Part shown: piece after piece, positions 1 to 64,000 of the stretch | Numbering within the stretch: position 1 is the stretch's first letter | How the letters are laid out: each line of letters opens with the position of its first letter | NCBI RefSeq assembly: GCF_003063415.1 | Contig: NZ_NESK01000011.1 | Location: 1-64,000 of the forward strand | Source of the DNA: Limnohabitans sp. 2KL-17 | GTDB lineage: Bacteria; Pseudomonadota; Gammaproteobacteria; Burkholderiales; Burkholderiaceae_C | Direction of reading: 5' to 3' | DNA: 64,000 nt | Notes under the pieces: model-generated | Told to the model about the DNA's origin: nothing | Database searches by the model: none | What the model saw: the letters and a program-made list of their open reading frames with translations, nothing else | Made by a program: the position numbers and the translations under genes

Positions 1-73
1 TGCGCTTGGCGATCTCGCTGTTGGAGAGTTGCTCGCGCAACTTCATGCGCCTGACCTTACCTATCATTTCCAT
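1..73 (-). CDS. istA: IS21-family transposase IstA, N-terminal fragment
   Basis: Reading leftward from ATG at 73 gives MEMIGKVRRMKLREQLSNSE followed by IAKR, the start of an IstA-type transposase. This region normally leads into a helix-turn-helix that binds the element ends, followed by an rve (DDE) integrase domain. Only 24 codons are present, so the catalytic part and the partner ATPase IstB cannot be judged. A GGAGAGA ribosome site lies about 13 bases upstream of the start. A 9-bp hairpin at 94-114 sits in the leader. Confidence 0.75.
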   Translation of the reverse strand, partial: MEMIGKVRRMKLREQLSNSEIAKR

Positions 74-93
74 GGTGATCACCTTCTATCTCT

Positions 94-114
94 CCTGCTG
101 AATATTTCAGCAGG
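94..114. other. Hairpin in the istA leader
   Basis: CCTGCTGAA at 94-102 and TTCAGCAGG at 106-114 form a perfect 9-bp stem with a 3-base loop between the element tip and istA. There is no T-run, so it is not a classical terminator. By inference it may block transcription entering from the host gene or limit IstA translation, as hairpins do in other insertion sequences. Confidence 0.5.
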
Positions 115-128
115 CCAGTTGAACACCC

Positions 129-181
129 TGGTCAATTTTGAGTCGGCACTACTAGGTTTAGATGGTCAGTTTTCGGTCGGC
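129..181 (-). repeat. Paired 19-bp terminal repeats of the IS21 element
   Basis: Two direct copies at 129-147 and 163-181 match at 16 of 19 positions; on the minus strand they read GCCGACYSAAAAYTGACCA. Their starts are 34 bp apart, and the outer copy lies about 7 bp from the element tip. IS21-family ends typically carry such repeated transposase-binding sites. Confidence 0.7.
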
Positions 182-188
182 GGCAACA

Positions 189-512
189 GTACCACACCGC
201 ACCGCGAAACACACCACCCAGCCCGGCGATGCGCGTGCCGCAGGGCAGCGTGAACACGCGGCCATGCAGGCTGCGATCGCTCACATCGTCGTGCCAGACG
301 TTGCCAAAGTTGTCCGCATGGTCGGTGTCGTGGTTGCCGTGGATGAACCAGACGCGCTCCCAAATGGTTTCCAGCTCGATGTGCAGCGGCCGTGCCGGCT
401 CCAGATCGCCGAGCGCGATGACGGCGCGGGCGTGGGTTTGCAAGGTGGCATCGATGATGTGCTGCCATTGGCCGTGTGGGTCGCCGCAGAAGATGATGGG
501 GCCGGGGTGCAT
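189..512 (-). pseudogene. Metallophosphoesterase, truncated by IS insertion
   Basis: The minus-strand frame from 512 encodes a calcineurin-like phosphoesterase: GDPHGQ (residues 10-15) is the GDxHG metal motif, GDLE (35-38) the second, and GNHD (59-62) the third. The typical GLGGVFRG stretch (97-104) follows. The host frame ends at Tyr108 exactly where the IS21 tip begins, so the C-terminal metal-binding histidines are missing. The track-like open frame continues 20 codons into IS sequence. Family members hydrolyse phosphoesters, but the substrate is unknown. No strong ribosome site precedes 512, so the start could lie further upstream. Confidence 0.75.
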
Positions 513-624
513 GGGCGTGAGTGAATAATGGTTCTTTCATATTGTGCAGGTCTTTGCAGCGCTGTTGACAGGGCCTTCGGATAAGCTTGAACAGTTACCT
601 CGAATGCTTTCCGCTAAGCCACCC

Positions 625-1236
625 ATGTCCCCCATCGCCATCATCGACTTCGAAACCACGGGCATCTCGCCCAATATGGGCGACCGCGCCACCGAGGTAG
701 CCATCGTCATGCTCGAAGGCGGGCAAGTGGTGGACCGCTACCAAAGCCTGATGAACGCCGGGGTGCGGGTGAACCCTTTCATCACCCAACTGACGGGCAT
801 CACCAACGAGATGGTGCAGGCCGCACCAGCGGCCGAGCAGGTGATGCGCGAGGCAGCGCGCTTTGTGGGCGGGCGGCCCATGGTGGCGCACAACGCGGCC
901 TTTGACAAAAAGTTTTGGCAGGCCGAGCTGGGCCGTTGCGGGCAAGACGGCGGGCACGCCTTTGCCTGCACATTGCTGCTGTCGCGCCGTCTTTACCCGC
1001 AAGCGCCCAACCACAAGCTGGGCACGCTGGCAGCGCTGCACCATTTGCCGTCGTCAGGCCGCGCCCACCGGGCCTTGGCCGATGCCGAAATGGCCGCGCA
1101 TTTGCTGGCGCAGATGCAGCATGATCTGAAAACCCGCTATGGCTGCAACCACGCCGACCACGCTTTGCTCATGGGCCTGCAACGCACCAGCCGCCACATG
1201 GTGGGGCCGTATTTGAAAGCCCGGGTGCAGGGCTGA
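625..1236 (+). CDS. DnaQ-like 3'-5' exonuclease
   Basis: The 203-residue protein opens with IAIIDFETTG, the DxE motif (ExoI) of DEDD-family exonucleases. LTGITNEMV, VAHNAAFDKKF (ExoII) and HRALADAEM (ExoIII with the catalytic His-Asp pair) follow. It is like the epsilon proofreading subunit of DNA polymerase III, but shorter and without an obvious C-terminal polymerase-binding part, so a stand-alone nuclease in repair or RNA turnover is possible. The ATG at 625 is chosen because the fold starts there; an in-frame ATG at 604 would add seven residues. It stands alone between the broken phosphoesterase gene and the convergent regulator. Confidence 0.85.
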   Translation: MSPIAIIDFETTGISPNMGDRATEVAIVMLEGGQVVDRYQSLMNAGVRVNPFITQLTGITNEMVQAAPAAEQVMREAARFVGGRPMVAHNAAFDKKFWQAELGRCGQDGGHAFACTLLLSRRLYPQAPNHKLGTLAALHHLPSSGRAHRALADAEMAAHLLAQMQHDLKTRYGCNHADHALLMGLQRTSRHMVGPYLKARVQG

Positions 1237-1249
1237 AAGCCCCTTACCT

Positions 1250-1717
1250 TCACCCCAAACCCAGCGGCAGCGCCGTTTTGTAGCGCACCTGTTTCAGCGC
1301 AAAGCTCGAGCGGATTTTTTCCACGCCGGGAATCGGTGAGAGTTGTTCCAAAATGAAGCGCTCCAGCGCCGCCATGTCGCGCACCGCCACCCGCAGCAGG
1401 TAGTCGCTGTCGCCGGTCATCAAATAGCACTCCATCACCTCATCGTGCCGCGCGATGTGGGCTTCAAAGTCGGCCAGGTTTTCCTTGCTTTGGGTCTTGA
1501 GGCTGATGGAGATGAACACCGTCAGGCCCAGCCCTAAAGCCGCTGCGCTGGCAAGCGCCACATAGCGCTGGATGACGCCGCCCGACTCCAGGGCCTTGAC
1601 GCGGGCCAGGCAGGGCGAGGGCGACAGGCCAATGCGTTTGGCCAACGCCACGTTGGACAGCGACCCGTCGCGCTGCAGTTCGTCGAGTATTTTCAGATCC
1701 ACAGTGTCAAGAATCAT
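1250..1717 (-). CDS. Lrp/AsnC-family transcriptional regulator
   Basis: The 155-residue protein has the standard length and plan. An N-terminal winged helix-turn-helix (LDEL to GLSPSPCLARVKALE, residues about 10-46) is followed by an AsnC ligand-sensing domain, including YLMTGDSDYLLRV near residues 99-111. Lrp-family proteins form dimers to octamers and respond to amino acids. The gene is divergent from the E1 dehydrogenase gene, sharing about 100 bp of AT-rich intergenic DNA. In pseudomonads mdeR, an Lrp-type activator, sits beside mdeB, a homodimeric E1. The same arrangement here suggests control of the neighbour by an amino acid or its oxoacid. Confidence 0.92.
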   Translation of the reverse strand: MILDTVDLKILDELQRDGSLSNVALAKRIGLSPSPCLARVKALESGGVIQRYVALASAAALGLGLTVFISISLKTQSKENLADFEAHIARHDEVMECYLMTGDSDYLLRVAVRDMAALERFILEQLSPIPGVEKIRSSFALKQVRYKTALPLGLG

Positions 1718-1819
1718 GTGCTGATTATTTGGTTAATTCGGCATATTGTGCTTTAAACAGGGTCATTCATGGTGCAAATAGGCAGCACATGCGCCCGCAG
1801 GCTCTGTACAGTGAATCCA
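1718..1819. promoter_or_regulatory. Divergent control region, Lrp gene and E1 dehydrogenase gene
   Basis: This short AT-rich stretch between two divergent genes includes ATTATTTGGTTAATT and ATATTGTGCTTTAAA, compatible with degenerate Lrp-type sites and promoters. No clear -35/-10 pair could be assigned. An in-frame ATG at 1769 preceded by AGGG falls inside it, so its right part may be coding. Confidence 0.3.
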
Positions 1820-4423
1820 ATGAATGCACCTTATGAACCCCTGCTCAGCACGATGATCAAGACCCACGACATCGACCCCGAAGAGACCGCCGAGTGGCGC
1901 GAAGCCTTGTTGTCCCTGATCGACACACAAGGTTCGGCGCGCGCGCGACAAATTCTCGATGAGTTGGCCGTTGTGGCCCGGCAGCAGCGCACCGGCTGGC
2001 AGCCAGAGCTCAACACACCCTACATGAACACCATCGCAGTAGACGAGCAGCCAGTGTTTCCGGGTGATCTGGCGACCGAAGAGCGGCTCGTGGCCATCAT
2101 GCGCTGGAACGCGCTGGCGATGGTGGTGCGCGCCAACCAGGCGTATGGCGAGCTGGGCGGGCACATCGCCAGTTACGCCAGCGTGGCCGATTTGTTCGAG
2201 ACCGGGTTTCACCATTTCTTTCATGCGCGCAACGAGCAGCATCGGGGCGATTTGGTGTTCTTTCAGCCGCACAGCGCGCCGGGCGTTTACGCCCGCGCCT
2301 TTTTGGAAGGCCGCCTGAGCGAGGCGGACCTGATGCACTACCGCCAGGAAATCACTGCATCTGCGGATGGCGCGCGCGGTTTATCAAGCTACCCGCATCC
2401 CTGGCTGATGCCCGACTTCTGGCAGTTTCCCACCGGCTCGATGGGGCTGGGGCCGATCAGTTCGATCTACCACGCCCGATTCATGCGCTACCTGACGAAC
2501 CGCCAGTTGCAGGACTGCAGCGCCCGCAAAGTGTGGGGCGTGTTTGGTGACGGCGAGATGGACGAGCCCGAAAGCATGAGCGCACTGACCCTGGCCGCTC
2601 GCGAAAAGCTGGACAACCTGGTGTGGGTGGTGAACTGCAATTTGCAGCGACTGGACGGCCCGGTGCGCGGCAATGGCCGCATCATTGACGAGCTGGAAAA
2701 ACTGTTTGCCGGCGCAGGCTGGAAAGTGATCAAACTGGTGTGGGGCAGCGACTGGGACGGCTTGTTGGCGCGTGACACCACGGGCGCCTTGCTGCGCGCT
2801 TTTGCCAACACGGTAGATGGCCAGATGCAGACCTTTGCCGCCAAGGACGGGCGCTTCAACCGGGACAACTTTTTCGGCCAGAACGAAGAACTGGCGCGCC
2901 TGGCTCAGGGCATGACCGATGAGCAGATCGACCGCCTCAAACGCGGTGGCCATGACATCGTGAAAATCCACGCCGCTTACGCAGCCGCTGCAGCGCATCA
3001 GGGCCAGCCCACGGTGATCCTGGCGCACACCAAAAAAGGCTTTGGCATGGGCAGTGCAGGCCAAGGCAAGATGACCACGCACAGCCAGAAGAAGTTTGAC
3101 GAGCAGGACCTGATTGACTACCGCAACCGCTTTGACTTGCCTCTGAGTGACGAGCAGGTCAAGGGGCTGAGCTTTTACAAACCCGCTGATGACAGCGCAG
3201 AGATGCGTTACCTGCGCGAACACCGCGCGCACCTGGGCGGCAGCTTGCCCAAACGCGAGACCTTGTGTGACCGCTTGCCCGTGCCCGCCTTGGCCAGCTA
3301 CGGTCAGTTTGCACTGCAGGCCGACGGCAAAGAGATGAGCACCACCATGGCCTTTGTGCGCATGCTGGGCAACCTGCTGAAGGACCGCCAGCTGGGCCCG
3401 CGCATCGTGCCCATCGTGGCCGATGAGGCCCGGACCTTCGGCATGGCCAACCTGTTCAAGCAGGTTGGCATTTACAGCAGCGTGGGTCAGCGTTACGCGC
3501 CCGAAGACATTGGCTCGGTGCTCAGTTACCGCGAAGCCACCGATGGCCAGATTTTGGAAGAAGGCATCAGCGAGGCAGGTGCGATTGCCAGCTGGACGGC
3601 AGCGGCCACCAGCTACAGCGTGCACGGGCTGGCCATGTTGCCGTTTTATATCTATTACTCGATGTTCGGTTTTCAGCGCGTGGGCGATGCCATCTGGGCG
3701 GCTGCCGACCAACGGGCACGGGGCTTTTTGTTGGGGGCTACATCCGGCCGCACCACCTTAGGGGGCGAGGGCTTGCAACACCAGGACGGCAGCAGCCACC
3801 TGGTGGCGGCCACCATCCCCAATTGCAAAGCCTACGACCCGGCTTTTTCGGGCGAGTTGGCGGTCATTTTGGACGCAGGCATGCGCGAGATGGTCGAGCA
3901 GCAAGCCGATGTGTTTTATTACGTCACCCTCATGAACGAGAACTACGCCCAGCCTGATTTGCCTGCGGGCGTGGAGGCCGATGTGCTGCGTGGGGGGTAT
4001 CGATTTGGGGTGTACGGTCCGCAAGACGGTGCCGCGCAGCGCGTGACCTTGCTCGGCTCTGGGGCTATCCTGAACGAGGTCATCAAGGCCGCTCACCAAC
4101 TGGCTGCGCAAGGGGTGGGCGTGGAGGTGCTGAGCATCACCAGCTGGAGCGAACTCGCGCGCGACGGCATGGCCGATGAAACCGGCACCAGCAGCCACCT
4201 GATGCGGCTGTTGTCGGCCACCCATGGCCCGGTGATCGCAGCCACCGACTATGTGCGTGCGGTGCCTGAAAGCGTTCGCGCCTTTGTGCCAGAAGGCCGC
4301 CGCTACAGCACGCTGGGCACCGACGGCTTTGGCCGCAGTGACACGCGTGCGGCGCTGCGCCGCTTCTTTGCGGTGGACGCCGACAGCATTGCGCAAGCTG
4401 CGCTGACCGCTTTGGCGCGTTAA
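1820..4423 (+). CDS. 2-oxoacid (pyruvate-type) dehydrogenase E1, homodimeric, AceE/MdeB-like
   Basis: The 867-residue protein matches the homodimeric E1 family in length. GDGEMDEPES to NCNLQRLDG is the thiamine diphosphate/Mg site (GDG...N). The C-terminal transketolase-like half carries SEAGAIASWTAA and GRTTLGGEGLQHQDG. E1 decarboxylates a 2-oxoacid and passes the acyl group to a lipoyl E2. No E2 (aceF) or E3 (lpd) gene is adjacent, which is unusual for the main pyruvate dehydrogenase. With the divergent Lrp gene this looks like a paralogue such as MdeB, which acts on 2-oxobutyrate. The start is ATG 1820 (MNAPYEP); ATG 1769 is possible and has the better ribosome site. Confidence 0.85.
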   Translation: MNAPYEPLLSTMIKTHDIDPEETAEWREALLSLIDTQGSARARQILDELAVVARQQRTGWQPELNTPYMNTIAVDEQPVFPGDLATEERLVAIMRWNALAMVVRANQAYGELGGHIASYASVADLFETGFHHFFHARNEQHRGDLVFFQPHSAPGVYARAFLEGRLSEADLMHYRQEITASADGARGLSSYPHPWLMPDFWQFPTGSMGLGPISSIYHARFMRYLTNRQLQDCSARKVWGVFGDGEMDEPESMSALTLAAREKLDNLVWVVNCNLQRLDGPVRGNGRIIDELEKLFAGAGWKVIKLVWGSDWDGLLARDTTGALLRAFANTVDGQMQTFAAKDGRFNRDNFFGQNEELARLAQGMTDEQIDRLKRGGHDIVKIHAAYAAAAAHQGQPTVILAHTKKGFGMGSAGQGKMTTHSQKKFDEQDLIDYRNRFDLPLSDEQVKGLSFYKPADDSAEMRYLREHRAHLGGSLPKRETLCDRLPVPALASYGQFALQADGKEMSTTMAFVRMLGNLLKDRQLGPRIVPIVADEARTFGMANLFKQVGIYSSVGQRYAPEDIGSVLSYREATDGQILEEGISEAGAIASWTAAATSYSVHGLAMLPFYIYYSMFGFQRVGDAIWAAADQRARGFLLGATSGRTTLGGEGLQHQDGSSHLVAATIPNCKAYDPAFSGELAVILDAGMREMVEQQADVFYYVTLMNENYAQPDLPAGVEADVLRGGYRFGVYGPQDGAAQRVTLLGSGAILNEVIKAAHQLAAQGVGVEVLSITSWSELARDGMADETGTSSHLMRLLSATHGPVIAATDYVRAVPESVRAFVPEGRRYSTLGTDGFGRSDTRAALRRFFAVDADSIAQAALTALAR

Positions 4424-4471
4424 GGCAGGTGATGGGCGTTGGCAGCCGCCAGCGCCGGCTGGCCAGGCTGC

Positions 4472-5071
4472 TCAGCCCTGAACCACGGCAAGATAAGCCT
4501 TGCGGGTTTCTGGGGCGACCCCATCCAGGGCTTGCTCGTAGCGGGTCTGGTGTTGGGTCAGCATGCGGGCCGAGGCGATGGTCTTAGATTTGCAAAACCA
4601 GTGGCAGCTGTGTTGCATCAGGAACATCTCGCCCATCATTCGGAACGAACGCTCTTTGGGCGAAAAGTCTTGAAGGTTGTTCACCGTGCGCTGTATGCCT
4701 TCAGCGTGCACCTCCAGCATGCGGCGCATGTCAAAGCTGGCTTTGGGCGACAGCTGGTCAATGAATGGCAGCGCCACCTTGAATGCTCGCGTCAAGGGCG
4801 CTGGCAGTTTGGCAAATTCACGGGCCAGGTTCTGGGACTCGGAGGCCAGCTGCTGTTCGGCCTGCTCTTGCAGTTGCAGAATTTGCAGCTGCCGCTCAGG
4901 CTCTGTTTCGCCCAGTGCACGCATGTAAGCGCCAGTGAGCTGCTCCATGTGCTTTTCGATTTGGTAAGGCCGCAACTGCTCGGCCAACAAGGCGGTGCGC
5001 TTGCGCTGGCCTTGGGTGTTGAGCCAGTGGATGCCCGTGGCCAGAATGAGCAGCAGACTGAGAAATTCCAT
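4472..5071 (-). CDS. Hypothetical membrane-anchored protein
   Basis: This 199-residue protein was not matched to a named family. It starts MEFLSLLLILATGIHWLNTQ, a single N-terminal membrane segment or uncleaved signal, followed by a charged, probably helical and partly coiled-coil body (QLQILQLQEQAEQQLASE) and a C-terminal part with many basic and aromatic residues. The ATG at 5071 is chosen because the upstream in-frame extension is not protein-like. It is divergent from the phasin gene across about 140 bp, and nothing else links the two. Confidence 0.65.
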   Translation of the reverse strand: MEFLSLLLILATGIHWLNTQGQRKRTALLAEQLRPYQIEKHMEQLTGAYMRALGETEPERQLQILQLQEQAEQQLASESQNLAREFAKLPAPLTRAFKVALPFIDQLSPKASFDMRRMLEVHAEGIQRTVNNLQDFSPKERSFRMMGEMFLMQHSCHWFCKSKTIASARMLTQHQTRYEQALDGVAPETRKAYLAVVQG

Positions 5072-5214
5072 ATGTAAAGGGTGTTCAGGCCGACGTGGCC
5101 ATTGCGCCAAGTGTAATTGGAGTGTGCTCTCTAAAGTGCGGGTTTTCCCTTGCCTTGACCAGTGCGCAGTGTTCAAATTGCCGCATTGCAACAAATTCTT
5201 CAAAGGACCACACC

Positions 5215-5772
5215 ATGAACTTCAACGCTGAACAATTCTCCGCTTCCCAACAAGCCAACCTGACCGCAGCCGCTGGCCTGTCGCAAAAAGCCTTCGCCGG
5301 TTTCGAGCGCCTGGTCGAACTCAACATGGCCGCTGGCAAAGCCGCTGTGGGTGAGACTTTCTCTGGCATGCAAGCCTTGATGGCTGCCAAGTCGCCGCAA
5401 GACCTGCTGGCCGTGCAAGCCGCCCTGATGCAGCCCGCATTCGAAAAGTCGGTTTCTTATGGCCGTCACTTGGCTGACATCGCCAACAGCACTGGCGCCG
5501 ATTTCAGCAAAGCCGTCGAAGGCAAAATGGCCGAGTCCGAAAAAGCGGTCAAAAGCTTGGTTGAAAGCAGCCTGAAAAACGCCCCTGCCGGCTCCGATGC
5601 TGCTGTGGCCGCTTTCAAGACCGCATTCGAAGCCAGCCAGACAGCCACCGAAGCCCTGAAAAAAGTGGTCAAGCAAGCCGCTGACAGCGCAGAAGCCAAC
5701 CTCAAGTCCGTGTCTGCCCAAGCCGAAGCTTCGGTGAAAGCTGCCATGTCGAAAGCCAAAATCAAGGCCTGA
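5215..5772 (+). CDS. phaP: Phasin family protein
   Basis: The 185-residue Ala/Lys-rich helical protein begins MNFNAEQFSASQQANL and has the phasin signature (GFERLVELNMAAGKAAVGE, SPQDLLAVQAALMQP, YGRHLADIAN). Phasins coat polyhydroxyalkanoate granules and limit their size. AAAGGA lies seven bases before the ATG. The C-terminal third is a repetitive Ala-Lys amphipathic helix (SAQAEASVKAAMSKAKIKA). No polymer synthesis genes are adjacent. A strong terminator follows, so this is probably a single-gene transcript. Confidence 0.93.
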   Translation: MNFNAEQFSASQQANLTAAAGLSQKAFAGFERLVELNMAAGKAAVGETFSGMQALMAAKSPQDLLAVQAALMQPAFEKSVSYGRHLADIANSTGADFSKAVEGKMAESEKAVKSLVESSLKNAPAGSDAAVAAFKTAFEASQTATEALKKVVKQAADSAEANLKSVSAQAEASVKAAMSKAKIKA

Positions 5773-5814
5773 TCTTTGGTTTGACAGGCGGGTTTCAGCG
5801 ACCCGCTCTTCACA

Positions 5815-5843
5815 AAAAAGGGTGTCCTCGGACACCCTTTTTG
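5815..5843 (+). terminator. Rho-independent terminator after the phasin gene
   Basis: AAAGGGTGTCC and GGACACCCTTT form a stem of about 11 bp with a 2-3 base loop, followed by T5 and GTTT. A-rich and T-rich arms make it usable in both directions, so it can also end transcripts of the convergent NlpC/P60 gene. Confidence 0.9.
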
Positions 5844-5890
5844 TTTGTGGCTTGCAGCTTGGGCGCAAGTGCCCAAGCCTGTGTCATGGT

Positions 5891-6451
5891 TCAGCGGTTG
5901 GCCGTCTCAGGTGTTTGTGTTTCCTGGACCCTGCGGGCACCCGTGAAGCGTTTTGTCCAGTAGGCCGTGCGCAGGTCATCGACACGCACGGCTTTTCCAA
6001 CGCTCGGCGCGTGGATGAACTTCCCATCGCCAAGGTAAATGCCCACATGGCTGAAGGTGCGGCGCATGGTGTTGAAAAAAACCAGGTCACCCGGGTTGAG
6101 TTCGCTTCGGTCGATTTTGTCGGTCACCGTGGCTTGCTCTTCTGCACGCCTTGGCAGCAATCGACCAATCGATGTTTCGTAGATGTGGCGAACGAATCCG
6201 CTGCAGTCAAAGCCCGTTTCGGACGTGCTGCCGCCGCGCTTGTAGGGCACGCCCAGCAGCATCATGGCCTTGCCCAGCATCTGGTTGGTTTTTTCGCCCA
6301 CACTGGTCTTCATCTGCTCGCCCAACTGCATCAAGCTGGCAAGTTCCGACGCGCGCTTGACACCTGCTGCCGGGTCATCTTCAGGCGCAGCAAGGAGGGA
6401 GGAGGTGGCGATCAGCAAACATGCCGCCAGGGCGATAGACTTCAATTTCAC
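5891..6451 (-). CDS. NlpC/P60 (C40) cell-wall peptidase, secreted
   Basis: Cleaves peptidoglycan stem peptides. The C-terminal domain shows the catalytic triad regions: TGFDCSGFVRHIY (catalytic Cys), THE-like FSHVGIYLGDG (His) and FIHAPSVG (third polar residue). The GTG at 6451 starts VKLKSIALAACLLIATSSLLA, a typical Sec signal peptide; an in-frame ATG at 6481 would add ten residues before it. Mature start is probably just after LLA-AP. About 186 residues is normal for small Spr/YafL-like enzymes. It is convergent with the phasin gene and shares its terminator. Confidence 0.88.
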   Translation of the reverse strand: MKLKSIALAACLLIATSSLLAAPEDDPAAGVKRASELASLMQLGEQMKTSVGEKTNQMLGKAMMLLGVPYKRGGSTSETGFDCSGFVRHIYETSIGRLLPRRAEEQATVTDKIDRSELNPGDLVFFNTMRRTFSHVGIYLGDGKFIHAPSVGKAVRVDDLRTAYWTKRFTGARRVQETQTPETANR

Positions 6452-6562
6452 AATGCAATATTTTGTGGCTTGGCCGATCATGATAACCGGTTCAAACCAA
6501 GGCACCTCACTGACGGCGTCAAGGGCCAAGCAGGTGGTTCCCACCCCTGCAGGGAGCGCCCA

Positions 6563-7267
6563 TCAAACGCCGTAACGGTCCCGGTAGGCTTGGACTTTGG
6601 GCAGGTGCTGCGCCAGCGTGCTGCCGGTCTGGTTCGATAAATAAGCCAGCAAATCCGACAGTTGCGCGATCGTGCAGACCTGCATGCCCAGTGTGTTGCG
6701 CACATACTGCACGGCGCTGTGGGGCACGTCTTGCACCGAGCCATCGGGCTGCTTTTCGGTGGCCATTTCCTGGCGGTCCAGTGCAATGGCGATGGCGTGC
6801 GGTGTAGCACCTGCTGCCTCAATCAAGGCAATCGACTCGCGGGCGGCGGTGCCCGCACTCATCACATCGTCGACGATGAGCACACGGCCTTTCAGCGGCG
6901 CGCCCACCAGGCTGCCGCCTTCGCCATGGTCTTTGGCTTCTTTGCGGTTGTAGGCAAACGGCACGTTCTTGCCCAAGCGGGCCAACTCGACAGCCACGGC
7001 GGCCCCAAGCGGTATTCCCTTGTAAGCGGGGCCAAAGATCATGTCGAACTCGATGCCGCTGGCCAGCAAAGCTTTTGCATAGAATTGGGCCAATCGACTC
7101 AGCTTGGCGCCGTCGTCGAACAGACCGGCATTGAAAAAGTAAGGGCTCATGCGCCCGGCTTTTGTCTTGAATTCGCCAAAGCGCAGCACGCCCGAGTCGA
7201 CCGCAAACTGCACAAATTCCTGAGCCAGCGCCTGCATTTCGGCGCTGCTTGCCTGTTTAGTCACCAT
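6563..7267 (-). CDS. pyrE: Orotate phosphoribosyltransferase
   Basis: Converts orotate and PRPP to orotidine monophosphate in pyrimidine synthesis. The 234-residue protein carries the PRPP-binding motif [13 protein letters not shown] (13 residues), plus [10 protein letters not shown] and [14 protein letters not shown], typical of PyrE. The start [19 protein letters not shown] at 7267 fits family length; an upstream in-frame extension is not protein-like. Its ATG overlaps the ATG of the divergent exonuclease III gene in the four bases CATG, so each gene's promoter must lie inside the other gene. Confidence 0.96.
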
Positions 7268-8069
7268 GGGGAAATCCTTGTTCAAACTCACCAGCCTTAA
7301 CCTGAACGGCATTCGTTCTGCTTCGACCAAAGGGCTCGAAGCCTGGTTGGCGCAAGCCAGGCCCGATTGTATTTGTGTGCAAGAAGTCAAAGCTCAGGCC
7401 GCTGATGTGGCCGGTAAATTCGAAGACTTGGCGGGCCTGAAAGGACATTTCCAGTTTGCTGAAAAGAAAGGCTATTCGGGCGTTGGCGTTTACACCCGCC
7501 ACGAACCGAGCGATGTGGTGGTGGGCTTTGATGGCGGCGAGTTCGATGCCGAGGGTCGTTATGTGGAGTTGCGCTTTGACACCCCCGCGCGCAAGCTGTC
7601 CGTGATCAGCAGCTATTTCCCCAGTGGCTCGTCGGGGCCTGAGCGGCAAGAAGCCAAGTTCCGGTTTCTGGACAAGATGTACCCCCACCTCATGGGCCTC
7701 AAGGCTGAGAGGGAGTTCATTGTGTGCAGTGATGTGAACATCGCGCACCAGCAGGCCGACCTGAAAAACTGGCGCAGCAACCAGAAAAACAGCGGTTTTC
7801 TGCCTCAAGAGCGCGACTGGATGACCCAGCTCACCACCGAGGGCGGTGTGGTTGACGTCTACCGCCACTTGAAACCCGACACCACAGAGGCTTGCTACAC
7901 CTGGTGGAGCAACCGGGGCCAGGCCTACGCCAAAAACGTGGGTTGGCGCCTCGACTACCACCTGGCCACCCCTGCTCTGGCAGACAAAGCCCGAAGTGAG
8001 TCGATCTACAAGGATGAAAAGTTTTCTGACCACGCACCCATCACGGTCGAATACGACCTCGACTTTTAA
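7266..8069 (+). CDS. xth: Exodeoxyribonuclease III / AP endonuclease
   Basis: Base-excision repair nuclease of the EEP superfamily, cutting at abasic sites and degrading 3' ends. Visible motifs are [20 protein letters not shown] (metal-binding Glu), CSDVNIAH (Asp-Asn), [10 protein letters not shown] and [11 protein letters not shown] (catalytic His). At 267 residues it is full length. The ATG at 7266 overlaps the pyrE start; homologues commonly begin at the [10 protein letters not shown] stretch, so the in-frame TTG at 7278 is a real alternative and would separate the starts by ten bases. Confidence 0.94.
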
Positions 8070-8150
8070 ACGCGCAGTTGCTCGCCAGCAGAACGAGTTG
8101 ACTTCACGCCATCAATGAGGGGGCGTTGGCTTGCTTGTCATCGGCATGCT

Positions 8151-8930
8151 TTAACCCCGGGTGTAGGTCAGCATTCGGCCTTTGTAGGCGGGCAAATTTT
8201 CTTGTGCAGACTGGTCAAGCACTTGTTCCTGAATCGAAAAGCCCACGCGTGCCATGTGTTTGTGAAATGCGCTGCGGTTGCCCCTGTTGGGGTCGACCAC
8301 CCAAATTTCGGAGGCCACTGCAGCATGGGCATGGATGAAGCTGGCCAGTGTGCCTTCGTCGTCGCGCTCGTACAAGATATCGCTGCCCACGATCAGGTCA
8401 AACAAGCCACTCACACCTGCGTCATGGGCCGAAGTGAGCACGGGCGACCCATCTTCGCGAAGTGCTGCCGTGCCCCACAAGCCATGGCGATAAGCCATGG
8501 GAGGTAGACCGTTCAAGCGGGTGTTTTCATCGAGAAAGGTGCGTGTCAAGGGGTGGCAGTCGCTGGCTGTGACATTGGCGCCGCGCCGGTGTGCCACCAG
8601 GCTTGAAAGCCCCAGGCCGCAGCCAATTTCCAGAATGCGCTCGGCCGTCACAGGCCGGTTTGCCATGCGTTCGGCCATTTGCATACCCGAAGGCCATAAC
8701 AGGCCGAACAAAGGCCAGGTGGCTGAAGAAATGCCCAAATTCAGGGCCTCGTCCAGCGGGTCATAAAACTGGTTCTTGTCGAGCAGGGAGCAAATCAGCA
8801 GGTCATCCGCGCCGGGCACCGCGATGGTTTCCTGTTTGGTCAGGTAGCCGGAATGTAAGGGAAGCAAAAGAGCAATCGTTGCAGCGCAAAGGCAGAAGAT
8901 GAAGGGGCGCCGACTGCGCAGACTGTACAC
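8151..8930 (-). CDS. Class I SAM-dependent methyltransferase
   Basis: A Rossmann methyltransferase: ILEIGCGLGLSSLVAHRRG is motif I (SAM glycine loop), ANVTASDCHP carries the acidic residue after strand 2, and LFDLIVGSDILYE is the motif IV region. The layout resembles the METTL21/nicotinamide N-methyltransferase-like group (Methyltransf_16), some of which modify protein lysines; the substrate here is unknown. The GTG start at 8930 gives a hydrophobic N-terminus (FIFCLCAATIALLLPL) that may be non-coding or a true anchor, so the start is uncertain. It is convergent with the exonuclease gene and has no obvious partner. Confidence 0.8.
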   Translation of the reverse strand: MYSLRSRRPFIFCLCAATIALLLPLHSGYLTKQETIAVPGADDLLICSLLDKNQFYDPLDEALNLGISSATWPLFGLLWPSGMQMAERMANRPVTAERILEIGCGLGLSSLVAHRRGANVTASDCHPLTRTFLDENTRLNGLPPMAYRHGLWGTAALREDGSPVLTSAHDAGVSGLFDLIVGSDILYERDDEGTLASFIHAHAAVASEIWVVDPNRGNRSAFHKHMARVGFSIQEQVLDQSAQENLPAYKGRMLTYTRG

Positions 8931-9060
8931 CCAGGCGGATAGTCAATCGCGTCAGAACTAGCGGTCGTGAAGCGCCGAATTGCAGCTGTCCAGCACTTGT
9001 TTCGATCGCCCATAGCCGGTGGTTTGGCGTACGATCCCCTTAACGAATTTTGACCATCGC

Positions 9061-9132
9061 CCGGGCGCTGATGCCGCCAAAGACATTGCCAACGATCCGA
9101 GCGTGCGTGAGGCTTGTCTGGGCAAGCACTGA
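9061..9132 (+). pseudogene. Possible C-terminal remnant of a Liv-type ABC transporter ATPase
   Basis: The frame ending in TGA at 9130-9132 reads PGADAAKDIANDPSVREACLG then KH. The pattern ANDPxVREAxLGKH is the usual last segment of branched-chain amino-acid type ABC ATPases (LivG/LivF). Upstream, no Walker or signature motif can be read in any frame before the methyltransferase gene, so at most the tail survives. It ends 23 bp before the HMG-CoA reductase gene, as an upstream operon gene would. The match is short and could be chance. Confidence 0.42.
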
Positions 9133-9155
9133 CATTTAAAAAATGAAAGACTGAC

Positions 9156-10433
9156 ATGAACAACGCCAACTATTCCAGCCGTATCAGTGGATTTCATAAA
9201 AAATCTGTCGATGAGCGAATTGCGCTGATTGCCGACATGGCGGGCCTGAACGACACCGAGCGCGCCTTGATGGGCAACTCCGGCAACCTCGATCAGGAAA
9301 TCGGCAACCACATGATCGAGAACTTTCTGGGCACGATGACCATTCCCGTGGGCATTGCAACCAACATGAAGGTCGATGGTCGCGATGTGCTGGTGCCCAT
9401 GGCCACCGAAGAGTCCTCGGTGGTGGCGGCGGTCTGCAATGCGGCCCGCCAGTCTTATGACAATGGGGGCTTCATCACCTCGATGTCGGGCACGCGCATG
9501 ATCGCGCAGATTCAATTGGTGCAGGTGTCAGACCCGTACCACGCCCGAATGGCCATCCTGGAGCGCAAAGAAGACATTCGCCTGATTTGCGATGCCTGCG
9601 ACCCGATGCTCATCAAGCTGGGGGGCGGGTTCCGAGAGCTGGAGGTACGCGTGATTGATACGCTTTCAGGCCCCATGGTGATCACCCACATCATTGTGGA
9701 CACCCTGGATGCCATGGGGGCCAACGCGGTCAACACCATGGCTGAAAAACTGGCACCTTTCATTGCGCAGTGGACGGGTGGGCGCACCTACCTGCGCATC
9801 TTGTCCAACCTGGCGGACCATCGACTGGCCCGTGCGCGCTGTGTCTGGCGCAGCGAAGACATCGGGGGTGCAGACGTGCGTGATGGCATGTTGCTGGCGT
9901 ATCACTTTGCCGAAGCAGACCCCTACCGTGCAGCCACGCACAACAAGGGCATCATGAACGGCATCAGCGCCGTGGTGTTGGCCACAGGCAATGACACGCG
10001 TGCGGTTGAATCGGGCGCACACGCCTACGCCTCACGCCATGGGCGATACACCAGCCTGACCCGCTGGGAAGTCACCAACGAAGGCCACCTCGCCGGCTCG
10101 ATTGAAGTGCCCATGGCGGTTGGTTTGATTGGCGGCGCCACCAAGCTGCACCCCATGGCCAAGACCGCCTTGAAGATTCTCAATGTTCAATCGGCCAGTG
10201 AACTGGCCCGCATCATCGCTGCGGTCGGATTGGCACAAAACTTTGCCGCCATCAAGGCGTTGGCCACCACCGGCATCCAGAAGGGCCACATGTCCCTGCA
10301 CTCGCACAACATCGCCATGATGGCCGGTGCGGTGGGCCATGAGGTTGATCAACTGGCCCAAATTCTGGTGGCCAAAGGCATGGTCCGCTTGGATATCGCC
10401 GAAAAGGAACTGGCGCTCATTCGCGGCAGCTGA
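9156..10433 (+). CDS. mvaA: Hydroxymethylglutaryl-CoA reductase, class II
   Basis: Interconverts mevalonate and HMG-CoA. At 425 residues with ENFLGTMTIP (class II ENVIG-like motif), MATEESSVVAA (catalytic Glu), DAMGAN, NKGIMNGI (catalytic Lys), LATGNDTRAVE (catalytic Asp) and GHMSLHSHN (catalytic His near the C-terminus), it is complete and probably active. Class II enzymes in proteobacteria such as Pseudomonas mevalonii work in mevalonate breakdown. No HMG-CoA lyase (mvaB), transporter or isoprenoid mevalonate genes are adjacent. The preceding 80 bp may hold a transporter remnant, and the accessory STAND gene lies just downstream. Confidence 0.93.
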   Translation: MNNANYSSRISGFHKKSVDERIALIADMAGLNDTERALMGNSGNLDQEIGNHMIENFLGTMTIPVGIATNMKVDGRDVLVPMATEESSVVAAVCNAARQSYDNGGFITSMSGTRMIAQIQLVQVSDPYHARMAILERKEDIRLICDACDPMLIKLGGGFRELEVRVIDTLSGPMVITHIIVDTLDAMGANAVNTMAEKLAPFIAQWTGGRTYLRILSNLADHRLARARCVWRSEDIGGADVRDGMLLAYHFAEADPYRAATHNKGIMNGISAVVLATGNDTRAVESGAHAYASRHGRYTSLTRWEVTNEGHLAGSIEVPMAVGLIGGATKLHPMAKTALKILNVQSASELARIIAAVGLAQNFAAIKALATTGIQKGHMSLHSHNIAMMAGAVGHEVDQLAQILVAKGMVRLDIAEKELALIRGS

Positions 10434-10757
10434 GACATCCAGCAAATAACAGGCATCTGATAACAAAGTTTAGAGCTCGGCTTCTTCTAAAAAAGACGAA
10501 ATCGGGCCAAAAATCTTTGTCAAAGTGTCGAATTACAGCGCTGAGGATAGACAGACTCTCAATTAATTTGAGGGCAATGTTTAAAACAGCGTTGGTTTAC
10601 AAGGCAAATGGCTTGAGATCTAAGCAGGCCTGAGTCATTCAGTTTTATGACCGTTTGAGGCTGGGTGCGGTCTGTCAGATTTGCGAATCGAGAGGCTGCT
10701 CCCCGCGAAACGTGACGTTGACTGTTGACCAGGGCTTGCGGCGATGGCCCGCATGTA
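10434..10757. other. Non-coding flank between mvaA and the STAND gene
   Basis: About 320 bp without a credible gene. It is more AT-rich than the surroundings and contains the left arm of an inverted repeat (10458-10480). No clear terminator, promoter or RNA was recognised. Confidence 0.6.
10458..10480 (+). repeat. Left arm of inverted repeat flanking the STAND gene
   Basis: The arm begins TGATAACAAAGTTT and ends CTCGG. Its partner at 14878-14900 on the opposite strand matches at 20 of 23 positions. It starts 25 bp after the mvaA stop codon. Confidence 0.6.
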
Positions 10758-13700
10758 TTAGTCGAAGCGATCGCGCTCCTCGTTGATTTCTTCTCTTTGA
10801 ATTTCCCGGTCGAATTGTTCGATCTCGGTTTCTATCCATTGCGCGACCTGGAAATCGAATCCCGCTGTAAGCCAGCGCCGCAGGATGTCTCTCTGGTGCT
10901 TCAGATGTTGGCTCGTCGGACCTACCCATGATCCGGAGTGAAATGAGGCGCTTATCCCGGAACGTACGCCATCAATATGCCCATACCGTGTCAACAATTG
11001 CCGAGTCAGTAAGCCGCCCTCGTCGTCGAGCGTAGGAAGCGTCGCATGTGCGATCAAAGCAGCTCGACCGTCGGGGTCGGACTCGATCCAACCCAAAATG
11101 CTGACCTCCGGCAAGTTCGCAATGGGGCTGCGCTGCACTCCCTCCCTAAACGAACGGATGCCACCCTTCAGCCAGTTGTACACGTCGCTCCGCCATTTTG
11201 GCAATGTAGCCTCGAAGTGGTTTGCAGTGACCTGCCAGGCGCCTTCAGGGTCGATACTGACCAACTCATTGCTTAACGCTTCGACGTCATGGTCATAGCT
11301 CAGCTGGTATTGCTCGCCCATGGTAGTGAGGAGCGCATCAAGCAAGGGCGCTGCGAACTCAACATTGGATTTGACCAACCTTGAGCAAACGCGTTTCCAA
11401 TTAAACCCAAAGGATTGTCCTGGGTGTCGTAAAAGGGGAATCGCATGTCGTGCGACATCGAAGGCGAAGTCTGGGCCGCAGGGCATGGGTCGCTCCGACG
11501 ACATGGAACTCATCAACCCAATCAACAGCTGCAGAGCTTCCGGTATCTCTCGCTGTCGAATTAGCCTGAATAGGCGCTCTGCTTTTTCTGTTGGCACTGA
11601 ATCCAACGCCCTGCCGAACTGCAACGCCCCAAACAGCGTAGGCTCGATCCATTTTTTCTCAAGGGCATCGAGACAGCGGTTGAATGCGCTTTCGTTGTAG
11701 CCGGATCGCAAAGTCATCTCCGCGCCCAGGATAGCCGTATCGCTGCTGTTCAACATTTCTAGAAGCCACAACTCAAACTGCCCGAATGACTGTGCTTTGA
11801 TGCCAGTCAAATAGCCGTGCAGACAGGTGACGTTGCCGCAACTCCGAGCGATGTCTGTGAGCAAAGGAAACAGGACGCGCTGCACGTCGCTCGCAGCTAG
11901 TTGCTCCCCGAAATACAAAAGCGCCGGTCCATGACTCGATATGGTCAGAAGGTGAGAAATCTCACTGAGGCGATGCGGTTTCGCCGCGATTCGTTGCGCG
12001 AGCGCTGCAACCAGCGCCTTCGCATGGGAAGCCGGCCGATCACGCCGATCTCGATACTCTTCCTCCCACTCAAGCCGATCAACATCAAGGACGTATCTCT
12101 GGAAACGGCTGGTCAGATCCTGGCGCGTATACCGGCGGGCGAGACGCTTGATTCGAATCCCTATTTCACCGTGCTGCTCGTCCTCGCAATATTCCGTCCA
12201 GTGCCAAAAAAACTTGTTCAGCTGACTTGGGATCATGGCGCTGTCGGAGGCTAGTTTCTCCAGTACCTGCAGGGCAAGCTCTGTGCATGGTGGAGTGCGG
12301 ATCTGATGTTCAACTGCTTTGAGCAGCGCCGAACAGACTTGCGGTCGGAGGGCTGCAGGCCAAGCCGAAGACTCGTTGATCAGGGTTTGGAAGTACAAAA
12401 GGTGTGCCTGCCGCCATTCGCCGTAAGTTGATGGAATCCAAAGCTTGGCTCGCTCCTGTAGCCCCTGGTATTCCGGCCCCACAGTTCGAAAGCCCATACC
12501 GCGCGTGTCCAAGGTCGAGTCCAGTATCTTCAAACCGAGCAGACGTTCAGCATCGGTGCTTCCTCTCAGGAGCGCAAGCAAGGCCGGCAGCCTTTGCTCC
12601 GGACTCGCCTCGGTCGCAGCGGCTTCGGGACCAATGCGAAACAGGTTCACCAGTGTGCCAGTCGAATTATTGGAAAAGTCGGCGTTCTCATTGACAGCAA
12701 GCCGGGACAGCAGGCCTAAGGCCCGCACTGTTAGCAGCGGCCAAACAGCAATCTTCGCAAGTGCCCAGACGATGTTCTGGCGGTTTGACTTGAACTCCGC
12801 AAGATCGGCGTCAGGCCAGTTGCCGATCGTGCTCTCAAGCAGACGTAGGACAGCAGAGGAATTGGCCTCAGCGAGCGTCGACAGGAATTGCGATCCGGTA
12901 GACGAGGTCAGCATGTCGTGAGAGGAAAAGACGCCGTCTGGCTTAAGAATCTCGTCAACAACAAATGCTGTGTCTTTGCCGCCAGCGAATCTGAATTTGT
13001 TCAAAAACCAGGCATGGAGCGATGAAGGCATGGATTCGAAAGTGGCGACAAAGTCGAACCCGCGCCCATAGCGTGTCCAGAACTGTTTCCAAAGGACGAT
13101 GTGAAGCGCCTTGGGTACAAAAAACAGCGTCGTGCTGCCTTGCAGGACGCGTCGAGCCCGAAGACTCTGGACAATCTCTTGAAAGCGGGCCCAGCCGATC
13201 GTTGGATCAACCTTGTGAATCAACTGCGCGACGTAGTTAGCCTCATCTGATACGGGATCTTCAAATCCGAACCGGCTGAACAAGGCGAGGTGGTGAGCCA
13301 CACAGTCGACTTGTCGTGACGTCGCATCCTCTTGCGTGCCATATCCGTGCAAGAACCTGGTCCACAGCGGAACCGTCGCCGGCGGACGCAGCAAATCAGT
13401 GGGATTCGCATGAAGATTCTCTGCAACGGCATGTGCTACTCGTGGCGAGCCCTCGCAGATCGTGACCCAACGTTCAAGGCTCTGGGACTCTCCGATCCGG
13501 TCTGCCAAGATACTCCGGATGGTTTCGTCTGGAAGACGGGGGGCATACAGGCGGAGAATTTCGTCGTCATGACTTTCATAACGCCCATGATCAAGAGTGA
13601 CAAGTTTCATCGCGCCACAGAGGGTCTTCAGATGCCGCCAGACTTCAGACATCTCCGATTCGGATAGGTCATCGAGCACTAGTACGAGAGGCTTCGTCCA

Positions 13701-14573
13701 GCCGACCCGAAGCAGTTGCCTGAACAGCGCCGTCTGAACGAACTTGGAGCCGTGATACAAGTAGAGAACCGAGGGGGCAATATGCGGCGCCCTCAACGCC
13801 TCCAGGACCATGCGCGTCTTGCCTATGCCAGGCTCCCCTAGCACTCGAATATGCTTGGCATCGCCTTCGACGCCTGATCGAATCAGGTCGATCAGTTCAG
13901 TTTGAGCTGGCGCCGGCTTGAATGAACTGGCCATATGGGCATCGCGATCCCATTCGTCAAGTACCCAAGCCTCCTGAATAGAGTCATAGGTCAGCTGTGC
14001 CGCGATGCCAGGGTAACGCTCTGCAAAGTTCGACAGCTGGCTCGCACCCAACACGTCAACAAGGTTGCGATAGTCCGCGACACCTAAGGATTCGAGCACT
14101 GTGACAATTTGCTCGCAGGCGTCATTCCGTTGTTGGGGTGTGAGGTCGTGTCCCGTGCAGACGACGACATAGCGCCCCATTCTCTTGATCAGACGCGCCA
14201 CCTCCGGAAATAGCGTCCCTTTGCCGTTAACTAATTCGCCACGAATGGAACCGTTGGTCCAAGGCTTGAACGATGTACCGGACTTCAACTGTATCCCTGT
14301 CAAACCGGCAGCAAAGAAACAATCTGTTGGGATTTGAGTATTGGGTGGTACATCGATTTCGGCGTCGATGCCACCGTCTGCGACGGTCAGTCGGCTAGAA
14401 ATAGTGACGACGGACGGATTGAGCTTGGCGTAGTTTGACTCCGCTTTCAATATTCCACCCATAAGCTCTACAGCACGCTCGGCAGTGAGTGAAACGATCG
14501 TTGAAACAGGAACATGGATCAATTGGCTCACGTAGACGAACTCATTTGTAAATATTTTGGTATTTTCGTGCAA
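10758..14573 (-). CDS. Large STAND-type P-loop NTPase with N-terminal PD-(D/E)xK-like region; candidate antiphage protein
   Basis: The 1271-residue protein has three parts. Residues about 30-140 contain GGIDAEID (Asp70, Glu72) and GIQLKSG (Gln95-x-Lys97), the spacing of a Mrr/DUF4365-type PD-(D/E)xK nuclease core. Residues about 220-390 form an NTPase: GEPGIGKT (246-253, Walker A), LVLVLDD (296-302, Walker B) and EGSPRVA (374-380), like the GxP motif of STAND ATPases. Residues 400-1271 are long, helical and repeat-like, without a named motif, ending in a charged tail. Effector-NTPase-sensor is the plan of AVAST (Avs) defence proteins; function is inferred. The TTG start at 14573 lacks a ribosome site, so the start is uncertain. 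Sampled lines are lower in GC than neighbours, suggesting transfer. Confidence 0.8.
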   Translation of the reverse strand: MHENTKIFTNEFVYVSQLIHVPVSTIVSLTAERAVELMGGILKAESNYAKLNPSVVTISSRLTVADGGIDAEIDVPPNTQIPTDCFFAAGLTGIQLKSGTSFKPWTNGSIRGELVNGKGTLFPEVARLIKRMGRYVVVCTGHDLTPQQRNDACEQIVTVLESLGVADYRNLVDVLGASQLSNFAERYPGIAAQLTYDSIQEAWVLDEWDRDAHMASSFKPAPAQTELIDLIRSGVEGDAKHIRVLGEPGIGKTRMVLEALRAPHIAPSVLYLYHGSKFVQTALFRQLLRVGWTKPLVLVLDDLSESEMSEVWRHLKTLCGAMKLVTLDHGRYESHDDEILRLYAPRLPDETIRSILADRIGESQSLERWVTICEGSPRVAHAVAENLHANPTDLLRPPATVPLWTRFLHGYGTQEDATSRQVDCVAHHLALFSRFGFEDPVSDEANYVAQLIHKVDPTIGWARFQEIVQSLRARRVLQGSTTLFFVPKALHIVLWKQFWTRYGRGFDFVATFESMPSSLHAWFLNKFRFAGGKDTAFVVDEILKPDGVFSSHDMLTSSTGSQFLSTLAEANSSAVLRLLESTIGNWPDADLAEFKSNRQNIVWALAKIAVWPLLTVRALGLLSRLAVNENADFSNNSTGTLVNLFRIGPEAAATEASPEQRLPALLALLRGSTDAERLLGLKILDSTLDTRGMGFRTVGPEYQGLQERAKLWIPSTYGEWRQAHLLYFQTLINESSAWPAALRPQVCSALLKAVEHQIRTPPCTELALQVLEKLASDSAMIPSQLNKFFWHWTEYCEDEQHGEIGIRIKRLARRYTRQDLTSRFQRYVLDVDRLEWEEEYRDRRDRPASHAKALVAALAQRIAAKPHRLSEISHLLTISSHGPALLYFGEQLAASDVQRVLFPLLTDIARSCGNVTCLHGYLTGIKAQSFGQFELWLLEMLNSSDTAILGAEMTLRSGYNESAFNRCLDALEKKWIEPTLFGALQFGRALDSVPTEKAERLFRLIRQREIPEALQLLIGLMSSMSSERPMPCGPDFAFDVARHAIPLLRHPGQSFGFNWKRVCSRLVKSNVEFAAPLLDALLTTMGEQYQLSYDHDVEALSNELVSIDPEGAWQVTANHFEATLPKWRSDVYNWLKGGIRSFREGVQRSPIANLPEVSILGWIESDPDGRAALIAHATLPTLDDEGGLLTRQLLTRYGHIDGVRSGISASFHSGSWVGPTSQHLKHQRDILRRWLTAGFDFQVAQWIETEIEQFDREIQREEINEERDRFD

Positions 14574-14919
14574 TTTTTAAACACTAAAAAATTCATTCTT
14601 GCCTGACGATAGGATTCAGCATTCGTGTAGAAATTATGGCTGGTAAGCCCTAAGGGTGAGGGAACTAGCCGCTGACCTGGCAGGCCAGACCGAACTTGCA
14701 AGCGACAGGCCGGTTGGGGCAATTCCGGTCTCTTGCACAAACCCAGCGTAAGACTGCAATCGCTGCACAACCGACCCTCAATAACTAAAAAAGAGCAGAG
14801 AACGGCGGACCAATCCCTAGACTTCAATCAACTTGGAGGAGTTCATCCCGGAAAATCGAGACTAGTGCGACCCAAGTCCGAGTTCAAAACTTTGTTGTCA
14901 AGTCCCTTACCATCGAGGG
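14574..14919. other. Non-coding flank upstream of the STAND gene
   Basis: About 345 bp with AT-rich stretches near the STAND gene start and no convincing gene. A 99-codon minus-strand frame (14528-14827) has no family-like composition. An imperfect hairpin with AGACCG and CGGTCT arms lies around 14688-14732. The right arm of the flanking inverted repeat is at 14878-14900. Confidence 0.5.
14878..14900 (-). repeat. Right arm of inverted repeat flanking the STAND gene
   Basis: On the minus strand it begins TGACAACAAAGTTTT and ends CTCGG, pairing with 10458-10480 at 20 of 23 positions. It lies 19 bp before the next chromosomal gene. No matching target duplication was seen outside the two arms. 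Confidence 0.6.
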
Positions 14920-15561
14920 ATGCTGAAATACCAAACCATCCCCGTCACCCCCTTCCAGCAAAACTGTTCCCTGGTCTGGGACGATCAGACGCTTCAGGCT
15001 GCTGTGGTTGATCCGGGGGGCGACCTGGATTTGATTTTGGGCGCCGTGAAGCAACACGGCCTAAGCCTGGAGCAGATCTGGATCACCCATGGTCATCTGG
15101 ACCACGCCTCGGGCACGGCTGATCTGGCCGAACAACTGGGGGGCCTGCCCATCATCGGCCCGCACCCGGCCGACCAGTTCTGGATTGACGGTTTGCCGCA
15201 AGCGGCCTCGGCCTATGGTTTTCCGCCGGCTCGGGTTTTCAAGCCCACGCGTTGGCTGGCCGATGGCGACACCGTCACGCTGGGTGCGCACACCTTGCAG
15301 GTGCGCCACTGCCCGGGGCACACGCCTGGTCACGTGGTGTTTTATTCGCCGGAGATCAAACGTGCCTTTGTGGGGGATGTGCTGTTTGCAGGCAGCATTG
15401 GCCGAACCGACTTTCCGCAAGGCAACCACGACGATTTGATCGCCAGCATCACCCAGCGCCTGTGGCCCATGGGCAATGACACGGTGTTCATTCCTGGCCA
15501 TGGCCCCGAAAGCACCTTTGGCCGTGAACGCCAGTCCAACCCTTATGTCGGCGGCACCTGA
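14920..15561 (+). CDS. Metallo-beta-lactamase-fold hydrolase, glyoxalase II-like
   Basis: The 213-residue protein has ITHGHLDHASG (HxHxDH), HCPGHTPGHVV (third His), FVGDVLFAGSIGRTDFP (bridging Asp and the GRTD motif) and FIPGHGPEST (last His). This is the GloB-like single-domain group, shorter than true GloB because the C-terminal substrate domain is absent. It probably hydrolyses thioesters such as S-lactoylglutathione, though persulfide dioxygenases share the fold. The ATG at 14920 directly follows GAGGG, an unusually close ribosome site. The preceding 300 bp belong to the accessory segment, so its native promoter may be displaced. Confidence 0.9.
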   Translation: MLKYQTIPVTPFQQNCSLVWDDQTLQAAVVDPGGDLDLILGAVKQHGLSLEQIWITHGHLDHASGTADLAEQLGGLPIIGPHPADQFWIDGLPQAASAYGFPPARVFKPTRWLADGDTVTLGAHTLQVRHCPGHTPGHVVFYSPEIKRAFVGDVLFAGSIGRTDFPQGNHDDLIASITQRLWPMGNDTVFIPGHGPESTFGRERQSNPYVGGT

Positions 15562-15575
15562 AAGTGCTGGCGCCC

Positions 15576-16451
15576 TCAGCCTTTGAGGGCTTGCTGGTAC
15601 AGGGTTTGCACCTTGGGCAGGTTGGCCTCGAGTTCCTGAATGCGGTTGGCCCCACTGGGGTGGGTGGACAGGAATGACGGGCTGCCATTGCTGCTGGCCG
15701 ACTGCATTTTTTGCCATAGGCTGACACTGGCTTCGGGCTTGTAGCCACCTCGAGCGGCGATTTCCAGGCCCACCAAATCCGACTCGGTTTCGTCGTCGCG
15801 GCTGTACTTCAGGGTGAGCAACTGGGTGCCCAAATTGGCAGCGACATCGCCCAAAGAACCCAGGCCCAGCAGTTGCGATGCAATCGACAAACCGATGCTG
15901 GTGGCTTGGCTTTTGGCCAACCGTTCGCGGGCGTGCTCGCGCAGGGCATGCGCCATCTCGTGGCCCATGATCATGGCCGCCTCGTCATCGGTCAGCTTCA
16001 ATTTGTCCAGGATGCCGGTGTAAAAAGCAATCTTGCCGCCCGGCATGCACCAGGCGTTGATCTGCTGGCTGCCGATCAGGTTGACTTGCCACTTCCAGTC
16101 GCGTGAGCGGGGGTTCCATTGGGCCGTATGCGGAATGAGTTTTTGCGCGATCGTTTGCAGGCGTTGCAGTTGTGGGTTGCCATCGGGGGCCAGCGCACCC
16201 TTGGCTCTGGCCTCTGCCAGAACCTGCGAATACTGTTGCCTGGCCGAGGTTTCCAGCGTTTCGGCTGGCACCAGTTTGCGCAAGCCAGACGATGAACCCA
16301 CGTCTACCTGGGCCAAGGCCGAGCCGGCCGCTGTGGCACCCGCAGCCAGCATGAAAGCCCGCCGGGCTTGCCAGCGAGGGGATGCGTGAGCCGATGCTTT
16401 GGCATCGTCAGGCTGGGTTTTGAAGTTGCAGATAAAGCACATGATTCGCAA
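15576..16451 (-). CDS. M48-family metalloprotease, exported
   Basis: Zinc peptidase with MGHEMAHALREH (HExxH) and DDETESDLVGLEIAARGGY (third zinc ligand Glu). The N-terminus contains RRAFMLAAGATAAGSALA, a twin-arginine-like or Sec signal ending in ALA, so it is probably periplasmic, like LoiP/BepA relatives in outer-membrane quality control. At 291 residues it lacks a TPR extension. Start 16451 is the longest; an ATG at 16442 is equally plausible. The gene is divergent from the AmpG-like transporter 64 bp away; both concern the cell envelope. Confidence 0.9.
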   Translation of the reverse strand: MRIMCFICNFKTQPDDAKASAHASPRWQARRAFMLAAGATAAGSALAQVDVGSSSGLRKLVPAETLETSARQQYSQVLAEARAKGALAPDGNPQLQRLQTIAQKLIPHTAQWNPRSRDWKWQVNLIGSQQINAWCMPGGKIAFYTGILDKLKLTDDEAAMIMGHEMAHALREHARERLAKSQATSIGLSIASQLLGLGSLGDVAANLGTQLLTLKYSRDDETESDLVGLEIAARGGYKPEASVSLWQKMQSASSNGSPSFLSTHPSGANRIQELEANLPKVQTLYQQALKG

Positions 16452-16515
16452 ATGATAGCGATTTGCCCAAGTTCAAGATAGCCTGACCCGTGCGCAAGGG
16501 TCCGATAATCGCTGC

Positions 16516-17892
16516 ATGGCCGATACCGCACCCCCCACCACCCCCACAGCGACCCATCCCGCAGCTTCTCCATCGCCGAACACGGTGCGCACCTGGCGCG
16601 AGGCATTGCGCCTGTATGTGCAACCCGCCAGCTTGCGCATGCTGGCGCTGGGTTTTTCGGCAGGTCTGCCCCTGCTGCTGGTGCTGGGCACGCTCAGCTT
16701 CAGGCTGCGCGAGGCGGGCATCGACCGCAGCACCATTGGTTATCTGAGCTGGGTGGGTCTGGCCTACGGCGTCAAGTGGATGTGGGCGCCGTTGGTGGAC
16801 CGCATGCCCCTTCCCTGGCTCACACGGCAACTGGGGCGGCGGCGCAGCTGGTTGCTGCTGTCGCAAATCGTCATCGCGGTCGGTCTGGTGGGCATGGCCC
16901 TGAACGACCCTTCACAGCTGCTGGGGCCCTTGGTGGCCTGTGCTTTGGCGGTGGCGGTGGCATCGGCTACGCAAGACATTGCGCTCGATGCCTATCGCAT
17001 CGAGTCGGCCGAGGTGAACGCCCAGGCCGTACTGGCGGCCAGTTACCAGACTGGATATCGCCTGGCCATGATCTGGGCGGGTGCTGGCGTGCTGTGGATC
17101 GCTGCGTGGGCCCAGGGCGACCAGGCCTCGGGCTATGCCCAGGTGGCCTGGCAAACGGCTTATCTGGTCATGGCGGCCAGCATGCTGCCGGGCATGCTCA
17201 TGGTGCTGGGCTCACCCGAGCCGGTGACCGCGCCACTGAAGCCAGCGCGCAACTTGGCCGAATGGCTGCAAGGCGCACTGGTGGAACCATTTGCCGACTT
17301 CTGGCAACGCTACCGCTGGCAAGCACTTTGGTTGCTGGGCCTGATCGCGGTGTACCGCATCAGCGATGTGGTGATGGGCATCATGGCCAACCCGTTTTAT
17401 GTCGACATGGGTTTCACCAAAACCGAAGTGGCCAGTGTGACCAAAGTCTATGGTGTGGTCATGACGCTGGTGGGTGCCTTTGTGGGGGGTGTGCTCTCGG
17501 CGCGATGGGGTGTCATGCGAATCCTCATGCTGGGCGCGGTGCTCAGCGCGGGCACCAACTTGCTGTTTGTGTGGCTGAGCGGGGTGGGGCACAACGTGAG
17601 CGCCCTGATATGGGTCATCTCGGCTGACAACCTGGCCAGCGGTATCGCCTCGGCTGCCTTCATTGCTTATTTGTCATCGCTCACCAACATCAGCTATTCG
17701 GCCACGCAATACGCTTTGCTGAGCTCCATGATGCTGCTGCTGCCGAAGTTCGTGGCAGGGTTTTCGGGGGAGTTTGTCGATGCCTATGGTTATGCCAGCT
17801 TCTTCACGGCCACCGCCTGGATGGGTTTGCCGGTGCTGCTGCTGGTGGCGTTGGCGTCCAGGGTGCATGCCCGGCAAACCGGGGCCGCCTGA
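16516..17892 (+). CDS. ampG: AmpG-family MFS muropeptide transporter
   Basis: Twelve-helix major facilitator of 458 residues. After a Pro/Thr-rich cytoplasmic head (1-30) come LRMLALGFSAGLPLLLVLGT and the loop DRMPLPWLTRQLGRRRSWLL, typical of AmpG permeases that bring anhydromuropeptides back for peptidoglycan recycling. SATQDIALDAYRIE is another conserved AmpG segment. Located in the inner membrane. No ampD or beta-lactamase gene is nearby, so the link to beta-lactam induction is not shown. The start ATG follows the divergent M48 gene by 64 bp. Confidence 0.9.
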   Translation: MADTAPPTTPTATHPAASPSPNTVRTWREALRLYVQPASLRMLALGFSAGLPLLLVLGTLSFRLREAGIDRSTIGYLSWVGLAYGVKWMWAPLVDRMPLPWLTRQLGRRRSWLLLSQIVIAVGLVGMALNDPSQLLGPLVACALAVAVASATQDIALDAYRIESAEVNAQAVLAASYQTGYRLAMIWAGAGVLWIAAWAQGDQASGYAQVAWQTAYLVMAASMLPGMLMVLGSPEPVTAPLKPARNLAEWLQGALVEPFADFWQRYRWQALWLLGLIAVYRISDVVMGIMANPFYVDMGFTKTEVASVTKVYGVVMTLVGAFVGGVLSARWGVMRILMLGAVLSAGTNLLFVWLSGVGHNVSALIWVISADNLASGIASAAFIAYLSSLTNISYSATQYALLSSMMLLLPKFVAGFSGEFVDAYGYASFFTATAWMGLPVLLLVALASRVHARQTGAA

Positions 17893-17954
17893 GGCGCTAC
17901 TTCTTAACCTGGTCGAGCGGCTTGCAGGGGCAGCTATGCGGAAAGCAAGGGCAA

Positions 17955-17994
17955 AAAAAATGCAGCGAACACCTGAAGGCGCGCTGCATTTTGG
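17955..17994. terminator. Bidirectional terminator between ampG and the zinc-finger gene
   Basis: AAAATGCAGCG at 17957-17967 pairs with CGCTGCATTTT at 17982-17992, giving an 11-bp stem with a 14-base loop and A/T-rich flanks. It lies between two convergent genes and can serve both. Confidence 0.75.
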
Positions 17995-18024
17995 GCGCAT
18001 CACCATGGTGGTGAATGCAAGCCT

Positions 18025-18228
18025 TTAGTGGTGGTGTCCCACCACCTCCCCGGCTTTCAGTTTGTAAACGGTGCCGCAATAAGGGCACCTGGCTTCACCG
18101 GTTTTGGTGATGTCCAAATAAACCTTGGGGTGGCTGTTCCAGAGCTTCATGTCGGCTTTGGGGCTGGGGCAAAACACACCGCCTTGGGGGTTCAGGTCGG
18201 TGGCCAGCAGTTCAACAGGGGTGCTCAT
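18025..18228 (-). CDS. Small CHCC zinc-finger domain protein
   Basis: The 67-residue protein has one zinc site made by CPSP...H (VFCPSPKADMKLWNSHP) and RCPYCGTVY, followed by a His-rich tail (GHHH). The pattern fits the zf-CHCC family, related to mitochondrial NDUFS6. AAGGACC precedes the ATG at 18228. It lies 11 bp downstream of ilvE on the same strand, so it is probably cotranscribed. Its function in bacteria is not known. Confidence 0.85.
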   Translation of the reverse strand: MSTPVELLATDLNPQGGVFCPSPKADMKLWNSHPKVYLDITKTGEARCPYCGTVYKLKAGEVVGHHH

Positions 18229-18239
18229 GTTCACGGTCC

Positions 18240-19190
18240 TTAAACCAAAGTCAGCCAGTGGGCGTATTTGGGGTTGCGGCCGTTGACGATGTCAAAGAAC
18301 GCGGTCTGGATTTTTTCGGTGATGGGGCCGCGGCTGCCCACATAGCCTTCCTTGCCCAACTCGATGCGGTCGAGTTCACGAATTGGCGTGACCTCGGCGG
18401 CGGTGCCGGTGAAGAAGGCTTCGTCGGCGATGTACACCTCGTCGCGGGTGATGCGCTTTTGCACGATTTCCAGGCCCAGATCCTTGGCGATGTGGAACAC
18501 CGTGTTGCGGGTGATGCCGTTCAGGGCGCCAGCCGACAAGTCAGGGGTGTAGATCACACCGTCCTTAACGACAAAGATGTTTTCGCCAGCGCCCTCAGAC
18601 ACAAAGCCCGAGGTGTCCAGCAGCAAGGCTTCGTCATAGCCCTCGTCGGTCACTTCCATGTTGGCCAGGATCGAGTTGGTGTAGTTGCTCACCGCCTTGG
18701 CCTGCGTCATGGTGATGTTGACGTGGTGGCGTGTGTAGCTGCTGGTCTTGACGCGGATGCCGCGCTTCATGCCTTCTTCGCCCAGGTAGGCGCCCCAAGT
18801 CCAGGCGGCCACCATCAAATGGATGGTGTTGCCCTTCGGGCTCACACCCAGCTTTTTGTCGCCGATCCAGGTCAGGGGGCGGATGTAGCCGCTTTCCAGA
18901 TGGTTTTCTCGGACCACGGCGCGCTGGGCTTCTTTGACTTGGTCTTTGGTGAACGGAATGGCCATGCGCAGAATTTTGGCGCTGTTGAACAGCCGCTCTG
19001 TGTGCTCTTCCAGGCGAAAGATGGCGGTGCCTTGGCCGGTTTTGTAGGCGCGCACGCCTTCAAATGCGCCGCAGCCGTAGTGCAGGGTGTGGCTCAGGAC
19101 GTGGATCTTGGCGTCGCGCCAATCGACCATCTGGCCATCCATCCAGATTTTGCCGTCACGGTCTGACATGGAGGGAATGACTACGCTCAT
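18240..19190 (-). CDS. ilvE: Branched-chain amino-acid aminotransferase
   Basis: PLP enzyme for the last step of leucine, isoleucine and valine synthesis. The 316-residue fold-type IV protein shows HTLHYGCGAFEGVRAY, ESGYIRPLTWIG, MTQAKAVSNYTNS (the PLP lysine is the K of QAKA) and ALLLDTSGFVSEGAGENIFVV. The ATG at 19190 (MSVVIPSMSDRDGKIW) fits homologues, with AAGGACAC just upstream. The zinc-finger gene follows closely. Confidence 0.95.
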   Translation of the reverse strand: MSVVIPSMSDRDGKIWMDGQMVDWRDAKIHVLSHTLHYGCGAFEGVRAYKTGQGTAIFRLEEHTERLFNSAKILRMAIPFTKDQVKEAQRAVVRENHLESGYIRPLTWIGDKKLGVSPKGNTIHLMVAAWTWGAYLGEEGMKRGIRVKTSSYTRHHVNITMTQAKAVSNYTNSILANMEVTDEGYDEALLLDTSGFVSEGAGENIFVVKDGVIYTPDLSAGALNGITRNTVFHIAKDLGLEIVQKRITRDEVYIADEAFFTGTAAEVTPIRELDRIELGKEGYVGSRGPITEKIQTAFFDIVNGRNPKYAHWLTLV

Positions 19191-19279
19191 GAAAGTGTCC
19201 TTTGAAGGGGGGCTTGAAAAGGTAAAAAGCAATTTTAAGGTCTGGCGCCCCAGGTGGCGAAAAAGACCTTCAGGGATGT

Positions 19280-19711
19280 CTAGTTGGGCAGTGTGCCGGC
19301 TGGTGCGTCGGCCTGGCTTTCAGGTGCGGGGCGCTCCAGTGCCCATTCGGTCAGTTTGCCCCCCACAAAGGTGGCCGTGACGTGCGATTCGCTGGCATCG
19401 GTCCAGCGGTAAATCTCGGGTTGGGTGTCTTTGTCGGATTGCAGCGCGCCCAAAGACCGTGTCATGGCGATCACATGCATCAAGGTCGCGCCTTTTTGCA
19501 GCTTGGCGTTCAACATCACGGCGCTGGCCACATGGCCGATGGGGCGGTTGGCGGCCTTTTTCAGGATGGTGACCATGCGCGTGAAGTGCAGCAGGATCCA
19601 CATCACCACGCCGCCTGCCGCCAAAGCAACACCCGCCCACTGAAAGGCTTGCCAGGCCCCAACGGTGAAGACGACGATGGCCAGAGGGGCCAGTAGTTTG
19701 TTGAAATTCAT
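19280..19711 (-). CDS. Hypothetical membrane protein downstream of radA
   Basis: A 143-residue protein of unrecognised family. Two hydrophobic segments (LLAPLAIVVFTVGAWQAF and WAGVALAAGGVVMWILL, residues about 5-45) form a hairpin in the membrane, followed by a soluble domain with VMLNAKLQKGATLMHVI and SESHVTATFVGGKLTEWA. The C-terminus is Pro/Ala-rich. It lies 51 bp after radA on the same strand and may be cotranscribed, but no functional tie is evident. Confidence 0.75.
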   Translation of the reverse strand: MNFNKLLAPLAIVVFTVGAWQAFQWAGVALAAGGVVMWILLHFTRMVTILKKAANRPIGHVASAVMLNAKLQKGATLMHVIAMTRSLGALQSDKDTQPEIYRWTDASESHVTATFVGGKLTEWALERPAPESQADAPAGTLPN

Positions 19712-19762
19712 GGGGGCAGATTGTGCCTTGAGTTGTGCACTGAGTTGTGCCTTGTGGGCCTT

Positions 19763-21148
19763 TCAGTCCAGACCGCGCACCACCTGCATGGCCTCTTCGA
19801 TGCGCTCGACCGGGTGGATGGTCAAGCCTTCAAAGCTTTTGTCGCTCTTTTTGGGCGCATTGGCTTTGGGCACCACCGCCACGGTGTAGCCCAGTTTGGC
19901 CGCCTCTTTCAAGCGGTCTTGGCCCCTTGGCGCGGGACGGACCTCTCCGGCCAGACCCACTTCGCCAAAAGCGATGAAGCCTTTGGGCAAGGGCTTGCCG
20001 CGCAGGCTGCTGGTGATGGCCAGCATCACCGCCAGATCGGCCGCCGGCTCGCTGATGCGAACCCCCCCCACCGCGTTCACAAAAACGTCCTGGTCCATGC
20101 AGGCCACGCCCGCATGGCGGTGCAGCACCGCCAGCAGCATGGCCAGGCGGTCACGGTCCAGCCCCACCGAAAGCCGCCGCGGGCTGGGGCCGCCACTGTC
20201 CACCAGGGCCTGAATCTCCACCAGCAAGGGGCGCGTGCCCTCCAGCGTCACCATCACGCAGCTGCCCGGCACGGGTTCGCTGTGCTGGCTCAAAAAGATG
20301 GCGCTCGGGTTGCTCACGCCCTTCAGGCCTTTTTCGGTCATGGCAAAAACGCCGATTTCGTTGACGGCGCCAAAGCGGTTCTTGATGGCACGGATCAACC
20401 TGAAGTTGGAATGCGTGTCGCCTTCAAAATAAAGCACCGTGTCGACCATGTGTTCCAGCACGCGGGGGCCAGCCAAGGCCCCTTCTTTGGTGACATGGCC
20501 AACCAGCACGATGGTGGTGCCGGTGGATTTGGCGGTGCGGGTCAGGTGGGCTGCACATTCGCGCACTTGGGCTACCGAGCCGGGGGCCGAGGTGAGCTGG
20601 TCCGAGTAGACCGTCTGGATCGAGTCGATGATGGCAATGCCGGGTTGGCGTGCTTGCAGGGTGTGCAAAATCTTTTCCAGCTGGATCTCGGGCAGCACCG
20701 GCACTTGCGAGTCGGGCATGCCAAGCCGCCGCGAGCGCATGGCCACTTGTGCACCGCTTTCTTCGCCCGTCACATACAAAGTGCTCATGCCGCTGCGCTG
20801 TAGCGCATCCACCGCCTGCAGCAGCAAGGTCGATTTGCCGATGCCCGGGTCGCCGCCGATCAGCACCACACCGCCTTCGACCATGCCCCCGCCCAGCACC
20901 CGGTCGAGTTCGTCGATGCCCGTCGGGTGGCGGTCAAAGTCGGCCGCTTCGATGGCAGACAAGGGCAACACCTCGGAAGTGGGGGCCAGTGAGGCATGCA
21001 CCGAGCCAAAGCGGTTTTTGCCTGCAGCGGGCTCGGTTGAGCCTTCGATCAGGGTGTTCCAGGCGTTGCAACTGGGGCATTTGCCCATCCAGCGGGCGCT
21101 GGTGCCGCCGCATTCGGTACAGGTGAAAATCGATTTGTCTTTGGCCAT
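19763..21148 (-). CDS. radA: DNA repair protein RadA
   Basis: RecA-like branch-migration ATPase. The 461-residue protein begins with a four-cysteine zinc finger (CTECGG...GKCPSC), then GGDPGIGKSTL (Walker A), the RadA-specific KNRFG motif (AIKNRFGAVNEIG), and a C-terminal Lon-protease-like domain (GLAGEVRPAPRGQDRL). Start MAKDKSIFTCTECGG at 21148 is standard; the longer frame upstream is not conserved-looking. The membrane-protein gene follows on the same strand. Confidence 0.96.
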   Translation of the reverse strand: MAKDKSIFTCTECGGTSARWMGKCPSCNAWNTLIEGSTEPAAGKNRFGSVHASLAPTSEVLPLSAIEAADFDRHPTGIDELDRVLGGGMVEGGVVLIGGDPGIGKSTLLLQAVDALQRSGMSTLYVTGEESGAQVAMRSRRLGMPDSQVPVLPEIQLEKILHTLQARQPGIAIIDSIQTVYSDQLTSAPGSVAQVRECAAHLTRTAKSTGTTIVLVGHVTKEGALAGPRVLEHMVDTVLYFEGDTHSNFRLIRAIKNRFGAVNEIGVFAMTEKGLKGVSNPSAIFLSQHSEPVPGSCVMVTLEGTRPLLVEIQALVDSGGPSPRRLSVGLDRDRLAMLLAVLHRHAGVACMDQDVFVNAVGGVRISEPAADLAVMLAITSSLRGKPLPKGFIAFGEVGLAGEVRPAPRGQDRLKEAAKLGYTVAVVPKANAPKKSDKSFEGLTIHPVERIEEAMQVVRGLD

Positions 21149-21176
21149 GGGGTGCAAGTGTGCCTGAGCGCAAAGC

Positions 21177-22226
21177 TCAAGCGGTGCGCCAAGCGTGTAA
21201 AAAGTTGTGCGTGATTTCAGTGGCCGACAGTGCTTGGCAACCACGCGCGTTCTGCCCTGCCCAGAGCGGCGAGAAATCGCTGCAGCCTTGGGCTTCGGCA
21301 GCGGCGCGCAGCGGCGCCATGTCGGCAGTTGCCAATGGAAAAGCCGGTGCCACAGGGTTCAATGGGCCCAACTCGCGCATTACGCGGTTGACGATGCCGC
21401 GGGCGGGACGACCTGTGAACAGCCGGGTCAGGGCGGTGGTCTGTGATGCATCAGATTGCAATGCGGCCCGGTGCAGCGCGCTGGTGGTGGCCTCCTGGCT
21501 GCACAGATAAGCGGTACCGATTTGCACCGCTGTTGCGCCCAGTCCCCGTGCTGCCACCACGCCCGCCGCACTGCCGATGCCGCCTGCCGCAATGACGGGC
21601 AAATGGGTGGCCTGCACGATCTGTGGCAGCAATGAAAAGGTGCCCATCTGGGTGTTCAAGTCATCGCTGAGAAACATGCCCCGATGGCCTCCAGCTTCCA
21701 GGCCCTGGGCAATGATGGCATCGACGCCATGCGCTTCCAGCCAAAGCGCTTCAGGCACGGTCGTGGCCGATGACAGCACCACACTGCCCCAGCTTTTGAC
21801 CCGTGCCATCAAGTCGGCCGATGGCAGTCCGAAGTGGAAACTGACCACTGCGGGGCGAAAGGCTTCCAGCACGTCGGCGGTTTCGTGGTTGAAGGGCACG
21901 CGCGAGGCGCTGGTTGCGGCGGTTTCTGGGCTCAAGCCCAAGGATTTGTAATAGGGGGCCAAAGCTTTGCGCCAGGCGGCCAGGGCTTGTGCATCGGGTG
22001 CGGGGTGCGTGTGGCAAAAAAAGTTGACGTTGTAGGGACCTTGGGTGGCTTGCTGCAAGGCTTGCAGTTCGCGCTGCAGCTCGCCCGGGCTGAGCATGGC
22101 CGCAGGCAGAGAACCCAGCCCGCCAGCTTCGCACACGGCGGCAGCCAGCCGGTGGTTTTGCGACCCGGCCATGGGGGCTTGCACGACGCAAGGCAAGTTG
22201 CTCGGCCATCGGCTGTGTTTGTTCAT
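21177..22226 (-). CDS. Nitronate monooxygenase family protein
   Basis: FMN TIM-barrel enzyme of the 2-nitropropane dioxygenase family, 349 residues. It shows VVQAPMAGSQNHRLAAAV at the N-terminus, QGLEAGGHRG (the conserved FMN/His region) and PVIAAGGIGSAAGVVAARGLGATAVQIGT (phosphate-binding glycine segment). Members oxidise alkyl nitronates such as propionate 3-nitronate; the exact substrate is unknown. It starts 28 bp after radA's upstream edge on the same strand, and the secreted hydrolase gene lies 10 bp before it. Confidence 0.9.
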   Translation of the reverse strand: MNKHSRWPSNLPCVVQAPMAGSQNHRLAAAVCEAGGLGSLPAAMLSPGELQRELQALQQATQGPYNVNFFCHTHPAPDAQALAAWRKALAPYYKSLGLSPETAATSASRVPFNHETADVLEAFRPAVVSFHFGLPSADLMARVKSWGSVVLSSATTVPEALWLEAHGVDAIIAQGLEAGGHRGMFLSDDLNTQMGTFSLLPQIVQATHLPVIAAGGIGSAAGVVAARGLGATAVQIGTAYLCSQEATTSALHRAALQSDASQTTALTRLFTGRPARGIVNRVMRELGPLNPVAPAFPLATADMAPLRAAAEAQGCSDFSPLWAGQNARGCQALSATEITHNFLHAWRTA

Positions 22227-22236
22227 GGTGCAGGGT

Positions 22237-23268
22237 TCACTGTTGAGGTCGCAGGGTCTGGATCAGCCGGACCAGATCGGTAGTCATTTTTTCTTTGGCC
22301 GAAGGATCAGAGCCTGTCCATGAGAAGGTGGTGTGGTCTGTGCCATAGGTCAGCATTTTTCGGTCGATGAGACCCTGAAAAATGCCGTGTGCGGCATGGT
22401 CGTAAAACCAAATGTCGATGTCTGCGCCTTGCGTTTTGAGGCGTTGCATCCAGTCGATCGGTCTTTCAGTGAGGTTTGTCGGGTGATCACGCCCATTGCA
22501 GAGCAGCGCGTTGCCTGGCGGTATTTCGCGGCTTGGTGGCCGGTTGACCCGGCAACTTTCCTGGCGCAGCCACATCCAGTCTTCCTGGTGTTTTCCACCA
22601 TAGTTGTCGAGTTTGCCAAAGATGAGCCGCACGGGCACAGCCACCGTGTCTGGCAGGCCAATGCCCATGCCGGGCAGACCCTCTGGAACGACCGCCCGAA
22701 CATGTTCCGGGCTCACCACGCTGGCGAGATTGGCGACGACTGCCGCCCCGTTTGAGACTCCTTGCAGGAAGATGGCACGGTGATCGATCTTGTCGGACTG
22801 TGTCAAGGCCCATTCGTAAGCGCCTTGGGTGGCTTTGTAGATCATGCGTTGGCGCGATTCATTGGTCGCCTGAGAACCCCAGAAGGGGTAGCCTTGGTAA
22901 AAGCCATTCAGGTGGTAAGCGTCAAACACCAGTGTGGCGATGTCGTGTTTGTGCAGCGCTGCAGCCAAGTTGCGTTCGAGCATGCCCAGTCCGCCTCCGC
23001 CATGCGCGATGATGACCAGCGGTGGCTTTGTCGGTAATGGGCTGCCGTTCCAGCGGGAAGGCACTTTGAGCTGGACGGATTTGTGACACGGGTCAAATGG
23101 TGCCAATGGCCCTTTGACGGTATGAAAACGGGGTCGGATTTGCACCAGCTCTGCGACGTTTTCTGGCGCAGGATGGCAATCAGATGGGGTCTGTGCAGCA
23201 CTGCACAGGCTGATCAGACCGAGGCATGCGGCCAAAGGCCAAGAGGTCAGGCGTCGCGGGCGGGTCAT
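22237..23268 (-). CDS. Secreted alpha/beta hydrolase, dienelactone-hydrolase-like
   Basis: The 343-residue protein begins MTRPRRLTSWPLAACLGLIS with a following LCSAAQ cleavage region, a signal peptide. PLVIIAHGGGG is the oxyanion-hole region, FLQGVSNGAAV is the GxSxG nucleophile elbow, and the C-terminal YDHAAHGIF supplies the His. A Cys-containing insertion (ESCRVN...LLCNGRDH) may form a disulfide in the periplasm. Substrate unknown. ATG 23268 is chosen for the signal peptide; the open frame extends upstream without protein character. It is divergent from hpaR. Confidence 0.82.
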   Translation of the reverse strand: MTRPRRLTSWPLAACLGLISLCSAAQTPSDCHPAPENVAELVQIRPRFHTVKGPLAPFDPCHKSVQLKVPSRWNGSPLPTKPPLVIIAHGGGGLGMLERNLAAALHKHDIATLVFDAYHLNGFYQGYPFWGSQATNESRQRMIYKATQGAYEWALTQSDKIDHRAIFLQGVSNGAAVVANLASVVSPEHVRAVVPEGLPGMGIGLPDTVAVPVRLIFGKLDNYGGKHQEDWMWLRQESCRVNRPPSREIPPGNALLCNGRDHPTNLTERPIDWMQRLKTQGADIDIWFYDHAAHGIFQGLIDRKMLTYGTDHTTFSWTGSDPSAKEKMTTDLVRLIQTLRPQQ

Positions 23269-23368
23269 GGGGTCTCCGGGGTTGAGGCATCTTATGAGAA
23301 AAGTCTTGCAGGGGGATACAGAACAAAGTTGTTCAGTAAAAACCCGAATGTCAACCTGGGTGAATTCA

Positions 23369-23382
23369 TTTAACATGTTAAA
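23369..23382. promoter_or_regulatory. Perfect palindrome, probable HpaR operator
   Basis: TTTAACATGTTAAA is a perfect 14-bp palindrome ending three bases before the hpaR start codon. MarR-family repressors bind such AT-rich palindromes near their own promoters. Binding here would block hpaR translation-initiation DNA and the promoter of the hpa operon. Assignment to HpaR is inferred from position. Confidence 0.65.
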
Positions 23383-23385
23383 CAA

Positions 23386-23877
23386 ATGACCACCATACCT
23401 TCTTTTGTTCACCGCAACTTGCCTAGGCTCTTGCTTGAAGCCCGAGAGGCCGTGATGTTGCATACCCGACCCGCCCTGCGGGAGCATGGTCTGTCAGACC
23501 AGCAGTGGCGGGTGTTGCGGGTGTTGGGCGAACATGCCGATGAGCAAGGGGGCATCGAAACCGGGCGGGTGGCCCGTGAAGCCTATTTGCTCGGTCCCAG
23601 CCTGACGGGTGTATTGGCCCGCATGGAACGCGATGGCCTGATCGAACGCCAGCGTTGCCCGCAAGACGCCCGCCGCAGCGTGGTGCGTGCCACGGCAGAG
23701 GGGTTGGCCAAAGTGCAGGCCTTGTCGCAAACCATCGAAGCGCATTACGTTTGGATGGGGCAGCACTTGGGCAAGGCAAGTCTCACTGCTTTGTATGACT
23801 TGCTGGACAAGGTGATTGCCTTGGAAATACCCGATGCCGAAGCAACAGCACCGGCATCCGAGAACTTAGAGGAATAA
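23386..23877 (+). CDS. hpaR: Homoprotocatechuate degradation regulator HpaR (MarR family)
   Basis: MarR-type winged-helix repressor of 163 residues. HRNLPRLLLEAREAVM and HGLSDQQWRVLRVLGEH are characteristic of HpaR; GPSLTGVLARMERDGLI is the recognition-helix region and DARRSVVRATAEG the wing. HpaR represses the meta-cleavage operon and is relieved by aromatic hydroxyphenylacetates. No Shine-Dalgarno precedes the ATG, and the palindrome lies right in front of it, so the message may be leaderless. hpaG1 starts three bases after its stop, so it is the first gene of the operon. Confidence 0.93.
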   Translation: MTTIPSFVHRNLPRLLLEAREAVMLHTRPALREHGLSDQQWRVLRVLGEHADEQGGIETGRVAREAYLLGPSLTGVLARMERDGLIERQRCPQDARRSVVRATAEGLAKVQALSQTIEAHYVWMGQHLGKASLTALYDLLDKVIALEIPDAEATAPASENLEE

Positions 23878-23880
23878 GCG

Positions 23881-24537
23881 ATGCAACCCCCGAATACGCT
23901 AACACGATCCTGGCAACCACAGGGCACGGTCTACGGCACCTTACTCAACTTTCGCCGCGAATGGGACTTGTGGTCACCTCGAATGACGCAAGACCCGTAC
24001 AAGGCTGCACCCAAAGCACCCGTGCTGTATTTCAAGACGGCCAATACTTTCAGCACCGCCGGTCAAGACCTCGTGCTGCAGGACGGCGTGACCGAGGTGG
24101 ACATTGGCGCCACGCTGGGGCTGGTGATCGGTGACGGTGGCCAAGTGGTCGCAGCTGCGCTGCTGTGCGACTGGTCTGTGCCCCACACGAGCTATTACAG
24201 ACCCCCGGTCAAGTCCCGTTGCCGCGATGCTTATCTGGCCTTGCCCGAGCAAGTCACACCCTGTGCAGGTGTTGAGCCTTGGGAGAATTTGACAATCGAC
24301 ATTCGCCGCAATGGCGAGCAGGTGCAAACCGTTCAGCTGGCTGAGTTGGTGCGGCCTATGTCTCAACTGCTGGCCGATGTGGCTGAGTTCATGAGCTTGC
24401 AACCGGGCGACGTGCTGATGGTCGGCACCGACTGTCTGGCGGACGGCACACGTCCGCGCGCCAAAGCCGGTGACCGCATTGAAATAACGGCACCAGACTT
24501 TTGCCCTGTATCGGTTCACGTCGGAGCAGCGCCATGA
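23881..24537 (+). CDS. hpaG1: HpaG1, FAH-family decarboxylase/isomerase subunit
   Basis: The 218-residue fumarylacetoacetase-fold protein corresponds to the N-terminal half of E. coli HpaG. It carries VLYFKTANTF, VTEVDIGATLGLVIG (acidic metal ligands) and LQPGDVLMVGTDC near the C-terminus. With HpaG2 it decarboxylates 5-oxopent-3-ene-1,2,5-tricarboxylate and isomerises the product. Its stop overlaps the hpaG2 ATG (ATGA), consistent with coupled translation of the two halves, which are fused in enterobacteria. Confidence 0.88.
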   Translation: MQPPNTLTRSWQPQGTVYGTLLNFRREWDLWSPRMTQDPYKAAPKAPVLYFKTANTFSTAGQDLVLQDGVTEVDIGATLGLVIGDGGQVVAAALLCDWSVPHTSYYRPPVKSRCRDAYLALPEQVTPCAGVEPWENLTIDIRRNGEQVQTVQLAELVRPMSQLLADVAEFMSLQPGDVLMVGTDCLADGTRPRAKAGDRIEITAPDFCPVSVHVGAAP

Positions 24538-25304
24538 AGCACGCGCGCATCGCCTGGTCGGGCGCCATCCAGCAAGCCATCGAGTCCGATGGTCAGTTGC
24601 TCATCACGCAAGGGCCACACAAAGGCCGCCGTGTAGAGTTTGACGACGTGGTCTGGCTGCCGCCGCTGGCTCCTGTGCCGAAAGCGCGCACCGTGATCGC
24701 GCTGGGCTTGAACTACGCCGACCATGCCAAAGAGCTGGCCTTCAAGGCACCCGAAGAACCGCTGGCCTTCATGAAAGGCGAGGCCGCCCTGATCGGCCAC
24801 AAGGCTTTCACCCAGCGCCCTGCCGATGTGAAATACATGCACTACGAATGCGAGCTGGCCGTGGTGATCGGACGAACGGCCCGCCACGTCATAAAGTCGG
24901 ACGCCTACGACCACGTGGCCGGCTACACCGTGGCCAACGACTACGCCATCCGCGACTACCTGGAAAACTGGTACCGGCCCAACCTGCGCGTGAAAAACCG
25001 CGACACTTGCACACCGATTGGCCCCTGGCTGGTCGATGCCGCCGATGTGCCCAAACCCATGGCGCTCAAGTTGCAAACCACCGTCAACAGCCAGATCACT
25101 CAAAGCGGCTCGACCGCCGACATGATTTTTGATGTGCCTACGCTGATCGAATACTTCAGCAGCTTCATGACGCTGAACCCCGGCGATTTGATATTGACGG
25201 GTACGCCTGACGGCATCGTCGACTGCCAGCCGGGTGACGTGATCGCTACCGAGATCGAAGGCGTCGGCGCCTTGATCAACACCATTGTGAAAGCCCAGCC
25301 ATGA
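24534..25304 (+). CDS. hpaG2: HpaG2, FAH-family isomerase/decarboxylase subunit
   Basis: The 256-residue protein is the C-terminal half of the HpaG activity. KARTVIALGLNYADHAKELA, HYECELAVVIGR (metal-binding Glu pair), YAIRDYLENWYRPNLRVKNR and LNPGDLILTGTPDGI are strong FAH-family motifs. The ATG at 24534 overlaps the hpaG1 stop, and its own stop overlaps the hpaE start (ATGA again). An upstream in-frame ATG at 24501 lies inside hpaG1 and is not needed. Confidence 0.92.
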   Translation: MKHARIAWSGAIQQAIESDGQLLITQGPHKGRRVEFDDVVWLPPLAPVPKARTVIALGLNYADHAKELAFKAPEEPLAFMKGEAALIGHKAFTQRPADVKYMHYECELAVVIGRTARHVIKSDAYDHVAGYTVANDYAIRDYLENWYRPNLRVKNRDTCTPIGPWLVDAADVPKPMALKLQTTVNSQITQSGSTADMIFDVPTLIEYFSSFMTLNPGDLILTGTPDGIVDCQPGDVIATEIEGVGALINTIVKAQP

Positions 25305-26770
25305 AAATCGACCACCTGATCAACGGCCAGCGTGTCGCTGGCAGCGACTACTTCGAAACCTGCAACCCTGCCACCCAAGAGGTGCTGGCCGAAGTGGCCT
25401 CAGGGGGCGAGGCAGAGGTCAACGCCGCTGTGGCTGCCGCCAAAGCCGCCTTTCCCAAGTGGGCTGCCACACCTGCCACCGAGCGCGCCAAGATCATGCA
25501 CAAGCTCGGTGACCTGATCACCCGGCTCGTGCCTGAAATTGCAGAGACCGAAACCCGGGACTGCGGCCAAACCATCAGCCAGACGGGCAAACAGCTGGTA
25601 CCGCGTGCGGCCGACAACTTCCATTACTTTGCCGAGATGTGCACCCGCGTGGACGGCCACACCTACTCCACGCCCACGCACCTGAACTACACGCTGTTCC
25701 ACCCGGTGGGCGTGTGCGCCCTGATCTCGCCGTGGAACGTACCCTTCATGACTGCCACCTGGAAAGTCGCGCCGTGCCTGGCCTTTGGCAACACCGCCGT
25801 GCTCAAGATGAGCGAGCTCTCGCCTCTGTCGGCCGCGCGGCTGGGCGAGCTGGCTTTGGAGGCCGGTGTGCCCGCAGGCGTGCTCAACCTGGTGCATGGC
25901 TACGGCAAGCAAGCGGGCGAGCCGCTGGTCTCGCACCGCGATGTGCGCGCCATCAGCTTCACGGGTTCTACCGCCACGGGCAACCACATCGTGCAAAGCG
26001 CAGGTTTGAAAAAGTTCAGCATGGAGCTCGGCGGCAAAAGCCCCTTTGTGGTCTTTGAAGACGCCGACCTGGACCGCGCGCTCGATGCGGCCTTGTTCAT
26101 GATCTTCAGCAACAACGGCGAACGGTGTACCGCGGGCAGCCGCATCCTGGTGCAGAAAAGCATCTATGCCGACTTTGCCGCCAAGTTTGCCGAGCGTGCC
26201 AAACGCATCACTGTGGGCGACCCGCTGGTTGAAAAAACCACCGTGGGCCCCATGATCAGCCAGGCCCACTTGGCCAAGGTGCGCAGCTACATCGAGCTGG
26301 GTCCCAAAGAGGGCGCCACGCTGTTGTGTGGAGGGCTCGACAGACCGTCTTATGCGGCCGCCCTGCCAGCCCATGTGAAGCATGGCAACTTCGTCTGGCC
26401 CACGGTGTTCGCCGACGTCGACAACCGCATGCGCATCGCCCAAGAAGAAATTTTCGGACCCGTTGCCTGCCTGATCCCCTTCAAGGACGAAGCCGATGCC
26501 ATCCAGAAGGCCAACGACATTGAATACGGCCTGTCCAGCTATGTGTGGACCGAAAACATCGGCCGCGCGCACCGCGTGGCCGCCGCCGTCGAGGCGGGCA
26601 TGTGCTTCGTCAACAGCCAGAACGTGCGCGACCTGCGCCAGCCATTTGGCGGCACCAAGGCCAGCGGTACGGGGCGCGAAGGCGGCACCTGGAGCTACGA
26701 AGTGTTTTGCGAACCCAAAAACGTGGCGGTGTCGATGGGCAGCCACCACATACCGCATTGGGGAGTTTGA
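25301..26770 (+). CDS. hpaE: 5-carboxymethyl-2-hydroxymuconate semialdehyde dehydrogenase
   Basis: NAD-dependent aldehyde dehydrogenase of 489 residues that oxidises the ring-cleavage product. PWNVPFMTATWKVAP is the cofactor region, FTGSTATG the NAD loop, MELGGKSP holds the general-base Glu, and NNGERCTAGSR the nucleophilic Cys. HpaE-type enzymes keep exactly these segments. Coupled to hpaG2 by a 4-base overlap and followed by hpaD after two bases. Confidence 0.95.
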   Translation: MKIDHLINGQRVAGSDYFETCNPATQEVLAEVASGGEAEVNAAVAAAKAAFPKWAATPATERAKIMHKLGDLITRLVPEIAETETRDCGQTISQTGKQLVPRAADNFHYFAEMCTRVDGHTYSTPTHLNYTLFHPVGVCALISPWNVPFMTATWKVAPCLAFGNTAVLKMSELSPLSAARLGELALEAGVPAGVLNLVHGYGKQAGEPLVSHRDVRAISFTGSTATGNHIVQSAGLKKFSMELGGKSPFVVFEDADLDRALDAALFMIFSNNGERCTAGSRILVQKSIYADFAAKFAERAKRITVGDPLVEKTTVGPMISQAHLAKVRSYIELGPKEGATLLCGGLDRPSYAAALPAHVKHGNFVWPTVFADVDNRMRIAQEEIFGPVACLIPFKDEADAIQKANDIEYGLSSYVWTENIGRAHRVAAAVEAGMCFVNSQNVRDLRQPFGGTKASGTGREGGTWSYEVFCEPKNVAVSMGSHHIPHWGV

Positions 26771-26772
26771 CC

Positions 26773-27699
26773 ATGGGACAACTCGCCCTCGCCGCCAAGA
26801 TCACCCATGTACCAAGCATGTACCTGAGCGAAATTCCGGGGCCACGTTTTGGCACCCGCCAAAGTGCGATCGACGGCCACCTTGAAATCAGCCGCCGTTG
26901 CCGCGACATGGGCGTGGACACGCTGGTGGTGTTTGACACGCACTGGCTGGTCAACGCGGGTTACCACATCAACTGCGGACCGCATTTCAAGGGCGTCTAC
27001 ACCAGCAACGAGCTGCCGCACTTCATCAGCAACATGCCGTTCGAGTCGCCGGGCAATCCGGCACTGGGCCATTTGCTGGCCCAAGTGTGCAACGAACACG
27101 GTGTGGAAACCCTGGCGCACGATGCCACCACCTTGCAGCCCGAGTACGGCACGCTGGTGCCCCTGCGCTACATGAACAAAGACCAGCACTTCAAGGTGGT
27201 GTCGGTGTCGGCGTTGTGCACCTCGCATTACCTCAACGACAGCGCCCGACTGGGCTGGGCCATGCGCCGCGCAGTAGAGCAGCATTACGACGGCAAGGTG
27301 GCTTTTTTGGCCAGCGGCTCACTCAGCCACCGCTTTGCCCAAAACGGCCTGGCCCCCGAATTTGCCCACAAGATCTGGAGCCCTTTTCTGGAAAAGCTGG
27401 ACGAGCAGGTGCTGCGCATGTGGGACAAACGCGAGTGGACAGCCTTTTGCGAGATGCTGCCCGAGTACGCCAGCAAGGGCCACGGTGAGGGCTTCATGCA
27501 CGACACCGCCATGTTGTTGGGCGCTTTGGGCTGGACAGGGTATGACGGCGGGGTGGACATCGTCACGCCGTACTTTGGTGCATCGGGCACGGGCCAGCTG
27601 AATGCGATTTTTGAAGTCACACCGCAAAGCGGCCAGCACATTCCGGCGGCGCAGGCCAGCAGCGCGCAGGCCTACACCCCCGTCAGCACGAGGCTTTGA
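26773..27699 (+). CDS. hpaD: 3,4-dihydroxyphenylacetate 2,3-dioxygenase
   Basis: Extradiol ring-opening dioxygenase, the committed step of the pathway. The 308-residue LigB-fold protein has KITHVPSMYLSE (metal His), VFDTHWLVNAG (second His), LCTSHYLNDS and LASGSLSHRF, typical of the class III HpaD group that uses Fe(II). The ATG at 26773 lies two bases after the hpaE stop; the long open frame upstream is the hpaE sequence in another phase. hpaF begins two bases after its stop. Confidence 0.94.
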   Translation: MGQLALAAKITHVPSMYLSEIPGPRFGTRQSAIDGHLEISRRCRDMGVDTLVVFDTHWLVNAGYHINCGPHFKGVYTSNELPHFISNMPFESPGNPALGHLLAQVCNEHGVETLAHDATTLQPEYGTLVPLRYMNKDQHFKVVSVSALCTSHYLNDSARLGWAMRRAVEQHYDGKVAFLASGSLSHRFAQNGLAPEFAHKIWSPFLEKLDEQVLRMWDKREWTAFCEMLPEYASKGHGEGFMHDTAMLLGALGWTGYDGGVDIVTPYFGASGTGQLNAIFEVTPQSGQHIPAAQASSAQAYTPVSTRL

Positions 27700-27701
27700 C
27701 C

Positions 27702-28157
27702 ATGCCGCATCTTGTGATTCTCTACACCCCTCAGTTGGATGCTGAATTGAACATGACCACCTTGTGTCGCCAGATGGCCGATGCCATGTGCAGCGTGAAC
27801 GACGAGGACGGCAAGCCCGTCTTTCCCACGGGCGGTGTCCGTGTGCTGGCTTATCCCGCTGCGCATTACGCCGTGGCCGATGGGGGTGCTGCGGGACACG
27901 CATCGGGCCAGTTTGCCGAGAACCCCAACGGGGGTTCGGGCGATTACGCTTTCGTGTACCTGAACGTGCGCATGGGCCGAGGCCGCAGCGAGGCCACGCA
28001 GCAACGTGCTGGCGAAACACTGACCGAGGTTGCCAAGGCTTTTTTTGCCCCCGCCATGGCCCAGCGCCACATTGGCATCACGCTGCAAATTGATGTGGGT
28101 CCGGAAGTGTTTGACGCCAAGTACAGCAACATCCACCCGCTTTTTAACAAGGCCTGA
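27702..28157 (+). CDS. hpaF: 5-carboxymethyl-2-hydroxymuconate delta-isomerase
   Basis: Tautomerase-fold isomerase of 151 residues. The mature catalytic residue Pro follows the initiator Met (MPHLVILYTPQLDA). FVYLNVRMGRGR and the C-terminal HIGITLQIDVGPEVF are characteristic. E. coli HpaF is about 126 residues; here an internal loop (HYAVADGGAAGHASGQFAEN) makes the protein longer, a feature also likely in related betaproteobacteria. ATG 27702 is chosen over the TTG at 27696 because the Pro must be residue 2. Confidence 0.9.
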   Translation: MPHLVILYTPQLDAELNMTTLCRQMADAMCSVNDEDGKPVFPTGGVRVLAYPAAHYAVADGGAAGHASGQFAENPNGGSGDYAFVYLNVRMGRGRSEATQQRAGETLTEVAKAFFAPAMAQRHIGITLQIDVGPEVFDAKYSNIHPLFNKA

Positions 28158-28160
28158 GTC

Positions 28161-28982
28161 ATGTCCGTGTTCACCGAAGACCAGATCCAGCAGCTCGCCC
28201 ACGAGCTCAACCAGTCAGAAAAATCGCGCGTGCAGATCACGCATTTTTCAGGGCGTTTTGCGGGCATGACGATCGAGGACGGTTACCGCATCAACCGCGC
28301 CTGGATGCAGCTCAAATTGGCCGAGGGGCGCACCCTGATCGGCCACAAAATTGGGCTGACCAGCCGTGCCATGCAGGTCTCCAGCCAAATCGATGAGCCC
28401 GATTACGGCACGCTGCTCGATGACATGCGTTACGACTGTACGCCCGGGCAGGTGCTCGACATTCCTTTCACCGACTTCATCGCGCCGCGTGTCGAGGTCG
28501 AGCTGGCCTTTGTGCTCAAGCACGAATTGCGCGGCCCCCATGTGACCGTGCAGCAGGTGCTGGAAGCCACCGACTACGTCACCCCCGCGGTCGAGATCAT
28601 CGATGCGCGCATTGAACAGTTCGACCGCCACACCCAGCAGATGCGCAAGGTGTACGACACCATCAGCGACAACGCCGCCAATGCAGGCATCGTGCTGGGC
28701 GCCAAGCGGGTCGATCCAAACACCACCGACTTGCCCTGGTGCGGCGCCATCTTGCGGCAAAACGGGGTGGTCGAAGAAACCGGTCTGGCCGCTGGCGTGC
28801 AAGGGCACCCGGCAGTCGGCATCGCCTGGCTGGCCAATAAACTCGCACCCTGGGGCGAACACCTGCAGGCGGGCGAGATCGTGTTGGCGGGCTCGTTCAC
28901 CAAACCGGCACCCGCTAAAGTGGGGGATGTTTTCGATGTGGACTATGGGCCATTGGGCAAGCTGGAGTTTCGGTTTGTTTGA
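28161..28982 (+). CDS. hpaH: 2-oxo-hept-4-ene-1,7-dioate hydratase
   Basis: Metal-dependent hydratase of the FAH-related hydratase/decarboxylase family, 273 residues (E. coli HpaH 267). [32 protein letters not shown] (acidic metal ligands), [13 protein letters not shown] and [13 protein letters not shown] match the family. It adds water to the open-chain acid before HpaI splits it. It starts three bases after hpaF; a large hairpin separates it from hpaI. Confidence 0.94.
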
Positions 28983-29013
28983 TGCCTTGTCTTTGCTTGA
29001 CATGAGCGGGAAG

Positions 29014-29095
29014 CTGTCGGTGCCGGGGTGGCGGCCCGGGCTCAGAGGCGCTTCGCTTTGCCACATCGCCCAAACCGCCACCCTGGCACCGACAG
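29014..29095. repeat. Large near-perfect inverted repeat between hpaH and hpaI
   Basis: A 21-nt arm at 29014-29034 starting CTGTCGGTGCC pairs with 29075-29095 ending GGCACCGACAG. Only one position differs, and as RNA it can form a G-U pair. The loop is 40 nt. There is no T-run, so it is not a simple terminator. It may be a REP/IRU-type intergenic element or an mRNA processing/stability structure. Confidence 0.75.
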
Positions 29096-29133
29096 ACCAC
29101 CAGCCTTCATCGATTTAATGAGGAGCAACCACC

Positions 29134-29949
29134 ATGCAGACACCTGTGAATGAATTCAAGCAAGCCCTGAAAAACAAGCGCCCCCAGATCGGCTTGTGGA
29201 TGGGGCTGGCCAATGCCTACACCGCTGAAATTTGCGCACTGGCCGGGTTCGACTGGCTCGTCGTTGACGGCGAGCACGCCCCCAACGATCTGCGCAGCAT
29301 CCAGGCGCAGTTGCAAACGCTGGCGGCTTACCCTGCCAGCCACGCGGTCGCCCGTGTGCCCTTGGGCGAGACCGCCCTCATCAAGCAGTACCTGGACCTG
29401 GGCGCGCAGAACATTTTGGTGCCCATGGTTGACACGGCCGAGCAAGCCGCACAGCTGGTGCAAGCCATGCGCTATCCACAAGACGATGGTCAGGGCGGTG
29501 TGCGCGGCATGGCCGGGGCGCGGGCCTCGCGCTGGGGCCACTACCCCGATTACGCCCAACGCGCCAACGAAGAGGTGTGTTTGCTGGTTCAGGTCGAATC
29601 GCGCGAAGCCCTGAAGAACCTGGATGCCATCGTCGCCACACCCGGGGTGGACGGCGTGTTCATTGGCCCGGCCGACCTCTCGGCCTCCATGGGGCATGTG
29701 GGCAACGCCGCGCACCCGGAGGTGCAGGCGGCCATCGAAGACGCCATTGCCCGCATCCTTCGGGCCGGCAAGGCGCCGGGCATCCTGACGCCAGACCGCT
29801 CACTGGCTGAACACTACTTGTCTTTGGGCGCGGTGTTTGTGGCCGTGGGCCTGGACACCCAGCTCCTGATGCGCCACACCACCGAGCTGGCGGCACATTT
29901 CAAGGCCTCCGTGACCGCCCTGACCCCGTCAAAAGGGACAACCTATTGA
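29134..29949 (+). CDS. hpaI: 4-hydroxy-2-oxo-heptane-1,7-dioate aldolase
   Basis: Class II pyruvate aldolase of the HpcH/HpaI family, 271 residues, releasing pyruvate and succinate semialdehyde. [14 protein letters not shown] (catalytic His with metal-site Glu nearby), VARVPLGE (the phosphate/oxalate-binding Arg), QVESREAL (metal Glu) and [14 protein letters not shown] are the expected motifs. GAGGAG precedes the ATG. It is the last core step and ends the hpa series; a small hairpin cluster follows. Confidence 0.95.
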
Positions 29950-29951
29950 TC

Positions 29952-30011
29952 AGGGGCAGCCCCCGATTGACCAATTAATTTATTGGGGTCAGATCCCAAT
30001 TAAATGACCCC
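29952..30011. repeat. Small REP-like palindrome cluster after hpaI
   Basis: Three short inverted repeats lie together: GGGGCAGCCCC (29952-29964), ATTGGG with CCCAAT (29982-29987, 29995-30000) and GGGGTCA with TGACCCC (29985-29991, 30005-30011). The last two exclude each other, so the RNA could switch. The GGGGTCA pattern resembles REP-type sequences common in proteobacteria. Confidence 0.5.
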
Positions 30012-30034
30012 GAATCAACTCCAGGAGACAAGAC

Positions 30035-30823
30035 ATGTTCCCCACACCCCGAGCCTTGGTGCCTTCGCTGCAAGCACGTGTGCACCCCGATGAGTGGCAA
30101 GCGCGCTTGCAACTGGCCGCTTGTTACCGGGTGTTTGCGCTGCTCGGATGGACCGAGATGATTTACAACCACATCACGTTGCGCCTGCCCGACAGCGTGA
30201 CGGGGGGCGCCAAGCAGTTTTTGATCAACCCGTTTGGTTTGCATTACAGCGAGGTCACGGCCAGCAACCTGGTCAAGATCGATTTGCAGGGCCAGGTGCT
30301 CGATGGCTCGCCCTACCCGGTCAATCCGGCGGGGTTCACGGTGCATGCGGCGGTGCACGAAGGCCTGGCTGGCGCGCATTGTGTGATGCACACACACACC
30401 ACCGCCGGTGTGGCGGTGGCCTGCTTGCAAGGGGGTTTGCAGCAGACCAATTTTTACACCGCCCAACTGCACAACATGGTGGCCTACCATGACTTTGAAG
30501 GCATCACCATCCATGCCGACGAAGCACCGCGCCTGCTAATCAGCATCGGCGACAAACAGGCGGTGATCTTGCGCAACCACGGCTTGCTGGCCTGGGGCCA
30601 TACGCTGGCCCAGACCTTTGCGGTGCTGTGGACTTTGCAGCGGGCCTGTGAAATCCAGATGGCGACTTTGAGCATGGGCCAAGCCATTGCGGTGCCGCAA
30701 GCCATTGCCGAAAGATGCACACGCGATGCACTGCAGTTCAACCCCAACCATGGTGCGGGTGAGGATGTTTTTCAATCGTTGGTCAGGCAAGTCGACCGGC
30801 AAGACACAGGGTGGCGCGCATGA
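30035..30823 (+). CDS. Class II aldolase/adducin family protein
   Basis: The 262-residue protein has the zinc-binding HCVMHTHTTAGVAVA (HxH) and a third His in VILRNHGLLAWG, plus NHITLRLPD at the N-terminus. Family members act as sugar-phosphate aldolases or epimerases; longer ones such as this are often uncharacterised decarboxylases/aldolases in aromatic gene clusters. AGGAGA precedes the start. Its stop overlaps the PanE-like start (ATGA), suggesting cotranscription with the hpa genes. Function in the pathway is unproven. Confidence 0.85.
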   Translation: MFPTPRALVPSLQARVHPDEWQARLQLAACYRVFALLGWTEMIYNHITLRLPDSVTGGAKQFLINPFGLHYSEVTASNLVKIDLQGQVLDGSPYPVNPAGFTVHAAVHEGLAGAHCVMHTHTTAGVAVACLQGGLQQTNFYTAQLHNMVAYHDFEGITIHADEAPRLLISIGDKQAVILRNHGLLAWGHTLAQTFAVLWTLQRACEIQMATLSMGQAIAVPQAIAERCTRDALQFNPNHGAGEDVFQSLVRQVDRQDTGWRA

Positions 30824-31803
30824 AGGTTTGTATTTATGGGGCGGGCGCCATAGGCGGCTGGATCGGGGTGCATCTGGCGCAGCAAGGCTGCGATTTGAGT
30901 GCTGTGGCTCGGGGCGCCACTTTGCAAGCTTTGCAGCAAAACGGGCTGAGTTTGCGGCAAGGTGATCAGGCTATTCAGGCCTCTGTCCGTGCCTGCGAAA
31001 ACCCTGCCGAGCTGGGCCCGCAAGACCTGGTGATCGTGGCGGTCAAGGCTCCGGCCATGGCCGATGTGGCGCGCCACATCGGGCCTTTGATGGGCCCTGA
31101 TACCGTGGTGCTGACGGCCATGAATGGCGTGCCTTGGTGGTTTTTGCAAGGCTTTGGCGGCGCACTGTCCGGCACCAGCTTGCAGTCGGTCGACCCGTCC
31201 GGGGTGATCGCGCAGCACATTCCCGCATCACGGGTCATCGGTGGTGTGGTGCATGCCAGCTGCTCGGTCGATGCGCCGGGTGTGATTCGGCACCATTTTG
31301 GCAATGGCCTGATCGTGGGTGAGCCAGGTGGCGACGACACACCGCGCCTTCGGGCCCTGACGGCTTTGCTGGTCCGGGCAGGCTTCAACGCCACTGCATC
31401 GGCGCAGATTCAAAAGGACGTTTGGTACAAGTTGTGGGGCAACATGACCATTAACCCGATCAGCGCGTTCACGGGGGCTACCACCGATGTGATTTTGGAC
31501 GATCCACTGGTGCGTCAATTCGTCTCCAGCGTCATGCTGGAAGCCAGAGAAATTGGCGAGCTCGTGGGCATTCCGATCGCGCAAACCCCGGATGACCGGC
31601 ACGCGGTCACGCGCAAGCTCGGTGCGTTTCGCACGTCGATGCTGCAAGACGTGCAGGCGCGCAAACCGGTCGAGTTGGATGCCCTGGTTTCTGCTGTGCG
31701 CGAACTGGGCCAGTTGACCGGCGTAGCCACCCCGTTCACCGACGCCCTGCTGGGCCTCAGTCGCCTGCATGCCAGAGGCTTGGGGCTATACCCCGCACAA
31801 TAA
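30820..31803 (+). CDS. 2-dehydropantoate 2-reductase family oxidoreductase
   Basis: The 327-residue NADPH enzyme has an N-terminal Rossmann fold (VCIYGAGAIGGWIGVHLA) and a C-terminal helical domain with KLWGNMTINPISAFTGA (the substrate Lys region of ApbA/PanE). Start ATG 30820 overlaps the preceding stop. PanE makes pantoate, but the aromatic-catabolic neighbourhood suggests a PanE-like reductase of another 2-oxoacid. It is followed four bases later by the transporter gene. Confidence 0.88.
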   Translation: MKVCIYGAGAIGGWIGVHLAQQGCDLSAVARGATLQALQQNGLSLRQGDQAIQASVRACENPAELGPQDLVIVAVKAPAMADVARHIGPLMGPDTVVLTAMNGVPWWFLQGFGGALSGTSLQSVDPSGVIAQHIPASRVIGGVVHASCSVDAPGVIRHHFGNGLIVGEPGGDDTPRLRALTALLVRAGFNATASAQIQKDVWYKLWGNMTINPISAFTGATTDVILDDPLVRQFVSSVMLEAREIGELVGIPIAQTPDDRHAVTRKLGAFRTSMLQDVQARKPVELDALVSAVRELGQLTGVATPFTDALLGLSRLHARGLGLYPAQ

Positions 31804-31807
31804 AGGC

Positions 31808-32716
31808 ATGAACACTGCCACCAAACCGGGCCTGACAGGGGCGGCCTTTGCCACCTTGTTGTTGATCGCTTTCATGATGGGGGCCAACCATGTGGCAGCC
31901 CGCACCGCTTTCAACCACGGCTTGGATGTGGTGACCGCTGTGACTGTGCGCAGCCTCATCACGGCCAGTGTGGTGGCCTTGATTTTGTGGCAGCAAAAGG
32001 TGAGCTTTCAGGTCGAGCCGAAACACCGGAAGTTTTTGGCTTGGGTGGGTTTGCTGATCGCCGTGCAAAGTGTTTGTTTGTATTCGGCGGTTGCGCGTTT
32101 GCCGGTGGCCCTGGCCTTGCTGGCTTTCAACACTTATCCCTTGACCACCGCCTTGTGGGCCAGGGTGCTGTACGGACACCGACCCGAGCGTGCGGTGCTT
32201 TGGGCCATGCCCGTCATGATGCTGGGGCTGGCCATGGCGCTGGATGTGCTGGGTGCCGCTTCAGGTTTGGGCGCCGCGCAGCATTGGGGCCAAATTGGTG
32301 TGGGCGTGGTCTTTGCGTTGGCGGCCTCAACCACATTTGGTTTGGCGTTGGTGCTGACCCAGCATGAAACGGTCGGGGTCGATGGCCGTTTGCGAACTTT
32401 CACCACCATGGCCATGGTGGGCGTGCTGGCGGCCTTGGTGGCGTTCACCCAGGGCGGTTTTCATTGGCCCACCGCGACCGTGGGTTGGTGGGGCCTGGGC
32501 ATGTTGACCTTTTTGTACGGCACAGCCTTCACCGTCATGTTCACGGTGCTGCCCAAGCTGGGGGTGGTGGGCAATTCAGCCATCATGAACGTCGAGCCGG
32601 TGTTCGCCTTGGTTCTGGCCTGGGCGCTGCTGGACCAGTCGATTGCCGGGATGCAGTTGGTCGGCGCCTTGGTGGTGGTGGGCACTGTCTTGTGGCTGGG
32701 CTTGCGCAAACGCTGA
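31808..32716 (+). CDS. EamA/DMT-family transporter
   Basis: Ten-helix drug/metabolite transporter of 302 residues with two EamA halves. Hydrophobic segments begin at LLLIAFMMGANHVAARTAF and end at LVGALVVVGTVLWLGL; the second half carries IMNVEPVFALVLAWALLDQS, the typical repeat signature. The inner-membrane exporter's substrate is unknown. It lies four bases after the PanE-like gene and converges with rsmI with only five bases between stops, with no visible terminator. Confidence 0.88.
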   Translation: MNTATKPGLTGAAFATLLLIAFMMGANHVAARTAFNHGLDVVTAVTVRSLITASVVALILWQQKVSFQVEPKHRKFLAWVGLLIAVQSVCLYSAVARLPVALALLAFNTYPLTTALWARVLYGHRPERAVLWAMPVMMLGLAMALDVLGAASGLGAAQHWGQIGVGVVFALAASTTFGLALVLTQHETVGVDGRLRTFTTMAMVGVLAALVAFTQGGFHWPTATVGWWGLGMLTFLYGTAFTVMFTVLPKLGVVGNSAIMNVEPVFALVLAWALLDQSIAGMQLVGALVVVGTVLWLGLRKR

Positions 32717-32721
32717 GCTGC

Positions 32722-33636
32722 TCAGCCGTTTTTCAGACCCAGGGCCACGTCGTAAAGCACATTTTTTGACTCGCCGGTGATCTCGGCGGCCAGCTTGACG
32801 GCTGTTTTCAAGGGCAACTCGGGCAGCAGCAGTTGCAACACACGCAGACCTTCACCCGACGACTCGGCCACCGGGGCATCGTGCAGCACCAACACAAACT
32901 CGCCGCGCTGACGGTCGGGCTTTTCGGCCAACCAACCGGGCAGGTCTTGTGCGGCAAGTGTGTCGATCTGTTCAAATTGTTTGGTCAGCTCGCGCCCCAC
33001 CGTGACGCGGCGCTCGCCCAACGTGGCCAGTGCTTGTGCCAAGGCCTCAATGCGGTGTGGCGCTTCGAGCAGCACCACCGCACGGCTGTCTTGCGCCAGG
33101 GCCTGAACAGCTTGCTGGCGCTCACCCGATTTGCTGGGCAAAAAGCCTGCAAATACAAAACCCTTGTCGCCGGTCATGCCTGCTGCACTGAGGGCCGTGG
33201 TCACGCTGCTGGCACCCGGCAAAGGCAGCACGCGGTAACCCGCTTGCCGCACGGCTGCCACCAGCCTTGCACCGGGGTCGCTGATGGCCGGTGTGCCGGC
33301 ATCGCTCACGTAGGCCACACGCTCACCTTGAGCCAGTCGGTTGATCACGGTCTGGGCCGCTTCTGCTTCGTTGTGCTGGTGCACGGCCAGCAGTTGTGAG
33401 CCGGGTCGGTCCAGGCCATAGGCTCGCAGCAGTTGCTGGGTGTGGCGGGTGTCTTCGCAGGCCACAGCATCCACCCTTGCCAGCACATGCAGCGCACGCA
33501 GGCTGATGTCAGCGAGGTTGCCAATGGGGGTCGCCACGACATACAGTGTGCTGGCCGGGTGGTTTTGTGATCCGGCAGCATCGTGCGCCGCCTCCAAGGC
33601 TTTGGCAAACGAGGCAGACAAGGGAGACGGAGTCAA
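32722..33636 (-). CDS. rsmI: 16S rRNA (cytidine-1402-2'-O)-methyltransferase RsmI
   Basis: Methylates the 2'-O of C1402 in the ribosomal P site. The 304-residue protein has the tetrapyrrole-methylase fold: TLYVVATPIGNLADISLRA (N-terminal signature), SDAGTPAISDPGARLV and PLPGASSVTTALSAAG. The start is TTG at 33636, preceded by TGAGGAA at a normal distance. This start overlaps the divergent yraN ATG. Convergent with the DMT exporter gene. Confidence 0.95.
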   Translation of the reverse strand: MTPSPLSASFAKALEAAHDAAGSQNHPASTLYVVATPIGNLADISLRALHVLARVDAVACEDTRHTQQLLRAYGLDRPGSQLLAVHQHNEAEAAQTVINRLAQGERVAYVSDAGTPAISDPGARLVAAVRQAGYRVLPLPGASSVTTALSAAGMTGDKGFVFAGFLPSKSGERQQAVQALAQDSRAVVLLEAPHRIEALAQALATLGERRVTVGRELTKQFEQIDTLAAQDLPGWLAEKPDRQRGEFVLVLHDAPVAESSGEGLRVLQLLLPELPLKTAVKLAAEITGESKNVLYDVALGLKNG

Positions 33637-34022
33637 TGCAATTCCTCAAAAAAGACACGGTGGGCCAGACCACCAAAGCCCGGGGCGATGCGGGCGAAGA
33701 CGAAGCGTTGGCGTATTTGCAAGCGCGCGGCTTGCGCTTGCTACAACGCAATTATCGGACGCCGGGCCGGGGTGGTGGTGAAATTGACCTGATCATGCAA
33801 TCGGCAGATGGCACCGTGGTGTTTGTTGAGGTCCGTAAACGCAGCCGCAGTGACCATGGCGGGGCCGCTGCCAGCATCGGCCATCTAAAGCAAAGGCGCA
33901 TCATTTTTGCCGCGCAGCACTACCTGCTGCGCTGGCGCCGCTTGCCACCGATGCGCTTTGATGTAGTGACCATTGAAGCGGCCGGACCCGAATGGTTGCA
34001 AGCCGCGTTTGATGGCGATTGA
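33636..34022 (+). CDS. yraN: YraN family endonuclease-like protein (UPF0102)
   Basis: A 128-residue protein with RGDAGEDEALAYLQ, NYRTPGRGGGEIDLIM and VVFVEVRKRS, which together form the E-GEID-ExK core of a restriction-endonuclease-like fold (Holliday-junction-resolvase related). Its cellular role is not established. GGGAGA precedes the ATG at 33636. The order rsmI, yraN, diaA, dolP is shared with E. coli and other proteobacteria. Confidence 0.92.
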   Translation: MQFLKKDTVGQTTKARGDAGEDEALAYLQARGLRLLQRNYRTPGRGGGEIDLIMQSADGTVVFVEVRKRSRSDHGGAAASIGHLKQRRIIFAAQHYLLRWRRLPPMRFDVVTIEAAGPEWLQAAFDGD

Positions 34023-34119
34023 AGCAAACCAACAGAAGGCCTGAGCAGGCGTGAATTCCCGGGTAATTAACCGTATTTGCCGGGGATGGCGGTGTTGTCG
34101 GGGTTATCATCGCCTGCGC

Positions 34120-34704
34120 ATGCTAGACCTTCGAATCCAACAACACTTCATCGACAGTGCCGATTTGCACTACCAGGTGGCCGAGACTTTGGCCAAGCCT
34201 GTGGATGCGGCTGTTCAAGCGGTGTTGGCCTGTGTCACCGGGGGTGGCAAGGTGCTGGCGGGCGGCATGGGTCCTTCGGCTGCGTTGGCCCAGTATCTGG
34301 CGAATTTGCTGGTGGGCGGTTTCGAGCGAGAGCGCCCCGGCTTGGCGGCGTTGGCCTTGTCTTCAGACGCCCTGATGGCCACCCGATGGTCAGATGACCA
34401 AACCCTGGCCCGTCAGGTTCTGGCACTCGGGCAAACCGGGGATGTTCTGGTGCTCATCAGCGCCGACGGTGCAGAGCCTGCTTTGGCCTTGGCGGTGCAA
34501 GCCGCCCATGACCGGGAAATGAGCGTGCTGGCCTTGACCGGGCACCACGGGGGTGGTTTGGCCAGTCAACTGCGCGAAACCGATGTGCATGTGTGTGTGC
34601 CGCACGAGCGGGCCGCACGAATTCGTGAAGTGCAGCATTTGGTGCTGCACTGTCTGTGTGATGGAATTGACACCCAGCTTTTGGGTGAACAGGAGCCTTT
34701 TTAA
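34120..34704 (+). CDS. diaA: SIS-domain protein, DiaA/GmhA type
   Basis: The 194-residue phosphosugar-isomerase-fold protein begins MLDLRIQQHFIDSADLHYQV, then GGKVLAGGMGPSAALAQYLANLL (sugar-phosphate-like loop) and HERAARIREVQHLVLHCLCDGID. In E. coli DiaA, which binds DnaA and helps replication start, sits between yraN and dolP exactly as here; GmhA-type heptose isomerases look similar. ATG 34120 is chosen because the upstream frame is non-coding in character. dolP starts immediately after its stop. Confidence 0.9.
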   Translation: MLDLRIQQHFIDSADLHYQVAETLAKPVDAAVQAVLACVTGGGKVLAGGMGPSAALAQYLANLLVGGFERERPGLAALALSSDALMATRWSDDQTLARQVLALGQTGDVLVLISADGAEPALALAVQAAHDREMSVLALTGHHGGGLASQLRETDVHVCVPHERAARIREVQHLVLHCLCDGIDTQLLGEQEPF

Positions 34705-35331
34705 ATGAAACGCAATCTTCAATCTGTGGTCTTGAGCGGCGCTGTTTTGGCCGCCGCTTTGACGAGCCTGTCTGCTTGTGCGCCCCTGATCGTGGGTGGT
34801 GCTGTCATGACGGGCATTGTGGCCACTGACCGCCGCACCACGGGTGCGCAGGTCGAAGACGAGGGCATCGAGCTCAAAGTGGGCAGTGCGGTACGCCAGG
34901 ATTTGGGCGACCGTGTTCACCTGAATGTGACCAGCTTCAATCGCAAGGTGCTGCTCAGCGGCGAGGTCCGTGCCCAGGCCGACAAGGAGCGAGCAGAAAA
35001 GCTGGCGCAAAGCCAGGAAAACGTCCAGTCGGTGGTGAACGATCTGGCGGTGGCTCCCCCCAGCAGCATGATGCAGCGCTCCAAAGATACGGTGACCACC
35101 AGCCAGGTCAAGGCGGCCTTTGTCGATGCCAAGGACCTGCAGGTCAACGCGATCAAGGTGGTGACCGAGCGTGGCGTTGTGTACTTGATGGGGCGCGTGA
35201 CAGCGCGTGAAGCCAAACGTGCCAGCGACATCGTGCGCGGCATTGGTGGCGTGACCAAGGTGGTTCGGGTGTTTGACGAAATTTCTGAAGAAGAGCTCAA
35301 GCGCCTGAGTCAGCCACCGCTGTCCAAGTAA
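34705..35331 (+). CDS. dolP: BON-domain outer-membrane lipoprotein (DolP/YraP-like)
   Basis: The 208-residue protein has a lipoprotein signal with lipobox LSAC, Cys25. Two BON domains follow: about 60-125 (LNVTSFNRKVLLSGEVRAQ) and 135-200 (AIKVVTERGVVYLMGRVTA). DolP keeps the outer membrane intact and supports septal amidase activation. The ATG directly abuts the diaA stop codon, so translation is coupled. A strong terminator follows. Confidence 0.92.
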   Translation: MKRNLQSVVLSGAVLAAALTSLSACAPLIVGGAVMTGIVATDRRTTGAQVEDEGIELKVGSAVRQDLGDRVHLNVTSFNRKVLLSGEVRAQADKERAEKLAQSQENVQSVVNDLAVAPPSSMMQRSKDTVTTSQVKAAFVDAKDLQVNAIKVVTERGVVYLMGRVTAREAKRASDIVRGIGGVTKVVRVFDEISEEELKRLSQPPLSK

Positions 35332-35350
35332 CGGGGGCTTGCCCCACAAA

Positions 35351-35380
35351 AAAAGAGCGACCTGCGGGTCGCTCTTTTCG
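35351..35380 (+). terminator. Rho-independent terminator after dolP
   Basis: AAAAGAGCGACC and GGTCGCTCTTTT form a perfect 12-bp stem with a TGCG loop at 35363-35366. A- and T-runs on both sides make it usable from both directions, including the convergent dehydrogenase gene. Confidence 0.92.
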
Positions 35381-35412
35381 TGGTCAGCAGGCTTGAAACC
35401 AAGCCCGCATGT

Positions 35413-36318
35413 TCAGCGCAGCCGGCGAATCAGACTCGATGTGTCCCAGCGGCCACCGCCCATTTTTTGCACATCGCCATAAAACTGGTCGACCAATGCC
35501 GTGACCGGCAAACTTGCACCGTTGCGCTTGGCCTCGTCCAGCACCAAACCCAGGTCCTTGCGCATCCAGTCCACCGCGAAACCAAACTCGAACTTGTCAT
35601 CGACCATGGTCTTGCCCCGGTTGTCCAGTTGCCAGCTTTGGGCGGCACCCTTGCCGATCACATCCAGTACCTGGTGCATGTCCAGGCCCGCTTGCTGGCC
35701 AAATGCAATGGCCTCGGACAAGCCCTGCACCAGTCCGGCAATGCAGATCTGGTTGACCATTTTGGCCAGTTGGCCTGCACCCGAAGCACCCAGCAAAGTG
35801 AAGGCGCGGGAAAAGGCCATGGCGGCGGGCTTGACCGGGTCGAAGGCTGCCGCGTCGCCGCCGCACATGACGGTGAGCATGCCGTTTTGTGCCCCAGCCT
35901 GGCCACCCGAAACCGGCGCATCGATGAAATGCAAGCCTAATTTTTGGGCTTGAGCGTGCAACTCACGGGCCACTTCGGAAGACGCAGTGGTGTGGTCCAC
36001 AAAGATCGCGCCGGGCTTCATGCCGGCAAAAGCGCCATCGGGCCCCAGCACCACGCTGCGCAAATCAGCGTCGTTGCCTACGCAGGCAAACACCATGTCG
36101 GCGCCTGCGGCAGCTTCGCGGGGGCTTGGGGCACTGGCGTTGCCAGGACATTCGGCCAGCCAGCTGGCAGCCTTGGCGGCGCTGCGGTTGTAGACCGTGA
36201 CATGGTGACCTGCGCGGGCCAGGTGCCCCGCCATCGGGTAGCCCATCACGCCCAAGCCCAAAAAGGCGACTTTTCGGGCAGGCGTGGGTTCGTAGGTTTT
36301 GGTGGCAATTTGGCTCAT
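35413..36318 (-). CDS. 3-hydroxyisobutyrate dehydrogenase family oxidoreductase
   Basis: The 301-residue beta-hydroxyacid dehydrogenase has an N-terminal NAD fold (VAFLGLGVMGYPMAGHLA), the substrate-site motif FIDAPVSGGQAGAQNG and the catalytic Lys region ASGAGQLAKMVNQIC. Candidates are 3-hydroxyisobutyrate dehydrogenase (valine breakdown) or tartronate semialdehyde reductase; sequence reading cannot separate them. No valine-pathway genes are adjacent. The gene converges with dolP across a shared terminator. Confidence 0.9.
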   Translation of the reverse strand: MSQIATKTYEPTPARKVAFLGLGVMGYPMAGHLARAGHHVTVYNRSAAKAASWLAECPGNASAPSPREAAAGADMVFACVGNDADLRSVVLGPDGAFAGMKPGAIFVDHTTASSEVARELHAQAQKLGLHFIDAPVSGGQAGAQNGMLTVMCGGDAAAFDPVKPAAMAFSRAFTLLGASGAGQLAKMVNQICIAGLVQGLSEAIAFGQQAGLDMHQVLDVIGKGAAQSWQLDNRGKTMVDDKFEFGFAVDWMRKDLGLVLDEAKRNGASLPVTALVDQFYGDVQKMGGGRWDTSSLIRRLR

Positions 36319-36436
36319 GTGTGTCTCGGTGGGTTGTGCGAAGCAGCTAATTTAGCAGCCTGACTGAAGGGGGGGTGGAACGGGGTGTTATTGGCTGACA
36401 GGTTGGCGACTTCAGGGGTTTTGGTACGCTCAGGCC

Positions 36437-37120
36437 ATGAATGCTTTGATTGCAGAAAATTTGGCGCATGTTCAGGCTCAAATTGAGGCGGCTTGCCTTG
36501 CAGCGGGCCGTACCCCGGGCAGCGTCCGTTTGTTGGCCGTTTCCAAAACCTGGGGGCCGGATGCCGTGCGTCAGGCCCATGCCGCCGGCCAAACCGCCTT
36601 TGGTGAAAACTACATCCAGGAAGCGGTCGACAAAATCACCGCCCTGCGCGGCTTGCCTCTGGAATGGCATTGCATCGGCCCGATCCAGAGCAACAAGACG
36701 CGCTTGGTGGCCGAGCACTTTGACTGGGTGCACAGCATCGACCGCCTGAAAATCGCACAGCGCCTGAGCGAGCAACGCCCCGAAAACCTGGCGCCGCTGC
36801 AGGTGTGCATTCAGGTCAATGTGGATGGTGGTGCCACCAAGTCGGGTGTCGCACCGCAAGACTTGCCCGCGCTGGCGCAGGCGGTGGCGGCCTTGCCCCG
36901 TTTGCAGCTGCGTGGCCTCATGACCATCCCCGAGCCGGCCGAAACTGCTGCGCAGATGCACGCGGTGCACGCGCAAGCCAAAGCGCTTTTTGAAGCCCTG
37001 CGCCGGCAAGGTTTGCCGCTGGACACCTTGTCGATGGGCATGAGCGCCGACCTGGATGCCGCCATAGCCGAAGGCAGCACCCTGGTGCGGGTGGGCACCG
37101 CCATTTTTGGCAAACGCTGA
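36437..37120 (+). CDS. yggS: YggS/PLPBP family pyridoxal-phosphate homeostasis protein
   Basis: The 227-residue single-domain TIM barrel binds PLP through the Lys of LLAVSKTWGPDAV. Further family motifs are FGENYIQEAVDKI, WHCIGPIQSNKTR, CIQVNVDGGATKSG and LSMGMSADLDAAIAEG near the C-terminus. These proteins have no known catalytic activity and buffer PLP, affecting amino-acid balance. It is divergent from the dehydrogenase and stands alone. Confidence 0.95.
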   Translation: MNALIAENLAHVQAQIEAACLAAGRTPGSVRLLAVSKTWGPDAVRQAHAAGQTAFGENYIQEAVDKITALRGLPLEWHCIGPIQSNKTRLVAEHFDWVHSIDRLKIAQRLSEQRPENLAPLQVCIQVNVDGGATKSGVAPQDLPALAQAVAALPRLQLRGLMTIPEPAETAAQMHAVHAQAKALFEALRRQGLPLDTLSMGMSADLDAAIAEGSTLVRVGTAIFGKR

Positions 37121-37270
37121 GTTCTCAGGCTTTGCGGTCCGTGCTTGGCGTTTTGGCCGTGTTGGCTGGGCTTCCAAGCTTCATGGGCTGTTTTGCACGT
37201 GAATCAATACCCGTCTGAATTGTCCCGGACTTGACCGGCTCGCGCCTGGGCTGCGCCGCACAATGCCCCG

Positions 37271-39076
37271 ATGCAAGACATTCGATCTCCCCTTCAAGCG
37301 CAGGTGGTGCAGTGGTTGGTGGCCAGCGGCGATGCCGTGGCTGCTGGTGATGTGCTGGTGATTCTGGAAGCCATGAAGATGGAGCACGAAATCCGTGCCA
37401 CCCATGCCGGGCGACTGGGTGAGGTTTACTTTGAGGCCGGCGAGGCCGTGGGTGAGGGCGAAGTGCTGGCCGCGTTGACGGCACCGACTGAACAGTTGAC
37501 CGAGGTGTTGCTGTCGCCAATCAGCGTCACCTTACAAGGCTTACCCGCTGAGCGCGCAGACCTGGCCAAGCTGCAAGCGCGTCTGTCATTCACGCAAGAC
37601 GCGTTGCGCCCCGACGCAGTGGCCAAGCGCCACGCATTGGGCCTGCGCACCGCACGCGAAAACATCACCGATTTGTGCGACACCGGCTCGTTTGTCGAAT
37701 ACGGCGCTTTGGCTGTGGCGGCGCAAAGCCGCCGCCGCACGGCCGACGACCTGATGCGCAACACCCCGGCCGACGGCATGGTCACGGGCATCGGTTGCGT
37801 GAATGGCCAGCGTGTCGTGGTCATGGCCTATGACTTCACCGTGCTGGCGGGCACGCAAGGCATGCGCAACCACCAAAAAACCGACCGCATGCTGGGCATC
37901 GCCTTGCAGAACAATTTGCCAGTGGTGCTGTTTGCCGAGGGCGGCGGTGGGCGTCCCGGTGATGTCGACGTGGCCATCGTGGCCGGCTTGAACCTGGCGA
38001 CTTTTGCCTCGTTTGCGCGCCTCAATGGCCGTGTGCCAGTGGTGGGCGTGGTGGCAGGGCGTTGCTTTGCGGGCAATGCGGCGCTGCTGGGTTGCTGCGA
38101 CGTGATCATTGCCACGCGTGACAGTAACATCGGCATGGGCGGCCCCGCCATGGTCGAAGGCGGTGGCCTGGGCGTTTTCAAGCCCGAGCAGATCGGCCCA
38201 AGCGGCATTCAGCATGGCAACGGCGTGATCGATGTGTTGGTGGATGGCGAGGTGCAGGCCGTGGCAGTGGCCAGGCAGTACCTGTCTTTTTTTCAAGGTG
38301 CGCAAACCGATTGGCAGGCGCCACCCGCCGAGGCGCTGCGCCAGGTGGTGCCCGAAAACCGCTTGCGCGTGTACGACACCCGAACGGCCATGCAAGGCAT
38401 CACCGACGAGGGCAGTGTTTTGCAGCTGCGTACGGCTTTTGGCCTGGGTATTCACACCGCTTTGGCGCGGGTGGGTGGTCGCCCGGTCGGCATGCTGGCC
38501 AATAACCCTTTGCATTTGGGTGGCGCCATCGATGCCGATGCTGCCGACAAGGCGGCCCGCTTCATGCAGTTGTGCAATGCACATGGCTTGCCCATCGTGA
38601 GCCTGGTGGATACGCCAGGATTCATGGTTGGGCCCGATACCGAAGCCACGGCCCAGGTCCGCCATGTCTCGCGCATGTTTGTGGCGGCAGCGCACTTGCG
38701 GGTGCCGCTGCTCAGCGTGGTATTGCGCAAGGGCTATGGCTTGGGCGCGATGGCCATGACTGGCGGCGGCTTTCATGAAACCCTGGCCACCGTGGCCTGG
38801 CCCACTGGCGAGTTTGGTGGCATGGGCCTCGAAGGCGCGGTGCGCCTGGGCTACCGCAAAGAGCTTGAAGCCTTGCCCGAGGGCCCCGAGCGCGAGGCCT
38901 TGTTTGAACAACTGCTGGCGCAGCAATACGACAACGGCAGCGCCATCAACATGGCGGCTACGCTGGAGATCGATGCGGTGATCGACCCTGCGGCCACACG
39001 CGATTGGTTGGTGGCGGGTTTGCAGGCGGGGCAGATCAAGGCGGCCAGCGGGACCTTGGCGATCGATACTTGGTGA
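37271..39076 (+). CDS. Biotin-carrier/carboxyltransferase fusion, acyl-CoA carboxylase type
   Basis: The 601-residue protein fuses two parts of a biotin-dependent carboxylase. Residues 1-70 are a biotinyl domain with EAMKMEH, the biotinylated Lys being 36. Residues about 100-600 are a carboxyltransferase: VMAYDFTVLAGTQG, GRCFAGNAALLGCCD, then GRPVGMLANNP, LVDTPGFMVG and LRKGYGLGAMAMTGGG in the second crotonase-like half. In common propionyl- or methylcrotonyl-CoA carboxylases the carrier sits on the biotin carboxylase subunit instead. No carboxylase gene is adjacent, so its partner is elsewhere and the acyl-CoA substrate is unknown. Confidence 0.85.
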   Translation: MQDIRSPLQAQVVQWLVASGDAVAAGDVLVILEAMKMEHEIRATHAGRLGEVYFEAGEAVGEGEVLAALTAPTEQLTEVLLSPISVTLQGLPAERADLAKLQARLSFTQDALRPDAVAKRHALGLRTARENITDLCDTGSFVEYGALAVAAQSRRRTADDLMRNTPADGMVTGIGCVNGQRVVVMAYDFTVLAGTQGMRNHQKTDRMLGIALQNNLPVVLFAEGGGGRPGDVDVAIVAGLNLATFASFARLNGRVPVVGVVAGRCFAGNAALLGCCDVIIATRDSNIGMGGPAMVEGGGLGVFKPEQIGPSGIQHGNGVIDVLVDGEVQAVAVARQYLSFFQGAQTDWQAPPAEALRQVVPENRLRVYDTRTAMQGITDEGSVLQLRTAFGLGIHTALARVGGRPVGMLANNPLHLGGAIDADAADKAARFMQLCNAHGLPIVSLVDTPGFMVGPDTEATAQVRHVSRMFVAAAHLRVPLLSVVLRKGYGLGAMAMTGGGFHETLATVAWPTGEFGGMGLEGAVRLGYRKELEALPEGPEREALFEQLLAQQYDNGSAINMAATLEIDAVIDPAATRDWLVAGLQAGQIKAASGTLAIDTW

Positions 39077-39129
39077 GGCCCTAGCCCGTCAACAGCCCGG
39101 CAACAGCCAGGCTAACGGCCGCAGCAGTT

Positions 39130-40455
39130 TTATACCCGGGGCACCCGCGCAGGCAACACCGTGCCCACGCACTCGCCAAAGCCGATGCGCGCTGCACCGG
39201 TTTTTTCACACCAGCCGCGCAGCACCACGCTGTCGCCGTCTTCCAGCCAGGTGCGTTGCTCGCCATTCGGCAAGGCCATCGGGTTTTTGCCACCGGCGGT
39301 CAGCTCGATCAAAGCCGCGGCCTGGTCCAGCGTGGGGCCAGACAGGGTGCCGCTGCCAAACAGATCGCCTGGTTGCAGGTTGCAACCGTTCACCGTGTGG
39401 TGAGTGACCATTTGTGCCACGGTCCAGTAGGCGTGGCGGTAACTGGTGCGGCAAATGCTGGCGTCGGCTTGTCCTGCCGCGCGCATTTGCGGTGTGAGCA
39501 GGCCCACTTTCAACTGGATGTCAAAAGCCCCCCCGCTGCGGTTGGCCGCCGAGTCCAGATAAGCCATGGGCTGTGGGTCTTCGACCGGGCGGGTGAAGGG
39601 CACGCGGTATGGCGCCAGAGCTTCGAGCATGACCACCCATGGCGACAGGGTGGAGGCAAAGCTCTTGGACAGGAAGGGTCCCAGGGGCTGGTATTCCCAA
39701 CCCTGGATGTCGCGGGCCGACCAGTCGTTGAGCAGGCAGATGCCGAACACATGGTCTTCGGCTTGGGTGATGTCGATGGCTTCGCCCAATGCGTTGCCGC
39801 TGCCGATGAAAATCCCCAGCTCCAGCTCGATGTCCAGGCGCTTGCTGGGCCCCAAGGTGGGCTCGGTGGCACCGGGTGGCAGGGTCTGGCCCACCGGACG
39901 GCGAAACTGTTGGCCAGAGATGCCGATGCTGGAGGCGCGGCCGTGGTAACCGATGGGCACCCATTTGTAATTGGGCAGCAGTGGGTTGTCTGGGCGGAAC
40001 AGTCGGCCGATGTTGGTGGCGTGGTGCACCGAGGTGTAGAAGTCGGTGTAGTCACCAATGCGGGCGGGCACATCGAATTGCGCCTCGGCTTGTGGCACCA
40101 AGCAGGCTTGCAATGCGGCTTGCTCTGCAGCACCTTCGCGCAGTGCGCGTGACAGGGCCAGACGCAAGGCGCTCCAGGCCACATGGCCCATCGCCATCAA
40201 GGCATTGAGTTTGTCTTGGGCACCGGCTTGCACGGCTGCAGCTGCCGCGCCCTTGAAGACGCCCGTTTGGGCCACCGCAGCCAGGTCCAGAATTTGGTCG
40301 CCAATGGCGACGCCGCCACGAAAGGCTTCAGCCGAGCCTTGGTGACGAAACACCGCAAAGGGCAGGTTCTGGATGGGGAAGTCGCAGCCAGACAGGTGGG
40401 CCGAGCGGACCCAACTTTTCAGGGCGGGGTTGTGGGTTTCGTTCAAGGAGGTCAT
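39130..40455 (-). CDS. fahA: Fumarylacetoacetase
   Basis: Hydrolyses fumarylacetoacetate to fumarate and acetoacetate, the last step of tyrosine/homogentisate breakdown. At 441 residues it is the full two-domain enzyme. DYTDFYTSVHHATNIG and FRPDNPLLPNYKWVPIGYHG hold metal and catalytic residues; LDIELELGIFIG and LLNDWSARDIQGWEYQPLGP complete the metal site. Homogentisate dioxygenase (hmgA) is not in the window. It belongs to a minus-strand set with DUF2783 and an FAD hydroxylase, read in the order MarR, hydroxylase, DUF2783, fahA. Confidence 0.96.
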   Translation of the reverse strand: MTSLNETHNPALKSWVRSAHLSGCDFPIQNLPFAVFRHQGSAEAFRGGVAIGDQILDLAAVAQTGVFKGAAAAAVQAGAQDKLNALMAMGHVAWSALRLALSRALREGAAEQAALQACLVPQAEAQFDVPARIGDYTDFYTSVHHATNIGRLFRPDNPLLPNYKWVPIGYHGRASSIGISGQQFRRPVGQTLPPGATEPTLGPSKRLDIELELGIFIGSGNALGEAIDITQAEDHVFGICLLNDWSARDIQGWEYQPLGPFLSKSFASTLSPWVVMLEALAPYRVPFTRPVEDPQPMAYLDSAANRSGGAFDIQLKVGLLTPQMRAAGQADASICRTSYRHAYWTVAQMVTHHTVNGCNLQPGDLFGSGTLSGPTLDQAAALIELTAGGKNPMALPNGEQRTWLEDGDSVVLRGWCEKTGAARIGFGECVGTVLPARVPRV

Positions 40456-40506
40456 CGTGTTCTTTCATCAAGCCGCGCCGGCCTTGTGCATCCCGGCAGG
40501 CGCATG

Positions 40507-40695
40507 TCAAAGGTCTTGCAGGGCCGTGGCAATGTGTTGCTGGAATATCTTGTCGTCGGCCAGCGCATTGGCATTGAGCAAGGCCAGTTTGACGAGAAAC
40601 AACGGCGTCTTGTCAGGGCCGGCTTGGTCCATGGCGGTGGCCAGCGCGTCGTACACGGTCTCAAGACCGTCAATGGAAAGTGCTTTGTCAGACAT
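40507..40695 (-). CDS. DUF2783 small protein
   Basis: A 62-residue protein, MSDKALSIDGLETVYDALAT onward, ending ALQDL. It is acidic and probably all helical (KTPLFLVKLALLNANALADD). DUF2783 proteins are typically encoded next to FAD hydroxylases and fumarylacetoacetases in betaproteobacteria, as here, but their role is not known. It lies 11 bp downstream of the hydroxylase gene and 51 bp before fahA. Confidence 0.85.
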   Translation of the reverse strand: MSDKALSIDGLETVYDALATAMDQAGPDKTPLFLVKLALLNANALADDKIFQQHIATALQDL

Positions 40696-40706
40696 GGATT
40701 TCTTTC

Positions 40707-42397
40707 TTATTGCGGCAGGGCCGTGGTCAAGGCGGCTTGCAAGCGTGTGGCATCAAGTGTGAGCCAGCGCGCACAAATGTGCTGGTCGGGGCGCAGCAAA
40801 TACGCCCCGCCATTGGCTGGCACGCCATAGCGCTCGCGCAAGTGGCCATCGTTATCGGGCAGTGTCGTGTTGGCACCGGCCACGGCGTGTGCTGCACCGA
40901 CCGCAGTCACGTTCAAAGGCATGCCGTTTTTCCGTGCGGCATCGATGACGGTTTGCAGCGCCTGGGGAATGGCGGGTGCATCGGTGAAGTACAGCAGGTC
41001 AAAGCCGCCACCCAGGTGGTCCAGCAAGAAGTCATTGGCGCCCAGGCGCACGTTTTGCGGCGGCGCACCGTGGGCAGGCCCGGCCTTGAACAAGCCGTTG
41101 TCGTCGCCCGTGTTGTTGAGCATGGAGTGCGAGTATTCATGTGGCCGCGAGGTGCGCCAGTGGTACAGGGGGCGCACGAAGGCCTGGGTGAGTGAGAGTG
41201 AGAGCACCGCATCGCGCAGCAGGCGAAATCCTTTGCTGGGGGGGTCATGAAGCGTGTGCTTTTGCCCGATTCGGTGACGATCTCGCGGGCCGCGCCCACG
41301 CGTTCGGCGCTGTGGTTGGATAGCAGCGTTTTGCCCGCCAGGCCCTTGGCTACCAAAGCCAAGTGCCAGCCTAAGGACTGCGCGTCCTGAAAAGCCGTGT
41401 TGGCCCCGCGCACACCGAAGATGGGCAGCAGGTGCGCTGCGTCGCCCGTGAAAATCACGCTGCCGTGTACAAAGTCGGGCAGTGTCAGGGTGCGTGCGGA
41501 GTAGACCGAGGACCAGTCCATTTCCCACGGTGTCCCTGCATGCCCGATCATGGCCAGTTGCGCGTTGATGCGGGTCTTGAGCGACTCGGGGCGAAGCGCT
41601 TGCTCGGGTGTTTCGCCTTCGGGCAACTGGTAGTCCACGCGCCAGATACCGTGCGGTTCGCGGTGCATCAGTATGGTGTTGCCGGGGTTCCAGTCGGGGT
41701 CAAAATAAGCCAGTCTTTCGGTGGGCAATGGCAAGTCGATGCGGATGTCGGCGATCACGAAAAAGCCTTCGTAAGACGCGCCCTCCATCTGCAGGTTCAT
41801 CGCCGTGCGGATACCCGACCGCCCACCATCGGCAGCCACCACCCAGTCGCTTTCCAGAGCGTAGGGGCCCTCGGGCGTGTCGACTTCGAGCACGACATAA
41901 CCGTCTTTCTGGTCGACCTGGTTGACCTTGTTGCCCCAGCGGAACTCGATCAGCGGGTTGGCTTGGCAGGCGTCGTGCAGGTACTCTTCCATGAACTGCT
42001 GCTGCACATTGATGATCGGGAAAAATCGGTCATCGGCATCGTGCGGCGCTTCCATGCGGAACACGCGCTGGCCCCGGTAATACGAGTTGCCAAAGCGCCA
42101 GGGCAAGCCGCCTTCGGTTATCCGGTCGGCGACGCCGACTTGCTGCAGAATTTCCATCGATCGGCGTGTGAAACAAATCGCGCGGCTGCCTTGCGAGAAC
42201 TGCAACTCGGCCGACAGCACCACGCTGGCCACGCCGTGGCGCGCCAGCTCCAGCGCGGTCACCATGCCCGCCGGGCCAGAGCCGACGACCACGACTTTCT
42301 TTCGGTCCTGCTTCGGGTTAGCCGAGGCCAGCCAGGGCTTGAAAACTTCGTAGGTGTAATAAATGCAAGGACGCGCTTGGGTGGTGGGGGTGTGCAT
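40707..42397 (-). pseudogene. FAD-dependent aromatic hydroxylase, frameshifted
   Basis: Two minus-strand frames together make one MhpA-like hydroxylase. The first, from ATG 42397, has KKVVVVGSGPAGMVTALELA (FAD GxGxxG), VVAADGGRSGIR (DG motif) and FTGDAAHLLPIFGVRGANTA (GD motif). It runs to STRFMTPPAKDF and then becomes nonsense. The second frame takes over as PPSKGFRLLRDAVLSL and continues to TAA at 40707 with a thioredoxin-like C-terminal domain. The join is a run of seven G (41238-41244); eight would restore the frame. This is a one-base deletion or a sequencing error. The intact enzyme would be about 563 residues and may feed a homogentisate-type branch. Confidence 0.85.
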
Positions 42398-42420
42398 GGT
42401 GTGATGGCCTGGAGTGGGTT

Positions 42421-42855
42421 TCAGCGAGGGCGGGCGTGGGCGATCAGGCGGTCGAACAGGGCGCTCAAGCTCGCCTGCTCTTTCGCTGTGAGGCAGCCAA
42501 AAATCTGTTCGTTGCGTTGGTTGATCATGTCCATGGCGCGCTGGAACACTTGGCGCCCGGAGGGTGTGAGCGTGAGCACCACGCCCCGGCCATCGCCCGG
42601 GTGGTCGGCTTTGAGCACCAGACCCTGATCGGCCAGGGACTGCGCAGCCCGGCTGGCCTGGCCTTTGTTCAGGTTGGCTTTGTCGGCCAGCTCCTTGACC
42701 GACAAAGGCTCGAATGCGCCAATCGTCGACAGGCATCGCCCGTCGCTCATCGACAAACCAGTGCGCTCCGGGTAGGCCGATTGACTGTCGGCATCGGTCA
42801 GTTTGTGCAGTTGGTGCAGACGGTAGGTCAGCGTGCGGTCGAGCTGCGGGGTCAT
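42421..42855 (-). CDS. MarR-family transcriptional regulator
   Basis: A 144-residue winged-helix regulator. LTYRLHQLHKLTD is the dimer helix, PLSVKELADKANLNKGQASRAAQSL the helix-turn-helix, and HPGDGRGVVLTLTPSG the wing. It lies 23 bp upstream of the frameshifted hydroxylase on the same strand and probably controls that operon in response to an aromatic acid. The preceding 60 bp are AT-rich and contain the likely promoter. Confidence 0.9.
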   Translation of the reverse strand: MTPQLDRTLTYRLHQLHKLTDADSQSAYPERTGLSMSDGRCLSTIGAFEPLSVKELADKANLNKGQASRAAQSLADQGLVLKADHPGDGRGVVLTLTPSGRQVFQRAMDMINQRNEQIFGCLTAKEQASLSALFDRLIAHARPR

Positions 42856-42962
42856 GTTTTTACCGGGTCTCTTTGCCTTGAAGAAGCTGGATTCTAGATT
42901 TATTTTGTTGCGAGCGCAACTATTTATGCCGTGGAGAGGTGTGTGCCAGCCCGTGAGCCAAA

Positions 42963-42992
42963 AAAAACGCCTGAGGATCGCTCAGGCGTTGT
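42963..42992 (-). terminator. Terminator of the glcD gene
   Basis: On the minus strand AACGCCTGAG and CTCAGGCGTT form a 10-bp stem with a 5-base loop, followed by a run of seven T. It lies 18 bp after the glcD stop. Confidence 0.88.
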
Positions 42993-43009
42993 CTGGGCGC
43001 TTTTTTTAC

Positions 43010-44518
43010 TCAGAAGCGTTCGAGCTCCGGGTGTTTGATCGCCCCCGCCCGCACCAACATCCGGCCATATTCGGCGCAGCGGTTGAGCGTGGGGATGACC
43101 TTGCCGGGGTTCAGCAGGCTGTGCGGGTCAAACGCGCGTTTGACTGCAAACATCTGTTCGTTTTCTTCCGCACTGAATTGCACGCACATGCTGTTGACCT
43201 TCTCGATGCCCACGCCATGCTCGCCCGTGACGGTGCCGCCCATGGCCACGCTGGTTTCCAAAATGTCGGCGCCAAACAGTTCGCAACGGCGCAGCTGGTC
43301 GGCATCGTTGGCATCAAACAGGATCAGCGGGTGCAGGTTGCCGTCGCCTGCGTGAAACACGTTCAGGCATTTCAGGCCGTACTTGATTTCCATCTCGGAA
43401 ATGGCTTGCAGGATGTCGGCCAGGCGCTTGCGCGGAATGGTCGAGTCCATGCACATGTAATCGGGGCTGATGCGGCCTGAGGCCGGGAAAGCATTTTTGC
43501 GGCCGCTCCAGAACTTCAGGCGCTGGGCTTCGTCGCGGCTCACGGAGATGGCGGTGGCGCCGCAGTTGCGCAGCACCTCGCTCATGCGGCCGATTTCCTC
43601 TTCGACTTCTTCAGGCGTGCCGTCGCTCTCGCACAGCAAGATGGCGGCGGCGCTCAGATCGTAGTCGGCGTGGACAAAGTCTTCCACGGCGGCGGTCATG
43701 GGGCCGTCCATCATTTCCAGGCCGGCGGGGATGATGCCGGCGGCGATCACGGCAGCCACGGCATCGCCGGCTTTGCGCACGTCGTCAAAGCTGGCCATGA
43801 TGCAGCGCGCCAGCATGGGTTTGGGCACCAGCTTGACAGTGACTTCGGTGGTCACGGCCAGCATCCCTTCGCTGCCCACCAGCACGGCCAGCAGGTCGTA
43901 GCCAGGGGTGTCGAGCGCGTCACTGCCAAATTCGATCGGGTCACCTTCGATGGTGAAGCCGCGTACCTTGAGCACGTTGTGCACTGTCAGGCCGTATTTG
44001 AGGCAGTGCACGCCGCCTGAGTTTTCGGCCACGTTGCCACCGATCGTGCAGGCAATCTGGCTGGACGGGTCGGGCGCGTAGTACAGGCCGTAGGGCGCCG
44101 CCGCTTCGCTGATGGCCAGGTTGCGCACGCCGCATTGCACCACCGCGGTGCGACTGACGGGGTCTACTTTCTGTATCTGGTTGAAGCGCGCCATCGACAG
44201 CGTGACGCCCATGCGGTGAGGCATCGCACCACCCGACAAGCCCGTGCCTGCACCGCGTGCCACCACGGGCACTTTCAGGGCATGGCAAGCTTTGAGCACG
44301 GCTTGCACCTGCGCTTCGGTCTCTGGCAACGCCACCACCAAAGGCCGCTCGCGGTAGGCCGTCAGGCCATCGCATTCATAGGGCGTGGTGTCCTCGGGCG
44401 TGTAGAGGATGGCGTCGGCGGGCAATACCCGGCCCAAGGCCTGCACCACAACGCGTTGGCGCTCGGCGCGTTCGGTAGCGGTCAGTTGCTGCGTTTCGGT
44501 GGGGTTGTTGGCGCTCAT
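43010..44518 (-). CDS. glcD: FAD-linked oxidase, glycolate oxidase GlcD type
   Basis: The 502-residue VAO-family flavoprotein has VPVVARGAGTGLSGGAMPH and IGGNVAENSGGVHCLKYGLT (FAD-binding), a central C-terminal-domain segment NVFHAGDGNLHPLILFD (metal/substrate His) and EHGVGIEK. These match GlcD, the catalytic subunit of membrane glycolate oxidase; D-lactate dehydrogenases are similar. glcE and glcF, needed for the E. coli complex, are not adjacent. The ATG at 44518 is chosen as the family start. A LysR gene lies 107 bp upstream on the same strand. Confidence 0.9.
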   Translation of the reverse strand: MSANNPTETQQLTATERAERQRVVVQALGRVLPADAILYTPEDTTPYECDGLTAYRERPLVVALPETEAQVQAVLKACHALKVPVVARGAGTGLSGGAMPHRMGVTLSMARFNQIQKVDPVSRTAVVQCGVRNLAISEAAAPYGLYYAPDPSSQIACTIGGNVAENSGGVHCLKYGLTVHNVLKVRGFTIEGDPIEFGSDALDTPGYDLLAVLVGSEGMLAVTTEVTVKLVPKPMLARCIMASFDDVRKAGDAVAAVIAAGIIPAGLEMMDGPMTAAVEDFVHADYDLSAAAILLCESDGTPEEVEEEIGRMSEVLRNCGATAISVSRDEAQRLKFWSGRKNAFPASGRISPDYMCMDSTIPRKRLADILQAISEMEIKYGLKCLNVFHAGDGNLHPLILFDANDADQLRRCELFGADILETSVAMGGTVTGEHGVGIEKVNSMCVQFSAEENEQMFAVKRAFDPHSLLNPGKVIPTLNRCAEYGRMLVRAGAIKHPELERF

Positions 44519-44625
44519 GGCATTCAAAACCTTGAAATGAAGCCTTGAATGTACGCCTTGGCCGGATGGCGTGGGTTGAATAATCTTTGACAGGTCTGTG
44601 AATTCAGCCCTTGCGTCATGAGCCC

Positions 44626-45501
44626 CTAGGCCAAAACGCTTTTGAGCCAGTCGGCAAAGGTGGCGCATTCCCAGCGCTCCATCGTGCCGGTGCGCCAGCA
44701 CAGGTAGTGGGCGTGCGGGCTGGGGACGCTGCGCTCAAACAGGCGGACCAGTTGGCCGCTTTCCAGCCAGGGAGCCCCCAGTTTGGTGCGGATCAGGCCA
44801 ACGCCCAAGCCCTGTGCCGCGGCGTCGCACATGAGGCCGATGTCATTGAAAGACGAGCCGTCCATGGGCTCGGGCCAGTCAAGGTCGTGCGCGGCAAACC
44901 AGGTGCGCCAGGGTTCCAGCGGGCTGCGCAACAGCGAAACGCCCTGCAGATCTTCCGCGCTGCCGAAAGGGCCGTTTTCGCGCAGCCAGGCGGGTGAGGC
45001 CAGCGGCGTCACATCGTCCTTGGCCAGGCACACGTGCTCTACATCCGAGTAACGGCCAGTGCCAAATCGCACCGTCAGGTCGGCGTCTTCGGCCACCACA
45101 TCCAGCAGCGGAATGCTCACTTGCAAGGTGATGTCGATCTCGGGGTAGGCGTCTAAAAAATGTTTCAGGCGCGGCATCAGGATGGAGCGGGCAAAGGTGG
45201 GCGTGACCGCCAGGCGCAATTTGCGCCGTCCGGGGGTGTTGCTGGTGCTCGGGAAGCGCTGCAAGGACACCAGGCCTTCGCGCACATGGGCCAGATACTC
45301 GTTGCCTTCGGTCGTGAGCGAAAAATCCGACCGGCCAAACAGCTTGGTGCCAATGATTTGTTCCAGCTGCTTGACCCGGTGGCTCACGGCGCTGGGGGTC
45401 ACGCACAACTCTTCGGCCGCCTGGGTCACGCTGCGCAATCGTGCCAGGGCCTCAAATGTCAAGAGGCACTGGATGGGCGGGATGCGCGAGGTGGTGGACA
45501 T
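44626..45501 (-). CDS. LysR-family transcriptional regulator, GcvA-like
   Basis: The 291-residue regulator has an N-terminal helix-turn-helix (FEALARLRSVTQAAEELCVTP then SAVSHRVKQLE) and a periplasmic-binding-like effector domain starting near residue 95. The opening IPPIQCLLTFEALARL is typical of the GcvA group. It precedes glcD on the same strand and may control it. Three tandem 42-bp repeats fill its whole upstream region. Confidence 0.9.
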   Translation of the reverse strand: MSTTSRIPPIQCLLTFEALARLRSVTQAAEELCVTPSAVSHRVKQLEQIIGTKLFGRSDFSLTTEGNEYLAHVREGLVSLQRFPSTSNTPGRRKLRLAVTPTFARSILMPRLKHFLDAYPEIDITLQVSIPLLDVVAEDADLTVRFGTGRYSDVEHVCLAKDDVTPLASPAWLRENGPFGSAEDLQGVSLLRSPLEPWRTWFAAHDLDWPEPMDGSSFNDIGLMCDAAAQGLGVGLIRTKLGAPWLESGQLVRLFERSVPSPHAHYLCWRTGTMERWECATFADWLKSVLA

Positions 45502-45505
45502 GGCT

Positions 45506-45631
45506 GCTTAATCGGTTGGGGGCAGAGCTAAAGATCTGTCCCTCTAAGCTTAATAGGTTGAGGACAGAGCTAAAGATCTGTCCCTCAAAGCTTAATCGGT
45601 TGGGGACAGAGCTAAAGATCTGTCCCTCAAA
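45506..45631. repeat. Three tandem 42-bp repeats with hairpins
   Basis: Units at 45506-45547, 45548-45589 and 45590-45631 have exactly 42 bp each and differ at only a few bases. Each holds a hairpin made by GGACAGA and TCTGTCC with an 8-base loop containing GCTAAAGA. The array fills the 135 bp between the purU stop and the LysR start, so it ends purU transcripts and forms the LysR upstream region. Confidence 0.95.
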
Positions 45632-45636
45632 GTTAT

Positions 45637-46485
45637 TTATTTAAAAATCACGGTTTTGTGGCCGTTGATGAGGACGCGGTGTTCACTGTGCCACTTGACG
45701 GCGCGGGCCAGCACCTGGCTTTCGGTGTCGCGGCCAATCGTGGTCAGGTCTTCCACGGTTTTGCTGTGATCCACACGGGCCACATCCTGCTCGATGATCG
45801 GACCTTCGTCCAGGTCAGCAGTCACGTAATGGGCCGTCGCTCCGATCAGCTTTACCCCCCGGTCGTGCGCCTGGTAATAAGGCTTGGCCCCTTTGAAGCT
45901 GGGCAGGAATGAGTGGTGGATGTTGATGGCGCGCCCCGCCAACTTGCGGCACAGGTCGTCACTCAATATCTGCATGTAGCGGGCCAGCACCACCAGTTCT
46001 GCACCTTCAGCCTGAATGACCTCGTATTGCCGGGCTTCGGCCTGCTCTTTAGTGGCCGCTGTGACCGGAATATGGTGAAACGGCACGTTGTAACTGGCGG
46101 CCAGTTGGTAAAACTCGCGGTGGTTGCTCACGATGGCGCGAATGTCCAGCGGCAGCAGGCCGCTCTTCCAGCGGAACAGCAGATCGTTCAGGCAGTGGCC
46201 TTCCTTGCTGACCATGAGCACGGTGCGCATGGTTTGGGCCGTGGCGTGCAGATCCCACTTCATCTGGAAAGCCTGCGCAAATTCGCCCCACTGTGCATGG
46301 AGGGTTGCGCCGTCTGACTGATCGCAAGCGAACTGAACGCGCATGAAGAACAAGCCCGTATCGTGGTCGTTGTATTGCGCGGCTTCTTCGATGTTGCCCA
46401 TGCGCTCCAGCAAAAACCCCGACACAGCATGCACGATGCCAGTACGGTCAGGGCAAGAAAGGGTAAGAATGTAAGTGGTGGTCAT
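45637..46485 (-). CDS. purU: Formyltetrahydrofolate deformylase
   Basis: Releases formate from 10-formyltetrahydrofolate, balancing one-carbon units for purine synthesis. The 282-residue protein has an N-terminal ACT domain (YILTLSCPDRTGIVHAVSGF) and a formyltransferase-like catalytic domain with INIHHSFLPSFKGAKPYYQA (catalytic His) and ATAHYVTADLDEGPIIEQDV (Asp). It is complete. The divergent aminotransferase gene lies 174 bp upstream. Confidence 0.96.
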   Translation of the reverse strand: MTTTYILTLSCPDRTGIVHAVSGFLLERMGNIEEAAQYNDHDTGLFFMRVQFACDQSDGATLHAQWGEFAQAFQMKWDLHATAQTMRTVLMVSKEGHCLNDLLFRWKSGLLPLDIRAIVSNHREFYQLAASYNVPFHHIPVTAATKEQAEARQYEVIQAEGAELVVLARYMQILSDDLCRKLAGRAINIHHSFLPSFKGAKPYYQAHDRGVKLIGATAHYVTADLDEGPIIEQDVARVDHSKTVEDLTTIGRDTESQVLARAVKWHSEHRVLINGHKTVIFK

Positions 46486-46659
46486 GGGTGCAGGCTGCAG
46501 GGCTCGCCGTGACCGTTGGAGGGGTGGGCGCGTTTTTTTTCAACGGGCTTATTGTAAAGACCCCCCACCGCCTCGCCGCCCGGGCTGTCTCGTCAGGACT
46601 GGCGCCTGCCGGATTGCCCTTTAAACTATACAACCGGATTTACCTCAAGGAGTTTTGCC

Positions 46660-47994
46660 GTGGCCCATACCGACCTGAACATGGACAACCAGTGGTTGCC
46701 CTTCACGCCCAACCGCAGCTTCCAGCAAGACCCGCGTGTGTTTGTGGGTGCCGAGGGCATGCATTTCACCACCCACGACGGCAAAAAAGTCCTCGACGGC
46801 ATCTCCAGCCTCTGGTGCGTGGGTGCAGGCCACAACCGCAAGCCGATCAACGAGGCCATCAAGAAGCAATTGGACACACTGGACTACGCCACCGCTTTTC
46901 AGGCCAGCAACGACAAGGCTTTCAAGGCCGCTGAAATGATTGCCGCCATGGCGCCGGGTGACCTGAACAAGGTGTTGTTTTGCAATTCGGGCTCGGAAGC
47001 GGCTGATACGGCCCTGAAAGTGGCACTGGCTTACCACCGCGCGCGGGGCGAAGGCCACCGCAATGTGTTCATCGGCCGAGAAAAGGGTTACCACGGCGTC
47101 AACTTTGGCGGCATGAGCGTGGGGGGCCTGCCCGCCAACCGCAAGGCCTATGGCGCGCAACTGCTGCCACGTGTGGACCACATGCGCTTCATCCATGACC
47201 CGGTGAACCACGCCTACATCCACCACGAAGAGCCGGTGTGGGCCGAAGACCCGTTGCTGGAGCTGGAAAACCGCATCCTGGTGCTGCACGACCCGAGCAA
47301 CGTGGCCGCAGTGATCGTCGAGCCCATTGCGGGCAGCGCGGGCTGGTACATCCCGCCCCAGGGTTACGTGAAACGCTTGCGCGAGATCTGTGACAAGCAC
47401 GGCATTTTGCTGATTTTTGACGAAGTCATCACCGGCTTTGGTCGCTTGGGCGTGAACTTTGGCGCCGACTTCTATGGCGTGGTGCCCGACATGCTGAATT
47501 TCGCCAAAGCAGTGACCAATGGTGTGATTCCGCTGGGTGGTGTGATTTGCCGTGACTTCATTTACGACGCGATGATGAACGCCAACTCACCCCAGCACGC
47601 GGTCGAGTTTTTCCACGGCTACACCTACTCCGGTCACCCCGTGGCCTGCGCTGCAGCGATTGCCACACTTGACTTGATGAAGGAAGAAAACCTGTTTGCC
47701 CGTGCCGGCGAAAAAGGCAAAGTGCTGGGCGATGCGATGCACAGCGCCTTCAAGGGCTTGCCCAATGTGGTCGGCATCCGCACGCTGGGCCTGGCTGGGG
47801 CGGTAGAGCTGTCCAGCATCGCCGGCTCGCCCGGCAAGCGCGTGTTCGACATCTTCATGGATTGTTTCCACAAAGGCGTGTGGGTGCGGCCAGCAGGCGA
47901 AAACCTGGTGATCTGCCCGCCTTACATTGTGGAAGACGCGCACATCGACCAGATCGTGCAGACAGTGGCCGACAGCATCCGCAGGCATGCCTGA
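46660..47994 (+). CDS. Class III aminotransferase, omega-amino-acid:pyruvate type
   Basis: PLP enzyme of 444 residues. FCNSGSEAADTALKVALAYH, GREKGYHGVNFGGMSVGGLP, LLIFDEVITGFGRLG (PLP Asp) and NFAKAVTNGVIPLGGVIC (PLP Lys in FAKAVTNG) identify the omega-aminotransferase group (beta-alanine, taurine or polyamine aminotransferases). The start is GTG at 46660 with AAGGAG eight bases upstream. The exact amino donor cannot be told. A terminator follows 170 bp downstream. Confidence 0.9.
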   Translation: MAHTDLNMDNQWLPFTPNRSFQQDPRVFVGAEGMHFTTHDGKKVLDGISSLWCVGAGHNRKPINEAIKKQLDTLDYATAFQASNDKAFKAAEMIAAMAPGDLNKVLFCNSGSEAADTALKVALAYHRARGEGHRNVFIGREKGYHGVNFGGMSVGGLPANRKAYGAQLLPRVDHMRFIHDPVNHAYIHHEEPVWAEDPLLELENRILVLHDPSNVAAVIVEPIAGSAGWYIPPQGYVKRLREICDKHGILLIFDEVITGFGRLGVNFGADFYGVVPDMLNFAKAVTNGVIPLGGVICRDFIYDAMMNANSPQHAVEFFHGYTYSGHPVACAAAIATLDLMKEENLFARAGEKGKVLGDAMHSAFKGLPNVVGIRTLGLAGAVELSSIAGSPGKRVFDIFMDCFHKGVWVRPAGENLVICPPYIVEDAHIDQIVQTVADSIRRHA

Positions 47995-48151
47995 ACTGCC
48001 AACGTGTACCAACCCATTTCGACCGCCCATGCGCAGCAACCCTGCTGCGCATTGCGTGGCAGAGGGTGATTGGCGTGAGTTGGTGCGCACCGCGCCCCGC
48101 TGAGGGGCTTGTGGATTGGGGTGGATCGATTTTCAACTGGACGGGTGGGCA

Positions 48152-48180
48152 CAAAAAAACCGCCTGAGAGGCGGCTTTTT
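48152..48180. terminator. Bidirectional terminator between aminotransferase and DUF3567 genes
   Basis: CCGCCT and AGGCGG (48160-48165, 48169-48174) with a GAG loop, an A-run before and T5 after, make a compact terminator that can serve both convergent genes. Confidence 0.85.
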
Positions 48181-48195
48181 GGGGGGTGCTGGCGT

Positions 48196-48477
48196 TCAGT
48201 GCACCACAACAGGGTGTTGCGCGAGGCCTGTGTAGCCTTCCAGGGTGTCTTCGACTTCTTCCTGGGTGGGGGTGTGTTGCTGCCACGCTTGGATTTGTTG
48301 CTGGAACATTTCTGCCCACGAGCCATCCAGGTAAACCTCTTTGCCCGAGCGTTTGTCCACGATTTCGAAACCATGGCGTTCCATCAGGGGCTTTTGGGTC
48401 ACAGGAGCCGGTTCGGCTGGTGCGTTGGCCAGCACATGCATCACGGCAAATGTCTCAGATTCGTACAACAAGTTCAT
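48196..48477 (-). CDS. DUF3567 domain-containing protein
   Basis: A 93-residue soluble protein beginning MNLLYESETFAVMHVLANAP with GFEIVDKRSGKEVYLDGSWA and an acidic C-terminus. This family is common and almost confined to Burkholderiales; its function is not known. It lies 53 bp downstream of the DUF3108 gene on the same strand and ends at a shared terminator. Confidence 0.88.
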   Translation of the reverse strand: MNLLYESETFAVMHVLANAPAEPAPVTQKPLMERHGFEIVDKRSGKEVYLDGSWAEMFQQQIQAWQQHTPTQEEVEDTLEGYTGLAQHPVVVH

Positions 48478-48529
48478 GCGTTATTCTCTATCAAGATCAG
48501 ACTTGTAACTGGGGTCTTTTGCTTGAACT

Positions 48530-49774
48530 TCAAGATGGTGTGGTTTTCGCCCTGTTGGGGGCAGTTGCAGGCAAGGGCGGCAAAGGTTCTTTGCCGATCA
48601 ACAGCAAGTCGATGAAGCTGCCACTGACCTGGCTGATGCGGATGCGCACCGGCATCCATGCGTTCTGCGCTGACACCCAAAACTCCACCTTGGCATCAAA
48701 ACGGTTGCGTGGCTGACACACCCATTTGGCGGTGGGCACGGCTTGACCGTCGAGCATCAAGGTTTCGGGTGGGCCCAGGGTCAGCAGCCAGGGTAAGGCA
48801 TCCCGTGTGGTGGCGGTCTGAACTTGCAAACGCGCGCCGGGCTGAAAGCGCTGGGGGTCGCCCGCCATCGCAGCAGCCAGTTGCACATAAAGACTGATCT
48901 GGTCTTGTGCGCCCGGCTCCAGCACCGCAACGGGCGCGTTGGAACTGAAGACCACCCGGTTTTTTGCGCGGTCAAAGTGGGCTGCACGCTCGTTGCGCCA
49001 GCTGTCTGAAAAGCGTGTGGGGGCCAGACCTGCGCTGGTGATGTCGCCCTGGCTGCGCCAGTGGCGTGAGCCAACCAGAAAAGCCTTCACCGACAGACCC
49101 AGTGCATAGGCGGCCTCGTTGTGTTGCCACCTCAGCTCGCCACTGGCGTGGTAATTCAGGCCTTTTTCCTGGCCTGTCATGCTGTAGCTCAGCAAGACCG
49201 GCGGCGGCAAGGCCCCAACTGGAATGGGCGGCAGTGAGGCGTTGGCTGCAGCGGGCGGTGTGGGTGTGGCGTTACTGGCTGCATCTGGCGCAGCTGCTGG
49301 TGCAACTGCCGATGCAGCTGTTGATTCAGATGTGGGTTCAGCTGCTGGCGGGTTGCTGGTAAGCGCCGCTTGCGCTGGGGAGTTGTCGGGTGTCAAGCCC
49401 GATTTTTCGGCGTTCGGCTGTTCGGGTGTTGCCACAGGTTCCTCGGCTTGGCCTGAAACGGATGGGGCTGGCTTGGCTGCTGGCTCGGTTTGAGCCACGG
49501 TCGCCACACGTGTGCGGGCTGTGGCAGGGGCAACTCTTTTGACCGGGGCGGCTTGAGTGGGCGAAGGGGGTATCCAGCGGGTTTGCAGGGGGGCTACGCG
49601 GATGGCCTCGGCCGTTTGAAGCCGCCAGTCCATGGCCCCGGTCAGGCTCAAGAGCAATACCAGGTGGAGGGCCAGCACCGTGACCGCTAGCCAACCCAGG
49701 GTGCGGCGCGAAGGGCGCTTTGCCCCGGTCGGGGCTTTGGAGGTAGAGGGTCTTGCAGGCACCACGGGCATCAC
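48530..49774 (-). CDS. DUF3108 domain-containing envelope protein
   Basis: The 414-residue protein has one N-terminal membrane segment (LGWLAVTVLALHLVLLLSLT, about residues 27-46), then a low-complexity Ala/Pro/Thr linker of about 110 residues (for example AASAVAPAAAPDAASNATPT), then a beta-rich domain starting near LLSYSMTGQEKGLNYHASGE. The tail KVEFWVSAQNAWMPVRIRIS fits DUF3108, a periplasmic lipid-binding-like fold. The linker would let it cross the periplasm, as in TonB-like proteins. The IclR gene lies three bases upstream on the same strand. Confidence 0.82.
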   Translation of the reverse strand: MMPVVPARPSTSKAPTGAKRPSRRTLGWLAVTVLALHLVLLLSLTGAMDWRLQTAEAIRVAPLQTRWIPPSPTQAAPVKRVAPATARTRVATVAQTEPAAKPAPSVSGQAEEPVATPEQPNAEKSGLTPDNSPAQAALTSNPPAAEPTSESTAASAVAPAAAPDAASNATPTPPAAANASLPPIPVGALPPPVLLSYSMTGQEKGLNYHASGELRWQHNEAAYALGLSVKAFLVGSRHWRSQGDITSAGLAPTRFSDSWRNERAAHFDRAKNRVVFSSNAPVAVLEPGAQDQISLYVQLAAAMAGDPQRFQPGARLQVQTATTRDALPWLLTLGPPETLMLDGQAVPTAKWVCQPRNRFDAKVEFWVSAQNAWMPVRIRISQVSGSFIDLLLIGKEPLPPLPATAPNRAKTTPS

Positions 49775-49777
49775 CGT

Positions 49778-50608
49778 TCAGCAGGCACGCCAGCCCAGAT
49801 CGGCCGAAAGTTGCTGGGCAAAATGACGCAGGTGTTGAGCGATGGGTCCGTCCCAAGCGGTGTCCATCGTGGCCGATGAGCCCAAAGACACCACGCCCAA
49901 TGCCAAATGTCCATCTGCGTCAAACACGGGGGCGCAAAACCCAGAAATACCGGGAAGCAAGACATTCACCACGCGGCCCAAGCCTTGTTGGCGCGTTTCT
50001 TTCACCATGGCCTGCACTTGGGCGGGGGTGCTGGGCAAGTCGCTGCGCCCGAGTTTGCGGGCCACAGCCAACTCCTGCTCGATCATGGGGCCTGTTTTGT
50101 CGGCCGTACCGCCGTGGCTGTTGAACGCGGCAAAGCAGCGCCCCGTGGCAGACGACAGCAGTGGCATCACATCACCCAGGCGCAAACTGACGGGCATGGC
50201 CAGCGGTGTTTCTTGCCAGTGCACCAGGGTTGGCCCCCGGTTGCCCCAGACGGCCAGGGCCATGGTGTGGCCAGTGGCCTCGATCAGCGCAGGCAAACGC
50301 TCCCGGGCCATCTTGACGGCGTCCAGGCGAGACAGGGTGGCCAGCCCCAAGCGCAAGGTGGCAGGGCCCAGTTCGTAGCGGGTGCTGGTGCTGTCTTGCA
50401 CCACCAGGCCAAGGCGCTGGAAGCTGACCAGATAACGGTGGGCTTTGGCGGCGCTCATCTGGGCGGCGGCTGCCAGGTCGCGCAGCATCAAGGGACCCGG
50501 TGCTTGCGCCAGCACATCCAGCAGGGCAAAACCGACCTCGACCGATTGAATGCCTGCGCGTTCCTTGTCGCTGTGCTGGGGAGGGGAGGCCGTGCTGTCT
50601 GTGTCCAT
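49778..50608 (-). CDS. IclR-family transcriptional regulator
   Basis: A 276-residue protein with an N-terminal winged helix (VEVGFALLDVLAQAPGPLML to SAAKAHRYLVSFQRLGLV) and a C-terminal effector domain with GKGRCFAAFN-like TGRCFAAFNSHGG and LPGISGFCAPVFDADG. IclR regulators often control aromatic catabolism. It is divergent from the FAH-family hydrolase gene, with likely operator DNA between them at 50626-50649, so that gene is the probable target. Confidence 0.9.
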   Translation of the reverse strand: MDTDSTASPPQHSDKERAGIQSVEVGFALLDVLAQAPGPLMLRDLAAAAQMSAAKAHRYLVSFQRLGLVVQDSTSTRYELGPATLRLGLATLSRLDAVKMARERLPALIEATGHTMALAVWGNRGPTLVHWQETPLAMPVSLRLGDVMPLLSSATGRCFAAFNSHGGTADKTGPMIEQELAVARKLGRSDLPSTPAQVQAMVKETRQQGLGRVVNVLLPGISGFCAPVFDADGHLALGVVSLGSSATMDTAWDGPIAQHLRHFAQQLSADLGWRAC

Positions 50609-50625
50609 ATCGCCTAGAATCTTGT

Positions 50626-50649
50626 TTCGTTTAGTTAAACGAGTTTAAC
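50626..50649. promoter_or_regulatory. Probable IclR operator region
   Basis: CGTTTAGTTAAACG is a near-palindrome, followed by GAGTTTAAC, giving three overlapping GTTTA/TTAAAC half-sites. It lies 18 bp upstream of the iclR-type gene start, inside the 103-bp divergent region. IclR proteins bind such short AT-rich palindromes. Confidence 0.5.
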
Positions 50650-50711
50650 AATGCGTAACTTATCGGTGCTTCACACTGTAGCGCATCGGGACCAGAACGG
50701 ACACACTTAAC

Positions 50712-51722
50712 ATGAAATTGGCGACCTACAAAGACGGCTCACGCGATGGACAACTCGTGGTGGTTTCGCGTGACCTGAGTACCGCACATTATGCGACCGG
50801 CATTGCCGGCAAATTGCAGCAAGTACTGGATGATTGGAACTTTCTGGCCCCTCAGCTGGAAGACCTGTATACGACACTGAACCAGGGCAAGTCACGCCAC
50901 GCTTTCCCTTTTGACCCCGCGCAATGCATGGCACCGTTGCCCCGCGCTTACCAATGGGCTGACGGCTCAGCCTACCTCAACCACGTTGAGTTGGTCCGTG
51001 CGGCACGCAACTCTGAAGTGCCCAGCAGTTTTTACACCGACCCGTTGATGTACCAGGGCGGCAGCGATGACTTCATCGGTCCTTGCGACCCGGTGGTCTG
51101 CGCCAGCGAAGCCTTTGGCATCGACTTTGAAGCCGAAATCGCCGTCATCACCGGCGACGTGCCCATGCAGACCAGCGCCGATGAGGCCATTGAAGGCGTG
51201 CGCCTGGTGATGCTGGCCAACGATGTGAGCCTGCGCAACCTGATTCCGAACGAATTGGCCAAAGGCTTTGGCTTCCTCCAGAGCAAGCCTGCCACCGCGT
51301 TCAGCCCGGTGGCCGTGACGCCCGATGAATTGGGTGAAGCCTGGCAGGGCGGCCGTGTGCACTTGACACTGCAGTCCACCTGGAACGGCCGCAAGGTCGG
51401 CATGTGCGAGGCGGGCCCCGAGATGAGCTTTCACTTCGGCCAGCTGATCGCCCACATCTGCAAAACTCGCAATGTGCGTGCCGGCACCATCGTGGGCAGC
51501 GGCACGGTGAGCAACAAGAGCGTGGAAGTCAACGGCCAACCCGAATGGCCCAAGGGCTACAGCTGCATCGCCGAAAAACGCGCCATCGAAACCATCCTGA
51601 ATGGCCAGCCCAGTACAGAATTCATGAAATACGGCGACACCATCCGCATCGAGATGAAGGGCCTGAATGGCGAGAGTTTGTTCGGGGCTATTGAACAGGA
51701 AATCGTGCCGCTGGTTAATTGA
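50712..51722 (+). CDS. Fumarylacetoacetate hydrolase family protein
   Basis: The 336-residue protein has FYTDPLMYQGGSDDFIGP, FGIDFEAEIAVITGDVP (acidic metal ligands), LANDVSLRNLI and a C-terminal FMKYGDTIRIEMKG. It belongs to a single-copy FAH subgroup that begins MKLATYKDGSRDGQLVVVSR and resembles no classic 441-residue FahA. It probably cleaves a C-C bond in a dicarbonyl acid from aromatic breakdown; substrate unknown. Regulation by the divergent IclR gene is likely. It converges with gatB. Confidence 0.88.
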   Translation: MKLATYKDGSRDGQLVVVSRDLSTAHYATGIAGKLQQVLDDWNFLAPQLEDLYTTLNQGKSRHAFPFDPAQCMAPLPRAYQWADGSAYLNHVELVRAARNSEVPSSFYTDPLMYQGGSDDFIGPCDPVVCASEAFGIDFEAEIAVITGDVPMQTSADEAIEGVRLVMLANDVSLRNLIPNELAKGFGFLQSKPATAFSPVAVTPDELGEAWQGGRVHLTLQSTWNGRKVGMCEAGPEMSFHFGQLIAHICKTRNVRAGTIVGSGTVSNKSVEVNGQPEWPKGYSCIAEKRAIETILNGQPSTEFMKYGDTIRIEMKGLNGESLFGAIEQEIVPLVN

Positions 51723-51767
51723 GCCAAGGGTTCAAAACCTGATTGAAGCTGTACTTGTTGATAAGAC

Positions 51768-53222
51768 TCAGCCCAGCTTCTTCATCAACAGCGCATTGAC
51801 CTGTCCCGGGTTGGCCTTGCCCTTGCTGGCCTTCATGATCGGGCCGACCAGACCGTTCAGTGCCTTGGTGTTGCCGGCCTTGAACTCTTCCACGTTCTTG
51901 GGGTTGGCGGCCAGCACCTCGTCGATGATTTTTTCCAGCTCGCTGGTGTCGTTCATCTGCTTGAGGCCTTTGGCTTCGATGATGGCATCGACCTCCCCAC
52001 CTTCGGTCCACAGGGCATCAAATACTTGACGCGCCGCGTTGTTGCTGATGGTGTTGTCGCTGATGCGGCCGATCAGTGCGGCCAATTGGGCAGCGCTCAC
52101 CGGGGCTTGCTCGATGGCCATCTCACGGGTGTTCAGGCGGCGTGAGACCTCTCCCATGATCCAGTTGCTGGCCAGTTTGGGCTGCCCGCAGGCTTTGGCG
52201 GTGGCCTCAAAGTAGGCGGCGACCGCCTTGCTTTGGGTCAGTTGGGTGGCGTCGTATTCGGGCAGGGCGTAGTCGCGTACAAAGCGCTCGGCCATCACGC
52301 GGGGCAGCTCGGCCATCTCGCTCTTCACCCGCTCGACCCAATCACGGCCGATCACCAGAGGCGGCAGGTCCGGGTCGGGGAAGTAGCGGTAATCGGCAGC
52401 GTCTTCTTTGGTGCGCATGGCGCGGGTCTCGCCCGTGTCGGGGTCAAACAGCACGGTTGCTTGTTGGATGGTGCGGCCGTCTTCGATCTGGTCGATCTGC
52501 CAGAGCACTTCGTAGTCGATGGCCTGCTGCATGAACTTGAAGCTGTTCAGGTTTTTGATTTCGCGGCGCGTGCCCAGCTCGGCACCAGGTTTGCGCACAG
52601 ACACGTTGGCATCACAACGGAAGCTGCCTTCTTGCATGTTGCCGTCGCAGATGCCGATCCAGGTGACGATTTTGTGCAGCTCTTTGGCGTAGGCCACCGC
52701 TTCGTCGCTGGAGCGCATGTCGGGCTGGGTCACGATCTCGAGCAGCGGGGTGCCGGCGCGGTTCAGGTCGATGCCGGACTGACCAATGAAATCCTCGTGA
52801 AGGGATTTGCCCGCGTCTTCTTCCAGGTGGGCACGTTCCAAGCGCACGGTTTTGCGCACTGTTTCTTGGCCTTCTTCCATGAAGAAAGACACCTCGCCAC
52901 CTTGCACCACCGGGATCTCGAATTGGCTGATCTGGTAGCCCTTGGGCAGGTCGGGGTAGAAGTAATTTTTACGGGCAAAAACGCTGCGCTCGGCGATGTG
53001 CGCATTGATGGCCAGGCCGAACTCAATGGCGCGCTGCACAGCTCCCTCGTTCATTACCGGCAGGGTGCCGGGCAGGGCCATGTCGACCGCGCAGGCTTGC
53101 GTGTTGGGCTCAGCGCCGAACGCTACGGAGGCGCGGCTGAAAATTTTGCTCTGCGTCGAGAGTTGGGTGTGTGTCTCAAAGCCGATCACGACTTCGTAGC
53201 CTTGAACCAATTTAGCGGTCAT
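51768..53222 (-). CDS. gatB: Asp/Glu-tRNA amidotransferase subunit B
   Basis: The 484-residue subunit phosphorylates the tRNA-bound Glu or Asp. [35 protein letters not shown] and [13 protein letters not shown] are the catalytic-cradle motifs, and the C-terminal third is the YqeY-like tRNA-binding domain. ATG 53222 is one base after the gatA stop, so translation is coupled. Its presence implies that Asn-tRNA and/or Gln-tRNA are made indirectly. Confidence 0.96.
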
Positions 53223-53223
53223 C

Positions 53224-54684
53224 TCAAATGCCCTCCGGCTGGCGAAGGTGGAAGTCGGTGGCTTGTTGCAGGCGATGTGCGGCATTCAGCAATTGGGCTT
53301 CCTTGAAGTAGTTGCCTATCAGTTGCAAGCCAACGGGCATGCCCTGGGCGCCAAAGCCTGCGGGCACACTCATCGCGGGCAAGCCGGCCAGTGAGGCGGG
53401 CAGGGTGAAGATGTCGGCCAGGTAATCGGCCACCGGGTCGCCCGCGTTTTCGCCAAACTTCCAGGCGACAGAGGGGGCCACAGGTCCGGCGATCACGTCG
53501 CACTCCGTGAAGGCACGCTGAAAATCGTCTGCGATCATGCGGCGGATTTTTTGCGCTTGCAGGTAATAGGCGTCGTAATAGCCATGGCTCAGCACATAGG
53601 CGCCGGTCATGATGCGGCGCTTGACCTCGTTGCCAAAGCCCTCGGCGCGTGTCTTCTTGTACATGTCCACCAGGTCGGCGTAGTCCTTGGCGCGGAGGCC
53701 GAACTTCACGCCGTCGAAGCGGCTCAGGTTCGAGCTGGCTTCGGCCGGGGCAATGATGTAGTACACCGGAATCGACAACTCGGTGCGCGGCAAGCTGATG
53801 GGCACCAGCTTGGCTCCCAGCTTTTCGAGTTCGCGCAAGGCACCGTCCACGGCAGCGCGCACGTCGGCCGCCAGGCCTTCGCCAAAGAACTCTTGGGGCA
53901 CGCCAATGCGCAGGCCTTCGATCGGGCGGTTCAGTGATGCCGAGAAGTCTTCGGTGGGCATGTCCAGCGAGGTCGAGTCGCGGTCAAGATCGGGGCCGCA
54001 CATGGCCGACAGCAGCAAGGCGCAATCTTCGGCGCTACGGGCCATGGGGCCTGCTTGGTCGAGGCTGGAGGCGTAGGCGATCATCCCGTAACGGCTGGCG
54101 CGGCCATAGGTGGGTTTGATGCCGGTGATGCCGCAAAAGCTGGCGGGCTGGCGGATGGAGCCACCCGTGTCGGTGCCGGTGGCGGCGGGCGCCAGGCCTG
54201 CGGCCACTGCAGCAGCGCTGCCGCCAGACGAGCCGCCGGGCACGCGTGAAGTGCCCCAGGGGTTTTGCACCGGGCCATAGGCCGAGTTTTCGTTGGCCGA
54301 GCCCATGGCGAATTCGTCGCAGTTGAGCTTGCCCAAAGTGACCATGCCGGCAGTGCGCAGGCGTTGCACCACGGTGGCGTCAAACGGGGAGCGGTAGCCG
54401 CTCAGGATTTTCGACCCCGCTGTGGTGGCGAAGTCACGGGTCACAAACACGTCTTTGTGCGCGACGGGGACACCTTCCAGTGGCCCGGCTGTGCCATCGG
54501 CCAGTTTGGCGTCTGAGGCGCGTGCCTGGGCCAGCGTGACTTCGCTGTCGATGTCCAGAAATGCGTTGTGCGGGTTGCCGCCAGTGTGGGCCAGAAAGCG
54601 CGTGGCCACTTCGACAGCGCTGACTTGTCCGGACTTCAAAAGGTCGGCTAGCGCTTTCACGCTGAGCTGGTGCAGATCACTCAT
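53224..54684 (-). CDS. gatA: Asp/Glu-tRNA amidotransferase subunit A
   Basis: Amidase-signature enzyme of 486 residues that frees ammonia from glutamine. [12 protein letters not shown] holds the catalytic Lys, [15 protein letters not shown] the cis-Ser, and [16 protein letters not shown] the nucleophilic Ser. It lies between gatC (three bases upstream) and gatB (one base downstream). Confidence 0.96.
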
Positions 54685-54687
54685 GGC

Positions 54688-54987
54688 TTACTCGATGACT
54701 TTGGGGACCAGGAACAGGCCGCGTTCCACGGCGGGGGCGCTTCGCTGGTTCAGGTCGCGTTGGTTGGGCTCGCTCACCACGTCAGGGCGCAGGCGCAGCG
54801 TGATGTCCTGGATGGCCGCCACGGGGTGGGCCATCGGCTCGATGCCGGTGGTGTCCACAGCCTGCATGGCTTCAACGATGCCGAAAAAGCCATTGATTTG
54901 AATGAGCATGCGCTCACTTTCGTCGGGCTTGAGCTCCAGCCGGGCGAGGTTCGCAATCCGGGCAATATCCTGCGGGGTCAGGGACAT
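54688..54987 (-). CDS. gatC: Asp/Glu-tRNA amidotransferase subunit C
   Basis: The 99-residue clamp protein stabilises GatA-Gat[18 protein letters not shown] and [19 protein letters not shown] are the family motifs. First gene of the gatCAB operon, divergent from mreB across about 210 bp. Confidence 0.95.
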
Positions 54988-55106
54988 GGTTTGAAAAGAG
55001 TTGTAAAGGACGGGTTTTCCAGCTCAAACGGGGCTTGGAAGCGGCTGTTTCAGCAGGGGATCGGGTATTATCCAGTGTTTGTCGCAGCTCACATCTCAGC
55101 CTCTGA

Positions 55107-56240
<1,134 letters not shown>

Positions 56241-56311
56241 GCCACGCACCGGGCTGCTGAATGGCAGCCAGGTTCCAACTTTTAAAAACCTGAATCCGGC
56301 GCACCTCTTTC

Positions 56312-57268
56312 ATGGCCCTGGATACCCTTGAACGCAGTGCTCCGCCGATTTTTCGGCAAGGCCTGTCTGCCACCACCAAATTGGTTCTGCTTGCGCTGCT
56401 ATCTGTATTGTTGATGGCCTCAGACCACCGCTTTCGGATTTCGCAGCCGCTTCGTGCGGGCATTGCCATCGTGCTGGCCCCTTTTCAGTGGTTGTCATTG
56501 CAGCCGGTGCGTGCTGTAGGCGCTGTGGGGCTGTACTTTGGCAATCTGGAAGATGCACAAGATGCCGCTCAGAATTTTCAGACACGCGCCATAGCGCAGG
56601 CGCAACGCCTGCAACAAGTCGAACAGTTGAAGCAAGAAAACGCCCAGTTGCGGGAGTTGCTGGCCTTGCGTGAACAAATCGCAGGGCCCACCAAAGCCGT
56701 GGAAGTGCTTTACAACACAGCAGACCCTTACACCGACCGCATCGTGGTGGACCGTGGGCAAATCGCTGGCATTGTGCAAGGCTCAGCAGTCATCGATGCT
56801 TCGGGTGTTGTCGGTCAAGTCACGCGGGTGTACCCCCTGGTCAGTGAGGTGACCTTGCTGACAGACCGTGACCAGAGCATTCCTGTCATGAATGCCCGCA
56901 CTGGCAGCCGCCATGTGGCAGTGGGTGACCCGTCCATGCAAGGGGGCTCGCTTGAACTGAAGTTCATGCCCTCCGGTACCGATGTCAAACAAGGCGATTT
57001 GCTCACCACCAGTGGCATCGACGGTGTCTACCCGCCTGGGTTGCATGTGGGACATATCAGCCAGATAGACCGCCGAGTGGATTCGTCGTTTGCCCGGGTT
57101 CATGCCACCCCGGCGGCCAAACCGAGAGGTCGGCATTTGCTGGTGCTGATGCCTGCAAAAGATTGGCCCGCCGCCCCCGTGGCGACACCAGAGCCCAAAC
57201 GCCCTGGCAAGGGCCGTGCACCCAATGTGGATGCCGTGGCTAACCCTTCATCAGGAGCCAAGCCATGA
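56312..57268 (+). CDS. mreC: Rod-shape determining protein MreC
   Basis: The 318-residue periplasmic scaffold has one N-terminal membrane helix (TKLVLLALLSVLLMASDHRF), a coiled coil (AQRLQQVEQLKQENAQLREL, residues about 92-111) and beta-barrel domains with VVDRGQIAGIVQGSAVI and GDLLTTSGIDGVYPPGLHVG. A Pro/Ala/Lys-rich tail follows. It links MreB to PBP2. Its end overlaps mreD by four bases. Confidence 0.95.
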   Translation: MALDTLERSAPPIFRQGLSATTKLVLLALLSVLLMASDHRFRISQPLRAGIAIVLAPFQWLSLQPVRAVGAVGLYFGNLEDAQDAAQNFQTRAIAQAQRLQQVEQLKQENAQLRELLALREQIAGPTKAVEVLYNTADPYTDRIVVDRGQIAGIVQGSAVIDASGVVGQVTRVYPLVSEVTLLTDRDQSIPVMNARTGSRHVAVGDPSMQGGSLELKFMPSGTDVKQGDLLTTSGIDGVYPPGLHVGHISQIDRRVDSSFARVHATPAAKPRGRHLLVLMPAKDWPAAPVATPEPKRPGKGRAPNVDAVANPSSGAKP

Positions 57269-57786
57269 TCATGCCCGCAGGGCGTCCACTGCTCTTGCCT
57301 GCCAATTCCCGTTTCATTGCCTTGACCGTGGTGGTTGGCTTGTTGTTGAACATGTTGCTGGGCTTTGTGGGCTGGCACTGGTTGCCCGATGTTCTGGCCA
57401 TCGTGGTCGTGTTCTGGAATGTTCACCAGCCTCGCCGTGTGGGGGTGTTGCTGGCTTTCTTGCTGGGCCTTGCGTTGGATGTGCATGAGTCAGCGTTGCT
57501 GGGACAAAACGCTTTGTCGTATGTCGTGCTGAGCAGCATGGCGCTGGCCATTCAGCGGCGACTTCTTTGGTTTCCATTGCGTGAGCAAGCCCTGCAAATT
57601 GTTCCACTTTTTGTCGCAACTGCATTACTGGAATGGGTGATCCGTTTGATCGTGCAAGATGCCTGGCCGCACTGGACTCAACTTTTCGCCCCCCTCATGC
57701 AAGCGGCCCTTTGGCCGCTGATAGGGGCATTGCTGCTCGCACCGCAGCGGCGCGCTTTTGATCCCGACAACATCCGTCCCCTTTGA
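57265..57786 (+). CDS. mreD: Rod-shape determining protein MreD
   Basis: A 173-residue integral membrane protein with about five helices (LTVVVGLLLNMLLGFVGWHW, VLLAFLLGLALDVHES, AALWPLIGALLLAPQ). DVLAIVVVFWNVHQPRRVG and LGLALDVHESALLGQNALSY are family motifs. Start ATG 57265 overlaps the mreC stop and the gene ends two bases before mrdA. Confidence 0.94.
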   Translation: MIMPAGRPLLLPANSRFIALTVVVGLLLNMLLGFVGWHWLPDVLAIVVVFWNVHQPRRVGVLLAFLLGLALDVHESALLGQNALSYVVLSSMALAIQRRLLWFPLREQALQIVPLFVATALLEWVIRLIVQDAWPHWTQLFAPLMQAALWPLIGALLLAPQRRAFDPDNIRPL

Positions 57787-57788
57787 CC

Positions 57789-59762
57789 ATGTCACTCAGG
57801 CTGCCCTCACTTGCCGATTTACGGGATAGTCAGGCCGATTTGCAGCGGTTTCGCAGCCGTGTGGCCATTGCTCAGATCGTCGTGTTGGCGTGCTTTGTCC
57901 TGGTGATTGTTCGCTTGTCGTATTTGCAAATCGTGCGCCACGAAGACCTGCTGGAGCAGGCTGAAAACAACCGTACTGCAGTGATCCCGACAGTCCCGCC
58001 GCGGGGCACCATTCTGGACCGCAATGGCGTGGTGCTGGCCAGCAACTATTCGGCGTACACCTTGGAGATCACACCCTCGAAAGTGCTTAACCTGGAAGCC
58101 ACGATCGATGCCCTGGGCGAAGTGGTGGACATTCAGGGCAAAGACCGCCGTCGGTTCAAGCGCTTGCGTGAAGACTCGCGAAGCTTTGACTCCTTGCCCA
58201 TTCGCACGCGCTTGAGTGACGAGGAAGTGGCGCGTTTCAGCGCACAGCGCTACCGTTTTCCGGGTGTTGAAATCAAGGCCCGCTTGTTTCGGCAATACCC
58301 CTACGGTGAATTGGCCAGCCATGTGGTGGGCTACATCGGTCGCATCAATACCAAGGAAAAAGAGCGCATTGAAGAAGACGACGATGCGGGCAATTACCGC
58401 GGCACCGAATACATCGGGAAACTGGGCGTGGAGCAGCGGTACGAGCGTGAGTTGCATGGCATCACGGGTGTGAACCGGGTCGAAACCTCGGCGGGTGGGC
58501 GTGCCACACGCAGTTTGTCGAGCCGTCTGGCGACACCCGGACAGAACGTGGTGCTGTCGATCGACATCCAGTTGCAAAAAATGGTGGAGGACTTGTTTGG
58601 CAACCGGCGCGGCGCCTTGGTCGCGCTGGACCCGAACACCGGTGAGGTGCTGGCCTTTGTCAGCAAACCCACGTTCGACCCCAATTTTTTTGTGGATGGC
58701 ATCGATGTTGACAACTGGAAAATGCTCAACGAGTCGATTGACAAGCCATTGCTCAATCGGGCCTTGCGCGGCACCTATCCACCGGGCTCCACTTACAAGC
58801 CTTTCATGGCGATGGCCGCTTTGTCCACTGGCAAACGCAGCGCCAGTACCGTCATCAACGATGCTGGTTCGTGGACGTATGGTGGCCATACTTTCCGCAG
58901 TCATGGCGATGCTGGCCTTGGCCCGGTCGACATGGTTCGCTCGATCGTGCTGTCCAGCAACGTGTATTACTACTCGCTGGCCAACGACATGGGGGTGGAC
59001 GTTATCCACGACTTCATGAAGCCGCTGGGCTTTGGCCAAATCACGGGCATCGACTTGCCCGGTGAGGTTCGCGGCATTTTGCCCAGCACCGAATGGAAGC
59101 GCAGTTATTACAAAAAGCCTGAGCAAAAAAAATGGTATGGCGGCGAAACTATTTCGCTGGGCATTGGTCAGGGCTACAACACCTTCACCATGCTGCAGCT
59201 GGCTTCGGCCACCGCCACTCTGGCCAGTGGAGGCGTGCAGTTCAAGCCCCGGGTGGTCACGGCCACGCAAGACGCCCTGACCCACGCCCAGTCGCAGGTC
59301 AATGCGTCAGAGCCCCTGAACCTGGGCTTCAAGCCCGAGCACATGGAGGTGATACGCAACGGATTGACGGGTGTGGTGACCTCGGGCACATCGGCCCGGG
59401 TGTTCGCCGGTGCCGGTTACACCAGTGCAGGAAAAACAGGCACAGCCCAGGCCGTGAGCATTGGGCAAAAAGAAAAATACAACGCCGCCAATTTGTCCGA
59501 GTACCAGCGTGACCATGCCTTGTACATGGCCTACGCACCGGCCGAGGCACCCAAAATTGCGCTGGCGGTGGTGGTCGAAAATGCCGGGTTTGGCGCAGCA
59601 TCGGCCGCGCCCATTGCGCGGCGCGTTTTTGACTATTGGTTGCTGGGGCAATACCCCAGCGAAGAAGACATGGCTGCCACCCAAAAAGGCCAATCGGCCA
59701 GCCCGATAGGCAAGCCCCGCACCAAGCAGGATGTGCCGCTGGAAAGCCGGCGGGGCAACTGA
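57789..59762 (+). CDS. mrdA: Peptidoglycan transpeptidase PBP2
   Basis: The 657-residue class B penicillin-binding protein elongates the side wall. One membrane helix (IAQIVVLACFVLVIVRLSYL) is followed by the pedestal (PPRGTILDRNGVVLASNYSA) and the transpeptidase domain with the Ser-x-x-Lys of GSTYKPFMAMAALS, the SxN of VLSSNVYYYS and the KTG of SAGKTGTAQAVS. The rodA glycosyltransferase gene, often next in this operon, does not follow; the next gene is on the other strand. ATG 57789 is used rather than TTG 57783. Confidence 0.96.
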   Translation: MSLRLPSLADLRDSQADLQRFRSRVAIAQIVVLACFVLVIVRLSYLQIVRHEDLLEQAENNRTAVIPTVPPRGTILDRNGVVLASNYSAYTLEITPSKVLNLEATIDALGEVVDIQGKDRRRFKRLREDSRSFDSLPIRTRLSDEEVARFSAQRYRFPGVEIKARLFRQYPYGELASHVVGYIGRINTKEKERIEEDDDAGNYRGTEYIGKLGVEQRYERELHGITGVNRVETSAGGRATRSLSSRLATPGQNVVLSIDIQLQKMVEDLFGNRRGALVALDPNTGEVLAFVSKPTFDPNFFVDGIDVDNWKMLNESIDKPLLNRALRGTYPPGSTYKPFMAMAALSTGKRSASTVINDAGSWTYGGHTFRSHGDAGLGPVDMVRSIVLSSNVYYYSLANDMGVDVIHDFMKPLGFGQITGIDLPGEVRGILPSTEWKRSYYKKPEQKKWYGGETISLGIGQGYNTFTMLQLASATATLASGGVQFKPRVVTATQDALTHAQSQVNASEPLNLGFKPEHMEVIRNGLTGVVTSGTSARVFAGAGYTSAGKTGTAQAVSIGQKEKYNAANLSEYQRDHALYMAYAPAEAPKIALAVVVENAGFGAASAAPIARRVFDYWLLGQYPSEEDMAATQKGQSASPIGKPRTKQDVPLESRRGN

Positions 59763-59790
59763 CTTCTAAGCCAAGGGTTTTGTGGGCGCT

Positions 59791-60204
59791 TCAGCTGTCG
59801 TAAACCGTGCCCAGGTCGGCAAAGCCCTTGACCTCGATCGGGTTGCCAAACGGGTCCATGAAGAACATGGTCCATTGCTCGCCCGGCTGACCCGCAAAGC
59901 GCAGATGCGGGTCGACCACAAACTTCATGTGTGCTGCCTGCAGGCGGTCGGCCAGGGCTTGCCAGTCGTCTTTTTGCAAGACCAGGCCAAAGTGCGGCAT
60001 GGGCACCAGGTGTTCACCGACATGGCCCGTGAGGGTGGTTTTGAAAGCTTCACCCAGATGCAAGGAGATCTGGTGCGAGAAAAAGTCAAAGTCCACCCAG
60101 GTGTCTGTGGACCGACCCTCTTTGCAACCCAGCACGCCCCCGTAAAAGCGGCGGGCTTCGTTGAGGTCGGTGACATGAAAGGCAAAATGAAAAAGGCTGC
60201 GCAT
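59791..60204 (-). CDS. VOC-superfamily (glyoxalase-like) protein
   Basis: The 137-residue protein has the two-part beta-alpha-beta-beta-beta fold: LFHFAFHVTDLNEARRFYGG carries the first metal His and MFFMDPFGNPIEVKGF the C-terminal Glu. VDFDFFSHQISLHLGE lies between. Enzymes of this fold include lyases and extradiol dioxygenases; the activity here is unknown. ATG 60204 (MRSLFHF) is preferred to the start four codons upstream. It converges with mrdA. Confidence 0.85.
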   Translation of the reverse strand: MRSLFHFAFHVTDLNEARRFYGGVLGCKEGRSTDTWVDFDFFSHQISLHLGEAFKTTLTGHVGEHLVPMPHFGLVLQKDDWQALADRLQAAHMKFVVDPHLRFAGQPGEQWTMFFMDPFGNPIEVKGFADLGTVYDS

Positions 60205-60233
60205 GACCGAAAGCATAGCAGCCAGAATGTGCG

Positions 60234-60605
60234 TCAGCGCCTTTGCTCAACCAAGGTCTGACAGTCAATGCAGCGCTTGGCCGTCGGGTAGGCCGTCAGC
60301 CGGTTGGCGGGAACGGTAACGCCGCAATCGGTACACAAGCCAAAAGTACCCGCCTGAATGCGCTCCAGCGCGGCCTCGATATCGCCCAATTCGGCGGTTT
60401 CGTGTTCGTTCATGGCGAACTCAGTCTGCCGCTCGGACTGGATCTGGGCGCGTGACTGGAAGCTGTTGTCAAAGTGATCAGCGGCCACATCGGCGCGTGA
60501 GACCACACCGCCGCGTTCGTAGGCGATGCGCTCCAACAGCTGCGCCCGGGCCTTGATCAGCTGGGCTTTGAAAACATCATGGGGGTGTGGAGTGGCTGTG
60601 TTCAT
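60234..60605 (-). CDS. DksA/TraR-family C4 zinc-finger protein
   Basis: The 123-residue protein has a helical N-terminal half (LIKARAQLLERIAYERGG) and a C-terminal four-cysteine finger, CTDCGVTVPANRLTAYPTAK then RCIDC. DksA-type proteins enter the RNA polymerase secondary channel and work with ppGpp; this one is shorter than DksA (about 150 residues), so it is a paralogue. ATG 60605 is taken as the start. The VOC gene follows 29 bp later on the same strand. Confidence 0.88.
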   Translation of the reverse strand: MNTATPHPHDVFKAQLIKARAQLLERIAYERGGVVSRADVAADHFDNSFQSRAQIQSERQTEFAMNEHETAELGDIEAALERIQAGTFGLCTDCGVTVPANRLTAYPTAKRCIDCQTLVEQRR

Positions 60606-60704
60606 GGGATCATCATGAATCCACCCTGGGGATGGTTGGTTGATGCAGGTCAACCAACCGGGGGCTGACCCATGATGTGGGTCAAGCTCCCGTGCCCTGG
60701 GAAA

Positions 60705-61355
60705 TCAGGCCTTGGCTTTGGCCCGCGCCATCATCAACTCGGTGTTGGCCTTTCGGTCGGTGTTGACCTGTTGCATGACGGGCCGTTCATTCATGCGTTT
60801 GAGGTAATCGCGAACGGGCAGTTCCGCCAAATAGTCACGGCCGTAAACCACCTTGGTGGCGGCCGAGACCAAAGGCAAATGCACCACGGCCGCGCAGTCG
60901 GCCAGTGTCAGGCTGTCGCCCCACATGAACGGGCTGAACTGGGCCAGCTTGGCAAAAGCGGCCACGTTCTTTTCAAGCTGGGCACCGGTTTTTTCCTTGG
61001 CACTGTCGCTGATCTGCCCGCCAAAGAAAGCTTGCGTGTACAGGTTGCGGGCCACCAGCTCCAGGTGCAGCTCCAGAAAAGTCACCAGCTCGCGCACCTT
61101 GGCCGCGGCAAACGGGTCAGCTGGAAGCAAGGGGTTTTGCGGGTACTTTTGTTCGATGTACTCCATGATCACCCCCGACTCGCACAACATGCCTTGTTCG
61201 GTCTTGAGGTAGGGCACCTTGCCCAGGGGGCTGCCCACGGCATCGGTCTGGCCCACCCAGGCCAGCTCTTCTGTAAAGGGCACGTTTTTTTCGAGCAAGG
61301 CCAGTTTGACCTTGTTGTAGTAGTTGCTGGCCGAAAAGCCGCAGAGTGTGAGCAT
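60705..61355 (-). CDS. Glutathione S-transferase
   Basis: The 216-residue protein has a thioredoxin-like N-terminal domain (LTLCGFSASNYYNKVKLALL; the Ser/Tyr of SNYYNK is the likely glutathione contact, then GKVPYLKTEQGMLCESGVI) and a helical C-terminal domain (FMWGDSLTLADCAAVVHLPL). The ligand and physiological substrate are unknown. ATG 61355 fits the fold start; the open frame extends upstream without GST features. Confidence 0.9.
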   Translation of the reverse strand: MLTLCGFSASNYYNKVKLALLEKNVPFTEELAWVGQTDAVGSPLGKVPYLKTEQGMLCESGVIMEYIEQKYPQNPLLPADPFAAAKVRELVTFLELHLELVARNLYTQAFFGGQISDSAKEKTGAQLEKNVAAFAKLAQFSPFMWGDSLTLADCAAVVHLPLVSAATKVVYGRDYLAELPVRDYLKRMNERPVMQQVNTDRKANTELMMARAKAKA

Positions 61356-61516
61356 GAGGGTCTCCAGTAAAAGTGAACGAATACTGCCCAAGATTAAACG
61401 AGGGTCAACACCGCATGGGTCACGAACTTGACCCGGTGCTGATTTTAAAAAGTCAATCAGCCGTCGGGCCAAGGTGCCTCCGTTTAGTCGGCATCCCTGA
61501 ATGCCATAATTCGGCT

Positions 61517-61882
61517 ATGACCCCGATGCAAACCCTGCGCAACGCCCCCCACCTCACCCGCCTCGTGCTGGTGTGGTTTGCGTTGTTCATCGGGGTGGCC
61601 GTGGCCTCGCCGCTGGTCAACCCCGAGGGCGTGCAACTGGTGTGCACCACAGCGGGGAGTGTCAAGCTGCTCCAGCTCGATGCCGATGGAGAAGAGGCGC
61701 AAGGCAGCCAAAACGGCCTGCACTGCCCCTTGTGTTTGCCGGTGACGACGCCCCCCATGGTGTGTGTTCAAGCGCCAGTCCATGGCGGACTGTCTTATGC
61801 GCTGCTTCCGATAGAGCAGGCCCGAATGGCCTCGCTCATCGGCCTGCCCTGGCAGGCCCGCGCTCCCCCCGCCTTTATCTGA
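61517..61882 (+). CDS. DUF2946 family protein (copper locus, copy 1)
   Basis: The 121-residue protein has an N-terminal membrane segment or signal (LTRLVLVWFALFIGVAVASP) and a short exported part with LHCPLCLPVTTPP, a His-Cys-x-x-Cys candidate metal site. DUF2946 genes usually sit beside copper transport genes, as here. A second copy follows the copper chaperone gene. Exact role unknown; a periplasmic metal-binding function is inferred. Confidence 0.85.
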   Translation: MTPMQTLRNAPHLTRLVLVWFALFIGVAVASPLVNPEGVQLVCTTAGSVKLLQLDADGEEAQGSQNGLHCPLCLPVTTPPMVCVQAPVHGGLSYALLPIEQARMASLIGLPWQARAPPAFI

Positions 61883-61999
61883 TCACTGCGCCAGTTTGTC
61901 GGCTGGGTGCGGCTTGACCTACTTGTCGAAGTGCTGGTGTGCTTGTGCAGGGCGCCACCTGATATTTTCCCTTTTTGTCTTTTTTAACTGGAGTTCGCC

Positions 62000-62467
62000 A
62001 TGAAGCGCGTTGTCATTTCTTTAGCAGTTCTTTTTTCGATGGTTGCTGCCCAAGCTCAAGTGACCGTGAAAGACGCCTGGGTGCGTGCTACCGTGGCGCA
62101 GCAAAAAGCCACGGGGGCTTTCATGCAGTTGCAATCGGCGCAAGACGCCAAGCTGATCTCGGTCCAATCGCCCGTGGCCGCCGTGGTCGAGGTGCATGAA
62201 ATGGCCATGGACGGCGGCGTCATGAAAATGCGTGCTGTGCCCAGCCTGGCTTTGCCGGCAGGCAAGGCGGTAGAACTCAAGCCTGGCAGCTACCACGTCA
62301 TGTTGATGGACCTGAAGGGCCAGGTCAAAGACGGCGACACCGTGCCCGTGACCCTGGTGGTCGAGGGCAAGGACGGCAAGCGCCAGAACATCAACATCAA
62401 GGTGCCCGCCCGCTCAGCCGCAGCACCTGCCATGAAGCATGGCGATGGCCAGATGCACAAACATTGA
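62000..62467 (+). CDS. Periplasmic copper chaperone PCu(A)C
   Basis: The 155-residue protein starts MKRVVISLAVLFSMVAAQAQ, a signal peptide. The copper site follows the family rule H-x-M...M...H-x-M: EVHEMAMDGGVMKMRAV then PGSYHVMLMDL. The extra C-terminal tail MKHGDGQMHKH adds Met/His ligands. PCu(A)C delivers Cu(I) to cytochrome oxidase. Placed between two DUF2946 genes and ahead of a TonB-dependent receptor, it probably accepts imported copper. Confidence 0.93.
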   Translation: MKRVVISLAVLFSMVAAQAQVTVKDAWVRATVAQQKATGAFMQLQSAQDAKLISVQSPVAAVVEVHEMAMDGGVMKMRAVPSLALPAGKAVELKPGSYHVMLMDLKGQVKDGDTVPVTLVVEGKDGKRQNINIKVPARSAAAPAMKHGDGQMHKH

Positions 62468-62495
62468 ACGACTGACGTCGCACTGAGACTAAGCC

Positions 62496-62861
62496 GTGTT
62501 CATTTTTGCCACCTCAAAACACGCGGTTGCACGGCTGGTTCTGGCGTGGTACGTGTTGTTTGTCGCCGTGTCGGTGATGGCTTCGGTGGCTCAGCCGCGC
62601 AGCATGGAGGTAGTGTGCAGCAGCATGGGGGTCATTAAAGTCATCGTCCCAAGCGGTGAAGCCGAGCCAGACCAAGTCATGGCGATGGATTGCCCTTTGT
62701 GCGCCCACACCACGCCTGTTTTGTCACCCTTGCCCGCACTGACGAATTCGGTGGCGGTCGTTTCGGCGCTGTCACATGTGCTCATGCCGGTGTCCGAGGC
62801 CATTCTGGTCTCGCTCACCGCGCCGCCTTTGCCCTCTCGCGGGCCACCTGTTTTGAATTGA
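62496..62861 (+). CDS. DUF2946 family protein (copper locus, copy 2)
   Basis: A 121-residue relative of the protein at 61517, the same length, with RLVLAWYVLFVAVSVMASVA as membrane segment and MDCPLCAHTTPV carrying Cys-x-x-Cys. The start is GTG at 62496. The two copies have the same plan and probably arose by duplication around the chaperone gene. Confidence 0.85.
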   Translation: MFIFATSKHAVARLVLAWYVLFVAVSVMASVAQPRSMEVVCSSMGVIKVIVPSGEAEPDQVMAMDCPLCAHTTPVLSPLPALTNSVAVVSALSHVLMPVSEAILVSLTAPPLPSRGPPVLN

Positions 62862-62957
62862 TCATTTCTTGACGTCAGCTATCGCCGCAAGGTGATTGGC
62901 TTTTGTGATTGACCGTGTGCCGATGATGCTTGCGGTTGCAGATTGATTTGAAACAAC

Positions 62958-64000
62958 ATGAATACCCATTTTCAACTTGCTCCTTTGCCGTGGGCTGTGC
63001 TTGGCCTTTTCACCAGCTTGAGCGCTGGTGTGTATGCGCAAACCGCCGCTGCACTGGACACCATCGTGGTGTCCGGTTCGCGCTCTGAAACCAAATTGTC
63101 CGAAACACCCGTATCCATCGGCTCGGCCAGCCGTACCCAGTGGGATGCAGACAAGCCCAAGTCGGTCGGTGAGATCATCAACCGCATTCCGGGGGTGCAC
63201 TGGAACGATTTGGGCAACGAGCAGCACAGCATGGCCATTCGCCAGCCCATCAGCACCAATGCGGTGTACCAGTATTTGGAAGACGGCATTCCGATTCGCC
63301 CACTGGGCGTGTTCAACCACAATGCGCTCAATGAAATCAACATGAACGGCGCGGGTGGTGTCGAGGTGGTCAAAGGCGCGGCCTCGTCGCTGTACGGCAG
63401 CAACGCGGTGGGTGGTGCGATCAACTTTTTGACCCAACGCTCTTCACGCACACCCACGGGCTATCTGGGCATTCGTCATGACCACACCGACGGCTTCACC
63501 CGTTTCGACTCGGGCGCCAGCAACACTTGGGGGGATCTGGGTTTGCGTTTTTCACACTACAGCTCGCAGCGTGACAGCCAGAACTGGCAACAGTACAGCG
63601 GTGGCAAAAAGGATTCCTTCACACTGCGCGCCGACTACAACTTGGGTGAAAAATCCTGGTTGCGTGCCTCGCTGGTGCACACGAATCTGGACTCGGACAC
63701 GCCCGGTAGTTTGTTTGAAAACGACTTCCGAACCAACCCCGGAAAAAGCATCAACACCTTCACCTGGCGCAAAGACAAAACCACCCGCGCCAATCTGGCT
63801 TGGGAGGGCGAGACCACCCAGGGCGGCTTGACCACCGTCACCCTGTTTGCCCGCAACAACGACCATGGGCAGTTGCCCAATTACACGATCTCTGGTTGCT
63901 CGGGGGCCTCATGCAAAGGCACTCTGAACAACAACCACGTTGAATCGTTGGGCGTGGATGTCAAGCACGCGCAAAAGCTGGACTGGCTGCGCGCCCGCCT
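62958..64000 (+). CDS. TonB-dependent receptor, 5' part (copper locus)
   Basis: From ATG 62958 the frame is open to the window edge, giving about 347 residues of a longer protein. It has a signal peptide (PWAVLGLFTSLSAGVYAQ), a TonB-box-like LDTIVVSGSR, a plug domain (VGEIINRIPGVHWNDLG, VEVVKGAASSLYGSNAVGGA) and the first barrel strands (LRFSHYSSQRDSQNW). The location after PCu(A)C and DUF2946 genes suggests copper uptake, like OprC. The C-terminal barrel lies outside the window. Confidence 0.92.
   Translation, partial: MNTHFQLAPLPWAVLGLFTSLSAGVYAQTAAALDTIVVSGSRSETKLSETPVSIGSASRTQWDADKPKSVGEIINRIPGVHWNDLGNEQHSMAIRQPISTNAVYQYLEDGIPIRPLGVFNHNALNEINMNGAGGVEVVKGAASSLYGSNAVGGAINFLTQRSSRTPTGYLGIRHDHTDGFTRFDSGASNTWGDLGLRFSHYSSQRDSQNWQQYSGGKKDSFTLRADYNLGEKSWLRASLVHTNLDSDTPGSLFENDFRTNPGKSINTFTWRKDKTTRANLAWEGETTQGGLTTVTLFARNNDHGQLPNYTISGCSGASCKGTLNNNHVESLGVDVKHAQKLDWLRAR

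Follow-up and report, generated by a model that had tools for sequence, protein, structure and literature searches.

The locus raises two questions, namely what a single large gene in an accessory segment encodes and by what vehicle it came to its present place. It lies in a stretch of 64,000 nucleotides from Limnohabitans sp. 2KL-17 (contig NZ_NESK01000011.1), hereafter the window, where a preliminary description had read a protein of 1271 residues, without stating its strand, as a candidate for a new antiphage family. We followed the gene from its reading frame to its family, then to the DNA that surrounds it, and finally to the explanations that may account for both.

The gene and its predicted protein

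The open frame of 1271 codons is real and occupies the minus strand (10758-14573), the opposite (plus) strand being rich in stops. Its longest form begins at TTG 14573; an ATG is found in three related loci (L003, L004 and L080) at the position matching GTG 14531 of the window, and many close homologs among the matches listed measure 1257-1258 amino acids, so the protein is probably 1257 residues long, with a GTG start at 14529-14531 and a stop at 10758-10760 (gene 10758..14531, minus strand). Residues are numbered below in this form, which is the earlier numbering minus 14. A search of 5.8 billion proteins returned 306 proteins at E <= 0.001; among the best 120, 116 (a count that takes in the protein of the window itself) cover at least 90% of the query; with so many homologs, most listed ones near full length, the frame is beyond chance. 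A scan for promoter and terminator gave no signal above that of shuffled sequences, and Rfam at gathering scores has no match within 10300-15100.

The effector-STAND-sensor plan of the preliminary description is borne out in one protein, which joins a nuclease motif, a STAND NTPase and a long helical sensor. For the first part, we relied on an alignment (A4) of the window protein with 35 homologs, 36 sequences in all, reaching down to 27% identity, in which E31 (14439-14441), D56 (14364-14366) and Q81-x-K83 (14283-14291, all on the minus strand) keep E, D, Q and K unchanged in every sequence. The nuclease-like motif proposed earlier thus stands in part: its Asp70 is D56 and its Gln95 and Lys97 are the invariant Q81 and K83, whereas its Glu72, here E58, is E in just 15 of the 36 and therefore falls outside the core, the extra acidic residue being E31. 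In the modelled structure, the N-terminus runs through helices (H) and strands (E) in the order H17-34, E42-44, E57-61, E76-83, H93-100, H109-116, E120-125, H132-148 and E158-161. An E...D...(E/Q)xK set on this matching order fits a predicted PD-(D/E)xK nuclease domain at residues about 9-180 (13992..14507, minus strand). The rows shown of the structure match list for the whole model hold no nuclease chain, being filled by the NTPase, and no Pfam DUF4365 or Mrr match was found among the 36 sequences at E 0.01, at a divergence where profiles can miss.

Motifs, alignment and model place the STAND NTPase core at residues about 200-380 (13392..13934, minus strand). Walker A (13815-13838) and Walker B (13668-13685) are both present where they had been placed (246-253 and about 296-302 in the 1271 numbering), and the former GxP-like motif is a GSPR at 375-378 of that numbering, with SPR at 13440-13448 on the same strand; G232, G235, G237, K238, T239, D287, S362, P363 and R364 are invariant in all 36 sequences. 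Pfam adds a sub-threshold match to AAA_16. When the modelled core was compared with known structures, EfAvs5 ranked first and Avs4 was among the best 50 rows, other AAA-type ATPases tying with the top matches within 1 Z and the Foldseek ranking being led by RFC; besides other AAA-type ATPases, the modelled core is similar to Avs5, Apaf-1 and plant NLRs. Walker A, Walker B, a downstream GSPR-type motif and, in the model, an NLR/Apaf-like core are the features by which we assign it to the STAND NTPases. The remainder, residues 384-1257 (10761..13382, minus strand), is modelled as an all-helical HEAT/ARM-like sensor, possibly opening with a winged-helix-like segment, and its last 870 residues are predicted to form HEAT-like helices as the earlier reading of a long helical C-terminus had it. 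Sequence and profile searches of the PDB with the protein gave no convincing match.

A divergent branch of a known family

A PADLOC run, which the preliminary description had proposed as a check, calls the protein PD-Lambda-4_A (E 9.1e-28, 94.5 bits, residues 226-1006), and all 36 sequences of A4, the window's included, match this profile. The claim of an unknown family must accordingly be given up, as PADLOC already models component A (PDLC03990/03991) and component B (PDLC03992) of PD-Lambda-4. A strong PD-Lambda-4_A member from another genome in the class (L079) scores 1018.9 bits to the profile, and the window protein shares with it about 23% identity over 760 columns together with DGG(V/I)D, QxK and a GxxGxGKTR Walker A; related to component A along most of its length but at this low identity, the window protein is placed in a divergent branch of a family already known.

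The A/B naming in PADLOC suggests that component B is a required part of PD-Lambda-4. The PD-Lambda-4_B model, which detects an E. coli control, gave no match in the genome of the window (G000) or in 13 further genomes that hold A-like genes, and we therefore file the gene as A-like and not as a PD-Lambda-4 system: unlike that system, it has no B gene in its genome and stands alone inside a Tn7-like element. In PMC10952713, PD-Lambda-4 is attributed to a phage selection in E. coli, citing Vassallo et al. 2022; the name lambda-4 is absent from the main text of PMC9519451. The branch is sizeable (306 proteins in the search above and 277 in one begun from a cyanobacterial member) and, if functional, would act without PD-Lambda-4_B, so that a one-gene test is feasible.

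The comparison with AVAST that had been suggested gave little at the profile level: at E up to 1, PADLOC reports the two PD-Lambda-4_A models alone and no Avs profile. Avs proteins are three-part STAND proteins, and the nuclease effectors of Avs1-4 come into action once terminase or portal is recognised (PMC12931631). The window protein has the effector-STAND-sensor layout in common with Avs1-Avs5 and its NTPase core is nearest EfAvs5 in the structure ranking, but it differs from them in lacking an Avs profile match and in its HEAT-like solenoid.

A Tn7-like element upstream of a hydrolase gene

The gene makes up 85% of an insert of 4457 bp (10451-14907) whose GC content is 0.54 against 0.60-0.61 in the flanks of the window, in agreement with the differing base composition reported earlier. 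The Tn7-like element around the gene was missed by the preliminary description. Both termini of the insert are formed by a 30-nt inverted repeat, 80% complementary. Its left end (10451..10663, plus strand) is homologous to the left ends of elements in two congeners, G078 (168/217 columns identical, 77%, score 179) and G074 (164/216 columns, 76%, score 164), where 200 shuffles reach at most 25 in either comparison. The right end (14756..14907, minus strand; homology over 14756-14900, tip to 14907) agrees with an end segment of G078 in 117 of 151 columns (77%, score 113, against at most 24 in 200 shuffles), and with G074 just 28/32 columns were aligned. Two segments of the G078 end bear repeats and the matching one lies on the inside, so that the ends have been rearranged in one lineage.

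Within these ends, TnsB-type binding-site-like repeats lie at 10459..10480 (plus strand, 21/22 to the congeners' repeat) and 14878..14899 (minus strand, 20/22), the only two of 127,958 window positions with at least 15 matches. A weak subterminal repeat at 10570..10591 (plus strand, 14/22) may be a second site, and proves little alone since seven of the 127,958 positions reach 14. The end repeats presumably resemble the TnsB sites of Tn7 itself. Across 90 genomes of the genus, the 22-nt core (at most one mismatch) occurs only in G000 (at the two ends), G074 (three) and G078 (two); a search with the left-end DNA finds six matching genomes, namely its own, G078 and G074 with long matches and G101, G061 and G034 with short ones, and also hits one right-end repeat of G074. 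Right-end sequence at this same position is seen in G027 and G061 as well, among the upstream sequences of 23 relatives. A reading of the repeats as integron attC sites was rejected on the inverted pair at both ends and the homologous ends in an element with TnsA, TnsB and TniQ.

The insertion site lies between a gene for HMG-CoA reductase on the left (9156..10433, plus strand) and one for an MBL-fold hydrolase (14920..15561, plus strand; Pfam Lactamase_B), whose 5' end serves as the fixed reference point: its start codon is 7 bp from the insertion in the window, G074 and G078 alike. Among 29 hydrolase loci of relatives (L011-L039), HMG-CoA reductase adjoins the hydrolase only in G062, where it directly precedes it at a distance of about 25 bp and both proteins are 99% identical to those of the window; judged by its sequence, G062, the closest relative at the site, is the empty site. 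Conservation of the gene at this site in all relatives, which the preliminary description had named as a refuting result, is not seen. The presumed 5-bp target duplication reads TAACA on the left (10447..10451, its last base shared with the tip AGGCATCT and so ambiguous; TAACA is also found in the empty G062) and TACCA on the right (14908..14912, 7 bp ahead of the start codon of the hydrolase gene), with one mismatch; in G078 both copies read TATAA, and the one on the right again lies 7 bp ahead of that codon. Five bp is the size of the duplication made by Tn7. A search for HMG-CoA reductase in G074 and G078, run without a positive control, gave no match, and the window holds no tRNA genes.

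Elements marked by the end repeats adjoin this hydrolase gene in both congeners. The one in G074 is about 23.5 kb long, and its proteins match TnsA (E 1.5e-9) and TnsB (E 3.9e-15) of Tn7 in solved structures, with neither named by Pfam; it also encodes a TniQ/TnsD protein and an AAA protein that resembles TniB/TnsC. G078 has TniQ/TnsD, part of TnsC and part of TnsB, its two ends lying on separate contigs. PADLOC matches six of the eight cargo-side ORFs scanned in the two elements and leaves two without a match. In G074, PDC-S06 is matched by an AAA protein that also matches PrrC more weakly, PDC-S73 by an Mrr-nSTAND3 protein, PDC-S57 by a member of that family and PDC-S02 by an Mrr-like protein (E 1.5e-10); in G078, Avs1b is matched in part by a protein of 2051 aa (E 1.2e-7) and PDC-S35 by a TIR protein. 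The larger Tn7-like elements of the congeners at this site are thus predicted to carry defence cargo. The Mrr-nSTAND3 protein (L055, 8559-10796), which like the window protein joins a nuclease to a STAND module at the same insertion site, belongs to another STAND family, has 745 aa and gives a weak local match of 23% over 150 columns.

By these sequence comparisons, the insert is a Tn7-like element, with TnsB-type repeats at both ends that share homology with the repeats of a TnsA/TnsB-bearing element (on the right, with G078 only), and the STAND gene is the sole gene between the ends, without transposition genes. An autonomous element is rejected, as none of the four G074 transposition proteins (TnsA, TnsB, TnsC and TniQ) matches inside the insert at E 10; TnsB and TniQ were also sought in G000 as a whole, with no match, and TnsA and TnsC in the insert only. 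Compared with Tn7-like transposons that carry defence cargo (PMC8649781), the type of repeats, the fixed distance to a target gene and the congeners' defence-type cargo are the same, and the difference lies in a length of 4.46 kb, a single gene and the lack of tnsA, tnsB, tnsC and tniQ. What had not been expected is the vehicle, a Tn7-like element with a solo gene, the PD-Lambda-4_A family being already known.

How an element of this kind came to the site can be understood in two ways. It may have been placed in trans by the TnsA, TnsB, TnsC and TniQ/TnsD of a full-size relative, or it may have lost the genes for these proteins after insertion. The second way, in which an immune-type protein remains inside a decayed full-size transposon and not in a mobile single-gene unit, we rate somewhat below an even chance: G000 has no second copy of the end-repeat pair and neither TnsB nor TniQ, the target duplication is imperfect, and G027 and G061 (80% complete) have right-end sequence at the site without TnsB or TniQ of this family, but both ends are conserved almost to their tips and the 4.46 kb hold no remnant of TnsA, TnsB, TnsC or TniQ at E 10. 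A wider proposal is more doubtful and we offer it tentatively, namely that there are Tn7-like satellites free of transposase, consisting of short ends and a solo immune gene and delivered in trans upstream of the MBL hydrolase gene, by which single defence genes would be dealt into one chromosomal slot like cards. Benler et al. 2021 located Tn7-like elements outward from tnsB (PMC8649781), so that an element such as this could not be listed in their survey, and a class of satellites would be invisible to surveys so anchored. Should elements of this kind be common, a survey that begins at the transposase gene would undercount how far Tn7-like transposons spread immunity. Tn7-like ends with one gene give a concrete route for a solo immune gene to a clean chromosomal site. 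The literature searched, which included passages of PMC10761935 and PMC10719622 and part of the results of a looser search, yielded no Tn7-like element that is naturally non-autonomous and none associated with an MBL or glyoxalase site.

Proposed function and distribution

We consider it fairly probable that the gene encodes a self-contained antiphage receptor, composed of a predicted nuclease, a STAND module and a predicted HEAT-like sensor, and is the sole gene in a Tn7-like element without transposition genes. By analogy with Avs proteins, the C-terminal solenoid would keep the protein off until a phage component is bound, binding would bring about nucleotide exchange in the NTPase and oligomerisation, as in Avs, Apaf-1 and plant NLRs, and the N-terminal nucleases, once clustered, would turn on the cutting of DNA and bring the infection to an end, with the cell itself probably being lost. 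An Avs-type, restriction-like sensor directed at plasmids or other mobile DNA instead of phages would share this layout, which leaves the target unfixed, and its carrier, a mobile element, may be in competition with other elements; we regard such a target as improbable in view of the E. coli phage selection to which PD-Lambda-4 is attributed (PMC10952713).

The gene is rare: it occurs in two of the 60 genomes drawn, its own included (2/36 of the same genus and 0/24 of other families), consistent with the earlier account of a single accessory gene with no metabolic partner. That the protein is a transcription regulator of the STAND type, or some other housekeeping ATPase, is very improbable, since against a weak partial NCBIfam match to the LuxR-family AbsR2 (E 0.0085) stand the invariant nuclease residues, a Pfam result with no DNA-binding output family at E up to 1, the rarity of the gene and the empty site in G062. 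A LuxR-type regulator in particular was rejected on the score of that match, which reaches 14.9 bits where the cut-off is 850.

A class-wide draw of 369 genomes yielded 13 with an A-like gene, one of them the genome of the window. Plasmids of cyanobacteria, haloarchaea and proteobacteria carry distant homologs (15 of 72,556 records, in three of which one place covers 80% of the query), and phage records gave 0 homologs in 50,697. No end repeats of the element lie within about 500 bp of the close homologs at L003-L007, and those loci contain no exact core. In the window, eight ORFs that surround the gene were scanned with PADLOC and gave no match. Five of the twelve other A-like loci were retrieved and selected neighbours scanned at four: those at one (L078) are without a PADLOC match, and beside the other three are a type I REase, SoFic and a HEC-06-like protein. 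The second genome with the gene, G020, carries it at another location, with neither of the genes that flank it in the window nearby. There it adjoins a gene that reads, by eye, as gyrB.

Homologs and neighbours of the predicted nuclease-STAND-sensor protein

A search of plasmid records returned four haloarchaeal plasmid matches (H2-H5) as homologs of the window's protein, with an identity of about 25% and a query coverage of 72-90%, and the presence of these homologs on haloarchaeal plasmids indicates that the family crosses domains. In genome G159, a DUF262/HEC-06-like gene and a PD-Lambda-4_A-like gene overlap by 4 bp (locus L081, 5002-10748), and the former is possibly an alternative partner for the latter. 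Fic-type genes at L080 8045-9184 (genome G317) and L051 11984-12157 adjoin two family members, which share 57% and about 28% identity with the window's protein, respectively.

Tn7-like ends and cargo in related genomes

The genus relative G061 has both a left and a right end from the Tn7-like family to which the window's ends belong, split over two contigs, at C66:5947-6025 (L092) and at the hydrolase site (L020); inspected by eye, the cargo side reads as a two-component system with no obvious defence gene. The left end of the element in the congener G074 is abutted by a second right end and one TATAA is common to both (L054 9394-9600; G074:C1 near 950400-950600); this is apparently a tandem pair of Tn7-like elements. 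The cargo in another congener, G078 (L057 8766-15754), pairs a 2051-aa AAA/STAND-like protein, which partially matches Avs1b, with a CAP12/Pycsar-type TIR protein.
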